Positions 1-64,000 of a stretch of DNA of 64,000 nucleotides are shown piece after piece. This DNA is from Amycolatopsis aidingensis (GTDB taxonomy: Bacteria > Actinomycetota > Actinomycetes > Mycobacteriales > Pseudonocardiaceae), in the NCBI RefSeq assembly GCF_018885265.1, contig NZ_CP076538.1:3694001-3758000 (forward strand). Direction: 5' to 3'. Numbering within the stretch: the first letter of the stretch is position 1; each line of letters opens with the position of its first letter. The notes below the pieces were generated by a model. It made no database searches. It was not told the DNA's origin and worked only from the letters and a program-made list of their open reading frames with translations. A program made the translations under genes and the position numbers.

Positions 1-105
1 CGGGGTCGGGATGTGACCACCGGCCCGGCGCCCACCACAGTGCTTCGTCAGCGCCGCTCAAGAACGTTGCGGCGTGGATACTTGTCGGTGATCACCGGAA
101 CCGAG

Positions 106-1050
106 TTAGTCGTTCCCGTAATCGGGCTCGTCGGGGAGGTAGTCGTCGACGTCGCCCTCGACTTCAAATTGAGTGTCCAGTTCCGCCTGGTTGATAAGGT
201 CGTAGCTATTCAAGATCAACTGGCAGAATGGGCAACTGAAGTAGTCGGCGCCGACGGTCAGGGTCACCGAGGTGTCGTCCCAGTCGCTGACCTCATACTC
301 CTCAGGCCCGTAACCGGTGACCTCCGGGTAGTTGATCTCCACGTCCACCACTTCGTCGCCTTCGAGGAGTCCGATCGAGCCGCAAGCAGGACAAGTCGTA
401 GCCTCGCTGTGGGCCATCTGCGCTGATAACGAGTGTCCCGTCTTCCACTCGGCGGTCACCTTCGCGGAGAGGGTCCCGTCGAGCCATTGCTGTCGGCGCT
501 GTTTGGCCCTCTCGATCAACGCCTCGGTACGTTGCTCGAGATTTCTGGCATTCTGTTCGAGATACGCGGTTACCGTGCGTTCGCGATCGGCGCCCACCAA
601 CTCCTCAATGTCACGATCAAGCGCTGTGACCAGGGTGGCAGCCTGCGCCCAGTATCGGGGCCACCAGGCGTGCGGCGGGATCGCCAGGAAGCCGACTCCA
701 CTGCTGTGAAGATACTCGTTTCGCCCATTGATGATCTTCATGGCTTCTGCCTGGTCGAATGGCTTAAACGCCTTGTGACAACGAGCCATTAGGGTTTTTG
801 CACGCACAGAGGTGAACCTGGCGTCCCCCTGGATGAGTCCGCTTGCGATGAGGAGGTTAGTGCCCTCCTCGTTCGGTTCCGCGATCAAGAGCGGTGAGAC
901 GCGGGAGAGGGCAGCCTTGGCCAACAGTTCGAGTGCCAGGGCGGACCAGAGCGCCTGCTCGTCGAATGACCTGACTCCGTCGTCCATCGCACGGTTGATG
1001 AACAGCTTCGCCTTGATCCAGAGGGATTCGTGGTCGAATGGTTTGGTCAT
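106..1050 (-). CDS. Hypothetical protein with C-terminal zinc-ribbon-like cysteines
   Basis: A 314-residue protein of unknown function. I chose the ATG at 1050 (MTKPFDHESLW) over the longer reading frame because it overlaps the stop of the upstream dioxygenase gene in an ATGA arrangement, which implies translational coupling. The first two thirds look helical, including a charged stretch around EQRTEALIERAKQRRQQW. The C-terminal third has two CxxC pairs (CPACGS and CPFC) about 55 residues apart, as in a zinc ribbon, followed by a very acidic tail. I do not recognise a named family, and no catalytic motif is visible. The shared start/stop suggests that it is co-expressed with the dioxygenase. 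Confidence 0.75.
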   Translation of the reverse strand: MTKPFDHESLWIKAKLFINRAMDDGVRSFDEQALWSALALELLAKAALSRVSPLLIAEPNEEGTNLLIASGLIQGDARFTSVRAKTLMARCHKAFKPFDQAEAMKIINGRNEYLHSSGVGFLAIPPHAWWPRYWAQAATLVTALDRDIEELVGADRERTVTAYLEQNARNLEQRTEALIERAKQRRQQWLDGTLSAKVTAEWKTGHSLSAQMAHSEATTCPACGSIGLLEGDEVVDVEINYPEVTGYGPEEYEVSDWDDTSVTLTVGADYFSCPFCQLILNSYDLINQAELDTQFEVEGDVDDYLPDEPDYGND

Positions 1051-1685
1051 GACGCCTCGCGGTTCAGACGGAAGCTGACTCGTTGGATTTCTCGCTGCGG
1101 CTCGTGGGCGGCCGAAGCTCGGGCATGCAGGACTCGACGATTGTCGATGAAGAGCACTTGGCCCGGTTCGTTCCACTGGTACTCGGTCGCGGCACTCGCT
1201 GCATCCTCGAAGAATTGCACTGTTTGATGTGCGCGTGCGTCGCTCGGCAGCATGCAGCCCGGGTCATAACGCAGCCGACCTTGCGCATATGCCGTGGTGA
1301 AGAAGCTATCGTTCCCCCTGCCGATCAGAAAGACGCCATGCTGCACGAATCCTGGCACTCCGCCGACATTGTTCCAGAGAAGCGTTGGTGTCGTACTGGT
1401 AGTTTCGCAGGTGAGGACCACGATGTCGGGAGGTTCCGGCAGGTGGGCGCCATCGGTATGCAGAGGTTGAGCGCCTTTGCCATAGCGTGCGCTCAGGGAG
1501 TTGGGGGCCGCGTCAGCCGGGTCGAGCGGCCGCAGAGTAGCGACGGCTGAAGCGCCACGACGTATAGGCACCGGGGTCCATCCAAGCATCTTGGCGTCGA
1601 ACTGCACCTGATCGATGCGCCCCTGAGCTGTCGCCCACCCTGTGTTCCTGCTCCTACTGAGCAGATCCTCCAACATCCGAGCCAT
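1047..1685 (-). CDS. TauD/TfdA-like Fe(II)/2-oxoglutarate dioxygenase
   Basis: A 212-residue protein with the facial-triad pattern of TauD/TfdA oxygenases: HTD at residues 76-78, a distal His at about 187 in RVLHARA, and a basic residue (about Arg198 or Arg202) in position to bind 2-oxoglutarate. The stretch between (NVGGVPGFVQHGVF and GQVLFIDNRRVLH) matches the usual double-stranded beta-helix order. The family couples 2-oxoglutarate decarboxylation to hydroxylation of small or carrier-bound substrates; this substrate is unknown. It is shorter than a typical TauD (about 280), mainly at the N terminus. No clear ribosome binding site precedes the ATG, and Met4 is an alternative start. It is first in a two-gene unit with the zinc-ribbon-like protein. 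Confidence 0.75.
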   Translation of the reverse strand: MARMLEDLLSRSRNTGWATAQGRIDQVQFDAKMLGWTPVPIRRGASAVATLRPLDPADAAPNSLSARYGKGAQPLHTDGAHLPEPPDIVVLTCETTSTTPTLLWNNVGGVPGFVQHGVFLIGRGNDSFFTTAYAQGRLRYDPGCMLPSDARAHQTVQFFEDAASAATEYQWNEPGQVLFIDNRRVLHARASAAHEPQREIQRVSFRLNREAS

Positions 1686-2471
1686 GCGGCAATCTTGACC
1701 GATGCTGTCCTGGTCCCGCCACCGGCCTTGAGATCGGGCACGGTTGGCACTGTGTCCCGGTCTCCGCCCACTGAGTGTCGATGTAGGGGCGGATGGGCTT
1801 CGCGCTCGGATGAACCCGGTCCGTGTCGGGTGACCGACAGTCCGGTCGCTCGGCGGGTGGACGCTCTAGCCAACGAGGTTCTCGGCGTAGGCGTCCAGAA
1901 GCGTGCGCAGTGCCTTGTCGTGAGGCCGTGTGCAGGGCTTCTGGAAGCGGGCCAGAGGCGTAGCCGCTGATCCGCTAGGTGTTGCGCTGCTCGGCGGGTT
2001 GCGGGTCGCGCAGCGGATGCGGGGGCGAAGACGTACTCGGTGCCGGTGAAGCGGGCCTACAAGTAGATCGACGCGCTCTGGCATTCCGGTCGCAGATCTG
2101 GAGTTGGCGTCCGTAGCCGGTCTCCGATTGGCCTCCGTTGCTCACAGAGCGCTCGATACACGGCGACACTGCCCGACACCAACGCCGATGAAAATGCGCC
2201 TGACCTGCACGAACTAACCCTAGACGACACTATGCGGCACTCGTGACACTGCATTCCCACAGATCAAAATTCTGGGGATGCTTCCTTCGCGCATGCGGGC
2301 GGCCACAGATATGGAGTGGTGGCTGGTTCGGTTCGTGTTGTGCGCGTACGTGGAACCGCTGGTGGCGGCGGGATCCGATGAGTTGGCACGTCCGCCGAGG
2401 TGGACGGCGTAATCGGCCGCTACCTGCGACGATGATCTCATGCAGGTGCACACAGACAGTGATCGACGCCG
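1686..2471. other. Gene-poor interval, 0.8 kb
   Basis: No reading frame here has convincing protein character. Short frames on the minus strand near 1866-2260 end in plausible helical peptides (for example LRTLLDAYAENLVG), but they change frame and lack starts, so they may be decayed coding sequence. The divergent promoters for the dioxygenase and the prepilin peptidase should lie here. Confidence 0.4.
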
Positions 2472-3104
2472 GTGAAAGCGGTGATCACCGCCGCAATCGG
2501 TGTCGGTGCTTTGTTGGTGCTGGCCCCGGTGCTGCTCTACACGTTCCGGCGCGTCGCGACCGTTGAAGTGTCGGCGCGTCATAGGGTCGCGTTGCTCTCG
2601 GCTGCCGCCACGGCGATCACCTGCGTGACTGCCTGGCCGTGGGTGCTGACGGCCGTGGGCGTGCTCATAGTCATACTCGGCGTTCCGGCCGCGCTGGTCG
2701 ATGCGGTCGAGCATCGGATCCCGAACATGCTCAGCTTGCCGCTGGCGGCGGGCACCGGCGTTGCGCTGCTTGTTGGAGCGCTGCTGACCGGAGCGTCTGG
2801 TCAATGGTGGCGAGCGCTGCTCGGTGGGGCGATCTGGGGAGGGCTGCTTCTGCTGTCCTTCGCCCTCACTGGCGACCCGGGCCCAGGCGACGTGAAGCTG
2901 GCGCTGAGCTTGGGCATGGTGCTGAACTGGTGGGGCTGGAGCTGGCTGATCGCCGGGATCGCGCTGTCGTATATCCTCGCCGCGCTGCTGGCCCTTGCCG
3001 GTCTGCTATCTGGTCGGCTGCGGATGCGGGACAGCCGGATCCCGATGGGTATGCCGATGTTGGCCGCTGCCGTCGCGGTCGCCACAGCGGCCGCCCTGGC
3101 ATAG
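2472..3104 (+). CDS. Prepilin peptidase, A24 family (TadV/CpaA-like)
   Basis: A 210-residue polytopic membrane protein. It carries both aspartate motifs of type IV/Flp prepilin peptidases: DAVEHRIPN (first Asp, followed by the IPN turn) and GPGDVKLA (the GxGD motif). These aspartyl proteases cleave the leader of Flp-type pilins at the inner face of the membrane. At least six hydrophobic segments are visible. The N-terminal cysteine/methylase domain of large PilD enzymes is absent, as in TadV/CpaA. It lies 6 kb upstream of the tad operon rather than within it, but it is the obvious processing enzyme for the pilin-like product at 14772. Confidence 0.85.
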   Translation: MKAVITAAIGVGALLVLAPVLLYTFRRVATVEVSARHRVALLSAAATAITCVTAWPWVLTAVGVLIVILGVPAALVDAVEHRIPNMLSLPLAAGTGVALLVGALLTGASGQWWRALLGGAIWGGLLLLSFALTGDPGPGDVKLALSLGMVLNWWGWSWLIAGIALSYILAALLALAGLLSGRLRMRDSRIPMGMPMLAAAVAVATAAALA

Positions 3105-3209
3105 CGCGCGATCACCCGACCCCCGCGAATCAAATGAACGCTTCGGTCCGCGTGTCTCGGTCGCAAACGCGGGTCGCCGCGATTCGCGCGATGTGGGAGG
3201 GCCGGAAGC

Positions 3210-3458
3210 GTGTGGGAACGATCAGGGTTGCCGGAGGACGATCTCGACCGGGCCGCCGAAGAGGTTGTTCGGCGATTCGAGGTGGACGAGTCCGATGCCC
3301 GTGAGCTGGTGGACGTGGTCGCCGAGGCTCTCGAAGAAGGCGGGCCGGCGGTCGAGGACGCGATCTGGCACGTCGGCGAGGAGGAGCCGACCGTGTCCGG
3401 TGTGGGGTTCGTCGAGGACGTCGCCGACCACCTCGGGTATGACCTCGGTGATCGCTGA
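3210..3458 (+). CDS. Small acidic hypothetical protein
   Basis: An 82-residue acidic protein from a GTG start preceded by a GGGAGG-like ribosome binding site. The stop overlaps the next start by one base (TGATG), so it is translationally coupled to the EEP-family hydrolase. It is rich in Glu and Asp and predicted mostly helical (EEVVRRFEVDESDARELVDVVAEAL). No cysteine or metal motif and no recognised domain. An accessory role for the adjacent hydrolase is possible from position alone. Confidence 0.55.
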   Translation: MWERSGLPEDDLDRAAEEVVRRFEVDESDARELVDVVAEALEEGGPAVEDAIWHVGEEEPTVSGVGFVEDVADHLGYDLGDR

Positions 3459-4393
3459 TGATCCTGCGGGTGGCCACCTACAACATGCTCGAGTACGGCA
3501 TGCACCCCGAGTGGCCAGGGGAGTGGGATCGCTACGACCGGGTGGTGCGGGTGATGCGTGAGGTCGATGCGGATGTCTGGGCGCTGCAGGAGCTGGCCGG
3601 CGAGTCCGCGTTGCGCACGGTGGCCGATGCGATCGGGATGGAATGCGGCGTCGGTGCGGATGACGGGATCGCGAGGCGGGTGGCGTGCGATCCTGGTGGA
3701 AGGGGTTTCGGCGTCGGCCTCATGTGGAGGCACGGCATCGCGGCGGTGCCTGGCACGCTGTGCACCTACACCGACGATCTGTACTTTCACGGCTTGGTGA
3801 AGGTCGTGCTCGATGTGGGTGGGTTACGGCTGCAGGCCGCGTCGACGCACCTCACCCCGTTCGGTGGGCCGCAGATCGCGACGGAGGCACGGCGGGTCGT
3901 GTCGAACCTGGTGCGCCCTGACGGTCGGCCGCCCGGCATTGTCGGCAGCGACAGCAACGGCATCACCGGCGACCGGGTCCGCCGCCTTGACGGGAGTTGG
4001 GACTGGCACGCCGCCGATCCGTATGTCGACCAGGCCTGGCACGACGCCTTGGTCTGGCAGTGCCGGTGGAGCTTCGACGCGAAGACGGGACGTCGGGTCC
4101 ATTGGGCCGACCGGGAAGCCGGGGAGGTGCTGTGGACCGGCGGTTTGTACGAGGCCGGCGCGGTACTGGACGCCCCGGTCGCCCCGACGGTGGGCCATTG
4201 GCCGAGCGACGATCCCTACGGTCCCCGCGACATCGACCACCTGCGGGTCACCCGAGAGCTCGTGCCGGCCGTGCGCGCCGTCGGCGTGTACCGCACCGAG
4301 CTGGCGCTGGCCGCGAGTGACCACCTGCCGAAGGTGGTGGAGCTGGATCTGTCGAGAGTGGACACAAACGCAGTGTCGACGGCCGGTCATTGA
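3458..4393 (+). CDS. Endonuclease/exonuclease/phosphatase (EEP) family hydrolase
   Basis: A 311-residue protein with EEP superfamily signatures in order: an N-terminal VATYNMLEYG strand carrying the Asn, ALQEL with the metal-binding Glu, GSDSNG (DxN), DIDHLRV and a terminal SDHLP with the catalytic His. These Mg-dependent enzymes cut phosphodiester or phosphomonoester bonds in nucleic acids, lipids or metabolites; the substrate cannot be read here. No signal peptide, so it is probably cytoplasmic. It follows the 82-residue protein with a one-base overlap, and a small membrane protein follows after about 25 bases. Confidence 0.8.
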   Translation: MILRVATYNMLEYGMHPEWPGEWDRYDRVVRVMREVDADVWALQELAGESALRTVADAIGMECGVGADDGIARRVACDPGGRGFGVGLMWRHGIAAVPGTLCTYTDDLYFHGLVKVVLDVGGLRLQAASTHLTPFGGPQIATEARRVVSNLVRPDGRPPGIVGSDSNGITGDRVRRLDGSWDWHAADPYVDQAWHDALVWQCRWSFDAKTGRRVHWADREAGEVLWTGGLYEAGAVLDAPVAPTVGHWPSDDPYGPRDIDHLRVTRELVPAVRAVGVYRTELALAASDHLPKVVELDLSRVDTNAVSTAGH

Positions 4394-4418
4394 GCGGAAG
4401 GCAGAAAGGACAGTGTCC

Positions 4419-4766
4419 ATGGGTCAGACACAGGCCAGTGCTCGTCCCAAAGTGGTGTCCTTGGTGATCGAGGACCTTGCCGGCGAACGGTGGACGGCCA
4501 GCCCGTCGCTGACGAGGGAGCCCGGTTCGAAGGCCACGGCGCTCGGCTGGATTGTCGCGCTGCTGTTACTGGGCGGCTCGGTTTTCGCGTTCGCCGGGTT
4601 CCTGGTGTGGACGGTCAGCGTTGTCCGGAACTGGTGGGCCGGAGTGCCGGAGCTGGGCTACGGCGTGGCCGTCAAACTCACCGGCATCGTCGTGCTGAGC
4701 GTCTTCGTCGGCACGTTCATCGACACCCTGGCCAAGCGGGCGCTCGGTGTGCGGAAACCCGGATAG
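4419..4766 (+). CDS. Small membrane protein, unknown
   Basis: A 115-residue protein starting at ATG 4419, with GAAAGGA a few bases upstream. It has two hydrophobic segments, one near residues 43-66 and one near 84-104, separated by a short loop containing NWWAGVPELGYG. No recognised domain. Frame choice rests on the hydrophobic pattern and the ribosome binding site, because an overlapping frame runs through the 3' end of the hydrolase gene. It probably belongs to the same transcription unit as the EEP hydrolase. Confidence 0.6.
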   Translation: MGQTQASARPKVVSLVIEDLAGERWTASPSLTREPGSKATALGWIVALLLLGGSVFAFAGFLVWTVSVVRNWWAGVPELGYGVAVKLTGIVVLSVFVGTFIDTLAKRALGVRKPG

Positions 4767-4929
4767 TTAGCACGAACAACTACCATTATAAGCGGAATGT
4801 AATCGGGTTACTACGTTACGGTGAATCCGTGGGTAACGGGCCAGTTCAGGGGCTTTCCGGGCATATCTTGGACGGTCCGGACGCGATAGCGAGGAGGGTG
4901 CGCGGCCGGAGCTGAGGGGGTGGTGAGCG

Positions 4930-7581
4930 ATGCGTGTTCGACGCGCGGCTTTGCTCGACGTGCTGCGGCACGGCGAGTTCCGGGCACTGTGGGGCGCCGA
5001 GGCGATCTCCGTGCTGGGGGACCAGCTAGCGCGGGTCGCGCTGGCCCTGCTCGTGTTCGATCGCACCTCCTCGGCTCTGTTGACCGCGTTGACCTACGCG
5101 CTGACGTTCACGCCCGCCATCCTGGGCGGCTGGCTGCTGTCCGGTCTGGCGGATCGGTATCCCCGCCGCCGGGTGCTCGTCACGACGGACCTGGTGCGGG
5201 CCGGGCTCGCCGCCGCGATGGCGATACCCGCCCTGTCGTTGCCCGTTCTTTGGGTGCTGGTCTGCCTGCTGACCTTGGTCTCGGCGCCGTTCAAGGCCGC
5301 CCAGCTGGCTCTGCTGCCGCAGGTCCTGCCGACCGAGCGCTACCAGGCCGGCCTGGCCGTCCGCCAGATGACCGCGCAGCTGGCGCAGGTCGTGGGATTC
5401 GCTGGCGGTGGGGTGCTGGTGATGGCGGTGACCGTCCACGGCGCACTGCTGTTCAACGCCGTCACGTTCCTGGCCAGCGCCACGCTGGTCGCCGCCGGGG
5501 TGCGGGCCCGGCCTGCGCCCCACTGCGACGCGGAACCGGACACTCCGGACGTGGCAGCTTCGGGTGCGAGCTGGCGCAGGCTGGTGCCGCCGTTCGCGCT
5601 GGCGAGCCTGATCGGGCTGTACGTCGTGCCCGAGGGACTCGCGGCTCCCTATGCCGGAGCGCTGGGTACGGCGGCCGCCAGCGTCGGCTTGCTGCTGGCG
5701 GCCGATCCGATCGGCAGCGTGCTGGGCGCCTGGTGGGCCTCGCGAAGCGCCACCGGCGAGCCACCCACCTGGCGGTCCGTCACGGTGCCCGCCGCGGCTG
5801 CCGGCCTCCCGCTGGTCGTCTGCGTCCTCGCGCCGAGCCTGGTCGGCTCGGTGGTGCTGTGGGCGATATCGGGAGTCCTGTCGACGCTCTACCTGATCCG
5901 CCTGCAGGCCGTGGTGGTGGCGATCGTTCCGGACGCGCGCCGCGGCACCGTGCTGGGCCGCCTCACCACCTGTCTGTACGCCTCCCAGGGTGTGGCGATC
6001 GTGCTCGGCGGCGTCCTGGCCGAGCAGTGGGGACCGATCGTCGCGGTGGCGGCCGCGGGCGGACTGGGTACCGCGCTGGCGGCCGCGATCGCGACCGTCC
6101 GGCGGGAGGCTCGTCCCCGGCCGGTAGCGCTGGCCGAGGACGAGCCCACGTCAGGCGGTCGAACGGATGGTCGTCACAGGTCCTTGTTGCGCATGACTAC
6201 CTCCTCCGGCGGGGCACCGAGCGGCCCTCCGGACCTCAACACTGGTGACGAGGTCGGCGAGCCGTCGTCACGGACAGGAAACGGAAGCGGGACCAGTATG
6301 ACCGGGGCACCTGCAGTTGAGCGATCGTCCCGAGCCGGGAGACGCGGCTGGGCCTTGTGGACCCAACCGCGCAGGTTCGTGCTCTACCAGCTCGGCGTGA
6401 CCGCCGCCGCGGCCGCGGTGTCGATCCTGGTAGCGACTTCTGCCACGATCCAGAGCGCCGATCTTGCCACATTGACGATCATCGTGGCGCTCGGTCTACT
6501 GGCGGCGGAACTGTCCCGCCAGATCGAACGCCGGCGCCGCCGGTTCTCCGACACCCCGCACGTGAACTTCAGTTCGGTCTGGACACTGGCGGCCGCGCTG
6601 CTGCTCCCACCGGTGCTGATCTCGGCGGTCGCGATCGTCCTCTATGCACACCTGTGGGTGCGCAGCTGGCGCGGCGTGATGGGGATCCGCGCCTACCGGG
6701 TCGTGTTCAGCACGGCCAACGTCATCCTGTCCTGCCAGGTCGCCGCCTGGAGCGCCCGGCAGCTCGGACTGATCCCGCTGGGCCAGGACGCGACGGCGGC
6801 CACCGCACTGACCCTCGTGCTGGTCGTGGTGCTGTACTTCGTGGTCAACTCGGGCATCGTCGCGACCGCGATCGCGCTGCTGAACCCCGGACGATCGGTC
6901 ACCGGCCTGGTCGGCTCGTTCAGCGAGAACGTCCTGGAGCTGGCAACGCTGTGCCTGGGCGCGGTGACCGCCCTGCTGCTGAGCTGGCAGCCCTGGCTGG
7001 TGACGCTGATGGTCGTGCCGCTGTACGCCCTCCATCGCAGCGTGCTGATCCGGCAGCTGGAGCGCGCCGCCACGCGGGACTCCAAGACCGGTCTGCTCAA
7101 CGCCTCCAGCTGGCATGCGCTGGCACGGACGGAGCTCGAGCGGGCGAGCCGCCACGGCACGACCGTCGGCGTGTTGATGATCGACATCGACAACTTCCGG
7201 CGGGTCAACAACGAGCACGGCCACCTCGCCGGTGACGAAGCGCTCCGCGCCGTGGGCGAGGTGCTGCAGCGGGAGGTGCGTGACGACGACCTCTGCGGCC
7301 GCTTCGGCGGCGAGGAGTTCGTCATCGTGCTGCCCGGCGTGGCCGGCACGGACCTGGTGACGATCGCCGACCGGGTCCGGACCCGCGTGGCCGACACCGA
7401 GATCACCGTGACCCAGGGCGCGCTGCCCGGCTCGGCGGATCGCCTGAAGGTGAGCGTGTCCATCGGCGCGGCGAGTTTCCCCGCGGCCGGGACATCGTTG
7501 GAGGAGATCCTGCTGGCGGCCGACACCGGCCTGTTCGCCGCGAAGGACTCGGGGCGGAATCGCGTCGTGATGACGACGTGA
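4930..7581 (+). CDS. MFS transporter fused to membrane GGDEF diguanylate cyclase
   Basis: One continuous 883-residue frame encodes two usually separate proteins. Residues 1 to about 410 are an MFS transporter of the EntS/MFS_3 type, opening with EFRALWGAEAISVLGDQLAR. A hydrophilic Ser/Gly-rich linker follows (about 410-475), then a second block of hydrophobic helices (about 475-700), then a GGDEF domain. The active-site loop is GGEEF at about 793-797. The inhibitory RxxD I-site is present five residues upstream (RDDD), and MIDIDNFRRVNNEHGHLAGD is canonical, so c-di-GMP synthesis with product inhibition is expected. There is no stop between the halves; internal Met codons in the linker could start a separate cyclase, but neither has a good ribosome binding site. 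The gene is convergent with the HxlR regulator. Confidence 0.8.
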   Translation: MRVRRAALLDVLRHGEFRALWGAEAISVLGDQLARVALALLVFDRTSSALLTALTYALTFTPAILGGWLLSGLADRYPRRRVLVTTDLVRAGLAAAMAIPALSLPVLWVLVCLLTLVSAPFKAAQLALLPQVLPTERYQAGLAVRQMTAQLAQVVGFAGGGVLVMAVTVHGALLFNAVTFLASATLVAAGVRARPAPHCDAEPDTPDVAASGASWRRLVPPFALASLIGLYVVPEGLAAPYAGALGTAAASVGLLLAADPIGSVLGAWWASRSATGEPPTWRSVTVPAAAAGLPLVVCVLAPSLVGSVVLWAISGVLSTLYLIRLQAVVVAIVPDARRGTVLGRLTTCLYASQGVAIVLGGVLAEQWGPIVAVAAAGGLGTALAAAIATVRREARPRPVALAEDEPTSGGRTDGRHRSLLRMTTSSGGAPSGPPDLNTGDEVGEPSSRTGNGSGTSMTGAPAVERSSRAGRRGWALWTQPRRFVLYQLGVTAAAAAVSILVATSATIQSADLATLTIIVALGLLAAELSRQIERRRRRFSDTPHVNFSSVWTLAAALLLPPVLISAVAIVLYAHLWVRSWRGVMGIRAYRVVFSTANVILSCQVAAWSARQLGLIPLGQDATAATALTLVLVVVLYFVVNSGIVATAIALLNPGRSVTGLVGSFSENVLELATLCLGAVTALLLSWQPWLVTLMVVPLYALHRSVLIRQLERAATRDSKTGLLNASSWHALARTELERASRHGTTVGVLMIDIDNFRRVNNEHGHLAGDEALRAVGEVLQREVRDDDLCGRFGGEEFVIVLPGVAGTDLVTIADRVRTRVADTEITVTQGALPGSADRLKVSVSIGAASFPAAGTSLEEILLAADTGLFAAKDSGRNRVVMTT

Positions 7582-7586
7582 ACCGC

Positions 7587-7988
7587 TTACCCGCCGACCT
7601 GGTTCGGCGGCAGCGACTGCGGTGAAGGTGGCTGCTCGCGGTACTCCCGTGCCCAGTCCACAAGGGTCCGGGACGCCCGCAGCAGACCCCGCCCGGCCGG
7701 GGTGAGCCGGTACCACACTCCACCCCAGGTGCCGCCCTCCGCGCGCCGCTCGATCAGGCTGTGGCCTTGCATCCGCTTCAACGTTTCGGTCAGCACCTTC
7801 TTGCTGAGCGGCTTGTCATGGGAGACCCACCCGGTGCGTTCCTCGACCTCGTTGATCTCGCTGAGAAGCTCCCCGAACCGCCGCTCGCCCGAGGCCAGCG
7901 TCGCGAGCACGGCGATCGTCCAGTCTCCGTTGAGAATGGCCAGAGCCTCGTACACGCTCTGCCGGTAGGGCACATCCCAATCAGCCAC
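7587..7988 (-). CDS. HxlR-family winged-helix transcriptional regulator
   Basis: A 133-residue HxlR-type regulator. Visible features are the ALAILNGDWTIAVLATLASGERRFGEL opening, the SKKVLTETLKRMQGHSLIERR recognition region and the wing/RLTPAGRGLL segment. There is no conserved N-terminal Cys before the HTH, so thiol sensing as in HypR/QorR is unlikely. It is convergent with the MFS-GGDEF gene and separated from it by only five bases. Its regulon cannot be read; in this family an adjacent divergent gene is often the target, but the upstream side is gene-poor. Confidence 0.88.
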   Translation of the reverse strand: MADWDVPYRQSVYEALAILNGDWTIAVLATLASGERRFGELLSEINEVEERTGWVSHDKPLSKKVLTETLKRMQGHSLIERRAEGGTWGGVWYRLTPAGRGLLRASRTLVDWAREYREQPPSPQSLPPNQVGG

Positions 7989-8448
7989 CCAGCTTGCTTA
8001 CCACGATCAGTATCACCGGGCGACGAATCTCGACTTCGGCATCGGGTGACAGCTTCTCGCGCGCCGGATCCGATCACCTATCCGGGTGAAGAATGCTCGG
8101 GTGAGTCCGGGGTTCCCCGGTAGTTACCTTGCAATCACCCGACAACGGCGCGCTACACCAGTCCCTACCCGGCGCGGTGCTGGGAAACGGGAGCAGGTGG
8201 CCGGCCGGTAGCGGCAACCGCGGTCGGCCGGCCACCACAACCCCGTTCGGAGACGTCCGCAGGACGAAACCGGAGGGCAGGTGCAGGGGCATGGGCACAC
8301 GGATCTCCCTCATCGCGGAGCGCCGACGGCTGCGCCGATCCGGCGAATCGAACTCGGACTCCCCGGTTCGCCGGGTATGCCGGGCCGATTCTGCGCCAAA
8401 CTGGCTGGTCCACATTTCTGGCCGGTCAGAACAAAGGAGTGCTCGGTA
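7989..8448. other. Intergenic region upstream of the tad operon
   Basis: About 460 bases without a supported gene. It should hold the HxlR promoter and the promoter of the tad operon, which begins with the lipoprotein at 8449. No clear operator, riboswitch or terminator was recognised. Confidence 0.4.
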
Positions 8449-9030
8449 ATGACTCGTCGCGCGGGCTCGGTCCTGATGGTCGCCGCTGTCGCATGGGGAC
8501 TCACCGGTTGCTCCGGTGACGAAGCGGTACCCGATGAGGCGCCGACCACGACAGCGTCGCCGTCGACAACCTCCGCGACGCAGACACCGGAGGACGCGGC
8601 AGCGCAGGCCGCGCTCGAGGTGTACGAGGGCTACTGGCGGGTCAGCGAGGCGGCCGAGAAGGATCCGGACGGCAAGGACTGGCGCGCGGAGCTGGGCAAG
8701 TACCTGGTCGATCCCGAACTCACCCGGCACGTGCTGGAGATCGAGAACCTGGCATCGGTACCCGCGCACATGGTCGGCAACTACCAGCGGTCGCCCGAGG
8801 TCACGTCGGTGTCGCTCAGGGAAGACGATCCGCGCGTGACGATCACCGACTGCCTCGACCGAACCCAGCTGCAGCTGGTCAGCGATAAGCCGGGGGAGGA
8901 AGGCAAGTCTCTCGACCATCCCGACCAGCCGCGGCGTTACGAGTTCGAAGCCCAGGTGGTCCGGTACCCGAGCCTGGACAACCAGTGGTTCGTCCAAGTC
9001 GTCGACGCCCGGCTGGAGGAACCATGTTGA
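8449..9030 (+). CDS. Lipoprotein at the head of the tad operon
   Basis: A 193-residue predicted lipoprotein. The ATG at 8449 is preceded by AAAGGAGT; a longer frame starting at 8281 is unlikely because its N terminus is not signal-like. Residues 1-21 form a lipoprotein signal with lipobox LTGC (Cys21), followed by a Thr/Ser-rich linker and a domain of about 140 residues (EVYEGYWRVSEAAEKD, then mixed strands to QVVDARLEEPC). This resembles small actinobacterial lipoproteins with an NTF2-like fold, but I cannot confirm that. The stop overlaps the next ATG at 9024, so it is coupled to the secreted protein and the rest of the operon. Confidence 0.8.
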   Translation: MTRRAGSVLMVAAVAWGLTGCSGDEAVPDEAPTTTASPSTTSATQTPEDAAAQAALEVYEGYWRVSEAAEKDPDGKDWRAELGKYLVDPELTRHVLEIENLASVPAHMVGNYQRSPEVTSVSLREDDPRVTITDCLDRTQLQLVSDKPGEEGKSLDHPDQPRRYEFEAQVVRYPSLDNQWFVQVVDARLEEPC

Positions 9031-10033
9031 AAACGAGCGGCCTGGTCCTCGGTGGTGTCCTGTGCCTCGGCGTGATGACCGCGCCCGCGCATGCGGGCGG
9101 ACCAGGTTGCGAGTCGTCCGGCGTGCGCGGCACCTGCTGGGTGGATGCCACCGACCCGGGTCGGCCCGGGGCAGGCAGCCCCGGAACGAACCGGGGATCG
9201 GCGCCGGGGCAGAAGGTGTCCGGGAAGAAATCCGGGTCGGGTCCGCAGTGTGCTCCGATGAGCATGCCGCAGCCCGCGGCGGGCGATCCGATGTGGGCGG
9301 GCCGGGATCCCGGTAAGGGCCGCCTGGTCGCGATGATCTGCGGGCTTCCGGGGCTGGGTGGCGGCAGTGGGGATGTTCGCGTCGTGTACGTGCCGGAGGG
9401 GCGGCGGGGCCGACCGTCCCGCAGGTGTCGCCTGCCGAGCTGGCGCAGCGGGCGATCGAGCAGATGGGATTGTCCGCGCCCGACATCCGGCTGGCGCCCC
9501 CGGCGACCTCGCCGCATGGGGCGACGGTGGGTTTCCCGGTGTGGATGTGGAGCGGCCGTAGCGAGGCCACGACGGGCCCGGTGACCCGGACGGCCAGCGC
9601 GGGGGCCATCAGCGTGACCGCCACCGCGAGGCTGGCGCACATCACCTGGTCGATGGGGGATGGCAGCTCGGTCCGGTGCGACGGCCCGGGTACCCCGTTC
9701 AGCGACAGCCGGGCCGGTGAGGCATCCCCGACCTGCGGCCACGTCTACCGGGCGAAGGCGCCGGGCGGCGCGTTCCCGGTCGCCGCGACCGGTCACTGGG
9801 AGATCCGCTGGTCCGGCGGCGGCCAGAGTGACTTCCGCACGATGGATCTGACCTCCACCGCGCGGCTGCCGGTGCGGGAGGTCCGCACCCTCAACACGGA
9901 TCCGCGGGGGACTGAACGATGCCGGTCACCACCCCCGCGCAGATCCAGTCGACCACTGCGGGCCCGAGCGACCCGCCGTCGCCCGCTCCGCTGCGCCCGC
10001 CGCGCCGACGACGCTCGAAATTGCTGGTGCTGA
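9024..10033 (+). pseudogene. Secreted tad-locus protein, split by a frameshift near 9400
   Basis: The 5' part starts at ATG 9024 with a clear signal peptide (cleavage after AHA, about residue 24) and reads in one frame to VVYVPEG. From about 9400 the protein-like sequence moves to another frame (GAAGPTV, SPAELAQRAIEQMG, then a strand-rich domain with CDGPGTPFSDS and CGHVYRA). One extra G in the run at 9397-9400 would restore a single protein. The 3' frame stays open to 10033 and overlaps the next gene by 115 bases; its natural end is probably near 9910. Proteins of this type lie in actinobacterial tad operons and are presumably exported. It may be a true frameshift or an assembly indel; coupling at both ends argues that the gene was recently intact. 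Confidence 0.65.
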
Positions 10034-10587
10034 CCGGGCTGGTGTTGTCCGCGCTGTGCACCACCGGCGTGGTGTGGGTGTTCCACAGCGGCGACGCGAC
10101 GGTGTCTGCGGTGGGCGTGGCTAGCCCGGTGCGCTACGGCCAGACGATCACCGAGGGCGCGCTGCGGGAGGTGCGTGTCCGGCCCGATCCCGGGTTGCGG
10201 CCGGTGCCGTGGGATCAGCGTTCCCAGCTGGTCGGCAAGCCCGCGACCACCGACCTGATCCCGGGCGGGATCGTGACGCCGGAGGCGGTCCGCGGCGAGC
10301 TTCCGCCGATCCCGGGGCAGCAGCTGGTCGGGGTGGCGGTCAAGCCGGCGCAGGCCCCGGCCACCCCGCTGCGACCGCGGCAGCCGGTGTTGCTCGTGCC
10401 CTCCAGCCAGGGCGGTAGCGGGGCCGAGGAGTGGGAGCCGGTGCGCGGCACCGTCCTGCGGGTGGGGGAGCGGGACGCCGGTGGGCTCCGGGTGGTCGAT
10501 GTCGTGGTGCCGGAGCGCAGCGGGCCCCGGCTGGCGACGAGGGCCTCGGCCGGCACCGTGGCCATCGTGCTGCTGCCGGGCGGGTGA
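9919..10587 (+). CDS. SAF-domain protein (CpaB/RcpC-like)
   Basis: A 222-residue protein with a Pro/Arg-rich cytoplasmic head, one transmembrane helix at about residues 34-54 and an external SAF-type domain (VGVASPVRYGQTITEGALREVRV, then TTDLIPGGIVTPEAV). SAF domains of this type occur in CpaB/RcpC, periplasmic or wall-associated components of Flp pilus assembly. The second half (LRPRQPVLLVPSS, VLRVGERDAGGLRVVDVVVPE) fits the CpaB C-terminal domain. It lies in the tad operon just upstream of the TadZ-like ATPase. Confidence 0.75.
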   Translation: MPVTTPAQIQSTTAGPSDPPSPAPLRPPRRRRSKLLVLTGLVLSALCTTGVVWVFHSGDATVSAVGVASPVRYGQTITEGALREVRVRPDPGLRPVPWDQRSQLVGKPATTDLIPGGIVTPEAVRGELPPIPGQQLVGVAVKPAQAPATPLRPRQPVLLVPSSQGGSGAEEWEPVRGTVLRVGERDAGGLRVVDVVVPERSGPRLATRASAGTVAIVLLPGG

Positions 10588-10593
10588 TCCGGC

Positions 10594-11541
10594 ATGTTGA
10601 TCTCACTGGTTTCGCTCAACCGCAGTCCCGGTGTCTCGGCCGCCTGCCTGGCCCTGGCCTGGCGCTGGCCCCGGCACGCTCTGGTGGCCGAGTGCGATCC
10701 CACCGGCGGGCAAAGCCTTGGCGTGCTCGATCCGGACGGGACGTGCGGGCGCCGCGGGATGTTCGAGCTGATGCTGGCCGCCCGGTCGCGCCCGCTGCAC
10801 CAGGCGTTGTGGGGCCAGGCGGTGACGTTGCCGGACGGCAGCGGCCGCCACTACCTGCTGCCCGGCCCGCGATCGCCGCGGGAGGCCGAAAGCCTGCACT
10901 GGCCACGGCTGACCGGCCTGTTCCACGAGCTCGACCCGATCGACGTGCTCGCCGACTGCGGCCGGCTGCGGCAGCGCGGCACACCGCACGGGCTGCTGGC
11001 CGCCTCGGACCTTGCGGTGCTGCTGGTGGCCAACAACCGGCACTGCCTGCGCACGATGACGGCCTCACTCGAGGTCGCCCGGGAGGAGGCCGGACTGGTC
11101 GGCGCGGGCGACGACGGGCTCGCGGTGGTTGTGGTGCGCGGCGATGCCCGGACGACTCAGGGGTTCCCGATCGAGGAGATCACCCGCCAGCTCACCGCGC
11201 GTGGGGTCCCCGTGCTGGGGGAGCTGCCCTGGGATCCGTCCGGCGCTGCGCAGCTCACCGATGTGCATCGGCCCGGACGCCGGTTCGACGCCTCGCCACT
11301 GCTGGCCGGTGCCGAACGGCTGGCCAGGGAGATCGGTCGGCGAGCGCTGGCCCGGAGGCAACGCCTGCGTGGCAAGCCGCAGGCCCCGGCACGGCACCCG
11401 GTGAACGGGCAGCGATCGCCGGAGCCCGTGGCGTTGCGGCACCGGGAGCGGGTCCAGGCCGCGACCCTGCCGCCGGTGCCGCGGCCGCCCGCCGGGCGTG
11501 CCGTCGTAGAGGCGGGGGAGGGAGACTCCCGTGTCGGTTGA
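10594..11541 (+). CDS. TadZ/CpaE-like ParA-family protein with degenerate P-loop
   Basis: A 315-residue protein with the MinD/ParA layout: N-terminal beta strand and loop (ISLVSLNRSPGVSAACLALAW), a conserved AECDPTGGQ strand in the switch I position, and VLADCGRL in the Walker B/switch II position. The usual deviant Walker A KGGxGKT is replaced by NRSPGVSAA without a Lys-Thr, so ATP binding may be lost, as in some TadZ proteins that act as localisation factors. The C-terminal 60 residues are basic and Pro-rich. It overlaps the tadA gene by 11 bases. Confidence 0.72.
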   Translation: MLISLVSLNRSPGVSAACLALAWRWPRHALVAECDPTGGQSLGVLDPDGTCGRRGMFELMLAARSRPLHQALWGQAVTLPDGSGRHYLLPGPRSPREAESLHWPRLTGLFHELDPIDVLADCGRLRQRGTPHGLLAASDLAVLLVANNRHCLRTMTASLEVAREEAGLVGAGDDGLAVVVVRGDARTTQGFPIEEITRQLTARGVPVLGELPWDPSGAAQLTDVHRPGRRFDASPLLAGAERLAREIGRRALARRQRLRGKPQAPARHPVNGQRSPEPVALRHRERVQAATLPPVPRPPAGRAVVEAGEGDSRVG

Positions 11542-13027
11542 CCTCACCGGAAACCGCGGGGTCCGGATCAACGGCCACCCGGTGCCCCTCGGCGCATACC
11601 GGGGGAGTGCGGTGCCGGGCGTGGACTTCGACGGTGCCGACGAGCTGGTGGACAGGGTCCAGCAGCGGCTGGCGCCGCGGGTGCAGCGCGAGTTGACCCG
11701 CCGCGCCGAGCGCACCGATCCGGCCACCACCGACCGGGACGAGCGTGCGCTCGCGGGCAAGTTCGTCGATGACGTCCTCGCCGAGGTGATCAAGGAATGG
11801 GCCGGGCAGGGCAGGCAGTTCCTGACCGCGGAGCAGGAGTTCACCGTCAAGCAGGCGGTGATGGCCGAGATGTTCGGCCTCGGCCGGCTGGAGCCGCTGC
11901 TGGCGGACGAGGCCGTGGAGAACATCGACATCGTCGGTAACGAACCCGTGCTGCTGTCCTACGGCGACGGCACCGTGGTGCGCGCGCCGCGGGTCGCGCC
12001 GACGGACGAGGCGCTGATCGGGCTCCTGCAGCGCATCGCGGCCCGGCGGGGCCGGACCGAACGTCCCTTCAACCGGGCGCACCCGCTGCTGAGCATGGAG
12101 CTGCCCGGTGGCGAGCGGCTGACGGCCGCGTTCGACGTGACCGACCGGCCGCATGTGTCCATCCGGCGCTACCGGCTGCGCGAGATGTCGCTGGAGGACC
12201 TGCGTGCCCGGGGGATGCTGTCGACCGCGCAGCTGGCGCTGTTGCGGGCCGCGGTGCGTGCGGAGAAGAACATCATCGTCTCCGGCCGGCAGAAGGCAGG
12301 CAAGACCACGTTGCTGGGCGCGCTGTGCCGGGAGATTCCGCAGACCGAGCGGTTCGCCACCCTGGAGACCGAGTTCGAGCTCGGGCTGCACCGCCTCCGC
12401 GATCGCTTTCCCGGCGTGGTGCCGTTCGAGGTCCGGGAAGGCAACTCCGAACGGCTGGAAAACGGCCGTCCCGTGGGCGGGATCGAGCTGGCCCGGCTGG
12501 TGTGGCACGCGCTGCGGATGCACACCGCGCGCATGGTCGTCGGGGAGGTCCGGGGCAACGAGGTCATCCCGATGCTGGACGCGATGTCCACCGGCGGCGC
12601 CGGATCACTGTCCACAGTGCACGCCCGCAGCGCCAGCATGGCCATCGAACGCCTGGTGTCCCTGTGCCTGGGCGCCAACGCGGCCTGGACCACCGAGTTC
12701 GCCAACCGGATGGTGGCCGAGTCGATCGACCTGATCGTGCACGTCGACCTCGTCGCCGGACCCGGTGGCCTGGACCGGTACGTCTCGGAGATCGTGTCGG
12801 TCGAGCTGGGGGAGCAGGGTCGGGCCTCGCGGACCTACCTGTTCCACCGGGCTACCGGTGTGTCCGGGGGAGGATTGGGGCGGCGCTCGGTGCCGGCCGG
12901 GTTCGTGCCCACCGACATCGAGGACTACGCCCGCGCCGGGTTCGACCGGGCCTGGTTGACCGGCGGAGGCGACGGCGACTGGATGCTCGATCGCGTGAGC
13001 GCACCGGACGGGGTCCGGCATGGTTGA
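11531..13027 (+). CDS. tadA: TadA/CpaF-type secretion ATPase
   Basis: A 498-residue type II/IV secretion ATPase. The GTG at 11531 follows a GGAGGGAG ribosome binding site. Visible motifs are the CpaF N-terminal domain (EQEFTVKQAVMAEMFGLGRLEPLL, ENIDIVGNEPV), Walker A GRQKAGKT at about residues 252-260, an Asp/Glu box (LETEFELGL), Walker B (MVVGEVRGNE) and a His box (STVHARS). This hexameric ATPase powers Flp pilus assembly at the cytoplasmic face together with TadB and TadC. It overlaps tadZ upstream and tadB downstream. Confidence 0.92.
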   Translation: MSVDLTGNRGVRINGHPVPLGAYRGSAVPGVDFDGADELVDRVQQRLAPRVQRELTRRAERTDPATTDRDERALAGKFVDDVLAEVIKEWAGQGRQFLTAEQEFTVKQAVMAEMFGLGRLEPLLADEAVENIDIVGNEPVLLSYGDGTVVRAPRVAPTDEALIGLLQRIAARRGRTERPFNRAHPLLSMELPGGERLTAAFDVTDRPHVSIRRYRLREMSLEDLRARGMLSTAQLALLRAAVRAEKNIIVSGRQKAGKTTLLGALCREIPQTERFATLETEFELGLHRLRDRFPGVVPFEVREGNSERLENGRPVGGIELARLVWHALRMHTARMVVGEVRGNEVIPMLDAMSTGGAGSLSTVHARSASMAIERLVSLCLGANAAWTTEFANRMVAESIDLIVHVDLVAGPGGLDRYVSEIVSVELGEQGRASRTYLFHRATGVSGGGLGRRSVPAGFVPTDIEDYARAGFDRAWLTGGGDGDWMLDRVSAPDGVRHG

Positions 13028-13892
13028 GTTCGCGCTGGCCGTGCTCGGCGCCGGGACCGGCGCCGGCCTGACCCTGGTGCTGGCCGGGCTCCTCGGCCGC
13101 GACGAGGACGACCGGCCCGCATTCCGCCGTAGCAGGGACCTGCGCGCCTGGTGGGCGCGGCGACCGCACGCGGAGCGGTGGCGGTGGCCGCTGGGCGCCG
13201 CCACCGGTGCCGCGGCGTGGCTGGTGACCGGCTGGCCGGTGGCGGGCCTGGCGGTGGCCGGGCTGGTGGTCTTCCTGCCCTGGCTGTTCTCGGCCGGCAC
13301 GATCGCGCGCCGCCGCATCGAGCGGCTCGACGCCATCGAGGACTGGTTGCGGCACCTCGCCGACGTCCTCGGCCCCGGGCACGTCGGCCTGGTCAGCGCC
13401 CTGCAGGGCTCCGCGCGGGAGGCGCCCGCCGCGATCGCCGTGGAGGTGAACACCCTGGCGCAGCGGCTGCGCACCTGGGATGTGCAGCGGGCGCTGCTGG
13501 CCTTCGCCGAGGAGATCGACGATCAGGTCGGCGACGCCGCCGCGGCCGGGCTGTGCGTGGCCCACCAGCAGGGCGCCGGCGTGGCCCGGTTGCTGCAGCG
13601 ACTCGCGAGCGCGGTCGCCGACGAGGTCACCGCGCGCCGTAGCGCCGAGGCCGAGCGCGCCCGGCGCCGCTCCACCGCGCGGATCCTGCTGGCCCTGTGG
13701 GCCCTGATCTTCACCGGCTTCGCCGCCTTCGGCAGCGGCACCTACACCTCCCTGTACGACACGACCACCGGCCAGCTGGTGCTGGGCCTCGTGCTGGCGC
13801 TGGTCGGGCTCGCGGCCGTGTGGCTGCGCCAACTGGGCGTGGAACCGTCGGCACCCCGGTTCCTCGCGTCCTCGACAGGCGGCAGGCCATGA
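13020..13892 (+). CDS. tadB: TadB-like type II secretion F-family membrane protein
   Basis: A 290-residue inner-membrane platform protein. It has N-terminal hydrophobic segments, the cytoplasmic helical T2SF domain (LDAIEDWLRHLADVLGPGHVGLVSALQ, then QGAGVARLLQRLASAVADEVTARRSAEAERAR) and a C-terminal transmembrane hairpin near residues 222-270. TadB and TadC together form the assembly platform driven by TadA. The gene overlaps tadA at its start and tadC at its end (ATGA). Confidence 0.88.
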   Translation: MVEFALAVLGAGTGAGLTLVLAGLLGRDEDDRPAFRRSRDLRAWWARRPHAERWRWPLGAATGAAAWLVTGWPVAGLAVAGLVVFLPWLFSAGTIARRRIERLDAIEDWLRHLADVLGPGHVGLVSALQGSAREAPAAIAVEVNTLAQRLRTWDVQRALLAFAEEIDDQVGDAAAAGLCVAHQQGAGVARLLQRLASAVADEVTARRSAEAERARRRSTARILLALWALIFTGFAAFGSGTYTSLYDTTTGQLVLGLVLALVGLAAVWLRQLGVEPSAPRFLASSTGGRP

Positions 13893-14755
13893 CCACGCTC
13901 GGGCTGCTCATCCTCCTCGCGCTCGGCACCGCGACCGGCATCACGCTCGTGATCGCGGCCCTCGTCCCCGGCAGGCCCCGCCTGGCCGACGTCCTCGAGG
14001 ACCGGGAACAGGCGACCACGCCGCCCCCGCGGCACCCGGCGTTCGCGCGCCTGACGCGGCTGCTGGAGCACACGAACATCGCCGCACCCGAAGACGACCT
14101 CGACCTCGTCGGGCAGTCCCGGGAGTCGTTCCTGCTGCAGCGCGCCGGACTCGCCTTGGGCGGGGCCCTGTGGGTGCCGCTGCTGAGCGTGATCCTCTCC
14201 GTCGGCGGTGTGGCGCCACCGGCGTTCCTGACCGTGCTCGCCGCGCTGGCCGCCGCGCTGGCCGGGTGGCTGCTGCCCCCGTCGCTGCTGCGGCACAAGG
14301 TCCGGCGCGCCCGCACCGCCTTCGGGGGCGCGCTCGCCAGCTACTGCGACCTGGTCGCCCTGGGGCGGCTCGGCGACCGCGGCCCGGTCGAGGCGCTGCG
14401 CTACCCTGCGACCCTGGGATCAGGATGGGCGTTCCGCCGCATCCGGCAAGCCCTGGACGAGGCCGTGCTGCGCGGCGACATGCCCTGGGACGGCCTGCAA
14501 CGGCTCGCCGCGTCGATGGGCGTGTCCCAGCTGAAGGACCTGGGCCAGATCCTCACCAGCGCCGGGCAGGGCGGGGCGAGCATCGTGGACACGCTGCGGG
14601 CCAAGGCCGCGGCGATCCGGCAGCAACAGCTGGCCGACCGGAAGGCCACCTCGTCCATCCGCTCGGACCGGATGGACATCCCCATCGCGCTGATGGGCAT
14701 CGCCTTCATCGTGTTCCTCGCGTTTCCCGGCATGTACCACCTGCTCGCCGGATAG
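13889..14755 (+). CDS. tadC: TadC-like type II secretion F-family membrane protein
   Basis: A 288-residue partner of TadB. The ATG at 13889 overlaps the tadB stop (ATGA). It has an N-terminal membrane helix, a hydrophobic hairpin at about 95-130, the T2SF helical segment (RIRQALDEAVLRGDMPWDGLQRLA, then DLGQILTSAGQGGASIVDTLRAKAAAIR) and a final helix ending FPGMYHLLAG. The FPGMY ending is typical of actinobacterial TadC. A short gap with an AGAAAGAAG ribosome binding site leads to the pilin-like gene. Confidence 0.88.
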   Translation: MTTLGLLILLALGTATGITLVIAALVPGRPRLADVLEDREQATTPPPRHPAFARLTRLLEHTNIAAPEDDLDLVGQSRESFLLQRAGLALGGALWVPLLSVILSVGGVAPPAFLTVLAALAAALAGWLLPPSLLRHKVRRARTAFGGALASYCDLVALGRLGDRGPVEALRYPATLGSGWAFRRIRQALDEAVLRGDMPWDGLQRLAASMGVSQLKDLGQILTSAGQGGASIVDTLRAKAAAIRQQQLADRKATSSIRSDRMDIPIALMGIAFIVFLAFPGMYHLLAG

Positions 14756-14771
14756 CAGAAAGAAGAAACCA

Positions 14772-14990
14772 ATGTTGAACACCTGGACACAACGACTCTT
14801 CCTCCTCGCCATGGCGATCGTGAGTCACTGCGCGACCCGCCGACAGCAGTTCACGCAGGAATCGGAGCGGGGTGACGAGAACATCAGCAAGGTCATGTAC
14901 GCCGCGCTGGCGGTCACCGTCGGCACGATCATCGTCGCCGCGATCACCGCGTTCGTGAACGGGAAACTGCCGGTCATCGGTGGGCAGTGA
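14772..14990 (+). CDS. Flp pilin-like small membrane peptide
   Basis: A 72-residue peptide in the pilin position of the tad operon, with good Shine-Dalgarno spacing. It has a hydrophobic N-terminal stretch, a charged middle with ESERGDENISKVMYAALAV, and a C-terminal hydrophobic helix (AVTVGTIIVAAITAFV). A Glu close to the start of the terminal helix is the arrangement expected of Flp-type prepilins, cleaved by the A24 peptidase. The exact cleavage site is not obvious, so 'pilin' is inferred from position, size and hydrophobicity. Confidence 0.65.
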   Translation: MLNTWTQRLFLLAMAIVSHCATRRQQFTQESERGDENISKVMYAALAVTVGTIIVAAITAFVNGKLPVIGGQ

Positions 14991-14997
14991 ACCCGGC

Positions 14998-15396
14998 ATG
15001 CGCACCATCACGCCGTGGCTGCTGCGGCTGCGCGGGGAACGCGGGGACGACAACGTCGCCGCCGTGTTCACCTGGGCCGGACTCCTGCTGATCGTCTGGG
15101 CCGTGTTCCAGGTCGTCGTGGTGTTCCTCGGCCGCAACGTGGCACTGGACGCCGCCCGGGACGGCCTCAACATCGCCCGGCTTCCACCGGTCGACACCGC
15201 CGCTGCGATCGAGACCGCCCGCACCCACACCCGCGAGGCCACGACCGGGTGGCTGTCCAATGTCGACGCCACCGCCACCAGCGACGGGCAACACGTGACC
15301 GTCACCGTCACGGCCGACGCCGCCTCCCTCATCCCCGGCGTGCGCATCTCGGTGCGCCACACCGCCACCGGCCCGATCGAACGGCTCCAACCATGA
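14998..15396 (+). CDS. TadE-like pseudopilin
   Basis: A 132-residue TadE-type protein: basic N terminus (LRGERGDDNVAAVFTW), one transmembrane helix at about residues 22-45 and a short exported domain with alternating strands. The ATG at 14998 is preferred; a GTG at 14980 would overlap the pilin gene. TadE/TadF proteins are processed like pilins and help to initiate or stabilise the pilus. Its stop overlaps the next ATG (15393), so translation is coupled. Confidence 0.75.
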   Translation: MRTITPWLLRLRGERGDDNVAAVFTWAGLLLIVWAVFQVVVVFLGRNVALDAARDGLNIARLPPVDTAAAIETARTHTREATTGWLSNVDATATSDGQHVTVTVTADAASLIPGVRISVRHTATGPIERLQP

Positions 15397-15884
15397 CCAG
15401 GCTGCGCCACCTCGGTGGCGAGCGCGGCGACGTGACCATCGAGGCCGTCTTCGGCGCGGTGGCACTGATCGCTCTGTTCGGGCTCGTCCTGGTCGGAATG
15501 CGGGTCATCACCGCGGAGTCGGCCGTCAACGAGGCCGCACGCTCGGCGGCCCGCGCCGCCTCCCTCGCCCACGACGGCCCCTCCGCCGCGGCCACGGCCG
15601 AACAGCGGGCACGCTCCACGCTGGCCGAGCAGGACCTGGCGTGCGGCTCGCTCACCGTGCACGTCGACGCGGCCGACTTCGGCAAGCCACTGGGCGAAAC
15701 CGGATACGTCACCGCCACGATCACCTGCGAGGTCCCCTACAGCGACCTCGGGTTCCCCGGAATCGGCGGATCCACCACGGTCCGGGCCGAGTTCCGCAGC
15801 CCCATCGACCGGTACGGCACCCGAGCCCTCGCACCCACACGCTCCGCTATGGACCGTGCCGGTCCAGACAGGGGACTGCGATGA
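15393..15884 (+). CDS. TadE-family pseudopilin
   Basis: A 163-residue TadE-family protein, second of a pair. LRHLGGERGDVTIEAVFGAVALIALFGLVLVG is the classic TadE opening, with a Glu at the start of the helix. It is followed by NEAARSAARAASLAHDG, the AxxAARAA segment that marks the family, and an exported strand-rich domain with two cysteines (about 90 and 115) that could pair. Start and stop are both in ATGA overlaps with neighbours. Confidence 0.82.
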   Translation: MTRLRHLGGERGDVTIEAVFGAVALIALFGLVLVGMRVITAESAVNEAARSAARAASLAHDGPSAAATAEQRARSTLAEQDLACGSLTVHVDAADFGKPLGETGYVTATITCEVPYSDLGFPGIGGSTTVRAEFRSPIDRYGTRALAPTRSAMDRAGPDRGLR

Positions 15885-17122
15885 CACCGGCCAACACGAG
15901 CGACTCGCCGGTGCTCACCGTCCGGTTCACCGACGGCGAGGACACCCTGCTACGAAACCCCGCCGTGACGCGAGCCCGGCTGCGCCGTCACACCCTGCTC
16001 GCCGCGACCTCACCCGGCGGGCTGCTGGCGGTCGTGCTGTCGACCGGGCTGGTCATCGGGGGCATCACCACCCCCGGTGGCGAGGTGATGAGCTGGATCG
16101 TCGCCGTCCTCGGCGTCCTCGCCGTGCTGCACACCGCCATCGGCCTCGTGGTGAACGGGCGACTCGACGAGCACAACCACCCCCGCACCGCCACTTGCTG
16201 GCTGGAACGCACCCCTGGCCGCTACGTCTACCGCGGCTCGGACTTCCTCGACCTTCCACCCACGATCAGGCACGAGGCCACCGGCATGATCGACGCCGTC
16301 GCCCACCTGCACACCGGCCCGGCCGCGCTCCGGCTGACCCGCCGCCACCTGCGCCACATCCACCACTTGGCCTGGCGCGCCCTGGAACACCTCGACCGCG
16401 CCCGCCCAGCGTTCGACACCCAGCAACCCCTCCGAGACCCCAACCTCGCCCCGGCCACCCGGCAGGCCACAACCCGCATCGAGGAAGACCTCACCCACCT
16501 CCGCCACGACCTCGCCGCCTGCGCCGACCTCGCCGAGGCGTGGACCACCATACCCAGCGAACCCGGCGCACCCCAGTGCCTCCACACCCTGCTCGACACC
16601 ATCGAGGAACGACTCGCCGCGCTCGCCGCCGACGTCCAGCGCCTGCTCACCGCAACCACCCGCGAACCGACCAAACCACCACCTCCCACCAGGGCTCGGG
16701 CGTGGTGGCACACCCTGCGGCACCCGCTGCGCGGGGAACGCGGCTCCGCCTCCGTGCTCGTCGTCGCCCTGAGCGCCGCGCTGATCATCGCGATCGCCAT
16801 GGCCGTGGACGGCTCCCGCAAGGCCCTGGCGTCCTCCCAAGCCGCCTCGATCGCCGAAGAAGCCGCCCGAGCCGGTGGCCAGGCACTGCGGGTCCACGCG
16901 CTGGCCACCGGCCAGGACGCCACGGTCGAGCCGCAACAGGCCGCCGACGAAGCCCGTGCCTACCTGGCCGCTGCCGGCGCGGCCGGAACGGTCACCATCC
17001 AGGGCGACCGGCTCGTCGTCCGCGCCACTGTCACCAAGCACACGATCTTTCTCGGCGTCCTCGGCATCGGCGAGGTGTCCGCCAGTGCCACCGGCGCCGC
17101 GAACCTGGTCTCGGCCGGCTGA
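15881..17122 (+). CDS. Two-part membrane protein ending in a TadG/TadE-like domain
   Basis: A 413-residue protein. The first 90 residues carry two transmembrane helices (GGLLAVVLSTGLVIGGI and IVAVLGVLAVLHTAIGLVV). A Leu/His-rich helical region of about 170 residues follows, probably cytoplasmic. Then RGERGSASVLVVALSAALIIAIAMAVDG opens a TadE/TadG-like module with the typical ASSQAASIAEEAARAGGQAL segment and a short exported domain. It looks like a fusion of a separate membrane/helical protein to a TadG-type putative pilus protein. It is coupled to the upstream tadE by ATGA. Confidence 0.7.
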   Translation: MTPANTSDSPVLTVRFTDGEDTLLRNPAVTRARLRRHTLLAATSPGGLLAVVLSTGLVIGGITTPGGEVMSWIVAVLGVLAVLHTAIGLVVNGRLDEHNHPRTATCWLERTPGRYVYRGSDFLDLPPTIRHEATGMIDAVAHLHTGPAALRLTRRHLRHIHHLAWRALEHLDRARPAFDTQQPLRDPNLAPATRQATTRIEEDLTHLRHDLAACADLAEAWTTIPSEPGAPQCLHTLLDTIEERLAALAADVQRLLTATTREPTKPPPPTRARAWWHTLRHPLRGERGSASVLVVALSAALIIAIAMAVDGSRKALASSQAASIAEEAARAGGQALRVHALATGQDATVEPQQAADEARAYLAAAGAAGTVTIQGDRLVVRATVTKHTIFLGVLGIGEVSASATGAANLVSAG

Positions 17123-17143
17123 CAATCAGGGGAGGAGCACGGG

Positions 17144-20100
17144 ATGCGCACCCTCAACCACCTCGGACGGGTACTGGCAGCACTGCTCGCCCTCGCCACG
17201 CTCGCCCTCGCCCCACCCGTGCTGCTGTGGCTGTTCCGGTCGGCGTTCCTGCCCGACCACCTGCCCACCTGGCCCGAGATCACCGGCTGGCTCACCGAGC
17301 GGGACACCGGCGAGGTCTTCCTCGGCATGCTGGTCCTGGCCGGGCTGATCGCCTGGCTGCAACTGGTGATCGCCCTCGGCGTGGAGACCGCCGCGCTGGT
17401 CCGCGGTACACCGGCCCCCCGCCTGCGCGGCATCCGCTGGGCCCAGATCACCGCCGGAGTCCTGCTCGCGGTGATCACCAGCACCGCCACCGCCGGCGCC
17501 ACCGAAACCCCACCGGCCGCACCATCCAGCACCCTCGTATCGACCACCACACCACCGGCGCCCGGCGACAGCACGGCCGCACCACCCGCCGATCCCGCCC
17601 CGGCTGACGACCACCCCACCGACCCCGCACCGAGCGAGATCCACACGGTGCGGCCCGGTGAGAGCCTGATGAGTATCGCCAGGGACCGCCTCGGCAACGA
17701 GAACCGCTACGACGAGATCTTCGACCTCAACTGCGGCAGACCCCAGAAGACCGGCGGCACACTCCGCGACGTCGCCCTGATCAAACCCGGCTGGGAACTC
17801 CTCCTACCCCCAGCCGACACTCCGGCCGCGCGCACCGAACCGGCATACCGGGTCAAACCAGGGGACACCCTCTGCCAGATCGCGCGGGACACCCTCGGCG
17901 ACGAGCACCGCTACCTGGAGATCTTCGAGCTGAACAAGGGCATAGCCCAGCCCGGCGGCACGCACCTGAATGACCCCGACCTGATCTACCCCGACACCCT
18001 CCTGCGCATCCCCAACACACCCGCCGAGCAGCCACCGGAACCCCCGCCACCCCGCCGCTCCACGGAACCACCGGATGCCCCACCACCCTCAACCGCCCCC
18101 GAACTCGTCGCACCGCCCCCAGCCCAACCGCCCGCACCCCAGGCAACCGAGCCAGCCAACGACGCCGAATACGAAACGCCCATCCCGCTCCTCGCGGCGG
18201 GCGTGGGCGGGCTCCTCGCTGCCGGAATCCTGGCCGTCCTCGGCGCCAGGCGGATGCTGGCCCACCGGCGCCGCCTCCCCGGCCACCGCCTCAGCCACCT
18301 CGAGGTCCCCGGTGACCTGGAAACCGCGCTCCGCATGACGGAGCAACCCGCCACCGCGCACACCCTCGACGCCTCCCTGCGCACCCTGGCCGACCACCTC
18401 CGCCGAGCCGACCGGGAACTACCCGCCGTGCGCTCGGCCGTCGTCGGAGCACGCGGCATCACCCTGCACCCCCACCTCCCCGACGGCGTGGCAGCTCAAG
18501 ACGCACCGGCACCCTTCCGTGGCGGAGACGGCACGGACTGGACCTTGGACCCGAACGTCGAGCTGCTCGACCCGCAGACGCTGGACACGACCCCGGCCCC
18601 ATACCCGACGTTGGTGTCCCTCGGCCACGACACCAATCGCGACCTCGTCCTGGTCAACCTGGAACAGATCGGCGCCATCGTCCTTACCGGTAGCACCGAC
18701 CAGATCGAAGCGGTCCTGCTCGCGATGGCCTGGGACCTGGCTGCGGCCACCTGGGCCGACCACCTGGTCGTCACCCTCGTCGGGATAGGCCAGACCACCG
18801 CGGCGCACAACCCCGGTCGGTTGCGCTACACGGCGACCGTGGACGACGTCCTCGACACCTTCCAGCGCCGGGCCCACGAGGTCGCCACCAGCCTGCACGA
18901 GGCAGGGACCACCTCGATCGGCGCCGCACGTGGACACGACACCGCCGAGGACACCTGGACACCGGAGATCATCCTCTCCGCCCACCCGTTCACCGCCGAG
19001 CAACAGGACCGCCTGCGCGACCTGGTCGCCACCGACGGGCCGGCCACCAGCCTCGCCGCCGTGATCACCGGGGGAGAAGCCGAGGACGCGTTGCCCGGCG
19101 CCTGGCACATCGACGTCAGCACCCCCACTACCTGGATCGAACAGCTCGACCGCGAAGTCGAACTGCAACGCCTCACCCCTGCCCAGGCCAGCGAGCTCGT
19201 CGCCGCGCTGGCCGCCGCGGACAACGCAGTCCAGGTACCCGCCGAGGACTACCACGGCGTCCCACCCGAACCCACCCACATCCCCGAACCGCTCGACCCC
19301 GACGACCCGCGGGCCGGTGGTCCAGCCTTCCGCGCCGAGCTCGACGCCGTCCTCGATCAGCCCACCACCAGCGGCGAGACCGACCAGCAGCACCCGGACG
19401 TCCCCGAGATCCGGGTGCTCGGCCCGGTCGGGCTGCACAACGTCGACGTCACCCAGGTGGAGGCCAAGAAGCTCAACCGCCTCACCGAACTCGCCGCCTA
19501 CCTGGCACTGCATCCCGGCGTGACCTCCGACGAACTCTCCCGGCAACTGGGCACGAGCACTCAACCCTGGTCGGCGGCCACCCGGCAGGGCTACGTATCC
19601 CGCCTGCGCACCTGGCTCGGCCGCGACCACGACGGCCAGCTCTACCTCCCCAACGTCGACGCACACCACGGCGGCTACCGCCTCTCACCCGCCATGCGAT
19701 GCGACTGGCACCACTTCCAACACCTCGCCCACCGCGGCCTCCGCCACGACCCGGCCGACGGCCTCGCCGACCTGCAGCAGGCGCTGAACTTGGTCCGCGG
19801 CATGCCCTTCTCCAACATCCCCCACCGCCGCTACGCATGGAGCAGCTGGCTGCAACGCGAGATGATCGACGCCATCGTCGACGTCGCCCACACCGTGGCC
19901 GACACCTGCCAAAAAGCCGACAACCTCCCCGCCGCCCGCCGCGCACTCGCCCGAGGACTACAAGCCGAACCAGTCAGCGAACTCCTCCACCGCGACCTCC
20001 TCCGCGTCGAGTACCGGGCAGGCAACCTGGCCGGCGTCAAGGAGACCGCCGACAGACTCGACGAACTCGCCACAGCCCTGGACATCGAACTCGACGAGGA

Positions 20101-20167
20101 AACCTCCGAACTCGTCCACAAACTCCTCCAACCGCGCTACCGCGCTTCCATCGACCAGCGCGTTTGA
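17144..20167 (+). CDS. Membrane LysM-BTAD protein ending the tad operon
   Basis: A 1007-residue protein with a strong GGGGAGGAG ribosome binding site. Order: three hydrophobic segments (about 10-31, 57-86 and 101-118), a Pro/Thr linker, LysM 1 (about 166-222, HTVRPGESLMSIARDRLG), LysM 2 (about 235-290, YRVKPGDTLCQIARDTLG), a long Pro-rich spacer, another transmembrane helix at 347-367, a cytoplasmic region with a nucleotide-strand-like segment, and a C-terminal DNA-binding-like plus BTAD region from about 755 (LGPVGLHNVDVTQVEAKKLNRL onward). LysM domains bind peptidoglycan or chitin-like glycans; BTAD is the bacterial transcriptional activation domain of SARPs. The layout suggests a sensor linking wall contact or pilus state to a response, but DNA binding by the terminal part is not proven. 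Confidence 0.85.
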   Translation: MRTLNHLGRVLAALLALATLALAPPVLLWLFRSAFLPDHLPTWPEITGWLTERDTGEVFLGMLVLAGLIAWLQLVIALGVETAALVRGTPAPRLRGIRWAQITAGVLLAVITSTATAGATETPPAAPSSTLVSTTTPPAPGDSTAAPPADPAPADDHPTDPAPSEIHTVRPGESLMSIARDRLGNENRYDEIFDLNCGRPQKTGGTLRDVALIKPGWELLLPPADTPAARTEPAYRVKPGDTLCQIARDTLGDEHRYLEIFELNKGIAQPGGTHLNDPDLIYPDTLLRIPNTPAEQPPEPPPPRRSTEPPDAPPPSTAPELVAPPPAQPPAPQATEPANDAEYETPIPLLAAGVGGLLAAGILAVLGARRMLAHRRRLPGHRLSHLEVPGDLETALRMTEQPATAHTLDASLRTLADHLRRADRELPAVRSAVVGARGITLHPHLPDGVAAQDAPAPFRGGDGTDWTLDPNVELLDPQTLDTTPAPYPTLVSLGHDTNRDLVLVNLEQIGAIVLTGSTDQIEAVLLAMAWDLAAATWADHLVVTLVGIGQTTAAHNPGRLRYTATVDDVLDTFQRRAHEVATSLHEAGTTSIGAARGHDTAEDTWTPEIILSAHPFTAEQQDRLRDLVATDGPATSLAAVITGGEAEDALPGAWHIDVSTPTTWIEQLDREVELQRLTPAQASELVAALAAADNAVQVPAEDYHGVPPEPTHIPEPLDPDDPRAGGPAFRAELDAVLDQPTTSGETDQQHPDVPEIRVLGPVGLHNVDVTQVEAKKLNRLTELAAYLALHPGVTSDELSRQLGTSTQPWSAATRQGYVSRLRTWLGRDHDGQLYLPNVDAHHGGYRLSPAMRCDWHHFQHLAHRGLRHDPADGLADLQQALNLVRGMPFSNIPHRRYAWSSWLQREMIDAIVDVAHTVADTCQKADNLPAARRALARGLQAEPVSELLHRDLLRVEYRAGNLAGVKETADRLDELATALDIELDEETSELVHKLLQPRYRASIDQRV

Positions 20168-20190
20168 TGGGAGAGCAGCGTTCCGGTGCG

Positions 20191-20205
20191 GGACTCGGTG
20201 AGTCC
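20191..20205. terminator. Short hairpin after the tad operon
   Basis: A perfect 6-bp stem (GGACTC / GAGTCC) with a 3-base loop begins 24 bases after the stop of the LysM-BTAD gene. There is no T-tract, so it is a weak candidate for an actinobacterial terminator. Confidence 0.3.
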
Positions 20206-20299
20206 TCCAAGGCGAAGAGTGGTTCACCGCCTCCCTCCGCACGCTCAGAGCCTGACGCTGCCGTGATCTTGCATCTCGCGAGAAGACGGCATGATCGCC

Positions 20300-20313
20300 A
20301 AGTCACGTGACTT
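20300..20313. promoter_or_regulatory. 14-bp perfect palindrome with CACGTG core
   Basis: AAGTCACGTGACTT reads identically on both strands. It lies between two convergent genes, about 130 bases from one stop and 240 from the other, so it does not obviously control either. It could be a dimeric regulator site for an unseen small transcript or a chance palindrome. Confidence 0.3.
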
Positions 20314-20550
20314 CCATGCTGATTGGGCCATTTCTCCTGGTGAACGGCTTACTTCAGTGTCCCTTGTGGATTGTTCTGTGCGCAGTGGGGCGGTTGTGAC
20401 GTTCGCCCCGGAACGCACACCACGGTCACCGACCGCGTTGCAGAGCGTCCTGGACCTGGAACGTATCCGACGACCACGATCATGGCGTACGACCGGAGAC
20501 CGCTGAGTGCCCTGCTCACCCTCAAGAGGTGGACAGAATTGGATCAGAGG

Positions 20551-22713
20551 TTACTGCGTTCGCGGCAGTCCGGGGTCGGTGGCTTCGAGTGCGTACAGGC
20601 GGTCATGGAGGTCGTCGGCGCGGTGGTGGCCGAGTTGGTGGTAGAGGTCCAGGGCCTCGCGCCAGCAGCGCAAGGCCCGCTCGCGGTGGCCTGTGTCGCG
20701 CAGGCAGGTGCCGAGGGTGTCCAGGGTCGCTGCGGTGATGTCCGGGCTGCGGTGGTGGTCTTCGATGTGGAGGGCTTGCTCGCACAGCGCGATCGCCTCG
20801 GGGTGGTCGCCCAGGCCGCGCCGGGCGCGAGCGATCTGGTGCAGCGCCCAGGCTTCGCCTTGCCGGTCGTGGGCCTGGCGGCGCAGGGGGAGGCTGCGTT
20901 CGGCGTGGTGCAGGGCTTGGTGGTAGTCCCCCAGCCCCGCGCACGCAGCGCTGAGGTTGCCCTCAACCACTGCCTCCAGGCGTCCGTGCTGGGCACCGGG
21001 TGCCAGGGGTAACGCCTCCAGGAAGTACTCCCGCGCCTGGGTGTAGTGCCCTTGATCCAGGCACACCCATCCGAGGTCGTTGAGCGCACAGGCCTGTAGT
21101 TCTGGGTGGTGGAGGTCGCGGGCCAGCGCCAGCCCTGCCAGGAGGGTCTCGCGCGCGTCCTGCCACCGCCCAACGGCCCCCTGTATCTCGCCCAGGTCCA
21201 GCAGGGCGTGGGTTTCGGCAGTGCGGTCCCCGCCGCGGCGGGCCGCGGCCACCGCCCGTCGCGTGAGGTCGATCCGGTCCTCCCACCGCCCCACCCGATA
21301 CAGGACCGGCCACACGGTGGTGGTGAGCAGGAGGGTGAGGGGGAGGTGGCCGTGCCGGTCGGCGTCGCGGACCGCCGCCACCAGGTTGTCCTGCTCCCAT
21401 TCCAGCCACGCCGATGCTTGTGCGGGGTCGCCGAGGTCCAGTTCCGGGTGGGTGGCGGTGTCCAGGCGCAGCGCGGGATACCAGTCGCGGTGCGCGGGGC
21501 GCAGGACCTGGTGGGCGGTTTTGGCGTGGTGGGCGTACCACTGCCACACCCGCTCCCGGACGGCCTCGCACTGGCCGGACGGGTCGTCGAGGGTGGCGCG
21601 GTGGGCGGCGTAAGCACGCAACAGGTCGTGCAACCGGTACCGGCCCCGCCCCACCGGCTCCACCAGATGCGCCTCGACCAGCACCCCCAGCACCCGCCGC
21701 ACCACAGGAAGGTCCAGGCCGGTGGCCGCGGCGACGGCTTCGAGGCAGAACTCCGGCCCCGGATGCAACCCCACCCGCCGGAACACCAACGCCTGCGTGC
21801 TGTCCAGGCGCTGGTAGGACCAGTCGAACACCGACTCCACCGCCGCCCGCTCGTCCCCGCCCCGGCTCAACATCTCCAGCCGAGACCGCTCATCCGCCAG
21901 CTCCGCCACCACCTCACCCACCGTGGTGTGCGGGGCGGCGGCGTACCCGGCCGCGATCCGCACCGCCAACGGCAACCGCCCGCAACACCGCACCAATTCC
22001 CGCACCGCGCCCGGCTCGGCCGCCGCCCGCTCCGCCCCCACGATCCCGCCCACCAACGCGACCGCCTCCGGCTCGGTCAGCAGATCCAGGGTCAACCGGG
22101 CCGCGCCCTCGGTCACCACCAACCCGGTCAAACTGTCCCGGCTGGTCACCACCACCAAACACCCCGGACTGCCAGGCAGCAACGGCCGCACCTGCCCCGC
22201 ACCGTTCGCGTTATCCAACACGACCAACACACGCCGCCCGGCCAGCAGCGACCGGAACAACCCCGCCTGCGCCTCCACCCCCACCGGGACCCGCTCACCC
22301 GGCAGCCCGAGCGCACGCAGGAACCCCTCCAGCACCTCACCCGGCGTAGCGGGATCACCCGGCCCGTAGCCGCGCAGATTCACATACAACGTGCCGCCGG
22401 GAAACCGATCCTGCACCCGATGCGCCCAGTGCACCGCCAGCGTGGTCTTCCCCATCCCCGCCGCACCATCCACCGCCGACACCACCACCGCACCCGCACC
22501 CACCTCATCGCCAGGCACCAGCGCATCCAACGCGGCCACATGCTCGGCACGACCGGTGAAATCCCGGATCGCCAACGGCAACTGCCGCGGCGGCGGCGCA
22601 GCCCCACCATGAGCTGTCCCGGTGAACGACACATGCTGGATCGACCCGGCCTGCACCACCGAACCAGCCACCCCGTCACCGGCCTCGTTACGAACGCCCG
22701 CCCCCTCCGACAC
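20551..22713 (-). CDS. NB-ARC/TPR STAND ATPase (AfsR-like, no SARP domain)
   Basis: About 720 residues from a GTG at 22713, chosen because GGGAGA lies nine bases upstream; an upstream start at 22857 would add 48 Cys/Trp-rich residues that look non-coding. The N terminus carries a Gly/Val-patterned motif (VAGSVVQAGSIQHV). Then NB-ARC: Walker A GAAGMGKT at about 83-90, Walker B RRVLVVLDN, the TSRDSLTGL sensor, GRLPLAVRIAAG, and a winged-helix MHD-like RYRLHDLLRAYA. The C-terminal half is a set of TPRs. Such STAND proteins are ATP-driven switches. No effector domain is visible, so signalling may run through the N-terminal motif. Confidence 0.85.
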   Translation of the reverse strand: MSEGAGVRNEAGDGVAGSVVQAGSIQHVSFTGTAHGGAAPPPRQLPLAIRDFTGRAEHVAALDALVPGDEVGAGAVVVSAVDGAAGMGKTTLAVHWAHRVQDRFPGGTLYVNLRGYGPGDPATPGEVLEGFLRALGLPGERVPVGVEAQAGLFRSLLAGRRVLVVLDNANGAGQVRPLLPGSPGCLVVVTSRDSLTGLVVTEGAARLTLDLLTEPEAVALVGGIVGAERAAAEPGAVRELVRCCGRLPLAVRIAAGYAAAPHTTVGEVVAELADERSRLEMLSRGGDERAAVESVFDWSYQRLDSTQALVFRRVGLHPGPEFCLEAVAAATGLDLPVVRRVLGVLVEAHLVEPVGRGRYRLHDLLRAYAAHRATLDDPSGQCEAVRERVWQWYAHHAKTAHQVLRPAHRDWYPALRLDTATHPELDLGDPAQASAWLEWEQDNLVAAVRDADRHGHLPLTLLLTTTVWPVLYRVGRWEDRIDLTRRAVAAARRGGDRTAETHALLDLGEIQGAVGRWQDARETLLAGLALARDLHHPELQACALNDLGWVCLDQGHYTQAREYFLEALPLAPGAQHGRLEAVVEGNLSAACAGLGDYHQALHHAERSLPLRRQAHDRQGEAWALHQIARARRGLGDHPEAIALCEQALHIEDHHRSPDITAATLDTLGTCLRDTGHRERALRCWREALDLYHQLGHHRADDLHDRLYALEATDPGLPRTQ

Positions 22714-22954
22714 GACACCAGTCTCCCGCCAGCCACCCCGACGGCGGCACGGGAACAACCAGAACCACCCACACGGACCACCAGCACCCAGACACACCAA
22801 CAGAGCAACCACAACCTGATCGTCGCGCCCCACAAGATCACCGACAGCGTCAAGCACTTAGCGGCATGAGAGTGCGTCGTCTGCGTGATCCAGTTCAGGT
22901 GTCCGATGCCAGCTCTGCCCGCCCCCGGTTGCCGATTGGCGAGCGGAATCGACT

Positions 22955-23503
22955 GTGCTGAGACTCGTGTGGGCGGTAATATTCACGCGGACATGGCCAG
23001 TGGAACTGGCTCTCATGGTCAGGGGGCTCGTGGACGTCGTCGTGCAGTGGATTCGTACGTCGTGGACAAAACGGTCTCGCGGGGGAGCCGCTGCCGCGAC
23101 CCGTAACGCTGCGCCTGTCGGGTTCCCCGTGGCAGCGGCGCAAGCCCCCTTTGCGCACATAGTGGTGATGCGCGAACAGGATGGCTTCCGTCCTGCGGAA
23201 TCCATCGGAGCTCTGGCCAGCGCCGACGTCAGCCTTCGGCACGTCGACACGCGGCTCCGGGTGTTTCCGCAGGTGCGGGCTGTGTTCGCCCTCCCGCCCC
23301 GACGCCGACGCCCACCCGCTGTACACCTCATCCGTGGCGAGTGGGTTCGGTGGCAGTTGAATTACCGGTTCAGTAGCGCGGCCGGAATGCAGGATTGGTC
23401 ATACTGGCTGGACACATTCAACATCGCACACGGCCCTACCAAGAACGACATCTTCCTCGGTGAGCCGACCTACTTCGTCGACGAACGAGGCCTGCTGCGA
23501 TAG
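22955..23503 (+). CDS. Hypothetical protein with aromatic-rich C-terminal domain
   Basis: A 182-residue open frame whose last 60 residues look clearly coding: HLIRGEWVRWQLNYRF, WSYWLDTFNIAHG and IFLGEPTYFVDERGLLR. This resembles small actinobacterial proteins in which a GEWxR(I/W)xxNxR segment precedes an aromatic NVA-type motif, recalled rather than searched. The first 110 residues are less convincing, and a GTG near 23270 would give a domain-only protein. The surroundings are decayed, so the gene may itself be a remnant. No function can be assigned. Confidence 0.45.
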   Translation: MLRLVWAVIFTRTWPVELALMVRGLVDVVVQWIRTSWTKRSRGGAAAATRNAAPVGFPVAAAQAPFAHIVVMREQDGFRPAESIGALASADVSLRHVDTRLRVFPQVRAVFALPPRRRRPPAVHLIRGEWVRWQLNYRFSSAAGMQDWSYWLDTFNIAHGPTKNDIFLGEPTYFVDERGLLR

Positions 23504-23712
23504 ACACAAACCGAAACTCACCCCGCCCACGGAACAGCCACGTCGTCTCGTCGGCAAGTGTGTGCGTTTGTCGCCGTGCTTTGGAGGATGCAGGTGCGGA
23601 GCGCTTCCAAGACAACGACACCGGCTACGAGCACTGGCTGGCCCGTCATTCCCAACCTGTACGTGCTCAAGGTCGCCCGCCGTGTCCAGGGCCGGGCAGC
23701 ATGCGCTTGGTG

Positions 23713-24631
23713 CTACGCGGTGCTCGTGGACTCAGTGCCCTCGGTCGGCCTGTGGACGACTACACCGCCGCTGTCGATCCTCGAGTTGTAGAACACCCAG
23801 CTGCCTTCCCATGCGCCGATCTCGGTTGTTGCAGAGCGTCCGTCAGTTAACTTCCGTGACAGAAGGGTCTGAGCCAACCGGGCGACCGGTGGCACACGGA
23901 AGGCCGCGAACACCGCGAGCGGGACGAGGACGAGGGTGCGCGCGAGGTCCACGAACGCGTCGATGTCGATCAGCTCGACGCTGCCGAGCAGCGGACCAAC
24001 GATGATCATGAACGCGAGGGCGGTGACCAGGGGGCGACGTGCTCTTGGTCAGCTCGGGACCTGGCTACGTCCCGCTGCTGGAGGTCAAGACCGGCTGGGG
24101 TTCGGTGCGCGGGTCCCGACCACCGGGACCAGTCACCTCCACTGGAGACGATCACAAAATCGACCCTCGCGCGTTTCGGCAGGTAGCCGATCTGGTATCG
24201 GCGATCCCACTGATCGCAGGGTCGAGTTCGACGACGCCAGCTTCCGGGGCGGGAGTAGACTTGGGCCCAAGGTCGTGCAGCACCGCCCCTTCGGGCAGTG
24301 CGAACCGCAGTTCCAGATCGCGCACCAAGGTGTTGCCTGTGTTGTGGACGGAGAACCGCGCCCACGTCAGATCGCCGACCGGGCGGTCCCGGTACCGGAC
24401 CTCCAGGTTGTCCCGGACGTCCCGGTCGACGTCGAAAGACGTCGATTCGCGGTCCAGGCTCCACACGAGGGAGTCGCGCGGTCCGGCACGCCGTTTGAGG
24501 AACTCCAGAAGCAGCGCGAACAGGAACCCGAGAATGGCCGCGACGAGTAGCTCCAGATACTTGCTGTTCAACAGCGCACCCGTGCTGGAACCTTGACCAA
24601 GTAACGCAGCCTGTAGCAATTCAACCTCCAC
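23713..24631 (-). pseudogene. Membrane protein broken by frameshifts
   Basis: From a GTG at 24631 (AGGAG upstream) a protein begins with one transmembrane helix (YLELLVAAILGFLFALLLEFL) and an Ig-like strand domain (ARFSVHNTGNTLVRDLELRFALPEG). At about 24200 the sense passes to a second frame (RYQIGYLPKRARVDFVIVSSG). A third frame near 24040-23830 encodes two hydrophobic helices (LVTALAFMIIVGPLLG and LARTLVLVPLAVFAAFRV). All three look like parts of one protein with a membrane segment at each end. As written, the first frame stops at 24152. At least two frame changes are needed, so true decay is more likely than one sequencing error. No family is recognised. Confidence 0.5.
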
Positions 24632-24968
24632 CCGCGGAACTACTCCTGATCAGGATCGTGCTCGACTGGAAGGCGTTACCGTAGCGAACTGGGTGACGAC
24701 TCGTCGGGTGAGGCGGTGGCCTGCGACCCGGAGTAGCGGGCGCCAGCTGTCGTCATTCCAGGATGATGTAGGTGGGCATGGGCGCTATCGGGCGAACAGC
24801 ACCCCGGGAACCCTCACAACGGTGAACATCGCACATACAACGGCAGAGTCGGACGTTCAGCGACGTGCGCCTCGCGGCATGGTCGGGCCTCCCGCGCCGT
24901 CAGCGGTATGAGAGCGAGTCGGCTACGACAGCGAAAGTGTCTGGCGGGTAGCCGCGTCGTCGCTTGGG
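24632..24968. other. Intergenic, no gene seen
   Basis: About 340 bases between the broken membrane protein and the 139-residue hypothetical gene. It contains the presumed start region of the former; no motif stands out. Confidence 0.35.
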
Positions 24969-25388
24969 TCAGCCAGAAGGTCGCGGTGAGGGCTGCACGG
25001 TTGTGCGCCAGGCCGCCCGGAGGGCTTCGAGTTCGTGTCGGGGAAAGGGACGACCCCACTGGGTCTGGTAGCCGACCTCGCCCAGGTCGTCGACGACGGT
25101 GTCGAACGCCCTGATTACGGCTCTGGCGAGGGCGGTCGTTGGCTGCTGGCTCTGCCAGATCAGCCTGCCGGCATGCTCGGGTGTCTCCGAGTCGGCAGCC
25201 TGGACAAGGCGAATGGCGACCGTGTTTGCGCGACGATGGAAGAACCATCGGTAGACGGTGGGTTCGGCTTCGAACTCGGCCCGGGTATCGGTCTCGTAGA
25301 GGATGATCCTGGCTACGGCCCGCAGCAGTTGTTCGGGACCGCCGGTGACGTAAGAGGCAACTGCCTCGGCGCTGGTGTGCTCGTCCAT
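24969..25388 (-). CDS. Hypothetical helical protein
   Basis: A 139-residue protein with good protein character: YVTGGPEQLLRAVARIILYE, EPTVYRWFFHRRANTVAIRLVQ and FDTVVDDLGEVGYQTQWGRPFPRHELEALRAAWR. Predicted almost entirely helical, no membrane helix, no Cys. The ATG at 25388 lacks a strong ribosome binding site. No family is recognised; it lies between two decayed genes and may belong to a small accessory island. Confidence 0.5.
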   Translation of the reverse strand: MDEHTSAEAVASYVTGGPEQLLRAVARIILYETDTRAEFEAEPTVYRWFFHRRANTVAIRLVQAADSETPEHAGRLIWQSQQPTTALARAVIRAFDTVVDDLGEVGYQTQWGRPFPRHELEALRAAWRTTVQPSPRPSG

Positions 25389-25519
25389 GACGGAGCAAAA
25401 GGCCCACCCCGTGATGTCGCAGGGTCCAGATAAGTCGCACGTCCGACATTGTCGATGGCGCCATGCCCACCGTCATCCGAATAAGCTCGTCAACCCCGTC
25501 CACCGGTGATCAATGCTGG

Positions 25520-25920
25520 ACCAGCCGGACAGCGGGAGCTGGTCGGGCACGACGTTCTGGAATCAAGGACGGACTGCGCTGGCCTCTTCTTCCACAGCCC
25601 GCCGACCAGCGCGGCCGAGCGGGATGCCTGGGCCAGGAAACCGCGGCTGCCGCGGCGGACGCGGACACTGACCACCCATCCGATCGTGCGCTACCTTGGT
25701 CGGGACTCGGCCGAAGAGACGGTGGCGACCGTGGACCACGGTGGTCGCCGACTGGCTGCGCGAGGGCCGGTCGCCAACGGTGTTCCTGCACACCCGACAA
25801 CAACGACGCGCCCGCACTCACCCGCCGCTTCCACGAGGAAGCTCGGGCAGGAGCCAATCACGTTCGGGTACGCCGATACCCGCAGCGATCGGCTCAACGA
25901 CGACACGCCGATCGTCGTCG
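25520..25920 (+). pseudogene. Remnant of a DUF72 (YecE-like) protein
   Basis: Pieces in different frames align in order with the C-terminal half of DUF72 proteins: RDAWARKPRLPRRT, then HPIVRYLGRDSAEETVA, then VVADWLREGRSPTVFLHT (another frame), then TPDNNDAPALTRRFHEEARA (a third frame). The family's N-terminal barrel half is missing and the frames are interrupted at least twice. This is a decayed fragment with no expected product. The alignment is from memory of the family pattern (VRYxGR, VFLHTPDN, APxLxRRFHE). Confidence 0.6.
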
Positions 25921-25995
25921 ACGGCGTCCCGACGGCGCTAACCGCAACGCGTGCCGCTGAACGACCGATCGGCGGCAAGAGAGTGCGTCGCAAGT

Positions 25996-26667
25996 CTAGG
26001 AGTGGCCCTTCCAGGGGTGCCCGATGCCCGTTCGTGTCGCGCTGCTGCCGGGTGGCAGGTCGAGGACGTCGATCAAGCTGTGGTCCTCGTCGATGGCGTG
26101 GTGCAGATGCCCGGTCTTGGCGGTGCTGCTGTCCGCGTCGGAGGAGCCGATGAGCTGCCAGGTGCCGTCATCGACGTCATGCCGGACCAGCAGAATGGGC
26201 TCGCGGCGCTCGAAGACCTCGAGGGTCTGGATGCAGGTGGTTCGCAGCAGCCAGTGCCACATCCACCAGGCCCGCCGATCGCGCTGCATGATCTGGTCGG
26301 TGGCCCACCAGACGAACGGCAGATCCTCGTGGGCGCGTGCCTGGCGCGCGGTCAGGTCCGGGCCGCCCTGCGGGACGCTCTCAAACGGGTCGTCGATCAG
26401 CGAGAACGCATGCCCGTCCTCGTTCTCGAAGATGACCGCATGGAAGGTGCCGCCGCCGGGGTTACCCGCGCCGATCCCGATCGACAGGCGAGCGAGGTGC
26501 GGGTCTGCCCCAGTGGTCCAGCCGAATGCGTACGAGGCCAGCTCACCCTGCGGCCCGACAAACTCCCCGAACGCACGTCGATCCATTCCCGTCACAGCCT
26601 TCGTGGGCACCTCGACCAGCACACCCTCCAGCACCTGAACATCCACGCCCGCAAGATAGCCGATCAA
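25996..26667 (-). CDS. Hypothetical protein, 223 residues
   Basis: Starts at TTG 26667, decided by an AAGGAG ribosome binding site seven bases upstream. The sequence looks genuinely coding and rich in beta strands and Trp (FVWWATDQIMQRDRRAWWMWHWLLRTTCIQTLEVF; TWQLIGSSDADSSTAKTGHLHHAIDEDHSLIDVLDLPPG). No membrane helix or signal peptide. I do not recognise the family and no catalytic motif is apparent. It is divergent from the RHIM-motif membrane protein at 26902, with a 230-base intergenic region between them. Confidence 0.65.
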   Translation of the reverse strand: MIGYLAGVDVQVLEGVLVEVPTKAVTGMDRRAFGEFVGPQGELASYAFGWTTGADPHLARLSIGIGAGNPGGGTFHAVIFENEDGHAFSLIDDPFESVPQGGPDLTARQARAHEDLPFVWWATDQIMQRDRRAWWMWHWLLRTTCIQTLEVFERREPILLVRHDVDDGTWQLIGSSDADSSTAKTGHLHHAIDEDHSLIDVLDLPPGSSATRTGIGHPWKGHS

Positions 26668-26901
26668 GAAACCGCTCCTTCAGGTACACGCCACCCCTCT
26701 GCCACGTGGCTACCCGGACACACAGCGGCATGAGAGTGCAAGTCTGGGCAGGCCCAGTCGCTGCTGACTTCGCTGAACCGCGCTGTCGGAGACACTCGTA
26801 GCTCCGGTTTGCATGCCCGGCAACGTGGCGGTGATTTTCGCGACGCTAGCGATTACTCTAAGCGCTAGGTCCGGTGACGAGGCCCCGGGCTGGGAGGTCG
26901 T

Positions 26902-27252
26902 ATGGGTAGGCTTGGTCGCCACTTCTGGTGGTTTGCCGCCGTAGCTGGCGGCGGTGTGGCGCTCTGGGGGGCGTGGCAGTTTGGCGCATTGAACTGGTTG
27001 TGGGAAGAAAACCACCCGATTCGGCCGGTGGTTGAAGCGCTGAGCTGGGTTGCCGGCCTCGCGGGTCTGATCGTCACGGCGACCGCGGTGATCATCTCAC
27101 TGCGTCAGCGGCAAGGTGACTATGAAGTCGTGAATGTGTCGCTGACGCGTCCGTCGGCTAGCACGGCTGAGAAGAATATGGCGGAAGTTCGAGATAGCCG
27201 CGGGATTCAAATTGGTGACCACAACGCCCAGACCAATCACTTCGACCGGTAA
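26902..27252 (+). CDS. Small two-helix membrane protein with C-terminal RHIM-like motif
   Basis: A 116-residue protein with two transmembrane helices (about 8-30 and 47-68), a short linker, and at residues 101-112 the motif GIQIGDHNAQTN. This matches the RIP homotypic interaction motif core (I/V-Q-I/V-G-x-x-N) known from RIPK1/RIPK3, and bacterial amyloid signalling motifs reported next to NLR genes. The adjacent ATPase, only six bases downstream, carries the near-identical GVQVGDHNTQTN at its N terminus. By analogy this protein could be a membrane-acting effector recruited by amyloid templating. That role is inference; the motif and pairing are seen directly. Confidence 0.72.
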   Translation: MGRLGRHFWWFAAVAGGGVALWGAWQFGALNWLWEENHPIRPVVEALSWVAGLAGLIVTATAVIISLRQRQGDYEVVNVSLTRPSASTAEKNMAEVRDSRGIQIGDHNAQTNHFDR

Positions 27253-27258
27253 CCAACA

Positions 27259-29838
27259 GTGTTTTCGCTAGATCGGCAGGACCGCAGCTCGAAGCCGTCA
27301 GACCCAGCACGACACGTCGAGGTCAGTCAAAGCGAAGGCGTCCAAGTCGGTGACCACAACACCCAAACCAACCTTTACTTCATAGGTAGCTGCCACGACG
27401 GCGCCGCCGTCACCTCACGTGCGTCGCACGGCGAGGCGATCAGCGACGCGGTGCTCCGGAACTATCGTCGAAACTGGATGGCGCGGCCTCCGGTCATGGC
27501 CGCGCAGCCTGAAGCATCGCTTCTGGCAGACCGGCTGACGGCGCACGATGGCCGTCCGGTTGTCGTATTGCACGGTCGTGCGGGCTCAGGCAAGAGCACG
27601 GTCGCGGCCGAGGCTGTGAAGCATCTGATCGAACTCGACTGGACTGCCGCGGTAGTGCGCATGGACGCGATCGACAATGTCTGCCGAAGCGCCGCGGCGC
27701 TGGGCAGGGCGGCCGAGTTGGGGTCGTCCCCGATTGACGCCCTGGCTTTAGCTGCACGCAATGGGCCGGCGGTTCTTGTCGTAGACCAACTCGATGCAGT
27801 GAGTACCTACAGCGGCCGCATACCCGACAGCTACGAGGCTGTCGATGAGATGGTCGCGCAGGCGGGCACGCACAAGGAGATGAAGATCGTCCTTGTGGTG
27901 CGCTCTGCCGATCTTTCGGCCGACCCGCGGATGAGGTCCCTGCTCGCCGAGGAAGGCAAGGTCGAGCAGCTCGAAGTCGGTCACCTCGACGTCGCGGCTG
28001 TGCGTGCTGCTCTCGCTGATTTCGGAGTCGAGCCGAACTCGCTGACGCCGGATACGCTCGACTTGTTGCGCGTCCCCCTGCACTTGGCCGTGTTCTTTCG
28101 CCTGGAACCAGAGTCACGTGAGCTGCCGTATCGGACGCTCCCGGACCTGTACCAACAGTTCACACACGAGATCCGTGGGCTGGTTGAGGACGACCTAGGA
28201 TCCGCCGGCTGGCACGGGGCGATCGCGCCCCTCGTTACATACATGAGCGAACACGAGACCTTGCATGCACCATCCGCACTTCTTGAGCGACTTCCTAGAC
28301 GTGCACGCCCGGCGCTGGTTTCGGCGGGGGTCGTCCGCGATGACGGCGACACCGTTCAGTTCTTCCACGAAACATACTTTGACTTCTCGTTCGCTAGAGA
28401 GTTCGTCGCGCAGGGTTTGGATCTACACGACTTCGTGTTGCACTCCGGCCAGCAACTGTTTCGGCGAGCTCAGGTACGGCAGGTCCTCGAACACCTCATC
28501 GGAGTAGATCGACGACGGTTCCGGACTGACGCGGTACGGCTCTTGACCAGCGACGCAATTCGCACGAACCTTCTTGACGTCGTGATTGGGGTGCTCAGGT
28601 CTCTGCCGGCATCGGCGGACGACTGGCTGGCGATCGAAACACTCGCGTTCGGAGGATCCCGCCGCAGTGGGCCGCTACTCGCCCTGCTGACGATGCCAGC
28701 TTGGTTCGACGCTGCTGATTCGGCCGGTCGCTGGGAGCCACTGCTTGCAGACAGCGCGACGGCTACGCCGACGGCCAACGTGCTGATCACGGCAGCCAGG
28801 GAACGCGGGGAACGAGTTGCTGAACTGGTCCAGCCGTTCATCGGCAGCTCCGACGAGTGGACGCATCGACTGCGGTCCATGGTCGAATGGTCCCTGTCAC
28901 CAGGCCTGGTCGACCTAACCGTCGACCTACTCCATCTCGGCTTGCTCGACGGAGCTCGCGGGCCGATCGCGGTCAACAGCAACTTCTGGTCGATCGTTGC
29001 CGGCCTGAAGGACGTGGACGCCGCAGGAGCAGCGCGGGTGGTGGGTGCCTACCTCCACCGAGCCAGAGACCGAGCGCAGGCCGACGGCGTCGCCAACCCG
29101 TTTCCGGAGTACATAGACTCGTCAGGAGGCGCGGGCGGTGGAACGACGATCATCGAGATCGCGACGGCGGCGCCCCGGCAGTACCTGGAGCACGTACTCC
29201 CCTTTATAATCGCGGTGTTGGATGATACCACTGCGGACGACGGCGAGGGGCTGAGGACCGGTGGCCCGTGGGCGTACCGGTTCTACGGGGCGCATGAAGT
29301 CGACGACGCAGTCCTAAACGGCGTCGATATCGCCCTGCGCGCGACCGCGCACGAACTCTGGATCGGGCCGAGAACCGTCCTCGAAGAACTGTGCAGCAGC
29401 GAGTACGAAGTCGCGCGATTCCTCGCATGCCGTACCTACGCTGTCATCGCCGACCAAGCAGCAGACGAAGCCATCGACTGGCTGGGGTCAGACGACCGAA
29501 ACCTGACGCTGGGATGGCAGGACAGCAGTGCGTGGGCATCACGGCAACTTGTCGAGGCTGCCGCACCGCATTGCGGCGACGGGCAACTCGATGCTCTGTG
29601 CATCAGATTACTTGAGTACTATCCGACTTGGGAGAGGAAGGCCGATAAGGGCAGAGCCCTGGGGTACAGCCAGTACGTACTCATGTCGGCGTTGCCCACA
29701 GCCGGCTGTCCGCCAATGCCAGACGCAGGCTCGGCGAACTTGAACGCAAATTCTCCCGCGCCGCCATCCGGCCGCCCGAGCCGCTCGAAGCCCACTTCGT
29801 TGGCTCGCCAGTGCCCGAAGAGGCGGGCGAGCACATGA
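27259..29838 (+). CDS. NLR-like P-loop ATPase with N-terminal RHIM-like motif (5' part)
   Basis: Starts at GTG 27259, six bases after the membrane protein and without its own ribosome binding site, so it is probably coupled. Residues 27-38 are GVQVGDHNTQTN. A P-loop ATPase follows: Walker A GRAGSGKST at about 107-115, Walker B AVLVVDQLDAV, an arginine-rich sensor (IVLVVRSADLSADPRM), PLHLAVFFRL and a winged-helix-like region. From about residue 400 the sequence becomes helical, HEAT/ARM-like. The frame as written stops at 29838, but coding sense leaves this frame near 29703; the true protein very likely continues into the next entry to give about 1300 residues. It is a candidate sensor/switch of the STAND class. 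Confidence 0.78.
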   Translation: MFSLDRQDRSSKPSDPARHVEVSQSEGVQVGDHNTQTNLYFIGSCHDGAAVTSRASHGEAISDAVLRNYRRNWMARPPVMAAQPEASLLADRLTAHDGRPVVVLHGRAGSGKSTVAAEAVKHLIELDWTAAVVRMDAIDNVCRSAAALGRAAELGSSPIDALALAARNGPAVLVVDQLDAVSTYSGRIPDSYEAVDEMVAQAGTHKEMKIVLVVRSADLSADPRMRSLLAEEGKVEQLEVGHLDVAAVRAALADFGVEPNSLTPDTLDLLRVPLHLAVFFRLEPESRELPYRTLPDLYQQFTHEIRGLVEDDLGSAGWHGAIAPLVTYMSEHETLHAPSALLERLPRRARPALVSAGVVRDDGDTVQFFHETYFDFSFAREFVAQGLDLHDFVLHSGQQLFRRAQVRQVLEHLIGVDRRRFRTDAVRLLTSDAIRTNLLDVVIGVLRSLPASADDWLAIETLAFGGSRRSGPLLALLTMPAWFDAADSAGRWEPLLADSATATPTANVLITAARERGERVAELVQPFIGSSDEWTHRLRSMVEWSLSPGLVDLTVDLLHLGLLDGARGPIAVNSNFWSIVAGLKDVDAAGAARVVGAYLHRARDRAQADGVANPFPEYIDSSGGAGGGTTIIEIATAAPRQYLEHVLPFIIAVLDDTTADDGEGLRTGGPWAYRFYGAHEVDDAVLNGVDIALRATAHELWIGPRTVLEELCSSEYEVARFLACRTYAVIADQAADEAIDWLGSDDRNLTLGWQDSSAWASRQLVEAAAPHCGDGQLDALCIRLLEYYPTWERKADKGRALGYSQYVLMSALPTAGCPPMPDAGSANLNANSPAPPSGRPSRSKPTSLARQCPKRRAST

Positions 29839-31166
29839 CCGACGAAGACTGGTCCCGAGCCATCACCAAGTACAGCGGGAATGAAACCCGTCCTCGTCGG
29901 AAGTTCGCGGTCGGAGGCTCGTGGCAACTTGCCGGAGTGCTCGGTCGCCGTGCCGCAGTGGAACCACAACGCTTCGCCGAACTCGCCTTGACTTTTGACG
30001 AACAGACGCTGGCTTCTAACATCATCGAAGTTGTCAATGCAGTGGTCGGAAAGATCACCGTCGCGAAGCTGACTGAACTGTGCGAGCACGCAAGGCGTAT
30101 CGCGGGAGAAGCGGCCGGCCAAGCCATATGCCGGGCCATTGCGAATTCCGCGGAGGAAGCCACGGATGCACTGATCGCCTTGCTCGAGCACTACGCGCGC
30201 GCGGCCGATCCCACGGTGGAACGCGCGAGCAGACGACCCGACGGCGAAGTCGACCTTGCAACAGAGGGGATGAACTCGACCCGAGGTGTTGCCGCTGCGG
30301 CAGTCGGTCAAATTCTCTTCGCTGACGAGACGTACGCACCTCGGCTGCTCCCGCTCGTGGCGAAGCTCGTGCAGGACCCGATCCTCTCTGTACGCGCGGA
30401 AGCCACTCGTCCGGTTTTAGCGCTATTCAACAGTCACCTGGAACAGGCACTCGATATCGCTGACGATCTGTTCACCACGAGTGCCATCGAGATTTATCAT
30501 TCGACCGCAGCCAACAGGCTGCTGACCTACGCTATTTACCGTGCAGGTGCCCGTTTCTCTCGGCACCTCAATCGCGCGCTCGAAGCGGACAGCTCCATCG
30601 CAGTGAAGGCCGGCCACATTTGGGCCAACGCGTTGCTGAACAACCTGCTACCGGACGCATGCCCCGCCGACATCACCGACCTGCCTGTGCGCGCGCGACA
30701 GGGAGCCGCGCAGACCATTGCCACAGCGCCGCACCTAGCCCCCGACGTGCTCGTCACGTTATTCGACGACGAGGACCCTGACGTTCGCAAAGCCGCCGCC
30801 GCAGTGATCCGAGTCCTCCACGAGCCTGACTCAGCCCCGATCAGTGAACGAGTCGTGGCAGCGTACACAGCCAGCCGAGCCTTCCCGGACAACTTCGGTG
30901 ACCTCTTCCGCTCACTCGAGCGAAGCCTGAGGCTGCTGCCCTCGACAACGATCATCGCCTGCGAACGCGCCGTCGAGCACGCTGGTGTTGAACTCGGTGA
31001 TCTAAGCAGGGCCAATGCTGCCGTCAGCCGTGACATCATCACGATCGTGCTCCGGCTCTACCGGCAAAGCAACGCGGCAATGCGCGACAGATGTCTCGAC
31101 GTGGTGGATCAGCTATCCGATGTCGGAGCGTACGGACTGCCGCAGGCTATCCAAGACGAGCGCTAA
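29703..31166 (+). CDS. NLR-like protein, 3' part after a frameshift (HEAT-like repeats)
   Basis: From 29703 a different frame carries the continuation: RLSANARRRLGELERKF, then TDEDWSRAITKYSG, then repeated helical pairs of HEAT type (LLPLVAKLVQDPILSVRAEATRPVLALF; VLVTLFDDEDPDVRKAAAAVIRVL). There is no start before GTG 29811, and no ribosome binding site, which supports this being the second half of the upstream gene. One additional C in the GCC-GG stretch at 29701-29705 would join the two frames. The repeats probably form the ligand-sensing superhelix. If the frameshift is real, the sensor half is lost. Confidence 0.65.
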   Translation, partial: RLSANARRRLGELERKFSRAAIRPPEPLEAHFVGSPVPEEAGEHMTDEDWSRAITKYSGNETRPRRKFAVGGSWQLAGVLGRRAAVEPQRFAELALTFDEQTLASNIIEVVNAVVGKITVAKLTELCEHARRIAGEAAGQAICRAIANSAEEATDALIALLEHYARAADPTVERASRRPDGEVDLATEGMNSTRGVAAAAVGQILFADETYAPRLLPLVAKLVQDPILSVRAEATRPVLALFNSHLEQALDIADDLFTTSAIEIYHSTAANRLLTYAIYRAGARFSRHLNRALEADSSIAVKAGHIWANALLNNLLPDACPADITDLPVRARQGAAQTIATAPHLAPDVLVTLFDDEDPDVRKAAAAVIRVLHEPDSAPISERVVAAYTASRAFPDNFGDLFRSLERSLRLLPSTTIIACERAVEHAGVELGDLSRANAAVSRDIITIVLRLYRQSNAAMRDRCLDVVDQLSDVGAYGLPQAIQDER

Positions 31167-31810
31167 CATCAGGGCATACAGCTTCGAACGACTCCTCTGG
31201 AGATCCACTTATCCAGGCGACGCTACTGGGGCACCTGGTGTGACCCATGGGGAGTGGACGCGGGCAAGACCCGAAGTGGTTGCCGTGTTCACTGTGGTTC
31301 GCTTGATCCAGGAGGAGCCCGACTCTGCCCCAGCTGGCTCGCCACGCCCACGCCGCAGACCTTCAGTGCAGCCTCCCTGCGGCCCGTTTCAAGACTCACC
31401 TGAAGTTGCCCCACGCCAGGGGGCACGCACCGCACCTGGCCCCTATCCACCAGATTTGAGCCGATTCAGCGTTGTGGGACGTTACGACATCGGTTCCTCG
31501 CGTACTCCTCTCATCCCGCTCACCGGACCCGCGTCATCTGGCAGTACTGACACGCCCGGCTTTGTCAGGGCTGCTCCCACCCTCCCGCCACCTCCCGGAT
31601 CAGGCTGCCCTCAGCTCCTACCGGGCCGCTGCGACGACCCGACGGCGATGGTTTCTCACCTCCACTCAAACCACAGCGCCTCACGGCGCACGAAGCCCGT
31701 GCTGAACGAGTTCTCGATCACCTTCAGTGACCGCTGGCCGGCCGCCGAGACCTACTAACCGAACCCGCCGAAAACACCGTTCGATCCGCGCCGGATCAAG
31801 GGAGTCCTAT
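31167..31810. other. Non-coding interval with possible insertion debris
   Basis: About 640 bases without a supported gene. A short stretch near 31245-31275 reads WGVDAGKT, faintly like the N terminus of IS110-type transposases, but it does not continue. The right edge at about 31811 coincides with the point where the ATP-grasp gene abruptly begins mid-domain, so this interval may be what replaced its 5' half. Confidence 0.35.
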
Positions 31811-32086
31811 ATAGACTGGAAGGCGGACATCCAGTCTTTATCGTTCGAGGTGATCGATCTTCCCGATCGGGTCGTCACGGCCTTGCGGGCGTTCATGTCC
31901 GAGCTGGGCCTGGTCTACGGAGCCTTCGATCTCGTGCTCGGCCCCGATCCACATGATGAGCGGGGCGAGGTCGTGTCGATGCTGGAGTGCAATCCGGGTG
32001 GTCAGTACGGTTTCCTCGAGGCCATGGTCGGGGTGCCGATCACCGACAGCCTGGTCCGGCTCCTCGCCGGGGGAGACAGCCGGTGA
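31811..32086 (+). pseudogene. ATP-grasp RiPP maturase, 5'-truncated remnant
   Basis: Only the C-terminal 90 residues of a graspetide-type ATP-grasp ligase remain: YIDWKADIQSLSFEVIDLPD, LGLVYGAFDLVLGPD, then MLECNPGGQYGFLEAMVGVPIT. The Glu and Asn of ECNPGGQ belong to the metal/ATP site; the N-terminal two thirds with the central ATP-binding lobe are missing. An upstream ATG at 31727 could be read in frame, but its first 28 residues are basic and unrelated. The stop overlaps the methyltransferase start (GTGA), as in intact systems. No precursor peptide gene is visible nearby. Confidence 0.7.
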
Positions 32087-33288
32087 CGGCGCGGGTGACG
32101 GAGCCGACCTGGCGCCCGCTCGCTCGGCGACTGGCCGACCGGCTGACCGCGGAGGGTGACCTGCGGACCCCGCAGTGGCGCGCGGCCCTGCTCGCCGTAC
32201 CTCGACACGAGTTCGTCCCGCGCTACTACCTGCAGGACACCAGCACGCGCCCGGCACGGTGGATCGCGCACGAACCACACGACCCCGCCGGCGTCGCGCG
32301 GTGGCTGGAGCTGGTGTACTCACCCACCACGCTGATCACCGAGGTCGTCGACGACAGCGAGCGCGGCGTCCAGGTCCCCGTCTGTAGCTCCACCAAACCA
32401 GACCTGATGATCCGGATGCTCGAGGCCCTGCAACTCTCCGCCGGGATGCGCGTGCTGGAGATCGGTACCGGAACCGGTTACAACGCCGGGCTGATGGCCC
32501 ACCGGCTCGGCGACCGTAACGTGTACTCCGTCGACATCGACCCCGCACTCGTGACCGCCGCGCGCCACCGCCTAGCGGGGCTTGGCTACCGGCCGACCCT
32601 CGCCGCGGGTGACGGGGCCGACGGCCTCGCAGACCACGCGCCGTTCGACCGCATCATTGCGACCTGCGCGCTGCGGGCGATCCCTCCGGCCTGGATCGAC
32701 CAGCTTCGTCCCGGTGGCCTCGTCCTGGCCCACCTCGAAGGTCCACTCGGCGCCGGCAACCTCGTCGCGTTGCGCCGCGGCGAGCGGCCAGTCGTGCAAG
32801 GAAAGTTCCTGCCGTGGTGGGGATGCTTCATGCGCCGCCGCACCACCACCGGTCCCACCAGCGGGTCACACCGACCGACACCCACCACACAGCAGGCCAC
32901 GACCCGACCCAGCACCCTCGACCCGGCCGAACTCGACGGCGGGTTCCGATTCCTCGCCCAACTCCACCTCCCTGCGGACACCTTCCGCAGCATCCGCCTC
33001 GCCGACGACGACCACACACCGATGACCTACCTGCTCGCCCCCGACGGTTCCTGGGTCGAGGTCGCCCGCCACGCCGACGCCTGCGGTCACTACACGGTGC
33101 GCGAAGCGGGTCCCACCCCACTCTGGACCGCCGTGGAGTCGGCCTGGACGGAATGGAACCACCTCGGCACACCCCCGTGGCACGACTTCGGCATCACCGC
33201 GACCCCCAACGAACACCGCATCTGGCACAGCGACCCCGCAGGGCCTACATGGACGCTTCCCACTCCCACGAGACGACCGGCTTGGTGA
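32083..33288 (+). CDS. Methyltransferase of ATP-grasp peptide maturase systems (PIMT-like)
   Basis: A 401-residue PIMT-like SAM methyltransferase from a GTG overlapping the ATP-grasp remnant. Visible features are an N-terminal substrate region (PRHEFVPRYYLQD), the conserved segment before the SAM site (VPVCSSTKPDLMIRMLEALQL), motif I VLEIGTGTGYNAG at about 123-135, YSVDIDPALV for ribose binding, and a C-terminal extension of about 180 residues with WNHLGTPPWHDFGIT. These enzymes accompany ATP-grasp ligases in actinobacterial RiPP clusters and are related to protein-L-isoaspartate methyltransferases. With the ligase truncated and no precursor found, this copy is probably an orphan. Confidence 0.82.
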   Translation: MTARVTEPTWRPLARRLADRLTAEGDLRTPQWRAALLAVPRHEFVPRYYLQDTSTRPARWIAHEPHDPAGVARWLELVYSPTTLITEVVDDSERGVQVPVCSSTKPDLMIRMLEALQLSAGMRVLEIGTGTGYNAGLMAHRLGDRNVYSVDIDPALVTAARHRLAGLGYRPTLAAGDGADGLADHAPFDRIIATCALRAIPPAWIDQLRPGGLVLAHLEGPLGAGNLVALRRGERPVVQGKFLPWWGCFMRRRTTTGPTSGSHRPTPTTQQATTRPSTLDPAELDGGFRFLAQLHLPADTFRSIRLADDDHTPMTYLLAPDGSWVEVARHADACGHYTVREAGPTPLWTAVESAWTEWNHLGTPPWHDFGITATPNEHRIWHSDPAGPTWTLPTPTRRPAW

Positions 33289-33301
33289 CCGCGTAGAGGC
33301 C

Positions 33302-33316
33302 CAGCCGTCGCGGCTG
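33302..33316. terminator. Hairpin between convergent genes
   Basis: CAGCCG / CGGCTG forms a perfect 6-bp stem with loop TCG in the 35-base gap between the methyltransferase stop and the DUF397 stop. It could serve as a bidirectional terminator; no T-run is present. Confidence 0.4.
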
Positions 33317-33323
33317 CTCAGTA

Positions 33324-33521
33324 TCAGGCGTCTTGATCCTTCAGGGTTGTCAGGAATGCCTGGAACGCACCATGGCTCACAATCAATAGCCCACCGTGCC
33401 GGTCCTTAGTGTCGCGGATATGCGCTAGAGGCGCGGCCGTGGCGATCTCGACGCAGGTGTCATCGCCGCCGGAACCGCCGCCAGAGTAACTGCTCTTCCG
33501 CCACGCCAACTCGTCACTCAT
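33324..33521 (-). CDS. DUF397 protein
   Basis: A 65-residue DUF397 protein: LAWRKSSYSGGGSGGDDTCVEIATA, then IRDTKDRHGGLLIVSHGAFQAFL. The start at 33521 (MSDELAW) fits the family; a longer frame to 33608 is not needed. DUF397 genes are commonly paired with XRE/DUF5753 regulators, and in some systems the pair behaves like a toxin-antitoxin-like couple (Scr1 type). This is the second DUF397 after the regulator at 34766. Confidence 0.85.
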   Translation of the reverse strand: MSDELAWRKSSYSGGGSGGDDTCVEIATAAPLAHIRDTKDRHGGLLIVSHGAFQAFLTTLKDQDA

Positions 33522-33643
33522 TTGTTCACCATCTCTTTTCTGCGCTTCCCGATGAGAACCGCCGAGGCGGCTCGGTGGCGCTGGGCGACGCACGGAGAGT
33601 TCGATCAAGATCTTCGTTCTCTCCGTGCGTCGATGTCGATGAG

Positions 33644-33871
33644 TTATTCTGTCAGATGGTCGAAGTCACCGTTCTTTGCTCCAGCGATGAAGGCGCGAAT
33701 CTCTTCGCGGGTGAACTGAAGGATGCCAGCGCTTGGGGTCTTGGAATCGCGCACGCCGACTGTCTCGCCGACCGTGGCGAGCTCTACGCAGTCCTTCAAA
33801 GGCTCGCTGAGCGAGGACTTCTGCCACTGAGCGCCATCAAACGCGCTCGGGTGCAGGTAGCTCTTTTCCAA
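33644..33871 (-). CDS. DUF397 protein, TTG start
   Basis: A 75-residue DUF397 protein with the signature WQKSSLSEPLKDCVELATVG, VGVRDSKTPSAGILQFTREEIRAFI. I place the start at TTG 33871 because GGAAGGA lies seven bases upstream and MEKSYLHPSAFDGAQW fits family N termini. It follows the XRE/DUF5753 gene by 22 bases and is presumably co-transcribed with it and with the next DUF397 gene. Confidence 0.82.
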   Translation of the reverse strand: MEKSYLHPSAFDGAQWQKSSLSEPLKDCVELATVGETVGVRDSKTPSAGILQFTREEIRAFIAGAKNGDFDHLTE

Positions 33872-33893
33872 TGGACGTTCCTTCCGGTAGTCG

Positions 33894-34766
33894 TTACTTG
33901 TACTCGCCCGCCACTTTCCCGATGAACTCGATAGAGTCCTTCGGGGCCAGCGCGGCGGCCTGGAGGTACCCCCACAGCTGCTCGTATGCCTCCACTTGCT
34001 CGTACTTGTCGATGTAGCGCGACTCGTTGTATTGCTCAAGGAACGCGAAGTCGAGCGGGGAGGCGATTCCCGGTCCAGGTACGTGTAGCAGCGTGAAACT
34101 CAACGCTCGGTACGTGACCGGGCTGACCGGATTGAACGGCAAGACTTGAAGCTGCACGTTCGGAAGCTCGGCAATCTCGGTGAGGTGTGCGAGTTGTTCG
34201 CGGATCAGCTTCTCATCATCGGCCTTTGGCAGGCATCGTAAACAGGACTCGGACAGTACAAAGCTGATGGTCTTGCCCTTGTCGACGCGATGCAGGATCG
34301 ACTGGCGTTCCCGTCGGGCCGCTACGGCGTGTTCCACATCGTAGGTCAGCCCGAAGGGATGTGGGGCTTCATGTAGAGCACGGATGTAGTGCTCCGTCTG
34401 CAGCAAGCCCGGAATGATCTCGGTCTGGTACTGGCGCATCCGGCTGCTGGCCCGCTCCAGGTCGAGGCGGAGCCTCATCGATTCGGCGAAGACGTTCTCG
34501 TAGCCGCCCCAGTCGCCGCGCTTACCGAGTTTGCGTGCCAGGTCGGCGATGACCTCGACGTGCTCCTCTGTGGCTCCGTAGAACCTCGCCAGCGCCATGG
34601 CGTCTCCGACGGAGGCCTTGGACTGGCCGAGCAAGATCCGGTTGATCTTCGACGCCTGGTTGCCGAGATGGTCGGCGGCCTCGGCGTCCTTCTTGCCGGA
34701 CGCGGCCTTCAGCCGGTTCAGCTCGTTGATCAGCATCAACAAGGGAACCGTCCTGGTGATTGCCAT
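33894..34766 (-). CDS. XRE-family regulator with DUF5753 domain
   Basis: A 290-residue regulator. An N-terminal XRE helix-turn-helix (about 14-65, DHLGNQASKINRILLGQ) is followed by the DUF5753 domain (about 105-285), seen in RMRQYQTEIIPGLLQTEHYIRAL, FVLSESCLRCLP, LPNVQLQVLPFN and LDFAFLEQYNESRYIDKYEQVEAYEQL. Family members pair with DUF397 proteins and control development or antibiotic genes in actinomycetes. Two DUF397 genes follow in the same operon, and an inverted repeat lies about 100 bases upstream. Confidence 0.88.
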   Translation of the reverse strand: MAITRTVPLLMLINELNRLKAASGKKDAEAADHLGNQASKINRILLGQSKASVGDAMALARFYGATEEHVEVIADLARKLGKRGDWGGYENVFAESMRLRLDLERASSRMRQYQTEIIPGLLQTEHYIRALHEAPHPFGLTYDVEHAVAARRERQSILHRVDKGKTISFVLSESCLRCLPKADDEKLIREQLAHLTEIAELPNVQLQVLPFNPVSPVTYRALSFTLLHVPGPGIASPLDFAFLEQYNESRYIDKYEQVEAYEQLWGYLQAAALAPKDSIEFIGKVAGEYK

Positions 34767-35244
34767 CTGCAGCTGCCTCCAAGGTCACGGGTGCCGGTCT
34801 CCAGTATCGGGCAGCCGTAGAGCACATATGAGACCACCCGTTCGGACTACTCGCCAAGATGATGACTCCTATATTAGTCTACTCCTGTAGATAGGAGCTT
34901 CTAAGTTTGAGAGTTGTCACGCGGCAGTGAACGCTAGCGCAGGCGCGAGCCTCGACGTGTCCGAGGCCGCGATGCGTACGAGTCGTCCAGCTGTCTCGGC
35001 CGTGGCCCGCTCTGAACCGTGAAGCAAGCTGCTCAAGCTGCGGCGAGGCGCGTTGCCGTCCGCCGTAGGTGAACGAGGTGCGCACGTCGGGATCCCCGGT
35101 GGTCGAGGTACCCGTCGTGTCACCGGTAGTGCGACGCGGCCACCGGTGCGCACCACCGCTGGTCCGCACGGCCGAGGCGCACTTCAGCCAGCGCCGCCGA
35201 GGTCGTGCGGACCAGCCGCCAACTGTGGAAAGGACGAATCAACC
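34767..35244. other. Intergenic region between XRE operon and radical SAM operon
   Basis: About 480 bases. It holds the inverted repeats listed separately and the presumed promoter of the 35245 gene. No further gene is supported. Confidence 0.35.
34866..34897. promoter_or_regulatory. Nested inverted repeats upstream of the XRE/DUF5753 gene
   Basis: CTCCTAT (34866-34872) is repeated inverted as ATAGGAG (34891-34897), enclosing a second inverted pair TCTAC/GTAGA around TCCT. The surroundings are AT-richer than neighbouring DNA, as expected of a promoter. It could be an autoregulatory operator of the 34766 gene; a matching site was not found elsewhere. Confidence 0.35.
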
Positions 35245-35514
35245 ATGCGTCCGACGGTCAGGGGATGGAGATCCCGAAGGAGTCGCGAGGAGTTGGTGTC
35301 GTGCCGTGATGGGACCGGGCACCGGCAACGGCTCGGTGTTGGTCTCGACGCGGAGAACCGGGTCGCTCTGCGGTTCGGTGACGGCGAGGTTGCGGTCCTC
35401 GATCCGCTTGATGTGGGCCGCTTGCGGGGCTACCTGGCTGCCGCGGTGATCGCCGCTGCGATGCGGCGACATGACGCTGTCGCGGCGGCGCGGGCTGATG
35501 AACGTGGCCGCTAG
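35245..35514 (+). CDS. Small hypothetical protein
   Basis: An 89-residue protein with an AAAGGA ribosome binding site about nine bases before the ATG. The middle has a clear strand pattern (LGVGLDAENRVALRFGDGEVAVLDPLDVGRLRGYLAAAVIAAAMRRHD), a beta-meander followed by a helix. It reads like a small cytoplasmic protein of the kind that accompanies regulatory or RiPP genes in actinomycetes. It is 270 bases upstream of the P-loop kinase and may open that operon. Function unknown. Confidence 0.5.
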   Translation: MRPTVRGWRSRRSREELVSCRDGTGHRQRLGVGLDAENRVALRFGDGEVAVLDPLDVGRLRGYLAAAVIAAAMRRHDAVAAARADERGR

Positions 35515-35780
35515 TCACGGCTGAGCGGCCGTTGCCCGATCGCTTACCGCTTGGCTTCTGGGATACCGGTGCGGTCGCGCTGCCGTTATGACGCTCGCCC
35601 CTCCGGCGGCGCGCCCCGGGACCCGTGGTCCGGCCCCTTCTCCCGCATGGGGCCGGGCGACGGTGAGGCGCCGGTTGGCCGGGGTGCGTGGTCTGTGGCT
35701 GCGGTGGCGATGGGGGTGTGTTTTGTCCGGCTTGGTGTTCGACGAGATGCGATCGGATTCGACGATGAGGAGGGGTCGGC

Positions 35781-36638
35781 GTGGTGATCCAGGACGCGGG
35801 GGTGATGGCGGGCTCTGGCGGCGATGATGTTGCCGGGGCGGGGCTGTCGGCGGTGTCTCCGGTGGTTGTGGTGACCGGGGAGACGTGTACGGGGAAGAGC
35901 ACCGCGGCTGCGGCGTTGGGCGCCGCGGAGGGGCTGGAGTGCTATACCGCGTCGGATCGGCTGGTGACTGCCTTGCGGGGGCAGGGTAAGGCCGAGCGGT
36001 TGCGGTCGTGGTTGTCGGATGAGGCCGATCAGTGCCGCCGTCCGGATGTTGACCGGGCCACTGATCTTGCGGTGTTCCAGGACGTTCAGGTGGCCGGTCG
36101 GCCGCTGGTGGCGGAGTCGGTGTCGTTGCCTGCGCTGCTGCCGCCGGATACGACGGCGCTGGTGGTGCGGCTGGCGGCTCGGCCGCCGGTGCGGGTTGCC
36201 CGGCTGGGCCGGTTGTTGCCGGATCTCAGCGTGGCCCAGTTGCGGACGATCCTGCGGCGGAAGGACCGTTCCACCGTTCGGGCGCTGCGTGCGGCGTGGG
36301 GTGTGCATCCGTTCCCGCCGCCTGCCGCGCACTGGACGGCGGATCTGGTGGTGCAGTGCCCGGCGCAGGAGCGGTGCCCGGATGCGCAGCGGTGCGCGGA
36401 GTCGATCGATGCGGTGATCGCGGCGGCGTACCGGGTGTATCGGATGTACCTGTCGGCCGAGGTTGCCGACGCTACCGGGGCGGCGGATCGGTTGCGGGAG
36501 GTGATTGCCGGGCGCCGGCATCATGTTCGCCGGTGCGCTCCGGCGTTGCTGTACCCGGACACGCCGGTGAGCGTGGCGCGGTGGAAGCGGCGATTGTGGA
36601 CCGAGCTCGCCGCGACGCGGACGGGGCCGGCGTCATGA
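35781..36638 (+). CDS. P-loop kinase-like protein opening the radical SAM operon
   Basis: A 285-residue protein with a GAGGAGGGG ribosome binding site before tandem GTG codons. Walker A is GETCTGKST at about residues 33-41, on a strand VVVVTG. Downstream come a short-chain kinase-like pattern (ECYTASDRLV; PLVAESVSLPALLP as a possible Walker B region) and an Arg-rich lid-like stretch (RLAARPPVRVARLGRLLPDLS...RTILRRKDRS). A C-terminal Cys cluster (CPAQERCPDAQRC) might bind metal. It fits the NMP/AAA-type small-molecule kinases, but the substrate cannot be read. Its stop overlaps the radical SAM start (ATGA). Confidence 0.72.
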   Translation: MVIQDAGVMAGSGGDDVAGAGLSAVSPVVVVTGETCTGKSTAAAALGAAEGLECYTASDRLVTALRGQGKAERLRSWLSDEADQCRRPDVDRATDLAVFQDVQVAGRPLVAESVSLPALLPPDTTALVVRLAARPPVRVARLGRLLPDLSVAQLRTILRRKDRSTVRALRAAWGVHPFPPPAAHWTADLVVQCPAQERCPDAQRCAESIDAVIAAAYRVYRMYLSAEVADATGAADRLREVIAGRRHHVRRCAPALLYPDTPVSVARWKRRLWTELAATRTGPAS

Positions 36639-37591
36639 CCCCGGCACTGAGTGCCGCGGAGGTCGTGTCGCAGTTGGGGTTCGTGCTGGCGATCGACAAC
36701 TGTGCGCGGGGGTGCCGGCATTGCCCGGCGTATGGTTCGGCCGCTCGGGTGGAGCGGGCCTCGTTGCGGACGCTGTCTCGTCGTCTTCACTCGGTCGCCG
36801 CCGCGCGGCGTCGGCTGGGGCTGTCTGCCCGGCCGGAGCGGACCGTGCACTGCTGGCGGATCTCGGATCCGCTGGACTGGGTGTCGCGCACCCGGCGGGA
36901 CGGTACGGCGACCGCCGCTGACCTGGCGTTGTTGTGGCGGGAGCGCCTGGGTGGGCAGGGGTTGTATGTGGTGACCAACGGGTCGGAGGGGCGCCGGACG
37001 GCGCGGCAGGCGCTGACCGTGCTGGCGGCGATGCCGGTGCTGGTGTCCCAGCTGAAGATCACGATCACCCCCGCGGACGCCACCTGGGGCACCGAGGACT
37101 ACGTGGCCGCTCTGGCGGCCGATGTACGGATTGCCAAGCCGTTGTGGGAACTGCCCGCGGACCGCGGCGAGACCAGAGCGGACGCGCGGCGGTTGCGGCT
37201 GAACGTGAAGACCACCGCGGCCCAGGAGGCCGAGGCGCGCGAGGTGACCGAGGCGATCCTGCGCGGCGCGGGCCTGTCCCGCAAGACTGTGGGGGACGTG
37301 ATCGACGATTCCCGGTTCGTGGCGTTCAAGCCGATCTACGACCTGGGTGCCGCGGACGGGGCGGCCGGCCCGGTGTCGGGGGCGCTCGACCTGGCCGAGG
37401 TCGGCACCGGCCGCCGGTACAAGCCGACCCCGCGCGATCGATCCCGGACGCAGTACGGCATCCGCCCGGACGGTCGGCTGTTCGCGGTGGACATGTACGC
37501 CTTCACCGAGACCGACCTGTCCGACCACGAGACCGGCCGTGCCCTGTACTGGGACGACCGGGTCGGCGAGGTGGCGGTGTCCGATGTGTGA
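36635..37591 (+). CDS. Radical SAM protein
   Basis: A 318-residue protein with the radical SAM cysteine motif near its N terminus, CARGCRHC (CxxxCxxC) at about residues 27-34, on the expected strand FVLAIDN. Later features fit the partial TIM barrel: VHCWRISDPLDW, GLYVVTNGSEG, QLKITITP and LRLNVKTT. There is no SPASM Cys cluster, so a second iron-sulfur site is not evident. The C terminus (FKPIYDLG, TQYGIRPDGRLFAVDMYAFTETDLSDH) does not match a subfamily I know. It sits between a P-loop kinase and a DUF89/ARMT1-like protein with overlapping ends. Its reaction is unknown; context suggests a phosphorylated or nucleotide-like substrate. Confidence 0.85.
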   Translation: MTPALSAAEVVSQLGFVLAIDNCARGCRHCPAYGSAARVERASLRTLSRRLHSVAAARRRLGLSARPERTVHCWRISDPLDWVSRTRRDGTATAADLALLWRERLGGQGLYVVTNGSEGRRTARQALTVLAAMPVLVSQLKITITPADATWGTEDYVAALAADVRIAKPLWELPADRGETRADARRLRLNVKTTAAQEAEAREVTEAILRGAGLSRKTVGDVIDDSRFVAFKPIYDLGAADGAAGPVSGALDLAEVGTGRRYKPTPRDRSRTQYGIRPDGRLFAVDMYAFTETDLSDHETGRALYWDDRVGEVAVSDV

Positions 37592-39077
37592 CGCCCGGCC
37601 ACCGATGCTGCCGCCGTCCCAGTGGGTCACGGTCGACGCGGCGGGATGGCGTGAGCACCGCGACACCGTGCTGGGCCGCGGCTGCGAGCCTGGTGAGGCG
37701 GGGTCGCTGCTGGTCGGCGTCCCGGACTCGTTCACCCTCGCCGAACGGCTGGAGAGCCGTCCACGGTGGCTGGCCCCCGAGGAGCGGGACGGGGCCGTGT
37801 GGCTGCGTGACCTGGTCACCCGGCGACTGGGCGCGCGCTCCCGCACCTCGAGCGGCGCGGCCGCGGAGCACGTCCATGACCAGGTGCGGCGGGTGCTGGA
37901 GCTGCCGGATCACGACGGGCGGCCGGTGGCCGAGACGGTGTGGAACCAGGAGGCGCCGTACCTGATCGATCGGGTCGCGGCCTGGTGCCTGACCGGCGAT
38001 CCCGGACACGACCTCGATCCATTGCCCGCCAGCGTCGACCGGAGCCGGGGTGTGGCCATGGGGTTGCTGACCGGCCTGGCCGCGCGCCAGCAACCCGCTG
38101 ACAGCGACGAGCTGTGCCGCTGGGCACTGACCGCCGGACTGCTCGACCTGGGCATCAAAGGTGGCCGGGCCGTATGCCAGCCGCTGACGATCCCCCGCGG
38201 TGCGAACTGGCCCGCCCGGGTGGCGGCCGCGCTGGTGGTCTCCGCGCAACGCCCCCGGGCTGTGGACCACCTGGCCGCCTTGCACACCACCGTGGGCGCC
38301 GGTGCGGCACACCTGGTGCTGTTCACCGACGACCTGATCGAAACCGCGATCGACCTGCAGTTCCTGCAGCACCTACTCCGCCGCCATCCCCGGCTCCGGG
38401 TCACCGTGGCGCCGCGCAGCCGCCGCACGGACAACGACGCCACCCACGCCGATGTCCGGCTCCTGCTCGGTCATGCCGCGCTGCGGGACCTCGCCGCCGC
38501 CGTCGATACCGGCCGGGTCACGATCACCCCGCACGGCCCGGCCACCGCGACCGTCCTGCTGGACAAGCTGCACCCCACCGTGCTGCGGACGCTGCACGAG
38601 GCCGACGCGGTCGTGGTGAAAGGCGGCCGCAACCACGAACTGCTCACCGGCACACTCGACCGGCCACTGTGGACCGGATACGTGGTCGCGCGGGAGTTCA
38701 CCGAGGCACAGGCCGGCTACGACGCCCGACCGGGCCCACTGATGTTCGTGCACGCAGCCCCCGGCCAGCGACCGTGGTGGGGCTGGCGCGGCCGGGCGCA
38801 CCGCATCCTGCCCGTGGCCGACGACCGCCCCGTCCCGGCGTGCTGGACCACCATCGCCGACCGGCACCGCCGCGAGACCGACCCCGAGGCGCAGCGCCGC
38901 GACCTCGCCCTGCTCCTGCGGTGCTGGCCGCAGCTGAGCCGCGACTATCCCGACCTCGCCCGCGCGGAGATCCGCACCCTGGCCCACGGGCTTGCCCGCA
39001 CCAGGCTCGCACCGCACGACCGCCACCTGCTGCACCAGGCGCGCCTGGTCACCGACCCTCCAGGAGCACCCTCGTGA
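37584..39077 (+). CDS. DUF89/ARMT1-like damage-control phosphatase-like protein
   Basis: A 497-residue protein overlapping the radical SAM gene by eight bases. The N-terminal half is helical. The second half has the DUF89/ARMT1 metal-site series: LVLFTDDLIETAIDLQFLQHLL (in place of DNAGE...D), RRTDNDATHADVRLLL (NDAT motif), and ADAVVVKGGRNHELLTG (the KGxxNxE motif). DUF89 enzymes are Mn/Ni-dependent phosphatases that remove damaged or surplus phosphometabolites. The usual DN at the first motif is DD here, so activity could be altered. It links the operon to phospho-metabolite chemistry. Confidence 0.72.
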   Translation: MCDARPPMLPPSQWVTVDAAGWREHRDTVLGRGCEPGEAGSLLVGVPDSFTLAERLESRPRWLAPEERDGAVWLRDLVTRRLGARSRTSSGAAAEHVHDQVRRVLELPDHDGRPVAETVWNQEAPYLIDRVAAWCLTGDPGHDLDPLPASVDRSRGVAMGLLTGLAARQQPADSDELCRWALTAGLLDLGIKGGRAVCQPLTIPRGANWPARVAAALVVSAQRPRAVDHLAALHTTVGAGAAHLVLFTDDLIETAIDLQFLQHLLRRHPRLRVTVAPRSRRTDNDATHADVRLLLGHAALRDLAAAVDTGRVTITPHGPATATVLLDKLHPTVLRTLHEADAVVVKGGRNHELLTGTLDRPLWTGYVVAREFTEAQAGYDARPGPLMFVHAAPGQRPWWGWRGRAHRILPVADDRPVPACWTTIADRHRRETDPEAQRRDLALLLRCWPQLSRDYPDLARAEIRTLAHGLARTRLAPHDRHLLHQARLVTDPPGAPS

Positions 39078-39700
39078 TCCACGATCAGCACGGCACGCCG
39101 GTGGAGCACGCCACCGCGCTGGCCCGCATCGCCGCCGCACTCGACCGGCGCTTCCCGCACCACAACACCCCCGGCGACCGCCTGGGCCGGCTGCTGGAGG
39201 AACTCGGCGAACTGGCCGACGCGGTCCTCGCGCTGTACGAGGTCGGCACTGCCCTGCCGAACAGCCCGACCGGCCCGTCCCGGGACCTGCTGCGCCTGGG
39301 CGCGGGCAAGGAAGTGGAGGACGTGCTGCGCGCCGCCGCCGGCATCGCCGGCCACTACGGGATCCCCTTCCACCTGCCCGCACCGGCCACCCGTACCTGC
39401 GGGGACGACCCGGCGGGCTGCTACCGGTTGCTGGCCGAGCTCACCGCCAGCGCGGGCGCCCTGGCCGCCGCCGTGCACCACACCCGGGGCATGGGCGTCA
39501 AGCAGGACAAGCACGGCACCGCCACCCCGGCACAACTACGCGACACGGTCGCCGAGCTCGTGGAGCGCGTCCTCACCCTCGCCGCGGTCCTCGACCTCGG
39601 CGACGTGCTGTGGGCCTGTCTCGGCCGCCATTACCGCGCCTACCAGCGCGACGGCTACCTCCGCGACACCAGCACCGACCAGGACACCGCCGATGCGTGA
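39074..39700 (+). CDS. MazG-like NTP pyrophosphohydrolase
   Basis: A 208-residue all-helical protein with MazG-type metal residues: RLLEELGELADAV (ExxE-type) followed by GKEVEDVLRAAAGIA (ExxD-type). The GTG at 39074 overlaps the previous stop (GTGA). MazG-like enzymes cleave (deoxy)nucleoside triphosphates to monophosphate and pyrophosphate, often for house-cleaning. The C-terminal half is a second helical region (LRDTVAELVERVLTLAAVLDLGDVLWACL) that could be a degenerate repeat of the fold. It is coupled to the histidine phosphatase by an 8-base overlap. Confidence 0.75.
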   Translation: MIHDQHGTPVEHATALARIAAALDRRFPHHNTPGDRLGRLLEELGELADAVLALYEVGTALPNSPTGPSRDLLRLGAGKEVEDVLRAAAGIAGHYGIPFHLPAPATRTCGDDPAGCYRLLAELTASAGALAAAVHHTRGMGVKQDKHGTATPAQLRDTVAELVERVLTLAAVLDLGDVLWACLGRHYRAYQRDGYLRDTSTDQDTADA

Positions 39701-40406
39701 GATCCTCCTGGCCCGGCACGGCCAGGCCCACTGCTCCGTGAACGGGGTCATCGCCAGCGACGCCTGCGGCGGCCTGACCGACCTCGGCCGATGGCAGGCC
39801 CACCGGCTCGGCCACCGGCTGCGCGCCGAGCACGACCGCGGGCGGCCCGTCCTGCGGATCCACGCCAGCCCGGTCCTGCGTGCACGCCAGACCGCCCAGG
39901 CGGTCGCCGAGCACCTCGACCTCGAGCCCATCGTTGAGCCCGCCCTGCGCGTGCCCGATCCCGGCCCACAGGCCGAAGGCTACCCCTGGGAAGAGCTGCG
40001 ACGCCGGTGGCCACCCGACCCGGACCGGCCCAGCCGTCCCCTGATCGACGGCGGCGAATCCTGGTGGCACTTCCTGCACCGGACCCACGCCTGCCTCCGG
40101 GACCTCTTCCACCACCACACCACCGACGGGCGGATCCTCGTCATCGCGCACTCCGAGGTGATCACCGCGGCCGTCGCCCTGCTCTCCGGGCACGCGGATC
40201 TGCACCGGCTGACCGTCGACGCGCACCCGGCCGGTATCACCCGCCTGGCCGCCGTCACCGAACGGCCGCACGTTCCGCTCCTGGCCCAGCGCTGGCATCT
40301 CAGCGCGCACAACGACCTCGCGCACCTGCTCGATCTGGTCTGGCCGGCCACCGACGAAGACGAGAACCCGCCACTCACTGGCCCCGGAGAACGGACGCCC
40401 CGATGA
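39693..40406 (+). CDS. Histidine phosphatase family protein
   Basis: A 237-residue phosphoglycerate-mutase-like phosphatase. It has the N-terminal LLARHGQA (RHG) motif with the nucleophilic His at about residue 9, IHASPVLRARQTAQAV carrying the second Arg, a Glu in the EELRRRWPPDP region, and VIAHSEV with the second catalytic His at about 152. Such enzymes act on small phosphomonoesters. Within this operon it would be a second phosphatase beside the DUF89-like protein. The stop overlaps the next ATG. Confidence 0.87.
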   Translation: MREILLARHGQAHCSVNGVIASDACGGLTDLGRWQAHRLGHRLRAEHDRGRPVLRIHASPVLRARQTAQAVAEHLDLEPIVEPALRVPDPGPQAEGYPWEELRRRWPPDPDRPSRPLIDGGESWWHFLHRTHACLRDLFHHHTTDGRILVIAHSEVITAAVALLSGHADLHRLTVDAHPAGITRLAAVTERPHVPLLAQRWHLSAHNDLAHLLDLVWPATDEDENPPLTGPGERTPR

Positions 40407-40651
40407 GTGACTCGCTGCGCCTCATCCGATTCATACCCCGGACCGGGGTTCCCCGCACGGTGCACCTGGTGCCACCACCGGCCCGCACGGGCCAGCCGGT
40501 CACGATCGGCGACTACGTGCGGGTGCTCACCGCGTTGTGCGGCCAGCAGTTCGCTCCCGGCGAGGCCGAGATGCTGTCCCACGCAAGCGAGGACCTGTGC
40601 CGGCGGTGCGCGGCCGCCGCGGCACAGCCACCGTCGACGGGGGAGCAGTGA
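40403..40651 (+). CDS. Small hypothetical protein with Cys pair
   Basis: An 82-residue protein overlapping the phosphatase stop (ATGA) and ending one base into the next gene. Sequence features are TVHLVPPPARTGQPVTIGDYVRVLTALCG and a C-terminal EDLCRRCAAAA with a CxxC pair. The CxxC plus the preceding Cys suggest metal or disulfide chemistry, but no family is recognised. Its conservation with the operon could not be checked. Confidence 0.55.
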   Translation: MSDSLRLIRFIPRTGVPRTVHLVPPPARTGQPVTIGDYVRVLTALCGQQFAPGEAEMLSHASEDLCRRCAAAAAQPPSTGEQ

Positions 40652-40911
40652 TGGTCCCGGTCACGGCTCTGGTCGGCGCGTGCCTGATGGCGATCGCCGT
40701 CGGGTTCTGGCTCGGGCTGGCCTTCACCGGCCGAGCGCACCGCGGAAACCACAGCTTCCACGACCCCGCCGTATCCGTCCACGCCACCGCCGCACGCGCA
40801 CAGGCCACACACCAGCAGCCGCGCAGCGTCGACGCCCCGGCGGCGCACCGGGCCACCGGCAACCCCAACGTCGGCGGCCGCCACCGCCTCATCGAACGGC
40901 CCCCATCATGA
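40651..40911 (+). CDS. Small single-pass membrane protein before the sigma factor
   Basis: An 86-residue protein with one N-terminal transmembrane helix (VTALVGACLMAIAVGFWLGLAF) and a His/Ala-rich hydrophilic tail. Start at ATG 40651 overlaps the preceding stop by one base (GTG 40648 is possible), and the stop overlaps the sigma factor start. The position directly before an ECF-type sigma gene makes a regulatory or anti-sigma role imaginable, but no zinc anti-sigma motif is present. Function unknown. Confidence 0.5.
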   Translation: MVPVTALVGACLMAIAVGFWLGLAFTGRAHRGNHSFHDPAVSVHATAARAQATHQQPRSVDAPAAHRATGNPNVGGRHRLIERPPS

Positions 40912-41531
40912 CCACCGACCTGACCAGCCGCGTCCGGGACGGCGACCTCGACGCCTACGGCCACCTGTTCGCGGCCCACCGCGCCGACGCCACCCGCGTG
41001 GCCCGCCGCTACGCCGGTGCACAGGTCGACGCGGACGAACTGGTGGCCACGGCCTTCGACAACACCCTGACCGCACTCCTGCACGGCCGCGGGCCCGGGG
41101 ACACGACGTTCCTGCCCTACCTCCGCGTCGCCATGCGCAGGGCGGCAGCACAGTCCCTCCTCCGGGCACGGCGGGACCGCGAACTCGCCGAACGCCTCGG
41201 CCACCACCTCGCCACCGCCGGCCACACGGAACCAGGGGATACCGATCGGGCGCAGCAGGCGGCCGTGGTGGAGGCCTTCAACCGACTCCCACCCCGATAC
41301 CGGGCAGTGCTGGGGCTGACCGCCATCGAGGGCACAACCAAGGCCGTCGTGTGCGCGGCACTGAACCTCACCTCGGCTGCCGTCGACGCCCTGGCCTACC
41401 GCGCCCGCAACCAGCTACGGCGCTACTTCGCCGAAGAACACAGCAAGATCAACGCCGCCCCGGACGCCGAACAACGACGAGCACGCGTCCTGCGGCACAT
41501 CGCCCCTGCTCAGGCCGGGGCAGGGAGGTAA
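40908..41531 (+). CDS. ECF-type RNA polymerase sigma factor
   Basis: A 207-residue sigma-70-like protein. Region 2 is at about 4-80 (LTSRVRDGDLDAYGHLFAAHRADATRVARRYAGAQVDADELVATAFDNTL) and region 4 at about 115-175 (VVEAFNRLPPRYRAVLGLTAIEGTTKAVVCAALNLTSAAVDALAYRARNQLR). This is the layout of ECF factors lacking region 3. ATGA overlap with the small membrane protein. It could drive its own operon; no ECF-type promoter was identified with confidence. The following zinc-ligand-poor small protein is not an obvious anti-sigma. Confidence 0.82.
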   Translation: MTTDLTSRVRDGDLDAYGHLFAAHRADATRVARRYAGAQVDADELVATAFDNTLTALLHGRGPGDTTFLPYLRVAMRRAAAQSLLRARRDRELAERLGHHLATAGHTEPGDTDRAQQAAVVEAFNRLPPRYRAVLGLTAIEGTTKAVVCAALNLTSAAVDALAYRARNQLRRYFAEEHSKINAAPDAEQRRARVLRHIAPAQAGAGR

Positions 41532-41536
41532 CCACC

Positions 41537-41773
41537 ATGAGGCCTACCAACGGCGGGCTCTGCACCGACACCTGCATGTACGTGGACGAGCAGTCCACCT
41601 TCGAACTGGACACCTCAGGCAACGAAGTCCAGGTCACGATCGCCGGCCAACACGGCGACACCTGCTGCCTCATCCTCGCCTGGGGCGCCGTCGAACGCCT
41701 CACCCCGCTGTTCGAGCAGGCCGTCCAGCGCATCCCTCAGCAGACCTCCGCTGGCACGGTCCCAGAAACGTGA
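41537..41773 (+). CDS. Small Cys-containing hypothetical protein
   Basis: A 78-residue protein with a GGGAGG ribosome binding site six bases before the ATG, directly after the sigma factor. It has CTDTCMYVDEQS at the N terminus and HGDTCCLILAWGAVERLTPLFEQAV in the middle. The Cys pairs might bind a metal. I do not recognise the family; by position it belongs to the radical SAM/sigma operon. Confidence 0.58.
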   Translation: MRPTNGGLCTDTCMYVDEQSTFELDTSGNEVQVTIAGQHGDTCCLILAWGAVERLTPLFEQAVQRIPQQTSAGTVPET

Positions 41774-41889
41774 TCGTGATCCGGCCGCGTGGGCCCGTGC
41801 TTGCGAAGTCACCGAAGACGTACTGCGCACGTTCGACGCTCAACGAAACGACACTCATACCGTATGGTCGTAAGGTAAGGAAATTCGGC

Positions 41890-44040
41890 GTGGTCGCGGG
41901 GGGTGCGGACGTGAGCGACTCCGGGGACAGACTGGACCCCGCCGCTGAGATCACCGTCGGTGGCGGGAACGAGATATCCGGCTACGTACGGGGTTCAGCG
42001 GTCCAGGCTGGTGCAGTGCATGGTGATGTACACATCCACCATGGTGACGCGTCCAGCGTGACGCTGGTTCCCCGGCAGTTACTTCCGCCGCCTTCTCGGT
42101 TCGCCAACCGGCAACGAGAACTGTCTACATTAGACGAGTTTCTGCAAGGCCCGGACGAGATTGCGCCCACCATCGTCCTGCTGCGGGGACAGGGAGGTGT
42201 CGGAAAGACAGCCTTGGCGCTCCGCTGGCTGGATCAACTGACCGATCGGTTTCCGGACGGGCAGCTGTATGCGGACCTCGCGCTGTCGACAGGCGAGCCG
42301 ATCTCGTCCGAAGACGTGCTGGGCCAGTTTCTCCGTGCGTTGGGTGTTGCCCCGAGGCAGGTACCGACCGGGCTGGCTGAGCGCACGGCGTTGTTCCGAT
42401 CAGTGACCGCGGGCCGAGCGGTGGCGGTGCTACTGGACAACGCCGCCTCCGCCGCACAGGCCCGCGTGCTGGTGCCGGCGTCCGGCAGCGGGCTCGCCGT
42501 GGTGACGAGTCGCCGACCGCTGTTGGGGCTGCTGGCAGCCGGTGCGCACGCAGTTCAGGTTGATCCGCTGGACCCCGACGGGGCACTCGAACTGCTTTCG
42601 TATCGTGTGGGAAACCAGCGGGTGCGACGTGAACGGAACCCGGCGACAGCGTTGGTCCACCTGTGCGGCGGATTGCCGATTGCGCTGTGTGTAGCAGCGG
42701 CTCGAGTGGCGTCGCGCCCCCGACGTCCGCTCGCCCGCATGGTCGATGACCTTTCCAACGAGCGGCTGCGACTGGACCGGCTGTCGGCCGAGGAGGACCT
42801 CTCCGTGCGTTCCATGTTCGACGTCGCCTACACCGACCTCGACGTGCATGCGCGACGGGTGTACCGGACGATGGGACTTCATCCCGGTGGTCTCTTCGCC
42901 GCCGAGGTGGCGTCGGCGGCGCTCGAGATGGGCGTTGCTGACGCCCGGGATGCGTTGGACGGCTTGGTTGATGCCAGCCTCCTCGAAGAGGTGGACGACC
43001 GCCACTACCAGTTTCACGATTTGGTGCGGGTCCACGCGCAGGACCAAGCACTCCAGCACGATAGTGATCACGATCGAGCGACCGTGGTTCGGAAGATGCT
43101 GGACTGGTACCTGTTCGCGGCGAGGTCCATGAGTGAGGTCGTGATGCCGGCGCGTCGCGTGCTCGACTACGCCTTCGAGCCGTCGGCGGATACGTTCACC
43201 CTGCCGGACGACGTAGCAGGGCACGAGGCAGCCCTGGACTGGCTGGAGCGCCACCGTCTGGTCCTGATCGCTGCTACGCGAGAAGCCGCCCAACGACAGT
43301 GGGCCGAGCTTGCCTACCACTTGGCTGATGTTCTCCAGCCGTTGTTCATCCTGCACAAGCATGAGCGTCAGGCGCTCGAGGTCGGCGAGGTCGCGCTGCG
43401 GGCCGCCCGTGAATGGGGGAGTGTGCGTGCGGAGAACAGTACACAGAAACGCCTGGCCAGAGCGTACGCGCACCTCGGACGCTTCGACCAGGCCGAGCAG
43501 CATGCCGAGGAGATGCTGCACCGCACTCGCGACCGGGCTGACCGGCGAGGAGAGGCCAGTGCGCTGAAGAACCTGGCCTTCCTCCAGGCGGAGACCGGAC
43601 AGTTCGACCTTGCGGCGGCGACGTTTGATCAGACCCTGGCGATTCTGCGAGCGTTGGGAAAACGCCGGGGTGAGGCGCTGACGCTCGTGGAGTTAGGCCG
43701 GACGCTTATCCGATTGGGCGATTTTGAACGGGCCGCTGAACGGCTGCGTAGAGCGCGTGACCTGTTCGCCAGCCTGGACGTGCCGGATCGGTACAACGAC
43801 GCGCGGGCCGCGGCCTCCCTCGGAGCGGCAGAGATGTACCTGGAGCGCCACGACACCGCTCGTGCTCTCCTGCAGGGCGCAGTGACCGTACTCGCCGAGC
43901 ATGGAGCGCACCAGCAGCGTGGCCAGGTTCATCGAGCCCTGGCCGAGCTGGCCAGGCGAGTCGGTGATTCGGCCGAGGCTCGGCGGCAGGACGACATCGC
44001 CGAGGCTCTCGGAACGGCGGCCGACTCGCGCTGGCCGTAG
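41890..44040 (+). CDS. NB-ARC/TPR STAND ATPase
   Basis: About 716 residues. I choose GTG 41890 because AAGGAA lies a few bases upstream; an upstream ATG at 41770 is in frame but overlaps the preceding gene and adds unconvincing sequence. N terminus: GNEISGYVRGSAVQAGAVHG and a His tail, a Gly/Val-patterned motif like that of the 20551-22713 protein. Then NB-ARC: Walker A GQGGVGKT at 100-107, RAVAVLLDN (Walker B), TSRRPLLGLL, GGLPIALCVAAARV, and HYQFHDLVRVHAQ. The rest is TPRs. It is a probable ATP-dependent signalling switch with no DNA-binding domain. Confidence 0.85.
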   Translation: MVAGGADVSDSGDRLDPAAEITVGGGNEISGYVRGSAVQAGAVHGDVHIHHGDASSVTLVPRQLLPPPSRFANRQRELSTLDEFLQGPDEIAPTIVLLRGQGGVGKTALALRWLDQLTDRFPDGQLYADLALSTGEPISSEDVLGQFLRALGVAPRQVPTGLAERTALFRSVTAGRAVAVLLDNAASAAQARVLVPASGSGLAVVTSRRPLLGLLAAGAHAVQVDPLDPDGALELLSYRVGNQRVRRERNPATALVHLCGGLPIALCVAAARVASRPRRPLARMVDDLSNERLRLDRLSAEEDLSVRSMFDVAYTDLDVHARRVYRTMGLHPGGLFAAEVASAALEMGVADARDALDGLVDASLLEEVDDRHYQFHDLVRVHAQDQALQHDSDHDRATVVRKMLDWYLFAARSMSEVVMPARRVLDYAFEPSADTFTLPDDVAGHEAALDWLERHRLVLIAATREAAQRQWAELAYHLADVLQPLFILHKHERQALEVGEVALRAAREWGSVRAENSTQKRLARAYAHLGRFDQAEQHAEEMLHRTRDRADRRGEASALKNLAFLQAETGQFDLAAATFDQTLAILRALGKRRGEALTLVELGRTLIRLGDFERAAERLRRARDLFASLDVPDRYNDARAAASLGAAEMYLERHDTARALLQGAVTVLAEHGAHQQRGQVHRALAELARRVGDSAEARRQDDIAEALGTAADSRWP

Positions 44041-44046
44041 ACCCGT

Positions 44047-45012
44047 TCACCGTAGTTGCGTCGCGCCAGGTAACCCGTGCGTGGCACGCAGCCTCGCGAG
44101 CCGTTCCCGCGGAACGCCTACATCCTCGTCCGGATGCCCGCCTACCTTCCAGCCGGCCGCCAGCACCGCGTTGCGCGTCGCCGCCACGGCGTCCCCAAGG
44201 CGCAGGTAGTGATGCACGAAAGACGCCAGAAACGTGTCCCCGGCACCGCTGACATACCGAACCCCGCGTGGAGCGCACGACTCGACCCGCCAGATGCGGC
44301 GAGAACGCCGATCACCGACAACGACACCCCCCGGACCACATCCGACCAGTGTGATGCTGGTGCCGAACCGCCGCCACGTTTCGCGGATCCATGACTCTGG
44401 GTTCGTCGGTAACCGCTCGTGTGAACAGGCCAGCACGTGGGCTGCTCGCATCCAGTCGCGGTTGTACTCGCAGTCCGCCGACTCGACGAGATGTAGATCG
44501 GTAATCACCGGGATCCCCCGGTCGATCACGCTGGGGAGCAACGATCGGGTGAAGCCGATGTTGGTCAGCAGAGCCGCCTCGCAACCGGCGTCCAGCATCG
44601 GTTGCACGACGTGAGCCGGGTATCGGAGGTCCGGAGTGGACCGCAGGTCGGTCACGTTTGCCCGCCGTCCGTGGCGGTCGTAAAGAACCATCGCGCGTGG
44701 TTGTGAGTCACACCGAAGCGCCGTGGCTCCGAGGTGCCCGTACTGTGCCAGCTGCTGGGCGACCAGATTTCCGAGTTCGTCCGTGCCGACGTAGGTTGCG
44801 AAGGCGACATCGGTACCGAGCTGCTCCAGTGTTCGGGTCAGTGTCCATCCTGTACCGGAAAGACGCACGCTGATGCCACCGTTGTCGACCACACTGGACG
44901 CAGGTCGCTTACGGAAGGTGCCGACACCACGGGCGATCCGGACGTTGACCACACCTGCGACGAGCACCAGATACGGATTTCGGCCTGGGGGAACGGAACC
45001 GGTAGTCATCAT
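44047..45012 (-). CDS. PfkB-family carbohydrate/nucleoside kinase
   Basis: A 321-residue ribokinase-like protein. Seen: LVLVAGVVNVRIARG opening, the GGISVRLSGTGWTLTRTLEQLG substrate-binding segment with a Gly pair, VAFATYVGTDELG, and the C-terminal catalytic GVRYVSGAGDTFLASFVHHYL with GAGD (Asp as base). The family phosphorylates sugars, nucleosides or related alcohols with ATP; the substrate is not readable. It overlaps the stop of the 112-residue protein and is last in a three-gene minus-strand unit. Convergent with the NB-ARC gene, six bases away. Confidence 0.85.
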   Translation of the reverse strand: MMTTGSVPPGRNPYLVLVAGVVNVRIARGVGTFRKRPASSVVDNGGISVRLSGTGWTLTRTLEQLGTDVAFATYVGTDELGNLVAQQLAQYGHLGATALRCDSQPRAMVLYDRHGRRANVTDLRSTPDLRYPAHVVQPMLDAGCEAALLTNIGFTRSLLPSVIDRGIPVITDLHLVESADCEYNRDWMRAAHVLACSHERLPTNPESWIRETWRRFGTSITLVGCGPGGVVVGDRRSRRIWRVESCAPRGVRYVSGAGDTFLASFVHHYLRLGDAVAATRNAVLAAGWKVGGHPDEDVGVPRERLARLRATHGLPGATQLR

Positions 45013-45347
45013 GTCCTGGACACCGCCCTCAGGTAGATCCCCTCGACCAGGCGTTCGACCACGGCACGCGTCGCTGGTTCGGCACCGCTTCGGCAGGTGT
45101 GTACTCGCCCGTCACCGCGGATGGTTATCAGCCACCAGCGGCCGTCCTCGTGCCGGGCAACTGCGATCGAACAGCCCGGATATCGGTCGAACACCCGACC
45201 GAGCCATCGGACGCCGGACTCCCGAGTCGGATGGTCGGCCAACAGGACATCAGCACTTTGCAGTCGTGCGCGGTTGCTGTCCGGCTCGACCGCGATGGCC
45301 GGGCCGAGGTCGTCGGTGATGTCATGCATAACGGCGGTCACCACCAA
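45009..45347 (-). CDS. Small hypothetical protein in the kinase operon
   Basis: A 112-residue protein with strand-rich sequence (GCSIAVARHEDGRWWLITIRGDGRVHTC) and flanking helices. The listed start is GTG 45347; an in-frame ATG at 45329 is an alternative. It overlaps the GT-B gene upstream and the PfkB kinase downstream, so all three are probably co-translated. No family is recognised. Confidence 0.6.
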   Translation of the reverse strand: MVVTAVMHDITDDLGPAIAVEPDSNRARLQSADVLLADHPTRESGVRWLGRVFDRYPGCSIAVARHEDGRWWLITIRGDGRVHTCRSGAEPATRAVVERLVEGIYLRAVSRT

Positions 45348-46548
45348 ACGTGGGAAGTTCGACCGGCTCTACCGCGCGGTGCCGACCGGGGACCGACAAC
45401 GCCAGTAGCCGGTACATCTCCTCGCGGAGAAGGCGATGTGCCTGTCCCGGGCAGGAGGTCAACCGTTCGGCCACGTCTTCGGGCCGCACCTGCCATGTGG
45501 ACGCGGCATCGCGCAGTTGCGGCTCGATCCGCCTCGACCGCGACAGCCGGTATGCGACCGAACCGACGTAGGCCTGTGCAGACGTCTCATCGATCTCTTC
45601 GGATGGGAACGATGCCTGCAGGACCGGCTTGCCAATGGCGGCTGCGTAGGTGGAAACGGATCCATGGTCGCCAACCACGTAGTCGGCGGCGATCAACACC
45701 GAGCGCCAGTCCACGTCCGGACCGGCGACGATCAAGCCGGCCGCTCGCTGGTCGGTGAACCACGAGCGGACCTGCCGGATCCCGTGACCGAACCACACCG
45801 CTGGATGGAACAAAGCCGCTGCTCGATAGCGGTTTCGGGGCAGCTCGTCGATCAACGCGGAGATCAGGCGCATCGATCGGGCGAGAAGTGAATGAGGACC
45901 CCACGTCGATGCGATCACGACCAATCGCTGGCCGGGCTGGATGCCGATAGCGTCCCGGCAGCTGTCCCGCAGCTCGAGGCTGGCTCGCAATCTGTCGTAG
46001 CACGGATCGCCGGCTACCAGGGCGACATCCGCGGCCGGCGGGCACTGGCGCGCGAGGACCTCCCGTTGGGCGAAGTGCGAGAGCACGATCGAGGACGGCA
46101 CGACGCGGCCGTCTCGGACCAGGTGTTCCGTGCCGAGGCCGTAGACGGCCCGTCCTGTGGTCGGGCCGTTGCCGTCACCCTGCGGCGTTTGCTTCGCGTA
46201 TCCGGCGCCGTGTGGCAGTACCATGATCGGCGCGTGGAGTTGGGCCAGTCCGCCGTATGCGGCTGCGATCGCGAGGTCGAACTGTTCGCGGACGGCCTGT
46301 TGCCACGGAATCTCCAATGCGCCGATCGAGCGCAGGAACTCCTCGACGCCGCCGTGGAAGATGTCCGGGCCGCGGGTATAGACGACCTGTACCCGCGGAT
46401 CGGATTCGATGAGGCCGACGATGTCCAGCAGGCGTTGCCCTGACACGACGGTGTGCACGACCACGAGAACGGTTCGCCTGCTTCCTCGCGTTGTCCACCG
46501 CTTCGCGTCGATGCCGATCGGCACCGCTGACCACTCTGGCTCGTTCAC
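45322..46548 (-). CDS. GT-B-fold protein, CDP-glycerol glycerophosphotransferase-like
   Basis: About 408 residues from GTG 46548, placed by a GGGGAGAGA ribosome binding site; the longer frame to 46680 would run through the divergent promoter. The C-terminal half has the GT-B nucleotide-site pattern of CDP-glycerol transferases and UDP-GlcNAc epimerases: LVVIASTWGPHSLL, GPDVDWRSVLIAADYVVGDHGSVSTYAAAIGKPVLQASFP. VLPHGAGYAKQTPQG in the N-terminal half is also consistent. It may transfer a phosphoalcohol or sugar in wall polymer or natural-product synthesis. Assignment below superfamily level is not safe. Confidence 0.68.
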   Translation of the reverse strand: MNEPEWSAVPIGIDAKRWTTRGSRRTVLVVVHTVVSGQRLLDIVGLIESDPRVQVVYTRGPDIFHGGVEEFLRSIGALEIPWQQAVREQFDLAIAAAYGGLAQLHAPIMVLPHGAGYAKQTPQGDGNGPTTGRAVYGLGTEHLVRDGRVVPSSIVLSHFAQREVLARQCPPAADVALVAGDPCYDRLRASLELRDSCRDAIGIQPGQRLVVIASTWGPHSLLARSMRLISALIDELPRNRYRAAALFHPAVWFGHGIRQVRSWFTDQRAAGLIVAGPDVDWRSVLIAADYVVGDHGSVSTYAAAIGKPVLQASFPSEEIDETSAQAYVGSVAYRLSRSRRIEPQLRDAASTWQVRPEDVAERLTSCPGQAHRLLREEMYRLLALSVPGRHRAVEPVELPTFGGDRRYA

Positions 46549-46649
46549 GGTCTCTCCCCTCGACAAGTGGCGGAATCGCTGGAGTTCTGACCGTGCGAGC
46601 CTCACTGAGCAAACCGGTTGCAATCCGCTGACCAATGGACTGCTACCTG

Positions 46650-46687
46650 TTGTAACAATGGGATAACATGATGTGATCATGTTGTCC
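46650..46687. promoter_or_regulatory. Palindromic operator candidates in a divergent promoter
   Basis: Two palindromes lie side by side between the divergent GT-B and SARP genes. TTGTAACAA is at 46650-46658. A longer one at 46661-46687 has 12-base arms (GGATAACATGAT, ATCATGTTGTCC) with one mismatch around a GTG spacer. The symmetry is much stronger than background in this GC-rich DNA and the site is AT-rich. It is placed to control either gene; the adjacent SARP is a natural candidate, although SARPs usually bind direct repeats. Confidence 0.55.
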
Positions 46688-46754
46688 TCGGTTGTGCGAT
46701 GCGGTCACACTGCCTGTTGGGAGGGCTGTGCCATTCAGGCCGGGGAGAGTGCCC

Positions 46755-49754
46755 GTGGTGTTCCAGATTCTGGGACCGGTGCGCCTCGACGTCGGAAACG
46801 AGGCCATCGATCTTCGATCGGTCAAGCTGCGGGGCCTACTTGGGATACTGCTTCTGCACGCGAATAAGCCCGTGCACGCCGACTACATCGTGGACGGCCT
46901 GTGGGGCGGCGAATGTGTTCCGGCTGATGCGCGCAAGACCCTGCAGCCATACGTATCGAAGGTGCGTGCGGCACTGAAGAAGGCTCAGACGGGCGCGACG
47001 CTGGCCACGGAGCACGGTCACTACAGGCTTCGGACCGACCTGTTATCGGTCGACTACCACCATTTCTGTCATCTTGCCAACAAGGGGCGGGTCGCCAGTC
47101 AGCAGGCGGACAACGATACGACCGTCCACGTCCTGAGCAGGGCGGTCGAACTCTGGGCAGGACCGCCGCTGGCGGACGTGACGACGTCCTGGGCGCAACG
47201 CACCAGGGAGAAGCTGGTCCTGCGGGATCTGCATCCGGTTTATCGTCTCCTGTTCCGGACCCACCTGGCGCTCGGCCACCATGACCACGTCATTCAGGAA
47301 CTGCGCCCGCTCCTGGACGAGTACGAGACGGACGAGGCGTTCGCCGAGCTGTATCTCAGGGCGCTGGCCGGATCCGGCGACATGGGAGGCCTTACCAGCT
47401 TCTTCGGCGACTTCAGCTCTCGACTACTCGATGAGTTCGACACTCAGCCCAGCGAGTGGTTGGTGTCGCTCTACGAGCGGCTTGTGGACGAACACCGAAC
47501 GCCCGACCTCGACATGCCGATCACGCAGGTCGACCCGACGGCGCGCAGGTCGCCACCATGCCAGCTTCCGCGTGACCCCTCCTTCTTCGTTGGCAGGGAA
47601 GCTGTCCTGGAACGTCTCGACTCCCTCCTGCTCAGAGACGGGGCTCCATCCGTCGTCGCACTGGACGGGAGTCCGGGTGTGGGCAAGACGACCGTCGCCG
47701 TTCACTGGGCACGTACCCGCAGTACCCATTTCCCGGACGGACAACTGTACGCGGACCTCCACGGCTACGGGATCGACGCACCGACGAGGCCGACGACCGT
47801 CCTGGCCAACTTCCTGGAGGAGCTGGGAGTCCGCGACCGGGTTCCCGATGACGTCCACGAACGGGCCGCGTTGCTGCGCCACACCTTGAACGGACGCCGA
47901 GTTCTGGTCGTGCTGGACAATGTGCGCGACTCCGAACACGTGCGACTTCTGCTCACGGCGACGTCCTCGTGCCCGGTGCTGATCACCAGCAGACAGAAGC
48001 TCAGCACCCTCGCCTACAACGAGGGGGCCTACACCGTTCCGGTGACGGTTTTTGAACCGGACGAGTCGGTGAGCCTGCTGCGGCATCGCATGCGGGATGT
48101 GCGCGTGGCACCGGACCCGGCCGCGATACAGAACCTTGCCTCGCTGTGCGGAGGACTGCCGCTTGCGCTACAGATCGTCGGGGAACACGTGGCGGCACGC
48201 AGCAACGTCGAGGTCCAGGAACTCGTCGACCAGTTACGCGGCGAGCGCAAACGGTTGTTGGACGCCGGATCGCACGGAGACGGAGACCGTTCGACGCTCC
48301 GCGCTGTCTTCACATGGTCGTGCACGGCACTGTCGTCCGTAGCGGAGCGCCTTTTCCGGCTGCTCGGCCTGCACCCGAGTCCATACGTGAGCACACCAGC
48401 CGCCGCCGCGGTTGCCGGCCTCACCGTGGCCGAGACTGAGCGCGCACTCGAGATACTTCTTGGCGCACACCTGATCCAGCAGCAAACCAGCGACGGCTAT
48501 CGCTTACATGACTTGTTACACCTCTACGCGAGCGACCTGGTGAGTCGGGAGGACACCCAAGAACGGTATGCTGCCGTCCGGCGCGTACTCGATTGGTATC
48601 TCGGCTCCGTCGTCAGCGCTTTTCGGGTTCTCGCGCCACAGCTGGTCGACATTCCGTCGTTGCGCCTGGATCCGAACGTGACGCCTCGGTCATTCGAGAG
48701 CCCCGAGGACGCGATGAGCTGGTGCGTGCGCGAGCGGCCCCAGGTGCTGGCCGTCTGCCGAACTGCGGTCGAGTACGGCTTTCACGATCATATGTGGCGA
48801 CTCGTCGGCGCGTTCACCGAGGTACTCCGCCGGTACGGCGATCCTCGCGATCTGCTGGAGATCCACCATCGCGCGCTGGAGTCGGCGCGTATCGCCGGCG
48901 CACGAGACGGTGAGGCAGGGCAACTGAACAACCTCGGATTCGTCGAGTTCAAACTCGGCGAGTACGGCGACGCCGAAAGACACTTCCGGCAAGCGCTCGA
49001 CATCTTCCGGATGATCGACGAGGCCGCAGGCGAGGCGATAGCCCTCCACAACATCGCCAACACGTACCTCGAACGCGGCCGGTACCGAAAGGCGGTGCAG
49101 CTGTACCAGGAAAGCCTCCGGATATCCGAGGGCAACGACGACAAGCCGGGGCAGGCCCGGGTGTATCACCGTCTCGGCGACCTGTACCAACGAACGCGGC
49201 GGCTCGACCTCGCAGCACAGCACTACCGCCAGGCACTGAAACTTCGCATGAACGTCGGTTCCCCCGGGGAGCGAGCGCAGACACTGGCGCAGCTGGGCAG
49301 CCTCCTGCTCGATAAGGGCGATCCGGCAGCCGCCGTGCGGCACTGTGAGAACGCGCTCACCATCTATGACCAGACACGTGATGATCGTCAGGCCGCCGAG
49401 GCGCTCCGAACACTTGCCTCCGCGCAGCTGGCGCTCGCTGCGCATCCTGCCGCCGCCGCGGCGGCTCGACGATCTGTGGAACTGTGCCGCTCCACGGGCA
49501 ATCTCCCCGGCGTGGCCCGAGCGCTCGATGCTCTCGCCGAGGCATGTCTGGCGATGGGGGACAGCGCGACAGCGCGCGCGAAATGGAATGAGGCGCTAGA
49601 GATATCGGGTGAGACCGGCGTTACGATCGCAGGCTCGATACGCGACAAACTTGCGCTGCTGGAAGCCGGAGATGATGTCATCCCGGACGACCGAACCATT
49701 CCATTGTTTCGGCAAGAAATTGGGAGTTCGCGCCCGGCGGCGACCAACTGGTAG
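46755..49754 (+). CDS. AfsR/SARP-type regulator (BTAD, NB-ARC, TPR)
   Basis: About 999 residues from GTG 46755, six bases after GGGGAGA (GTG 46758 also possible). Order: winged-helix DNA-binding domain (about 1-90, FQILGPVRLDVGNEAIDLRSVKLRGLLGILLL), BTAD (about 95-250), NB-ARC with Walker A GSPGVGKT at about 304-311 and RRVLVVLDNV, TSRQKLSTL, GGLPLALQIVGEH, RLHDLLHLYASDL, then seven or more TPRs (LNNLGFVEFKLGEYGDAERHFRQAL and similar). This is the full AfsR-like layout, a transcriptional activator gated by ATP. Divergent from the GT-B/PfkB operon, which it may regulate. Confidence 0.9.
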   Translation: MVFQILGPVRLDVGNEAIDLRSVKLRGLLGILLLHANKPVHADYIVDGLWGGECVPADARKTLQPYVSKVRAALKKAQTGATLATEHGHYRLRTDLLSVDYHHFCHLANKGRVASQQADNDTTVHVLSRAVELWAGPPLADVTTSWAQRTREKLVLRDLHPVYRLLFRTHLALGHHDHVIQELRPLLDEYETDEAFAELYLRALAGSGDMGGLTSFFGDFSSRLLDEFDTQPSEWLVSLYERLVDEHRTPDLDMPITQVDPTARRSPPCQLPRDPSFFVGREAVLERLDSLLLRDGAPSVVALDGSPGVGKTTVAVHWARTRSTHFPDGQLYADLHGYGIDAPTRPTTVLANFLEELGVRDRVPDDVHERAALLRHTLNGRRVLVVLDNVRDSEHVRLLLTATSSCPVLITSRQKLSTLAYNEGAYTVPVTVFEPDESVSLLRHRMRDVRVAPDPAAIQNLASLCGGLPLALQIVGEHVAARSNVEVQELVDQLRGERKRLLDAGSHGDGDRSTLRAVFTWSCTALSSVAERLFRLLGLHPSPYVSTPAAAAVAGLTVAETERALEILLGAHLIQQQTSDGYRLHDLLHLYASDLVSREDTQERYAAVRRVLDWYLGSVVSAFRVLAPQLVDIPSLRLDPNVTPRSFESPEDAMSWCVRERPQVLAVCRTAVEYGFHDHMWRLVGAFTEVLRRYGDPRDLLEIHHRALESARIAGARDGEAGQLNNLGFVEFKLGEYGDAERHFRQALDIFRMIDEAAGEAIALHNIANTYLERGRYRKAVQLYQESLRISEGNDDKPGQARVYHRLGDLYQRTRRLDLAAQHYRQALKLRMNVGSPGERAQTLAQLGSLLLDKGDPAAAVRHCENALTIYDQTRDDRQAAEALRTLASAQLALAAHPAAAAAARRSVELCRSTGNLPGVARALDALAEACLAMGDSATARAKWNEALEISGETGVTIAGSIRDKLALLEAGDDVIPDDRTIPLFRQEIGSSRPAATNW

Positions 49755-49778
49755 GGGCGCGAACCGGTGGCGCGACTC

Positions 49779-49961
49779 CTACTGGGCAGTAGCCAAAATG
49801 GTGGGCTGGTACCAGTCAGTCGACGGAGCCGCCGTGTATGTGGTCGTGACCGGCGTGCTCGGTGCGGACAAGAACAGCGCCCCGGCAAGGCATAGTCCAG
49901 CGGCTACTCGCAGGGTCGAGTGCCCGCCCGGCATGTGGTTCATGAGGTATTTGGTACGCAT
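49779..49961 (-). CDS. Small secreted or membrane peptide (tentative)
   Basis: A 60-residue frame with a signal-peptide-like segment (LRVAAGLCLAGALFLSAPSTPV) and a Thr/Tyr-rich tail. No good ribosome binding site; starts at Met1, Met7 or Met10 are possible. It lies in an otherwise gene-poor interval. Reported at low confidence because of the hydrophobic pattern only. Confidence 0.35.
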   Translation of the reverse strand: MRTKYLMNHMPGGHSTLRVAAGLCLAGALFLSAPSTPVTTTYTAAPSTDWYQPTILATAQ

Positions 49962-50557
49962 GTGGCCAGTGTCGCAGTTCTGGCGATCGGTGACTCCGCT
50001 GGGGGACTCCTATGGAAGGACCACCTGGCGGTATAAGCTACTCCGTTTAGCCCTCAAGTGGCATGATCTCGCAACGCGCTCCCTCCTTCTGGTTCGGGCG
50101 ATGTCACCGAACGTGTCGATATGCTACTGTGGGTGGTCCCGTCGTCCTGGGTGCTAACTCGGCGCCGCGTGGTCGTGGCAAGCTGATCGCTGGATGCTGG
50201 GAACGAATTGTCGGGCTTGTTTTGATAATTTGTTCACCGAACGCTTGGATTCGGGCTTGATATCCAAGGTTGCGGGAAACGCAAGCGGTAGCCTGCAGTT
50301 CATTCAGATATTCCTGACTGTTCAGAATTGGCGATATCAAATTACGCCCCGGGAGTCTCGGTCGAGTCCTGACGCTATTTCTCACAACAGTTATGATTCG
50401 AGTCTTGGAACCTGGACCGGGACGGATAACAACAACTCGTCAAGCCCCGCCCGGCATATCGCCGAGCGACCTGGGCGGCTGTTGGTCTCTGATGGGCCGG
50501 TTCACCGGCAGATGTCGGTGCCCCGGGCCCGTTTCGGGTGTGCTCCGAGGTGCGGCG
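49962..50557. other. Gene-poor interval including an AT-rich island
   Basis: About 600 bases with no supported gene. The stretch at about 50210-50420 is visibly richer in A and T than anything else in the window. No IS ends, repeats or tRNA were recognised. It may be a promoter-dense or horizontally acquired fragment. Confidence 0.4.
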
Positions 50558-52411
50558 TTAGCGTTTGACTCGGGCACGGATGGCGAGGATCGCCAGGAGG
50601 AGGAGTGCGGGGCCGAGGAAGCGACCAGCCATGATGGTCCAGGTGCCGGCGGGGGTGAGCTTCTGGCCGCCGTCGCGGAAGACGACCGAGCTCATCGCGA
50701 TCTGTGCCGCTTTGCCAGCACGGTTCCAGTTCCAGCGCTGCGCTGCCGGTGGGAGTGTGGGCGAGGCGTCGCGCACGGCCAGGGTGACCTGCTGCTCGGC
50801 AACGGGCAGGGTGCCGGTGATCTGCTGTGGGGGTGGGGAGTCGGGCAGGCCCCAGCCGACCAGCAACACGGTGATCACTCCGACCAGGGCGGCGAGGGCG
50901 ACCAGGGGGCGCAGGACGCGCTGCCCATAGCCGGAGAGTAGCCAGTAGGCGCTGAGCACGACCCGGTCCCGTACGGGGCCGGAGTGGCGGCGGGCTTCCA
51001 TCTCGCCGTAGTAGAAGTCCCCGGCGCCGGCTTGATCTTTGCTGTCCTCCAGCGATTTGCGCAGGGATCGGTACAGCGCGGCCAGCCGTACCGGCCCGAC
51101 CGCAGCCACCGCATCCTGCCCAGGTGAGGAGGAGTGCCAGCCGCGGGCCTTGCGTTGGTCGTGGCCATGGCGCCAGCCGCGGCTCTTGCGTTGGTCGTGG
51201 CGCCAGTGGTGTTCCTCGGCCAGCACAGACCGGCGAGTCCAGCGCCATACCGGTGGCCACGCCCAGCCCGCATGCCAGCCGGTCGGAGGCCGGTCGAACG
51301 GGCTGCGGCCCTCGATCCGCAGCAGATCCAGGTGATGCGCCCCCGCGAACCGGCACCACCGTAGATCGACATCGATCAGCAGCATCTCGGACAGATCGGT
51401 CTCCCTCACCGACAACAACACCGGTAGGTCCTCGGTGTCCGGATAAGTCCCAGCTCCGGGTTCCGGTTCTGGCTGGTCCGCCGCCCTGGACGGATCTTCC
51501 TCCGGCGGCGTCCCCTCGGCCCCGAGGATTGTTGGGAAGGCGTGGGGATTTCCTTGGATCGACGAAGGACCGCCCAAGGTCACATTCTGGAAGCTGACCT
51601 GCGTGTGTCGCAGGCGTAGCGCCATGCCCTCCTCGAACCGGGCACCATCGCACGACACCCGATGCGCGGCCGCTTCCACCACCATCCGCCGACAGAACAC
51701 GGCCCCATCCAGAACCACCTCCGCGGCACTCAACGGCCCCAGCTGGCCAGCCGCCTGGAAGTGGGCGCCGGCGAACCCGGCGTACCCCGCGAAGCGGGCG
51801 CAGGCAAACTGGGTGTTCCCCGCGAAGTGGGCGCGGACGAACTCGGCGTGCCTCGCGAAGTGTGCGTCGTCGAACCTGGCGGTCCCCTCGAAGCGGACGT
51901 CGTCGAACCAGGCGTGTCCCGCGAAGCGGGCAGCGGCGAACCTGGCGGTCCCGCCGAAGTGTGCGTCGTCGAACCCGGCGTCCCTCGCGAAGCGGGCGCT
52001 GGTGAACCCGGCGTGCCTCGCGAAGTGTGCGTCGTCGAACCTGGCGGTCCCCTCGAAGCGGGCGCCGACGAACCCGGCGGTCCCCTCGAAACGGACGCGG
52101 GCGAACCAGGCGGTGCCCGTGAAGCGGGTGCGTGTGCCGTGGAGAAAGCCGATGCGCGCACCGCGTTCGTTATCTGCGGTCAGGGCAGTGAGCAGGCGCT
52201 CGAGGACGTCACTGTCGAGGGTGGTGCCGCGTAGGTCCAGGTCGGCACCGGGCTCGAGGCGGTCCAGGACGGTCTCGAACTCAGCCGTGGTCAGATGGGT
52301 GAGGCAACGATCGAACCCGCTGGCCCGGATACCGGGACAGGCTGGCTCCACCGCCGCCGCGCAGGTCGGCCAGTCCGGGTCGAGGTCCCACACCTCTGGC
52401 GACGGTGACAT
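50558..52411 (-). CDS. Pentapeptide-repeat membrane protein
   Basis: A 617-residue protein. Residues about 90-235 are tandem pentapeptide-type repeats (ARFEGTARFDDAHFARHAGF and variants), expected to fold as a right-handed beta-helix. A Pro/Glu-rich linker and a further helix region follow (LYRSLRKSLEDSKDQAGAGDFYYGEMEARR). Two C-terminal transmembrane helices (LRPLVALAALVGVITVLLVGW, and RFLGPALLLLAILAI) flank an external loop. The YRxLRKxLEDxKDxxGAGDFYYGEMEARR segment before membrane helices is a recurring feature of bacterial pentapeptide membrane proteins. Function unknown. The repeats are also visible at DNA level. Confidence 0.82.
   Translation of the reverse strand: MSPSPEVWDLDPDWPTCAAAVEPACPGIRASGFDRCLTHLTTAEFETVLDRLEPGADLDLRGTTLDSDVLERLLTALTADNERGARIGFLHGTRTRFTGTAWFARVRFEGTAGFVGARFEGTARFDDAHFARHAGFTSARFARDAGFDDAHFGGTARFAAARFAGHAWFDDVRFEGTARFDDAHFARHAEFVRAHFAGNTQFACARFAGYAGFAGAHFQAAGQLGPLSAAEVVLDGAVFCRRMVVEAAAHRVSCDGARFEEGMALRLRHTQVSFQNVTLGGPSSIQGNPHAFPTILGAEGTPPEEDPSRAADQPEPEPGAGTYPDTEDLPVLLSVRETDLSEMLLIDVDLRWCRFAGAHHLDLLRIEGRSPFDRPPTGWHAGWAWPPVWRWTRRSVLAEEHHWRHDQRKSRGWRHGHDQRKARGWHSSSPGQDAVAAVGPVRLAALYRSLRKSLEDSKDQAGAGDFYYGEMEARRHSGPVRDRVVLSAYWLLSGYGQRVLRPLVALAALVGVITVLLVGWGLPDSPPPQQITGTLPVAEQQVTLAVRDASPTLPPAAQRWNWNRAGKAAQIAMSSVVFRDGGQKLTPAGTWTIMAGRFLGPALLLLAILAIRARVKR
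51846..52061. repeat. DNA-level tandem repeats in the pentapeptide gene
   Basis: A segment of about 51 bases starting at 51846 recurs essentially unchanged at 52011, 165 bases (eleven 15-base units) away, inside a longer run of 15-base units from about 51760 to 52140. Each unit encodes one pentapeptide. Near-identity at silent positions indicates recent duplication or gene conversion. Confidence 0.7.
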
Positions 52412-52491
52412 CGCTCCGTTCTAGCACCTCATCCCGATTCCGCTCTTGCCACGTCGCGATCCTCCGCGCATTGAGCTGGTCGCAGGGGTGC

Positions 52492-53517
52492 TCATGCTTG
52501 GGTTCCGTGCTCGTGGTGGTGGATGGCGGTGGTGGCGGCGTGGGCGAGTGCGTGTTGTGTGGTGGTGTGGAGGCCGAGTCGGTTCCAGTGGAAGATCACG
52601 TGGTGGGCGAGGACGGCTCGGAGCCCGCGGTGCAGGGTGGCGTGGTGTGCTGCGGTGGCGAGGGCGTGTCCGGCGTGGTGGAAGGCTTCGGCCCAGGGCC
52701 GGAGGGTGGCCGCGGGGGCGTTTGGTCCGAAGATGGGTCCGGTGGGTCGGGTGTCGTAGGTCAGCAGCGTGTGCAGTTGGTGGGTCAGGGTGGCGTGGTG
52801 GCCGTGCGCGGTGCTGGGGTGGTCGGGGTTGGTTCGTAGGCAGGTGACGCGGTGCCAGACGTCGCCGGTTTCGAACCATTCCAGGCCTGCGGCACGGAGG
52901 AGCGTTGTGCACAGCAGCAGGGAGAGCTCGCGCCGGCCGAGGGGTGGCTCGATGTGGCCGAGGTAGTGGAGCAGGTTGGCGCTGTCGGCGCTGAAGAGGC
53001 GGTGGGCGATGCTGATTCCGGTCGGTCCGCCGAAGGCCAGGGTCTCGGGTTCGTAGTGGGTGGGTTGCCAGTGGCGGAGGTGTCCGCTGTCGACGAGCTG
53101 GTCGAAGAGGGCTCCGGCAGTGGGCGGCAAGGCGTTTGTGCTGTTGGCGGGGCGTAGGCGGAGGCGCCAGCAGGGCGCTTTGCGGATGAACCACCAGGCC
53201 TCGAGTAGCCCGTTGGCGTGCCAGTCGCGTAGGTGTGGCTCGAGGACGGTGCTGGCGAGGTGTTCGGCGTGGCGCCAGTCGGCGAACTCCAGGTGCGCCT
53301 GCCACCATCCGGCGTCTGCGGCGCGGTCGTACAGGGCGGTGCTGCCGGCTTGGCAGTAGGTCTCCACCGCGTCGTCGAGGTCGTGGTCGGTGAGTCCGTG
53401 GCGGGTGCAGGCCTCGGCGGGTGGGGTGCCGGCCAGGACGCTGTGCACTGCGGAGGCCAGGACATCCGGCGGGGCGCCGGTGCTGGCGGCTGGGGTGGCT
53501 AGGTGATGAGCAGGCAT
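52492..53517 (-). CDS. Thiopeptide-type bacteriocin biosynthesis protein (LanB C-terminal-like)
   Basis: A 341-residue stand-alone relative of the LanB C-terminal (glutamate-elimination) domain. Seen: WWQAHLEFADWRHAEHLASTVLEPHLRDW, WWFIRKAPCWRLRLR, YEPETLAFGGPTGISIAHRLFSADSANLLHYL and LAHHVIFHWNRLGL. In class I lanthipeptide and thiopeptide pathways this domain removes glutamate from glutamylated Ser/Thr to give dehydro residues. The start at ATG 53517 overlaps the LanC gene by 19 bases. It is the last gene of the cluster. The LanB here also keeps a C-terminal domain, so this copy is extra. Confidence 0.82.
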   Translation of the reverse strand: MPAHHLATPAASTGAPPDVLASAVHSVLAGTPPAEACTRHGLTDHDLDDAVETYCQAGSTALYDRAADAGWWQAHLEFADWRHAEHLASTVLEPHLRDWHANGLLEAWWFIRKAPCWRLRLRPANSTNALPPTAGALFDQLVDSGHLRHWQPTHYEPETLAFGGPTGISIAHRLFSADSANLLHYLGHIEPPLGRRELSLLLCTTLLRAAGLEWFETGDVWHRVTCLRTNPDHPSTAHGHHATLTHQLHTLLTYDTRPTGPIFGPNAPAATLRPWAEAFHHAGHALATAAHHATLHRGLRAVLAHHVIFHWNRLGLHTTTQHALAHAATTAIHHHEHGTQA

Positions 53518-54740
53518 CGGTCCCATCCGGATATGGCACTGGGTGCGGTGCTGTCGGCGGCTTCGCTCAGGGCGAGGGCCAGGCCCGCGGCGCCGTCGAG
53601 GAATCCGTCCTCGGACGGTCCGCTGGTGGCGGCGTTTCTGAGGAGCTGTTGGGCCAGGGACGGCAGAAGCTCGGTAAGCGCGGGGGTGCTGCTGTCTGCG
53701 GCGGCGCGTGCGGCGGTGGCGTAGAGGCCTGCCCAGCCGTGGCAGAGGCCGAGATCGGTGATCTGGTTCAGTTGCGTGTCGTCGGCAAGGCAGGAGGCCA
53801 GCGCGGTTTCGGCGGTGTGCCGCCGGGCGGTGTCGCCGGTGGCGAGTGCGGCGAGCTGGTAGGTGCGGGCGATGCCGGGGGTGCCGTAGCACCAGGACGG
53901 GCGTCCAGGAGTTCGCTGGGTGATGTGCCGCTGGGTGTGGTTGTCGCGGGTGATCCAGTACGGCCACCACGAGCCGGTGTCGGGGTTCTGGCGCCATTGG
54001 TCGAGGTCGGCACAGAAGGCGTGGACGGCGTCCTGCTGTCCTTGCACGGTGATGTCGGCCCGGGTGGCGGTGGCGAGGAGGGCCAGGGGGCCGGCGATGC
54101 CGTGCGCGAGTCCGAGGTTGGCGTGCCCGCCGGGTGTGGGCAGCGAGGGGTCGGGGCCGTGGCCGACCCACCAGCCGGGCAGGGTGTCGCCCTCGACCCG
54201 TATTGGTCGGGTGAGTCGCACGAGGTATCGCAGGATTCGTTCGAGCGCGTCGGAAGTGGGCAGGAAGTGCAGCAGGACTTGGCCGATGCCGGTCAGTCCA
54301 CGCAGGAGGTCGTACTCGGCGAAGGAGGCGGGCTCGCCCCGGTCGATCCGGGCCAGCGCCGCGTCGACACGGCGATGGGTCAGCCGGATCAGGTGGGCGT
54401 CGAGTTTCTCGAGGGCGGATTCGTACTCGGGGATGAGGTCCTGCGCGGTGTGGACGACGAAGGTGATGGCGGGTAGTCCGGCGAACAGCCCGGCGGTGTC
54501 GGCGTTGCTGACCGGTTCGGCCAGTGCCGCCTGCACCCACCGATGTGCCCGGGTCCGGGCGCCTGGAGTGTTGCGGTGCGCCTGGTGGATGTGCCATAGG
54601 GCGACACCGGCGGCCCCGCGTGCCAGCGACTGGGCCTGCCCGGTGTGCGCGGTTGTGCTCGGTGTCGCGAGCGGATAGGTCAGTCGGTCGATCAGCGGTA
54701 CGTGCTCGGCGTCGGCACCGAGGTGGGTCGGGGGCCTCAT
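53499..54740 (-). CDS. LanC-like lanthionine synthetase
   Basis: A 413-residue lanthionine cyclase. Start at ATG 54740, preceded by AGGAG and overlapping the LanB stop. Zinc ligands are visible as WCYGTPG (Cys near residue 282) and LCHGWAG (Cys-His near 332), with the supporting GLAHGIAG and GFLDGAAGLALAL repeats of the alpha/alpha barrel. It joins Cys thiols of the precursor to dehydroalanine/dehydrobutyrine to form thioether rings. The N-terminal part has LARGAAGVALWHIHQAHR, a further family feature. Confidence 0.9.
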   Translation of the reverse strand: MRPPTHLGADAEHVPLIDRLTYPLATPSTTAHTGQAQSLARGAAGVALWHIHQAHRNTPGARTRAHRWVQAALAEPVSNADTAGLFAGLPAITFVVHTAQDLIPEYESALEKLDAHLIRLTHRRVDAALARIDRGEPASFAEYDLLRGLTGIGQVLLHFLPTSDALERILRYLVRLTRPIRVEGDTLPGWWVGHGPDPSLPTPGGHANLGLAHGIAGPLALLATATRADITVQGQQDAVHAFCADLDQWRQNPDTGSWWPYWITRDNHTQRHITQRTPGRPSWCYGTPGIARTYQLAALATGDTARRHTAETALASCLADDTQLNQITDLGLCHGWAGLYATAARAAADSSTPALTELLPSLAQQLLRNAATSGPSEDGFLDGAAGLALALSEAADSTAPSAISGWDRCLLIT

Positions 54741-57700
54741 GGGTGCTCCTGGGAGGCGAGTGCCGTGGCGCGCAGGGCGATCGCGCGGGCGAGCCGGTTG
54801 GTTGCCTCTTCCTGTTCGGGGTGGACGGCGACCGCGCGGGTGACGTGGTCGTGCAGCAGCGCCCGCAGCACGGTCGACGGGTCGCGGTCGAGGCGGGTTC
54901 GGTACTCGGTGAGAGCGGTCCGGCGGTGCGCCCACGCGGTGAGCACCGCGGCTTCGGCCGCGGTGTGGTGTGGTCGTGGTTCGTGGGTGGGGTGGCCGAG
55001 ATGCTTTGCGAGGTGCAGGGCGTGCTCGCGCAGGGTGGGGTCGGTCGGGCCGTGCTGCTGGCCGAGGACGGTGGTCAGCCATCGCCATCCCTGGTGTGGT
55101 GTCGGGGCGAGCGCGGTCGCCAGGTCGGCCATCGACACGGCGGCGACCACCGGGTTGGGTAGATGAGCGTCCTGGACGAGGCCGAGCTGGGCCAGCGCGG
55201 CGGCCGAATCGGTCGCGAAGACCTGTTCCGCTGCGGGAAGGTCGGTGCCGTACTTGCCGGGCTGGGTCCACGCGGTGTCGAAGCGCAGGTGCGCGGCCAA
55301 CGCGGCCTGGCGCAGCTCGGCGGTCCATTCGGCGATCTGGGCCGCGACCGTGCCGTACTGGTCGGTGCTGGTGAGACGCACCCAGAGTTGCAGGTAGTGG
55401 TCGGATTCGGGGCGGGTGGTGTCGTGGTGGCGGCGAAACCACGTCCGCACGGCGGCGTCGCGGATGCGGTCGCGGAGTTGCGGGAGGTGCGTGGTGAGGA
55501 TGGTGTCGAACCGTTGTGGATGGCCGTCGACCTGCGCCATCAGCAGCGTCGAGGTCATAGGCAGGTGAGGACGGGACGCATTCCGGTCATCGGTGCCCGT
55601 GGACCTGGTGGGGCCGGTACGCGGCATCGCGCGCGTTCGGTCCGGGTGCGTGGTGGTGAGCGGGACGACGAACTCGGCTGCGCGGCCGATCCACTCCTGG
55701 TCGGCGGGCCGGGCGGTTTCGCGTAGTTCCACCTCGGTCCCGCGGCGCAGCCGGGTACGAAGCAGGCTGAGCTGGGTGGGGTCCTCGAGGTCGAGTGGTA
55801 GCCGCTGCTCGCCCTCACACAGCACGACCTGCGCGGGCACGCGCCACCGGTGTCGCCACGCGGCGAGCGCGTCCTGCCAGTCGCGCGGTTCCGCCCGCGG
55901 GCCCGGGAGGTCGGCTGAATCCAGGAGCCACCGTGCTGGTGCCAGCACGCTTCGCCCGGCCCGGATTCTGGGCAGGAACGGCAAGGTCCGGGCGGCGCCG
56001 AAGTCGAACGGCCCCCAGACCGCGCTGCGGGCCGTGGCCAGCTCGGCGATGAACCGCACCAGCGGTGGGGTGAACACCGTCGTTTCCAGCGCGTGCGGCA
56101 CGTGGGCCTGGACCCGCTTTCCGGTCGGACAGTGAATCAGGAAGAACCGCGTGGCGCTGGCGGTCACCGCGAGGTCCTGCAGAGTAAGACGGCCCGGCTT
56201 GCCGTCCGTATCGGTCTTCACAGTGGGGTGTTCGGCGATGGGCAGCAGCCACGGCATGAGGCACGGGACCCGGGTGACGGCGTCGTTGCGCGGCCGCCGT
56301 GGTGGGAACGATAGTTGCGCCACCATCACGTCGGGGTCCGATGTCGCGTAGCTGGCGGCCAACCGGTCGCGGGCGGGCGCATCGAGTAGGGGAGCGAAGC
56401 GTCCGATCATGCTGCTGGAGGTGGGCGGAGCGCCCGTTACCCATAATTGGAAGCGTCCGCGCTGCAGGGCGTTGGCGGAGTGGGCGTGCAGGCGGAAGGC
56501 GATCTCGACCCGCTCGGGCGGGACCAGCTGCGTGTGGTCGCCCACGGTGAGTTGCTCGATGTCGTCCGCGGACAGGTGGATCTCGGTGCCTCCGTCGAGC
56601 ACGGCCTCCTGGACCATCCGTTGGACAACGGCGTCGCGGTCGGTCAGCGGTCGCACCGGGTGGTCGCGGGCGGCGCCGAGGAACCCCACCGGATACCCCA
56701 GGCCGGCATCGGAGACCAGCTCGCGGACTCCCACCACGGCGCCCGTTCCGTAGCGGTCACGGAAGCGCTGGTGGTAGTCGCGCCAGGCGCCGGTGCCGAA
56801 CGGGCCGCGGGTCAGCCGCAACAACGTCGACGCCGCGGTCTCGGCCTCGTGTAGCACCGTTTCCGGCAGTTGGATACGCCCGTCGATGGCGACCTCGATC
56901 GCTGGCGGCTCCGGCCTGGTCGAGGGCGCGACGGTCGTTGTGCCGCTCGGGCCGCTCGCGGTGTTGCGGTGCCGACCGGGGATGCCGGCGGGGCACGGTA
57001 TCGGGGCACCAGGGTCGAGATCGGGCTCGGATAGCGATTCGTGCAGGCAACGCAGCGCATCGCGGACTGTGGCCACCCGTTCCGCGTCGTGGGCATCGGC
57101 GTGCGGCGGGAGGGTGTCGAGTTCGGTGAGCAGGTGGGCCACCGGATCGGTGCTGGTGGCGGGAGCCCGCAGGTTCGTCACCAGAATGTGGTGCTCGATC
57201 AGCCCGGCCAGCATCGTGGTGACCTGCTCGCACGAGGCCGTGAAGTCCCGCTCCAGCCGCGTGATCAGCTCCTGCCCGCGCACAGGTCGGTCGGCTGCGG
57301 CGAGGACGGCGTCCACTGGGCGGCTGCGGCGCACCGCCAGCTCCATCGCCTTGAGGTCCCCGGCGAGCGGAGACGTGGTGCCGGTCTTGCCCGCGCGGGC
57401 CGGGGCCACCGGCCTGGGCACGACGAACTGGTCCCCGCGGGTCGTCCCGGCGTTGTTGACGGTCAGTCGGAGATGGGCCAGCACGGCGGGGTCGTGTTCC
57501 AGCCAGGAGATCAGGTCGGCCAGCCGGTCCGGATCGAGGCGTGCGCGCACGGCGTGGGCGTCGCCGAACATGGCCCGGGGCGATGGGCCGATCGTGGCCG
57601 TGGTGACACCGGCGAACAGGCCGAACGGGGTTGCTCTCCCTCGCCACCGCAGGAGGTAGGACGACACGGCCACGAGGAGTCGTCGCCACTGCCGACGGCT

Positions 57701-57934
57701 CAACGGGGTGCCCGACACGGCGGTGGTGATCCGCTTGCAGAGGGCAGGGCTGGCCACCCGCAGCGCGGTGCGCACGGTCCCGCGGTCCCACGTCCGCGCC
57801 AACCATGCGCGGCCGATGGTCTCGGCGCCCTCGGCGGTGTGCAGATCCAGCCGGGGCAGGCGCAGTCCGCCCGGGTCGGTGCTGGCCCGCACCACCACCA
57901 GCCCGGTGTGGCGGAAGTGCCGTGGTGCTGCCAT
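54737..57934 (-). CDS. LanB-type lantibiotic dehydratase
   Basis: About 1065 residues. The start at ATG 57934 (MAAPRHFRHTG) is supported by GAGGAGGAGG upstream; a longer frame to 58024 would extend through the attenuator hairpin. N-terminal glutamylation domain: WRGRATPFGLFAGVTTATIG, and QLSFPPRRPRNDAVTRVPCLMPWLLPIAEH. C-terminal elimination domain from about 800 (MAQVDGHPQRFDTILTTHLPQLRDRIRD...WFRRHHDTTRPESDHYLQLWVRL). The enzyme uses glutamyl-tRNA to dehydrate Ser/Thr of the precursor. It is followed at once by LanC through an ATGA overlap. Confidence 0.92.
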   Translation of the reverse strand: MAAPRHFRHTGLVVVRASTDPGGLRLPRLDLHTAEGAETIGRAWLARTWDRGTVRTALRVASPALCKRITTAVSGTPLSRRQWRRLLVAVSSYLLRWRGRATPFGLFAGVTTATIGPSPRAMFGDAHAVRARLDPDRLADLISWLEHDPAVLAHLRLTVNNAGTTRGDQFVVPRPVAPARAGKTGTTSPLAGDLKAMELAVRRSRPVDAVLAAADRPVRGQELITRLERDFTASCEQVTTMLAGLIEHHILVTNLRAPATSTDPVAHLLTELDTLPPHADAHDAERVATVRDALRCLHESLSEPDLDPGAPIPCPAGIPGRHRNTASGPSGTTTVAPSTRPEPPAIEVAIDGRIQLPETVLHEAETAASTLLRLTRGPFGTGAWRDYHQRFRDRYGTGAVVGVRELVSDAGLGYPVGFLGAARDHPVRPLTDRDAVVQRMVQEAVLDGGTEIHLSADDIEQLTVGDHTQLVPPERVEIAFRLHAHSANALQRGRFQLWVTGAPPTSSSMIGRFAPLLDAPARDRLAASYATSDPDVMVAQLSFPPRRPRNDAVTRVPCLMPWLLPIAEHPTVKTDTDGKPGRLTLQDLAVTASATRFFLIHCPTGKRVQAHVPHALETTVFTPPLVRFIAELATARSAVWGPFDFGAARTLPFLPRIRAGRSVLAPARWLLDSADLPGPRAEPRDWQDALAAWRHRWRVPAQVVLCEGEQRLPLDLEDPTQLSLLRTRLRRGTEVELRETARPADQEWIGRAAEFVVPLTTTHPDRTRAMPRTGPTRSTGTDDRNASRPHLPMTSTLLMAQVDGHPQRFDTILTTHLPQLRDRIRDAAVRTWFRRHHDTTRPESDHYLQLWVRLTSTDQYGTVAAQIAEWTAELRQAALAAHLRFDTAWTQPGKYGTDLPAAEQVFATDSAAALAQLGLVQDAHLPNPVVAAVSMADLATALAPTPHQGWRWLTTVLGQQHGPTDPTLREHALHLAKHLGHPTHEPRPHHTAAEAAVLTAWAHRRTALTEYRTRLDRDPSTVLRALLHDHVTRAVAVHPEQEEATNRLARAIALRATALASQEHP

Positions 57935-57996
57935 ACGCGTGCGCCTCCTCCTCGCGGCCGCTTCGAATGGCCCACCGCGTGGGCATGGCGTGGAAG

Positions 57997-58040
57997 CGGG
58001 TGCGTTGACGCCGCAACGGGGCATGGCGTCAACGCACCCG
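57997..58040 (-). terminator. Attenuator hairpin between precursor and LanB
   Basis: A perfect 16-bp inverted repeat with a 12-base loop starts 12 bases after the precursor stop and ends about 60 bases before the LanB ribosome binding site. The arm sequence read on the minus strand is CGGGTGCGTTGACGCC. Such a hairpin after the precursor gene is usual in lanthipeptide operons; it lets the peptide be made in excess over the enzymes by partial termination or mRNA stabilisation. Confidence 0.75.
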
Positions 58041-58051
58041 ACGTGGGGTGG

Positions 58052-58264
58052 TCAGGCGGGGTTGTTGGCCTGGCTGTTGCAGGCACTGGTCGAGCAGGTC
58101 TGGCCGCACCCGTCGCTGGTGTCGCAGGACAGCTTCGCCAGTGGGTAGGCCGCCTCGATCACCTGGAAGTCGAGCGTGAAATCCCCGTCGGGGCTGGCGG
58201 CGGAGCGCGCGGCCGATGCGTTGGGGTTCGTGGTGTGGGGCAGCGTGCTGGTGGCGCTGGACAT
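58052..58264 (-). CDS. FxLD-family lanthipeptide precursor
   Basis: A 70-residue precursor with AGGAAGGA upstream. The leader is Ser/Ala/Thr-rich and contains the family-defining FTLD (F-x-L-D) in GDFTLDFQVIEAA. The likely core follows PLAK and is Ser/Thr/Cys-rich: LSCDTSDGCGQTCSTSACNS, with four Cys and six Ser/Thr available for dehydration and ring formation. A DG dipeptide in the core is a favoured site for aspartimide/isoaspartate chemistry, notable because a PIMT-like methyltransferase is encoded next door. The exact leader/core boundary is not readable. Confidence 0.9.
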   Translation of the reverse strand: MSSATSTLPHTTNPNASAARSAASPDGDFTLDFQVIEAAYPLAKLSCDTSDGCGQTCSTSACNSQANNPA

Positions 58265-58326
58265 CCTTCGGTCCTTCCTGTGTCGGTTGTCCTCCGGAAC
58301 CTGGCCGTGCCCGCCGGCCCGTGGTG

Positions 58327-59739
58327 TCAGGCCGTGGGGCTGGCCAGGAGATCGCGACGCGGGTGTGCCGTTTGTCGATCACCGCCACCGTGCGGGGTGG
58401 ATCCGGGTTGGCCGGTTCGTCGGCGTGGGCCTGGTGGACCAGGTCGTCGGGGGCGGTGCGCGGCCAGATGGTGATGACCGGGTCGGGGCCGCGCCGGTGG
58501 TGGCGATCCCACGTGCGAACCTGCTCGGCCAGCGTCTTCGCCGCCGCGTGGGCTTGGGGGCCGAATCCATGGGCCCCCATCTCGAACACACCCGGTCGCA
58601 GTCGTCGACTGGCCAGGTAGGCGAAGGAATCCCCGCTGTCGTAGACGGAGGCGCTGGGGAACCATCGGCCACCTGGCTCGGCCATCACCGGGTCGCCCTC
58701 GGCGGGGACGTAGTCGCTGTCGACGGCCAGCAGGCAGAACCCGGGCAGCACACTGGCCAGCCACAGCACCAGCGAGTCAAACGGTTCCATGGCACCGACC
58801 GTCACCCCGGACCAGGCGTCGGCGCGGTCGGTCGCCAACACCCTGTCCAGTGGGAGGGATCATGGGGCAGGTGTCGTCGTCGAAACGCAGCGCGATCCGG
58901 TCCCCGTGCAACAGCAGCATCCGCTCCCGATGCGCCCCTTGACCGCGGATCTTCACGAAGCCACACACCTCGGCCGAGTCCGCGACCAGATGATCACCGG
59001 TGCGCCGCAAGCTCAATGACCGGGTGATCCCGCGCATGCGCAGGGGAACGACGATCCGTCCACCCTCGATGAGGTGCTCGATCCACGCGGGCGGAACATC
59101 CCAGCAGCCCACGGTCACCAGGACGACATCGAACAGGCCGAGGCCGGGCAGGCCGGTTTCGGCGTCGCCGCACACGACCTGAACGCGGGAGTATCCGGCG
59201 GCGTCCAGGAGGGTGCGGGCCCGGTCGGTGATCTCGGGGTCGATGTCCATGGTCGTCACACCGCCGGTCTCGCCGACCAGTTCGGCCAGCATGGCCGCGT
59301 TGAGGCCGCCGGAACCCACCTCCAGCACCCGCATACCCGGCTGGATGTCGGCCTGCTCCAGCATGAACGCCTGAATCTGCGGTGCGCTGATCGAGCTGAC
59401 GGCGGCACCGTGCTCGTCCCGTTTGGTCACCACCGCGGTCGTCGCCGCATACACCTCGTCCACCGGCACCTCGGGGGCGAAGGCATGCCGATCCATCCTG
59501 CCGAACACGGCGGCGACGCGATCGGAGCGCAATGCGTGCAGCTCCCACAGCTGTTCGATCATCGCCGCCCGTGCTCTGGCCACACGCTTCGCGGTCAGGG
59601 CATCCCTGCCCGGGGCAGTATCGGATCCGGCGCTTGTGTCGTGGTCGCGGCCTGCGGTCACCTGGCTGCTCGTCCCCTTGCGTGGTCTGGTGTCGGAAAT
59701 CCCCGTGCTGTGTCCGCTGCCGGCACCGCGGAGGCGCAT
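58327..59739 (-). pseudogene. FxLD-system methyltransferase, split by a frameshift near 58855
   Basis: The 5' part (from ATG 59739, or GTG 59661) encodes a PIMT-like SAM methyltransferase: HAFAPEVPVDEVYAA, MRVLEVGSGGLNAAML (motif I near residue 138), MDIDPEI, and RMLLLHGDRIALRFDDDTCP. Near 58855 the sense moves one frame: DRVLATDRADAWSG, FDSLVLWLASVLPGFCLLA, and a C-terminal domain ending near TRVAISWP. In the first frame translation stops at 58777. The second frame is open through the precursor gene to 58029 unless it shifts back near 58345, where the first frame would end at 58327. The enzyme is the FxLD partner methyltransferase; whether this copy is functional depends on whether the frameshift is real. 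Confidence 0.72.
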
Positions 59740-59816
59740 GGTGTGTCGTTCGCGGGGATGGCACGGATCAGCACGGCGGCGATCACGCTAGGGCGAGCCG
59801 TGACGACCGGGCCAGA

Positions 59817-59912
59817 AGTTTGCTCCAGTTTGCTCGAAGATACCCTGACCGTGTGGCCGTTTGTTGACGAATCATCGCTGGTGAGCCGACTATCAACGGG
59901 TCCGAGCAAACT
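59817..59912. promoter_or_regulatory. Three copies of a 9-base motif in a divergent promoter
   Basis: AGTTTGCTC occurs at 59817-59825 and 59827-59835 as a direct repeat with 10-base spacing, and inverted (GAGCAAACT) at 59904-59912. The region separates the FxLD methyltransferase from the 59942 operon, which ends in an XRE/DUF5753 regulator. The helical phasing of the repeats suits an operator for a dimeric regulator. Confidence 0.5.
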
Positions 59913-59941
59913 CACGCACCTGCGTGGTGGAAGGGGTAGTC

Positions 59942-60271
59942 ATGCAGCTCAGGTTCCTCGGCAAAGACACACAAGGCGGAGGCTCGCCGACCCTGTACGC
60001 CACGGACCGCGGTACCTACGTGGTGCAGGGATGGAAAGTGCACGGGCATCCCACCCGGATCGAGATCCCCCACCGCCTGCTCGGACACGTCGAGGAAGGG
60101 AAATGCCTGGGCGCCCACCTCGACGACACGGGCCGCGGCAGCTTCATCCTCTCCGGTCGGCCCGTCACCGACGCCGCAGCGCTGGCGACCATGGACATCC
60201 CGGGACACGAAACCTGCGTCGAAGTCCCGACGAAGAAGGAGGTACGGGTCAGTGCAACTGCTACAGGGTGA
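59942..60271 (+). CDS. Hypothetical protein upstream of DUF6879 gene
   Basis: A 109-residue protein; ATG 59942 follows GGAAGGGG (GTG 59924 also in frame). Sequence: LRFLGKDTQGGGSPTLYATDRGTYVVQGWKV, then IEIPHRLLGH and a C-terminal CVEVPTKKEVRV. The pattern 'GSPT-(V/L)YxT...YVVQGWKV...(I/V)xIP' is one I associate with small actinobacterial proteins next to DUF6879 and XRE regulators; function unknown. It overlaps the next gene by 20 bases. Confidence 0.68.
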   Translation: MQLRFLGKDTQGGGSPTLYATDRGTYVVQGWKVHGHPTRIEIPHRLLGHVEEGKCLGAHLDDTGRGSFILSGRPVTDAAALATMDIPGHETCVEVPTKKEVRVSATATG

Positions 60272-60785
60272 GGCGTTCGACGCGCTCTTCCGCGAATTCG
60301 AGCGCGACGCGTTCCACCTGGAAGTCCGGGACACCTACACCACGCCGGAGGAGTCGGAACCGTTCCACCTGTTCCTGACCGGCCGACACGACGACTTCGC
60401 ATGGTTCCAGCCGTGGCTGAACCTGGTCCGCAACGCCACCAGCACCGGCCGCATCGTACGGCGCGTCCGCGTGGTCACCGTCCCGCACGGCGACTACACC
60501 CGGTGGGGACTCACCGTGGCCGAACACAACACCGCCGCAGGCGAGGACGTCCGGTGGCTACCCCGGCACCTGATCAACCCCGACCAGCTGTCGGCGGACG
60601 ACTTCTGGCTCTTCGACGACAACCGCGTCGTGTTCACCGTGTTCGAACCCGACGGCCGGTTCGCCGGCGGCGCCGCCACCACCGATCCCGTCATCGTGCG
60701 CCACTGCCGCACGGTACGAGACCGGGTCTGGCAGACCGCCGTCCCGCACCACCGCTACCTGGAGACCGAGCACGCCACGGCCTGA
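60252..60785 (+). CDS. DUF6879-family protein
   Basis: A 177-residue protein with the family pattern: FDALFREFERDAFHLEVRDTY at the start, RRVRVVTVPHGDYTRWGL, and DDFWLFDDNRVVFTVFEPDG. Mixed alpha/beta, cytoplasmic, no catalytic motif recognised. These proteins are regularly encoded beside XRE/DUF5753 regulators in actinomycetes, as here (18 bases to the next gene). Role unknown, probably part of a regulatory unit. Confidence 0.78.
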   Translation: MQLLQGEAFDALFREFERDAFHLEVRDTYTTPEESEPFHLFLTGRHDDFAWFQPWLNLVRNATSTGRIVRRVRVVTVPHGDYTRWGLTVAEHNTAAGEDVRWLPRHLINPDQLSADDFWLFDDNRVVFTVFEPDGRFAGGAATTDPVIVRHCRTVRDRVWQTAVPHHRYLETEHATA

Positions 60786-60803
60786 ACCGAGAACGAGCCA
60801 CTC

Positions 60804-61649
60804 GTGACGCACTCCCTCCACCAGGCACGCCAGGCCCTCGGTCACCAGCTGCGCGACCTCCGCAAGGACGCACAACTCACCGGCCGCGACCTGGCCACCC
60901 TGGCCGGCTGGCACAGCTCCAAAGTCTCAAAAATCGAGTACGGCAAACAAACCCCCACCGAAGACGACATCCGGGCCTGGTGCCAGCACACCCGTTCCGA
61001 ACCCCAAATCCCCGACCTCATCGCCACCGTACGCAACATCGAATCCATGTACGTCGAATGGCGCCGCATGCTCGGAGCCGGCACCCGACGCCGCCAAAAA
61101 GCCTCACAACGACTCGAAGCCAAGACCACGCTGATGCGCTGGTACGAGCCCGTCCTCATCCCCGGCATCCTGCAAACCGCCGAATACGCCCACGAAGTCA
61201 TGCGCCGCGTCATCGAATTCTACGACATACCCGACGACCTCGACGCCGGCGTCGCCGAGCGCATGGAACGCCAGAACATCCTCTACCGCGGCGACCACCA
61301 ATTCCACTTCATCCTCGCCCAGCAAGCCCTGACGACAACCGTCGGCAACCCCAACATCATGATCGGCCAACTCGACCGGATCCTGGCCATCATGTCACTA
61401 CCACGAGTCGTCCTCGGCATCATCCCCAACGACGCCGAATACCGCGTACCCACCAACCAGTTCATCATCTTCGACAACCAACTCGTCCACGTCGAAACCA
61501 TCTCCGCCGAACTCACCATCAGTCAACCCCGAGAAATCGACACCTACAACAAAGCCTTCCAATCACTCTCCGGGCAGGCCCTGACAGGGCCAGCGGCGCA
61601 AAACATTATTACCAGAGCGGTCGATCGATTTCATAATAAGAGAAAATAA
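60804..61649 (+). CDS. XRE-family regulator with DUF5753 domain
   Basis: A 281-residue regulator: N-terminal XRE helix-turn-helix (about 10-65, LRKDAQLTGRDLATLAGWHSSKVSKIEYGKQTPTEDDI), then DUF5753 (about 100-275; TTLMRWYEPVLIPGLIL-like core, YRGDHQFHFILAQQAL, IGQLDRILAIMSLPRVVLGIIP). The codon usage is richer in A-ending codons than its neighbours, especially near the 3' end. It is a plausible regulator of the divergent lanthipeptide cluster through the repeated motif at 59817-59912. Confidence 0.86.
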   Translation: MTHSLHQARQALGHQLRDLRKDAQLTGRDLATLAGWHSSKVSKIEYGKQTPTEDDIRAWCQHTRSEPQIPDLIATVRNIESMYVEWRRMLGAGTRRRQKASQRLEAKTTLMRWYEPVLIPGILQTAEYAHEVMRRVIEFYDIPDDLDAGVAERMERQNILYRGDHQFHFILAQQALTTTVGNPNIMIGQLDRILAIMSLPRVVLGIIPNDAEYRVPTNQFIIFDNQLVHVETISAELTISQPREIDTYNKAFQSLSGQALTGPAAQNIITRAVDRFHNKRK

Positions 61650-61938
61650 GTACCGGAAACGAGTCAATTTGTAGCGGGTGTCAAGGAATGCGTCGAGGAT
61701 AGTGGGGTAACGACGGCCTGTCGCCGATCCCTGGTTGGCATCGGTTGCTGCCGCGTGGAGTCTTTAGCGATTGGCGGCTGCTGGTGGTGTGGGGCGGATG
61801 GCGTTGTAGATGTGTGCGACTTTAGCGCCCTTCGTAATCATGCGATCGAGCGTGGGCCTCAAGCTCACGCCAGCCATCACCAGTCGCGCTATGACAGAAC
61901 GTGGCCGGCCCATCCTTCGGCGTGCGGTGCAGGTCGTC
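61650..61938. other. Intergenic, no gene seen
   Basis: About 290 bases between the XRE gene and the GNAT fragment. The first 30 bases are AT-rich. Nothing else was recognised. Confidence 0.35.
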
Positions 61939-62103
61939 CTACAAGGTGACGCCGGCCGCGGGCCAGTCGAGGAAACGCTCGGCGACCGTCTGACCGTGGT
62001 AGGTCTGGCCGATCGAGGTGAAGCCCAGCCGCAGGTAGAGCTGTTCGGGGCCGTCGGGGTGCGGCACCCACAGGACAGTGACCCGGTTCTGGCCGCGTCG
62101 GCG
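61939..62103 (-). pseudogene. C-terminal fragment of a GNAT acetyltransferase
   Basis: About 54 residues that match the end of a GNAT N-acetyltransferase: VTVLWVPHPDGPEQLYLRLGF, then IGQTYHGQTVAERFL. The acetyl-CoA-binding part is absent upstream, where the sequence merges with transposase debris. No product is expected. It was probably cut off by IS insertion or a deletion. Confidence 0.6.
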
Positions 62104-62267
62104 GGGCCTCGATGCAGGGTTACTCGTCAGCGCACCGGCCGCATCCGGTGCGCTGACGGCCAGCCGCGACCGTTGAGTCGCCAGATGCCGCAGCGGAAAT
62201 AGTCGATCAGGCAGTTCGGGTCGAAGCCACCCGTGATAGACCCGACGAGCTGGGTCGTCGTCGTAGA

Positions 62268-63218
62268 TCAACCGGGGCCATGCGGAGGTCGGTTGCCGGT
62301 GAGCCGGAGTTGGGCGCCGGGGTGGGGGCGTTGCCGGCGGGCGATGACCCGCATGCCGGGTGGCCAGTCCTGCGGTCCGGGCCGGCTGGCCGGGTCGGTG
62401 TGGGCATCCAGGCAGTGAGTTCGGCGACCTGCGCACCCTCGCGCGGTCGGCCGCCGTTGTCGAGGGCGGCGCGCCAGGCCTGCACCGGGATGGTCTCCAG
62501 TGCGGTCTTGACGGTTTCGTGCGCGGGGAACCCGATCGAGTATTCCACCCCCAGGTCGGCGAGATGCTGCAGCAGCGCTTTGGAGCAAGCGCCCGGAGTC
62601 GGCGCGGATGAGCACGTGCGCTCGTTCGCGCTCGGGTAGTTGGGCCAGCGCCAGATCGACCGCCTCAATGTGATCTTGTTTGTTCCACGGTGAGGCGTTT
62701 CCCGGGCGCAGCTGCGCTACCAGCGTTTCCCCGGTCCCGTGTTCACCGTGGTCGACGAAGGCGCACATCGGTGCGAACCCGAATCCCCGCTTGTGGGTGG
62801 GTGCGGCCTGTTCCTTGTCCGAATGCGCGGTCACCAGTGTGGCGTCGATGTCCACGATCACCTGGCCACCATCCTGGGTGCCGGGACCGCCGGCCAGTGG
62901 CCGTCGCCGCGCCCACACCGCCGCCCGCGCCTGAGCCCGGGCGGACCGGATCGCCGGCACCGCGATCGCGCTGTCGGCAGCGAGGGTGCTGAACAACCGG
63001 GACACCGTCGGGTCACTGGCCACCAAGCCGAACACCTCCGCCTGCGCCCGGACTACCGCGAGGTCAGCCAGACAATCTCCGCCCAGAGCGACCGCGATCG
63101 CGACATCACACACGATCTTGCCCGGATCATGTGCGGCGCGCCGGCCTCGCCACGGCGCGAGCGCCCCGGACAACGCCCGCTGCGCCCCGGACAACCGCAG
63201 CGTCTGCCGCAGCAGCAA
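62268..63218 (-). mobile_element. Broken IS1380-family transposase
   Basis: The first 220 residues match IS1380-type DDE transposases: APWRGRRAAHDPGKIVCDVAIAVALGGDCLAD, SDPTVSRLFSTLAADS, VIVDIDATLVTAHSDKEQAAPTHKRGFGF (first catalytic Asp), and HVLIRADSG. Near 62590 the sense changes frame to ACSKALLQHLADLGVEYSIGFPAHETVK and back again near 62350 (GMRVIARRQRPHPGAQLRLT). The last third including the C-terminal DDE part is absent. Terminal inverted repeats were not found. The element is dead. Confidence 0.78.
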
Positions 63219-64000
63219 CCCACCGGCAGACGACGCCAGCGACTCGCGCGCCGGATCAAGAACAACACTCGGGCCTGCGGTACGCTTCTCCTACGGAGTG
63301 CCTTCCACTCGGTGCTGCTTGTGACGTCGCAATCCCAAGCATTGCCGGGCAGGACAGGCACTTCCGTGCTTGGCAGGCCCGTGTCGCCACCCAAGACACG
63401 AAATCTCGAGGCGTCTGGTGCTATCGGCCTCACGGCGGGCGGCGCGTTGCACCTGGGCAGTAGACACGGGTCTTGGTCCGGTGGCCGGTTGCGGTGAATG
63501 ATCACCAGCAGACAGACCTCCATGTCGGTGGGTGGCGCTACGGTCGATCCAGAAGGTCGTCTGAGAAGGAAGGCCCTATGTCGGTAGACGCGTGCCATGA
63601 ACGTGCCAGGAGGTACGACCGCGGCTTGCCTCGCAAGCCTAGCTACGTCCTCGTGACGGTTAGGCGCCGTAGCCGCACCCGGTATCGCGACGTCAGTTCG
63701 GCAGGCGCGCGCTGCGAATGTGGTCGAAGCGGCGGTTCGTGGCAGACGTTGGTGAATTGGTCTTCGACGACGACCACGGCGTCACATCGTGGGGCAGCTT
63801 TGAATCTACGAAGATTTGATGAGCATCGATGCGGCTCTGGTCTGGAGCGGACAGTACGTATCCAGGCGCCGTTGAACAGCGTGAGGAACGGAGCTTTGGC
63901 AAACATTCGGTACATCGAGGGTGGGAATAATCGACTTTTGCGGCACGTCCTGCGGCTCGTCTGGGGTCAGCAATGCTATTGGTGTCACCGATTTAAGGAT
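63219..64000. other. Gene-poor right end of the window
   Basis: About 780 bases with no supported gene. Short minus-strand frames at 63643-63988 have some protein character but no consistent family pattern. The N terminus of the transposase may extend a little beyond 63218. Confidence 0.35.

Follow-up and report, generated by a model that had tools for sequence, protein, structure and literature searches.

A candidate BASS3 amyloid-signalling module pairing a two-helix membrane protein with a frame-split STAND-HEAT sensor in Amycolatopsis aidingensis

A small membrane-protein gene and a split sensor gene

The window, the 64,000-nt stretch of the A. aidingensis genome that was analysed (contig NZ_CP076538.1, positions 3,694,001–3,758,000), contains an effector gene of 116 codons at 26902–27252 (+), preceded by GGGAGG 5′ of its ATG. 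After a spacing of 6 nt, it is followed by the first ORF of a sensor gene at 27259–29838 (+), which starts with GTG; the order of effector and then sensor is as the first-pass annotation had described it. The effector ORF encodes two predicted helices, a variable linker and a C-terminal BASS3 tag. The nearest named relatives of both the effector and the sensor are from Amycolatopsis, and comparison of the effector with its relative in family genome G147 gives a dN of 0.215 and a dS of 0.830. No PADLOC family matches the window effector at E values up to 1. The divergent upstream neighbour, at 25996–26667 (−), has a sub-threshold Imm33-like match.

A hydropathy scan of 13 effectors (19-residue window, cut-offs of 1.6 and 1.3) indicates that the second helix, at about residues 44–66, is clearly of the membrane type, being called in 13/13 effectors at 1.6. 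The first helix, at about residues 8–29, is tryptophan-rich and weakly hydrophobic, and is called in none of the 13 at 1.6 and in six at 1.3; in the relatives L063 and L064 both helices are called at 1.6. The small upstream gene thus encodes a membrane protein, as initially proposed, while the proposal of two membrane helices holds firmly for the second helix and weakly for the first. The AlphaFold2 model, of low confidence (mean pLDDT 60.2), has helices at residues 3–35 and 41–80 and an unstructured tag (pLDDT <50), and is compatible, if weakly, with a protein of two helices and an unstructured tag. According to the positive-inside rule, arginine-flanked ends of membrane proteins tend to face the cytosol, so the arginine-flanked tag end of the effector should be cytosolic.

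The first sensor ORF comprises a BASS3 tag, a STAND NTPase and a region after the NTPase, and the second, at 29811–31166 (+), encodes the C-terminal HEAT-repeat part. The sequence contains a Walker A motif (GRAGSGKST) and VLVVDQLDA. The Pfam matches lie below curated cut-offs: AAA_16 (E 2.8e-6, 28.4 bits, cut-off 32.6) and nSTAND1 (E 4.9e-6, 26.9 bits, cut-off 27.1) in the first ORF, and HEAT_2 (E 1.6e-5, 25.5 bits, cut-off 27.7) in the second. The relative P0022 passes for both nSTAND1 (29.7 versus 27.1 bits) and HEAT (23.6 versus 23.5 bits). The sensor therefore has the makeup of a STAND/NLR-like NTPase, a P-loop NTPase with C-terminal repeats, and its annotation as an NLR-like ATPase is supported by the P-loop residues, the sub-cut-off matches and the nSTAND1 match of P0022.

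The sensor is interrupted by a change of frame. Specifically, the first ORF is 78% identical to the intact 1301-aa relative P0015 from residue 1 to about residue 814, past which it is out of frame with its relatives, while the second is 81% identical to P0015 residues 851–1301. The profile of the sensor family, of 1302 positions, matches at 9–816 in one frame and at 807–1302 in another, indicating a frame change near 29,690–29,720, in the stretch 29688–29718 (+). Both parts of the large ATPase with HEAT-like repeats that had been annotated are thus present, but they lie in two ORFs in different frames, with the HEAT repeats in the second. Programmed frameshifting is not favoured as the cause of the two ORFs: the longest homopolymer in 29640–29860 is GGGG, and the intact relatives L066 and L063 have a single frame.

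Because the sensor is split, the window copy may be inactive. The chance that the module is dead here, the split sensor being a pseudogene and the intact effector a leftover, falls a little short of even, and this reading concerns the window copy and not the kind of system. It agrees with the occurrence of the frame change in a region (29640–29860) with no homopolymer of at least 5, and with decay of the sensor among relatives. G150 and G122 have isolated internal pieces, G147 has one besides its main copy (a piece in G101, cut off by a contig end, was left out of this count), and in L064, from Actinophytocola oryzae (G042), the sensor is truncated to 187 aa beside an intact effector. Set against this, the two halves are otherwise open and look to be under purifying selection by comparison with G147 (dN 0.135 and dS 0.686 for the first half; dN 0.133 and dS 0.548 for the second), which argues that the split is either recent or a sequencing error. 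The window module may thus be silent owing to the split, or the split may be an error of the sequence itself.

A BASS3 tag common to both proteins

The effector ends in EVRDSRGIQIGDHNAQTNHFDR, which contains the tag GIQIGDHNAQTN (27202–27237, +; longer stretch, GIQIGDHNAQTNHFDR), and the sensor has the tag GVQVGDHNTQTN (27337–27372, +) at residues 27–38, within the N-terminal stretch VSQSEGVQVGDHNTQTNLYF and ahead of the P-loop. The translations of the ORFs therefore place the two near-identical motifs at the effector C terminus and in the sensor N-terminal region, as first noticed. Both contain the BASS3 consensus GVQ(V/I)GDxNxQxN, and by its sequence the tag is of a known kind, BASS3, a RHIM-like bacterial amyloid signalling motif.

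BASS3 is described as RHIM-like and as common to the C terminus of an effector and the N terminus of an NLR encoded by adjacent genes in filamentous bacteria (PMC7889193); the pairs were reported by Dyrka et al. (2020, J Mol Biol, as cited in PMC7889193, PMC8086366 and PMC9815663). The assumption that an effector/NLR pair sharing an amyloid motif is a reported bacterial arrangement is thus borne out by a published BASS3 pair (PMC7889193). A BASS3 peptide of Frankia, VDLRDAKGVQVGDGNVQINRF, gave signs of amyloid by FTIR and Congo red and aggregated in an amyloid-like manner (PMC8086366), and foci are formed by GFP fused to the BASS3 of Streptomyces atratus but not by its Q-to-P mutants (PMC9815663). 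In addition, the mammalian RHIM is reported to cross-seed with fungal PP and with BASS3 (PMC7889193), the cross-seeding between PP and RHIM being partial (PMC7885112).

The window tag agrees with the Frankia peptide in the core, GVQVGD.N.Q.N, and in the lead-in. Residues G101, Q103, G105, D106, Q110 and N112 are invariant in 13/13 effectors (that of the window and 12 relatives, with 67 candidates scored), and N108 is replaced by G or S in P0005 and P0010. Over 16 effector rows, the mean column identity is 0.894 in the tag (100–112), 0.885 in the core of the membrane half (30–55) and 0.523 in the linker (67–93).

The RHIM core is V/I-Q-V/I-G with a downstream N. The Pfam RHIM profile (PF12721, cut-off 20 bits) scores the window effector at 15.4 bits (E 0.013); of 16 such effectors, nine give a match at E ≤ 0.1 and none reaches the cut-off, the best being P0013 with 19.9 bits. 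The match to the RHIM of RIPK1 and RIPK3 that had been claimed thus stands for the RHIM-like core, but not at the level of the Pfam profile, below whose cut-off all 16 effectors fall. Among helical BASS3 effectors, a type considered below, eight of 13 match and at least one, L068, passes (22.6 versus 20 bits). This effector (L068:2798–3187; tag GVQVGDHNSMTLNF) is a bacterial protein that passes Pfam's own RHIM threshold.

The tag could instead be an ordinary homotypic docking peptide that forms no fibrils, with the sensor activating the membrane protein or anchoring on it. Such an arrangement has a precedent in the EAD principle, in which one copy resides on a core component and one on the effector encoded by the next gene (Kaur et al. 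2020, 2021; PMC7159879, PMC8195603), and eight of the 16 effectors weakly match EAD10 (Pfam PF19954) at E up to 0.1, at positions within 26–64 of the 77 of the profile. The best of these matches (E 0.0045) reaches 17.4 bits, and none of the 16 effectors reaches the cut-off of 24.1 bits. We consider simple docking unlikely, since the tag agrees in core and lead-in with a BASS3 peptide that was experimentally amyloid (PMC8086366), and since what is conserved in the tag is limited to a short run of G/Q/N residues, which the low-confidence model leaves unstructured.

Joint conservation, one sensor chassis and two membrane effectors

The effector profile matches 65 of 390 genomes of the family at E ≤ 0.001 (11 candidates scored per genome), and the match spans both the membrane half and the tag in four of the 390: the window genome (G000), G147, G107 and G042. 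All four have a BASS3-bearing sensor 6 nt downstream, with the C-terminal tag of the effector and the N-terminal tag of the sensor in adjacent genes. Absence of co-conservation of the two motifs had been named at the outset as an observation that would speak against the pairing, and they are co-conserved in 4/4 genomes with a spanning match. In the window genome (7.66 Mb, one contig) no BASS3 pair besides this one was found, either with the two-helix effector profile (11 candidates scored out of 121) or with the helical BASS3 effector profile (E up to 1, 150 candidates scored out of 187), scans that were not exhaustive.

The sensor profile, at E 1e-50, identifies 16 of the 390 family genomes, which we classed by N terminus and upstream gene. 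Three are of the BASS3 type (G000, split; G107; G147), one carries a different matched tag (G233, identical in sequence to Lentzea L032), four have short N termini with no partner seen (G070, G071, G076, G017), five have a nuclease-like part in cis at the N terminus (G235, G232, G196, G120, G007), and three are represented by pieces (internal in G150 and G122, at a contig end in G101). G042 falls outside the 16 because its sensor is truncated, and the other 13 of the 16 lack a spanning effector match (11 candidates scored per genome). Among the sensors with short tag-like N termini, no tag partner was found for L033, L036, L040 and L089 in the flanks examined (96 bases downstream for L036; about 1.4 kb on each side for L089), nor was a partner seen for P0021, a BASS3 sensor from Nocardia. 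Order-wide (397 genomes, partly overlapping the family set; E 1e-100), six sensor matches outside the family (L107–L112, 1463–1506 aa) have no BASS3 in the N-terminal 130 residues examined. In a class-wide sample of 394 genomes (11 candidates scored in each, E 1e-4), no match from outside the family contained the membrane half, and three comprised the tag only.

The sensor core is combined with varied N termini. We took the best 120 of 388 sensor relatives and sorted the 119 besides that of the window by N-terminal regular expression, which gave 91 nuclease-like, seven BASS3, two NVQVGG, two TIR/SEFIR, eight other short and four other long forms, and five without a recognised P-loop. The label nuclease-like is a reading by eye of GGxADK...EQVK, and a Pfam scan of the examples P0030, P0080 and P0103 lists no nuclease family there. 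The N terminus of P0028 is a SEFIR domain (E 7.5e-13 in Pfam; bSEFIR, E 1.4e-33 in PADLOC). The PADLOC candidate family PDC-M54A is matched by P0015, P0024, P0028, P0080 and P0103 (best E 1.9e-12) and, at E 0.00043, by the first sensor ORF of the window. PDB entry 9n00, an AAA family ATPase of 1523 aa, matches positions 61–628 of the family profile (E 6.6e-27), from the nuclease-like part, within the N-terminal ~270 aa of sensor relatives, into the NTPase part, so that a solved structure of a relative with its effector in cis seems to exist.

A tree of 47 sensor cores (those of the window, of 11 loci and of 35 relatives selected by type from the 119, with some near-copies and one very long branch) groups the nine BASS3 sensors together with an SH-aLRT of 100. 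This group lies inside a set of 22 that includes SEFIR, NVQVGG and other short forms (SH-aLRT 99). The five N-terminal labels need six changes on the tree, of which BASS3 needs one, and the tree is most simply read as showing that this sensor family gained BASS3 once.

Many of the tag-only matches to the effector profile are helical proteins of ~130 aa with one hydrophobic N-terminal stretch, encoded beside other STAND sensors. We aligned 13 of them and compared the two effector types by hhalign, in which only the last 35 residues, the tag, align (probability 99.0, E 5.3e-18); with the tag removed, the membrane half of our type and the 13 helical BASS3 effectors align with a probability of 0.4%, both profiles being shallow (Neff 2–3). 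The tag and its GKYxVxxRD lead-in therefore occur on two unrelated membrane proteins. From published descriptions, the helical proteins are probably Bell effectors; the membrane half of the window effector does not resemble this Bell-type domain, the usual BASS3 partner (hhalign 0.4%). BASS motifs have also been reported on CHAT and TIR proteins (PMC7889193), so that an effector other than Bell is not disqualifying.

We fetched 38 stretches, mostly around tag-only matches. A strict regular expression finds a tagged effector beside a tagged sensor in 13 of them (L046, L047, L049, L051–L055, L061, L063, L066, L067 and L069), and reading of the sequences adds L064 and L065, giving tagged pairs in 15 of the 38 and, as judged in this way, one tag or none in the other 23. 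At L067:2147–3100, upstream of a tagged NTPase gene, the BASS3 tag sits at the end of a 317-aa protein that by eye is nucleoside phosphorylase-like and is possibly an enzymatic BASS3 effector.

The membrane half also occurs with other C-terminal parts. Next to NB-ARC-type genes it carries glycine-rich C termini (xGxVTGGSGSGxTxG and similar), with a possible second tag, GxVTGGSGSGxTxG, convincing by eye, at nine loci (L007–L011, L013–L015 and L022) that were seen with 1.5-kb flanks and uncertain sensor starts; because the own-pair scores of the five tested (24–51) are not separated from cross-pair scores, we treat this tag as a lead only. Elsewhere (L026, L018, L021, L017 and L020), by eye, the membrane half is part of a cis fusion with a NACHT-like ORF, with a ricin-type repeat region or with other C-terminal parts. 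These fusions, in particular those of L026, L018 and L021, could mean that the membrane protein anchors the sensor and sets its location, the sensor itself giving the output. Against such a role, untagged sensor relatives carry an effector-type domain in cis (nuclease-like by eye, SEFIR or TIR by Pfam), a pattern suggesting that the membrane protein stands in for this domain, and no effector-type catalytic domain was found in the BASS3 sensors scanned (window, P0015, P0021 and L063). We accordingly regard an anchoring role as improbable, more so than docking, and favour the membrane protein as an effector.

To relate tags to partners we cross-scored 17 effector/sensor pairs, eight with BASS3 and nine others. 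All 64 combinations of the eight BASS3 effectors with the eight BASS3 sensors score 47–96, indicating that, at this level, BASS3 pairs are unspecific for their own partner. The BASS3 effectors score 18–35 with the nine other sensors, and the nine other effectors score 18–51 with the BASS3 sensors, one combination (L030 effector with L047 sensor, 51) lying inside the BASS3 range. In Lentzea atacamensis, the sensor tag STISGPNVQVGG matches the C terminus STIMGPNIQVGG of an overlapping upstream two-helix protein, which differs from the window effector; this pair scores 71, versus 20–38 for the same effector with the 16 other sensors compared. On these sequences, the tags of sensor and effector have switched in a coordinated manner in Lentzea.

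In the window itself, two NB-ARC/TPR proteins at 20551–22857 (−) and 41770–44040 (+) have other N-terminal tag-like stretches (GSVVQAGSIQHVSF and GSAVQAGAVHGDVHI), and by eye no matching tag was found in the small ORFs examined beside them. A BTAD–NB-ARC–TPR protein of 1020 aa is encoded at 46692–49754 (+).

The motif common to the two proteins of the window, as claimed from the outset, is supported by local alignment of the last 46 effector residues with the first 100 sensor residues, which scores 74. The highest score among 20,000 shuffled versions of the effector stretch is 57, which rules out chance similarity of the tags. The 12-residue tags differ at three residues and at three further, synonymous codons, arguing against a very recent duplication of DNA. 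Thus, although chance can produce similar short peptides rich in glycine and asparagine, and although the unrelated combination of L030 and L047 scores 51, a chance match or an artefact of recent duplication is so improbable, given the shuffles, the six differing codons of 12 and the retention of the tag in 13/13 effectors and in nine sensors that group together, that it can be set aside.

Proposed mechanism and relation to known systems

Adjacent genes, matched tags, their joint conservation and varied tag and effector types on one sensor chassis were observed here. Our preferred reading, to which we give a probability of about 60%, is that the two genes form an amyloid-signalling NLR module of the BASS3 kind, where tag amyloid seeded by the sensor clusters a membrane effector, most plausibly for abortive phage defence. 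In intact relatives, the STAND sensor would recognise a trigger and then oligomerise, and the oligomer would gather the N-terminal BASS3 tags into a cross-beta seed. The seed would template the matching tag at the C-terminal, cytosolic end of the small effector, and the templated tags would cluster the effector helices in the membrane, leading to membrane damage or a growth stop. We infer amyloid assembly, templating in this pair, the trigger, membrane damage and cell death, as well as the defence role, of which abortive phage defence would be the most plausible form and which draws on the SEFIR-bearing sensor relative and on analogy.

More tentatively, and at somewhat less than even odds, BASS3 may serve as a transferable wiring code. 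The cassette, together with its lead-in, would have been shuffled onto unrelated membrane effectors (helical Bell-like and two-helix) and onto unrelated STAND sensors. A sensor chassis whose relatives carry their effector in cis (SEFIR/TIR, nuclease-like) would thereby have become a membrane-targeting system of two proteins, apparently through one event, and the two partners would need to bear a common tag. The two-helix chassis would represent its own class of amyloid-licensed membrane effector, combined with several tags. This family offers a natural experiment on the specificity of amyloid signalling, since one sensor chassis occurs with two or more matched tag types and with alternatives in cis. 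The occurrence of the same tag on two unrelated membrane effectors bears on how RHIM-like bacterial signalling may act through different membrane domains, and tag swaps between intact relatives could show whether the tag alone sets the signalling partner.

The BASS3 kind is known, and the two-helix effector type on a STAND-HEAT sensor may be new; we found no description of this combination in excerpts of the open-access literature, which does not extend to Dyrka et al. (2020). The module resembles published BASS3 pairs in its tag, in the placement of the tag at the effector C terminus and the sensor N terminus, in its adjacent genes and in its filamentous actinobacterial host. It differs in that the window effector has no profile similarity beyond the tag to helical BASS3 effectors, and in that its sensor is nSTAND1-like with HEAT repeats, whereas the other six of eight compared sensors look NB-ARC-like or otherwise different (by eye, over the first 260 residues). 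With the RHIM of RIPK1 and RIPK3 and with fungal PP it has in common the core V/I-Q-V/I-G with its downstream N; unlike in RIPK1 and RIPK3, the window tag is terminal rather than central and is accompanied by no kinase. EAD10 systems likewise place one copy on a core component and another on the effector of the next gene, but effectors of the window type score below the EAD10 cut-off and cover part of the profile. Finally, bSEFIR/TIR-STAND proteins and candidate PDC-M54A belong to the same sensor family, with P0028 having a bSEFIR-like N terminus on the STAND core; P0028 carries its effector in cis, whereas the window sensor, as we propose, would signal in trans through its tag.
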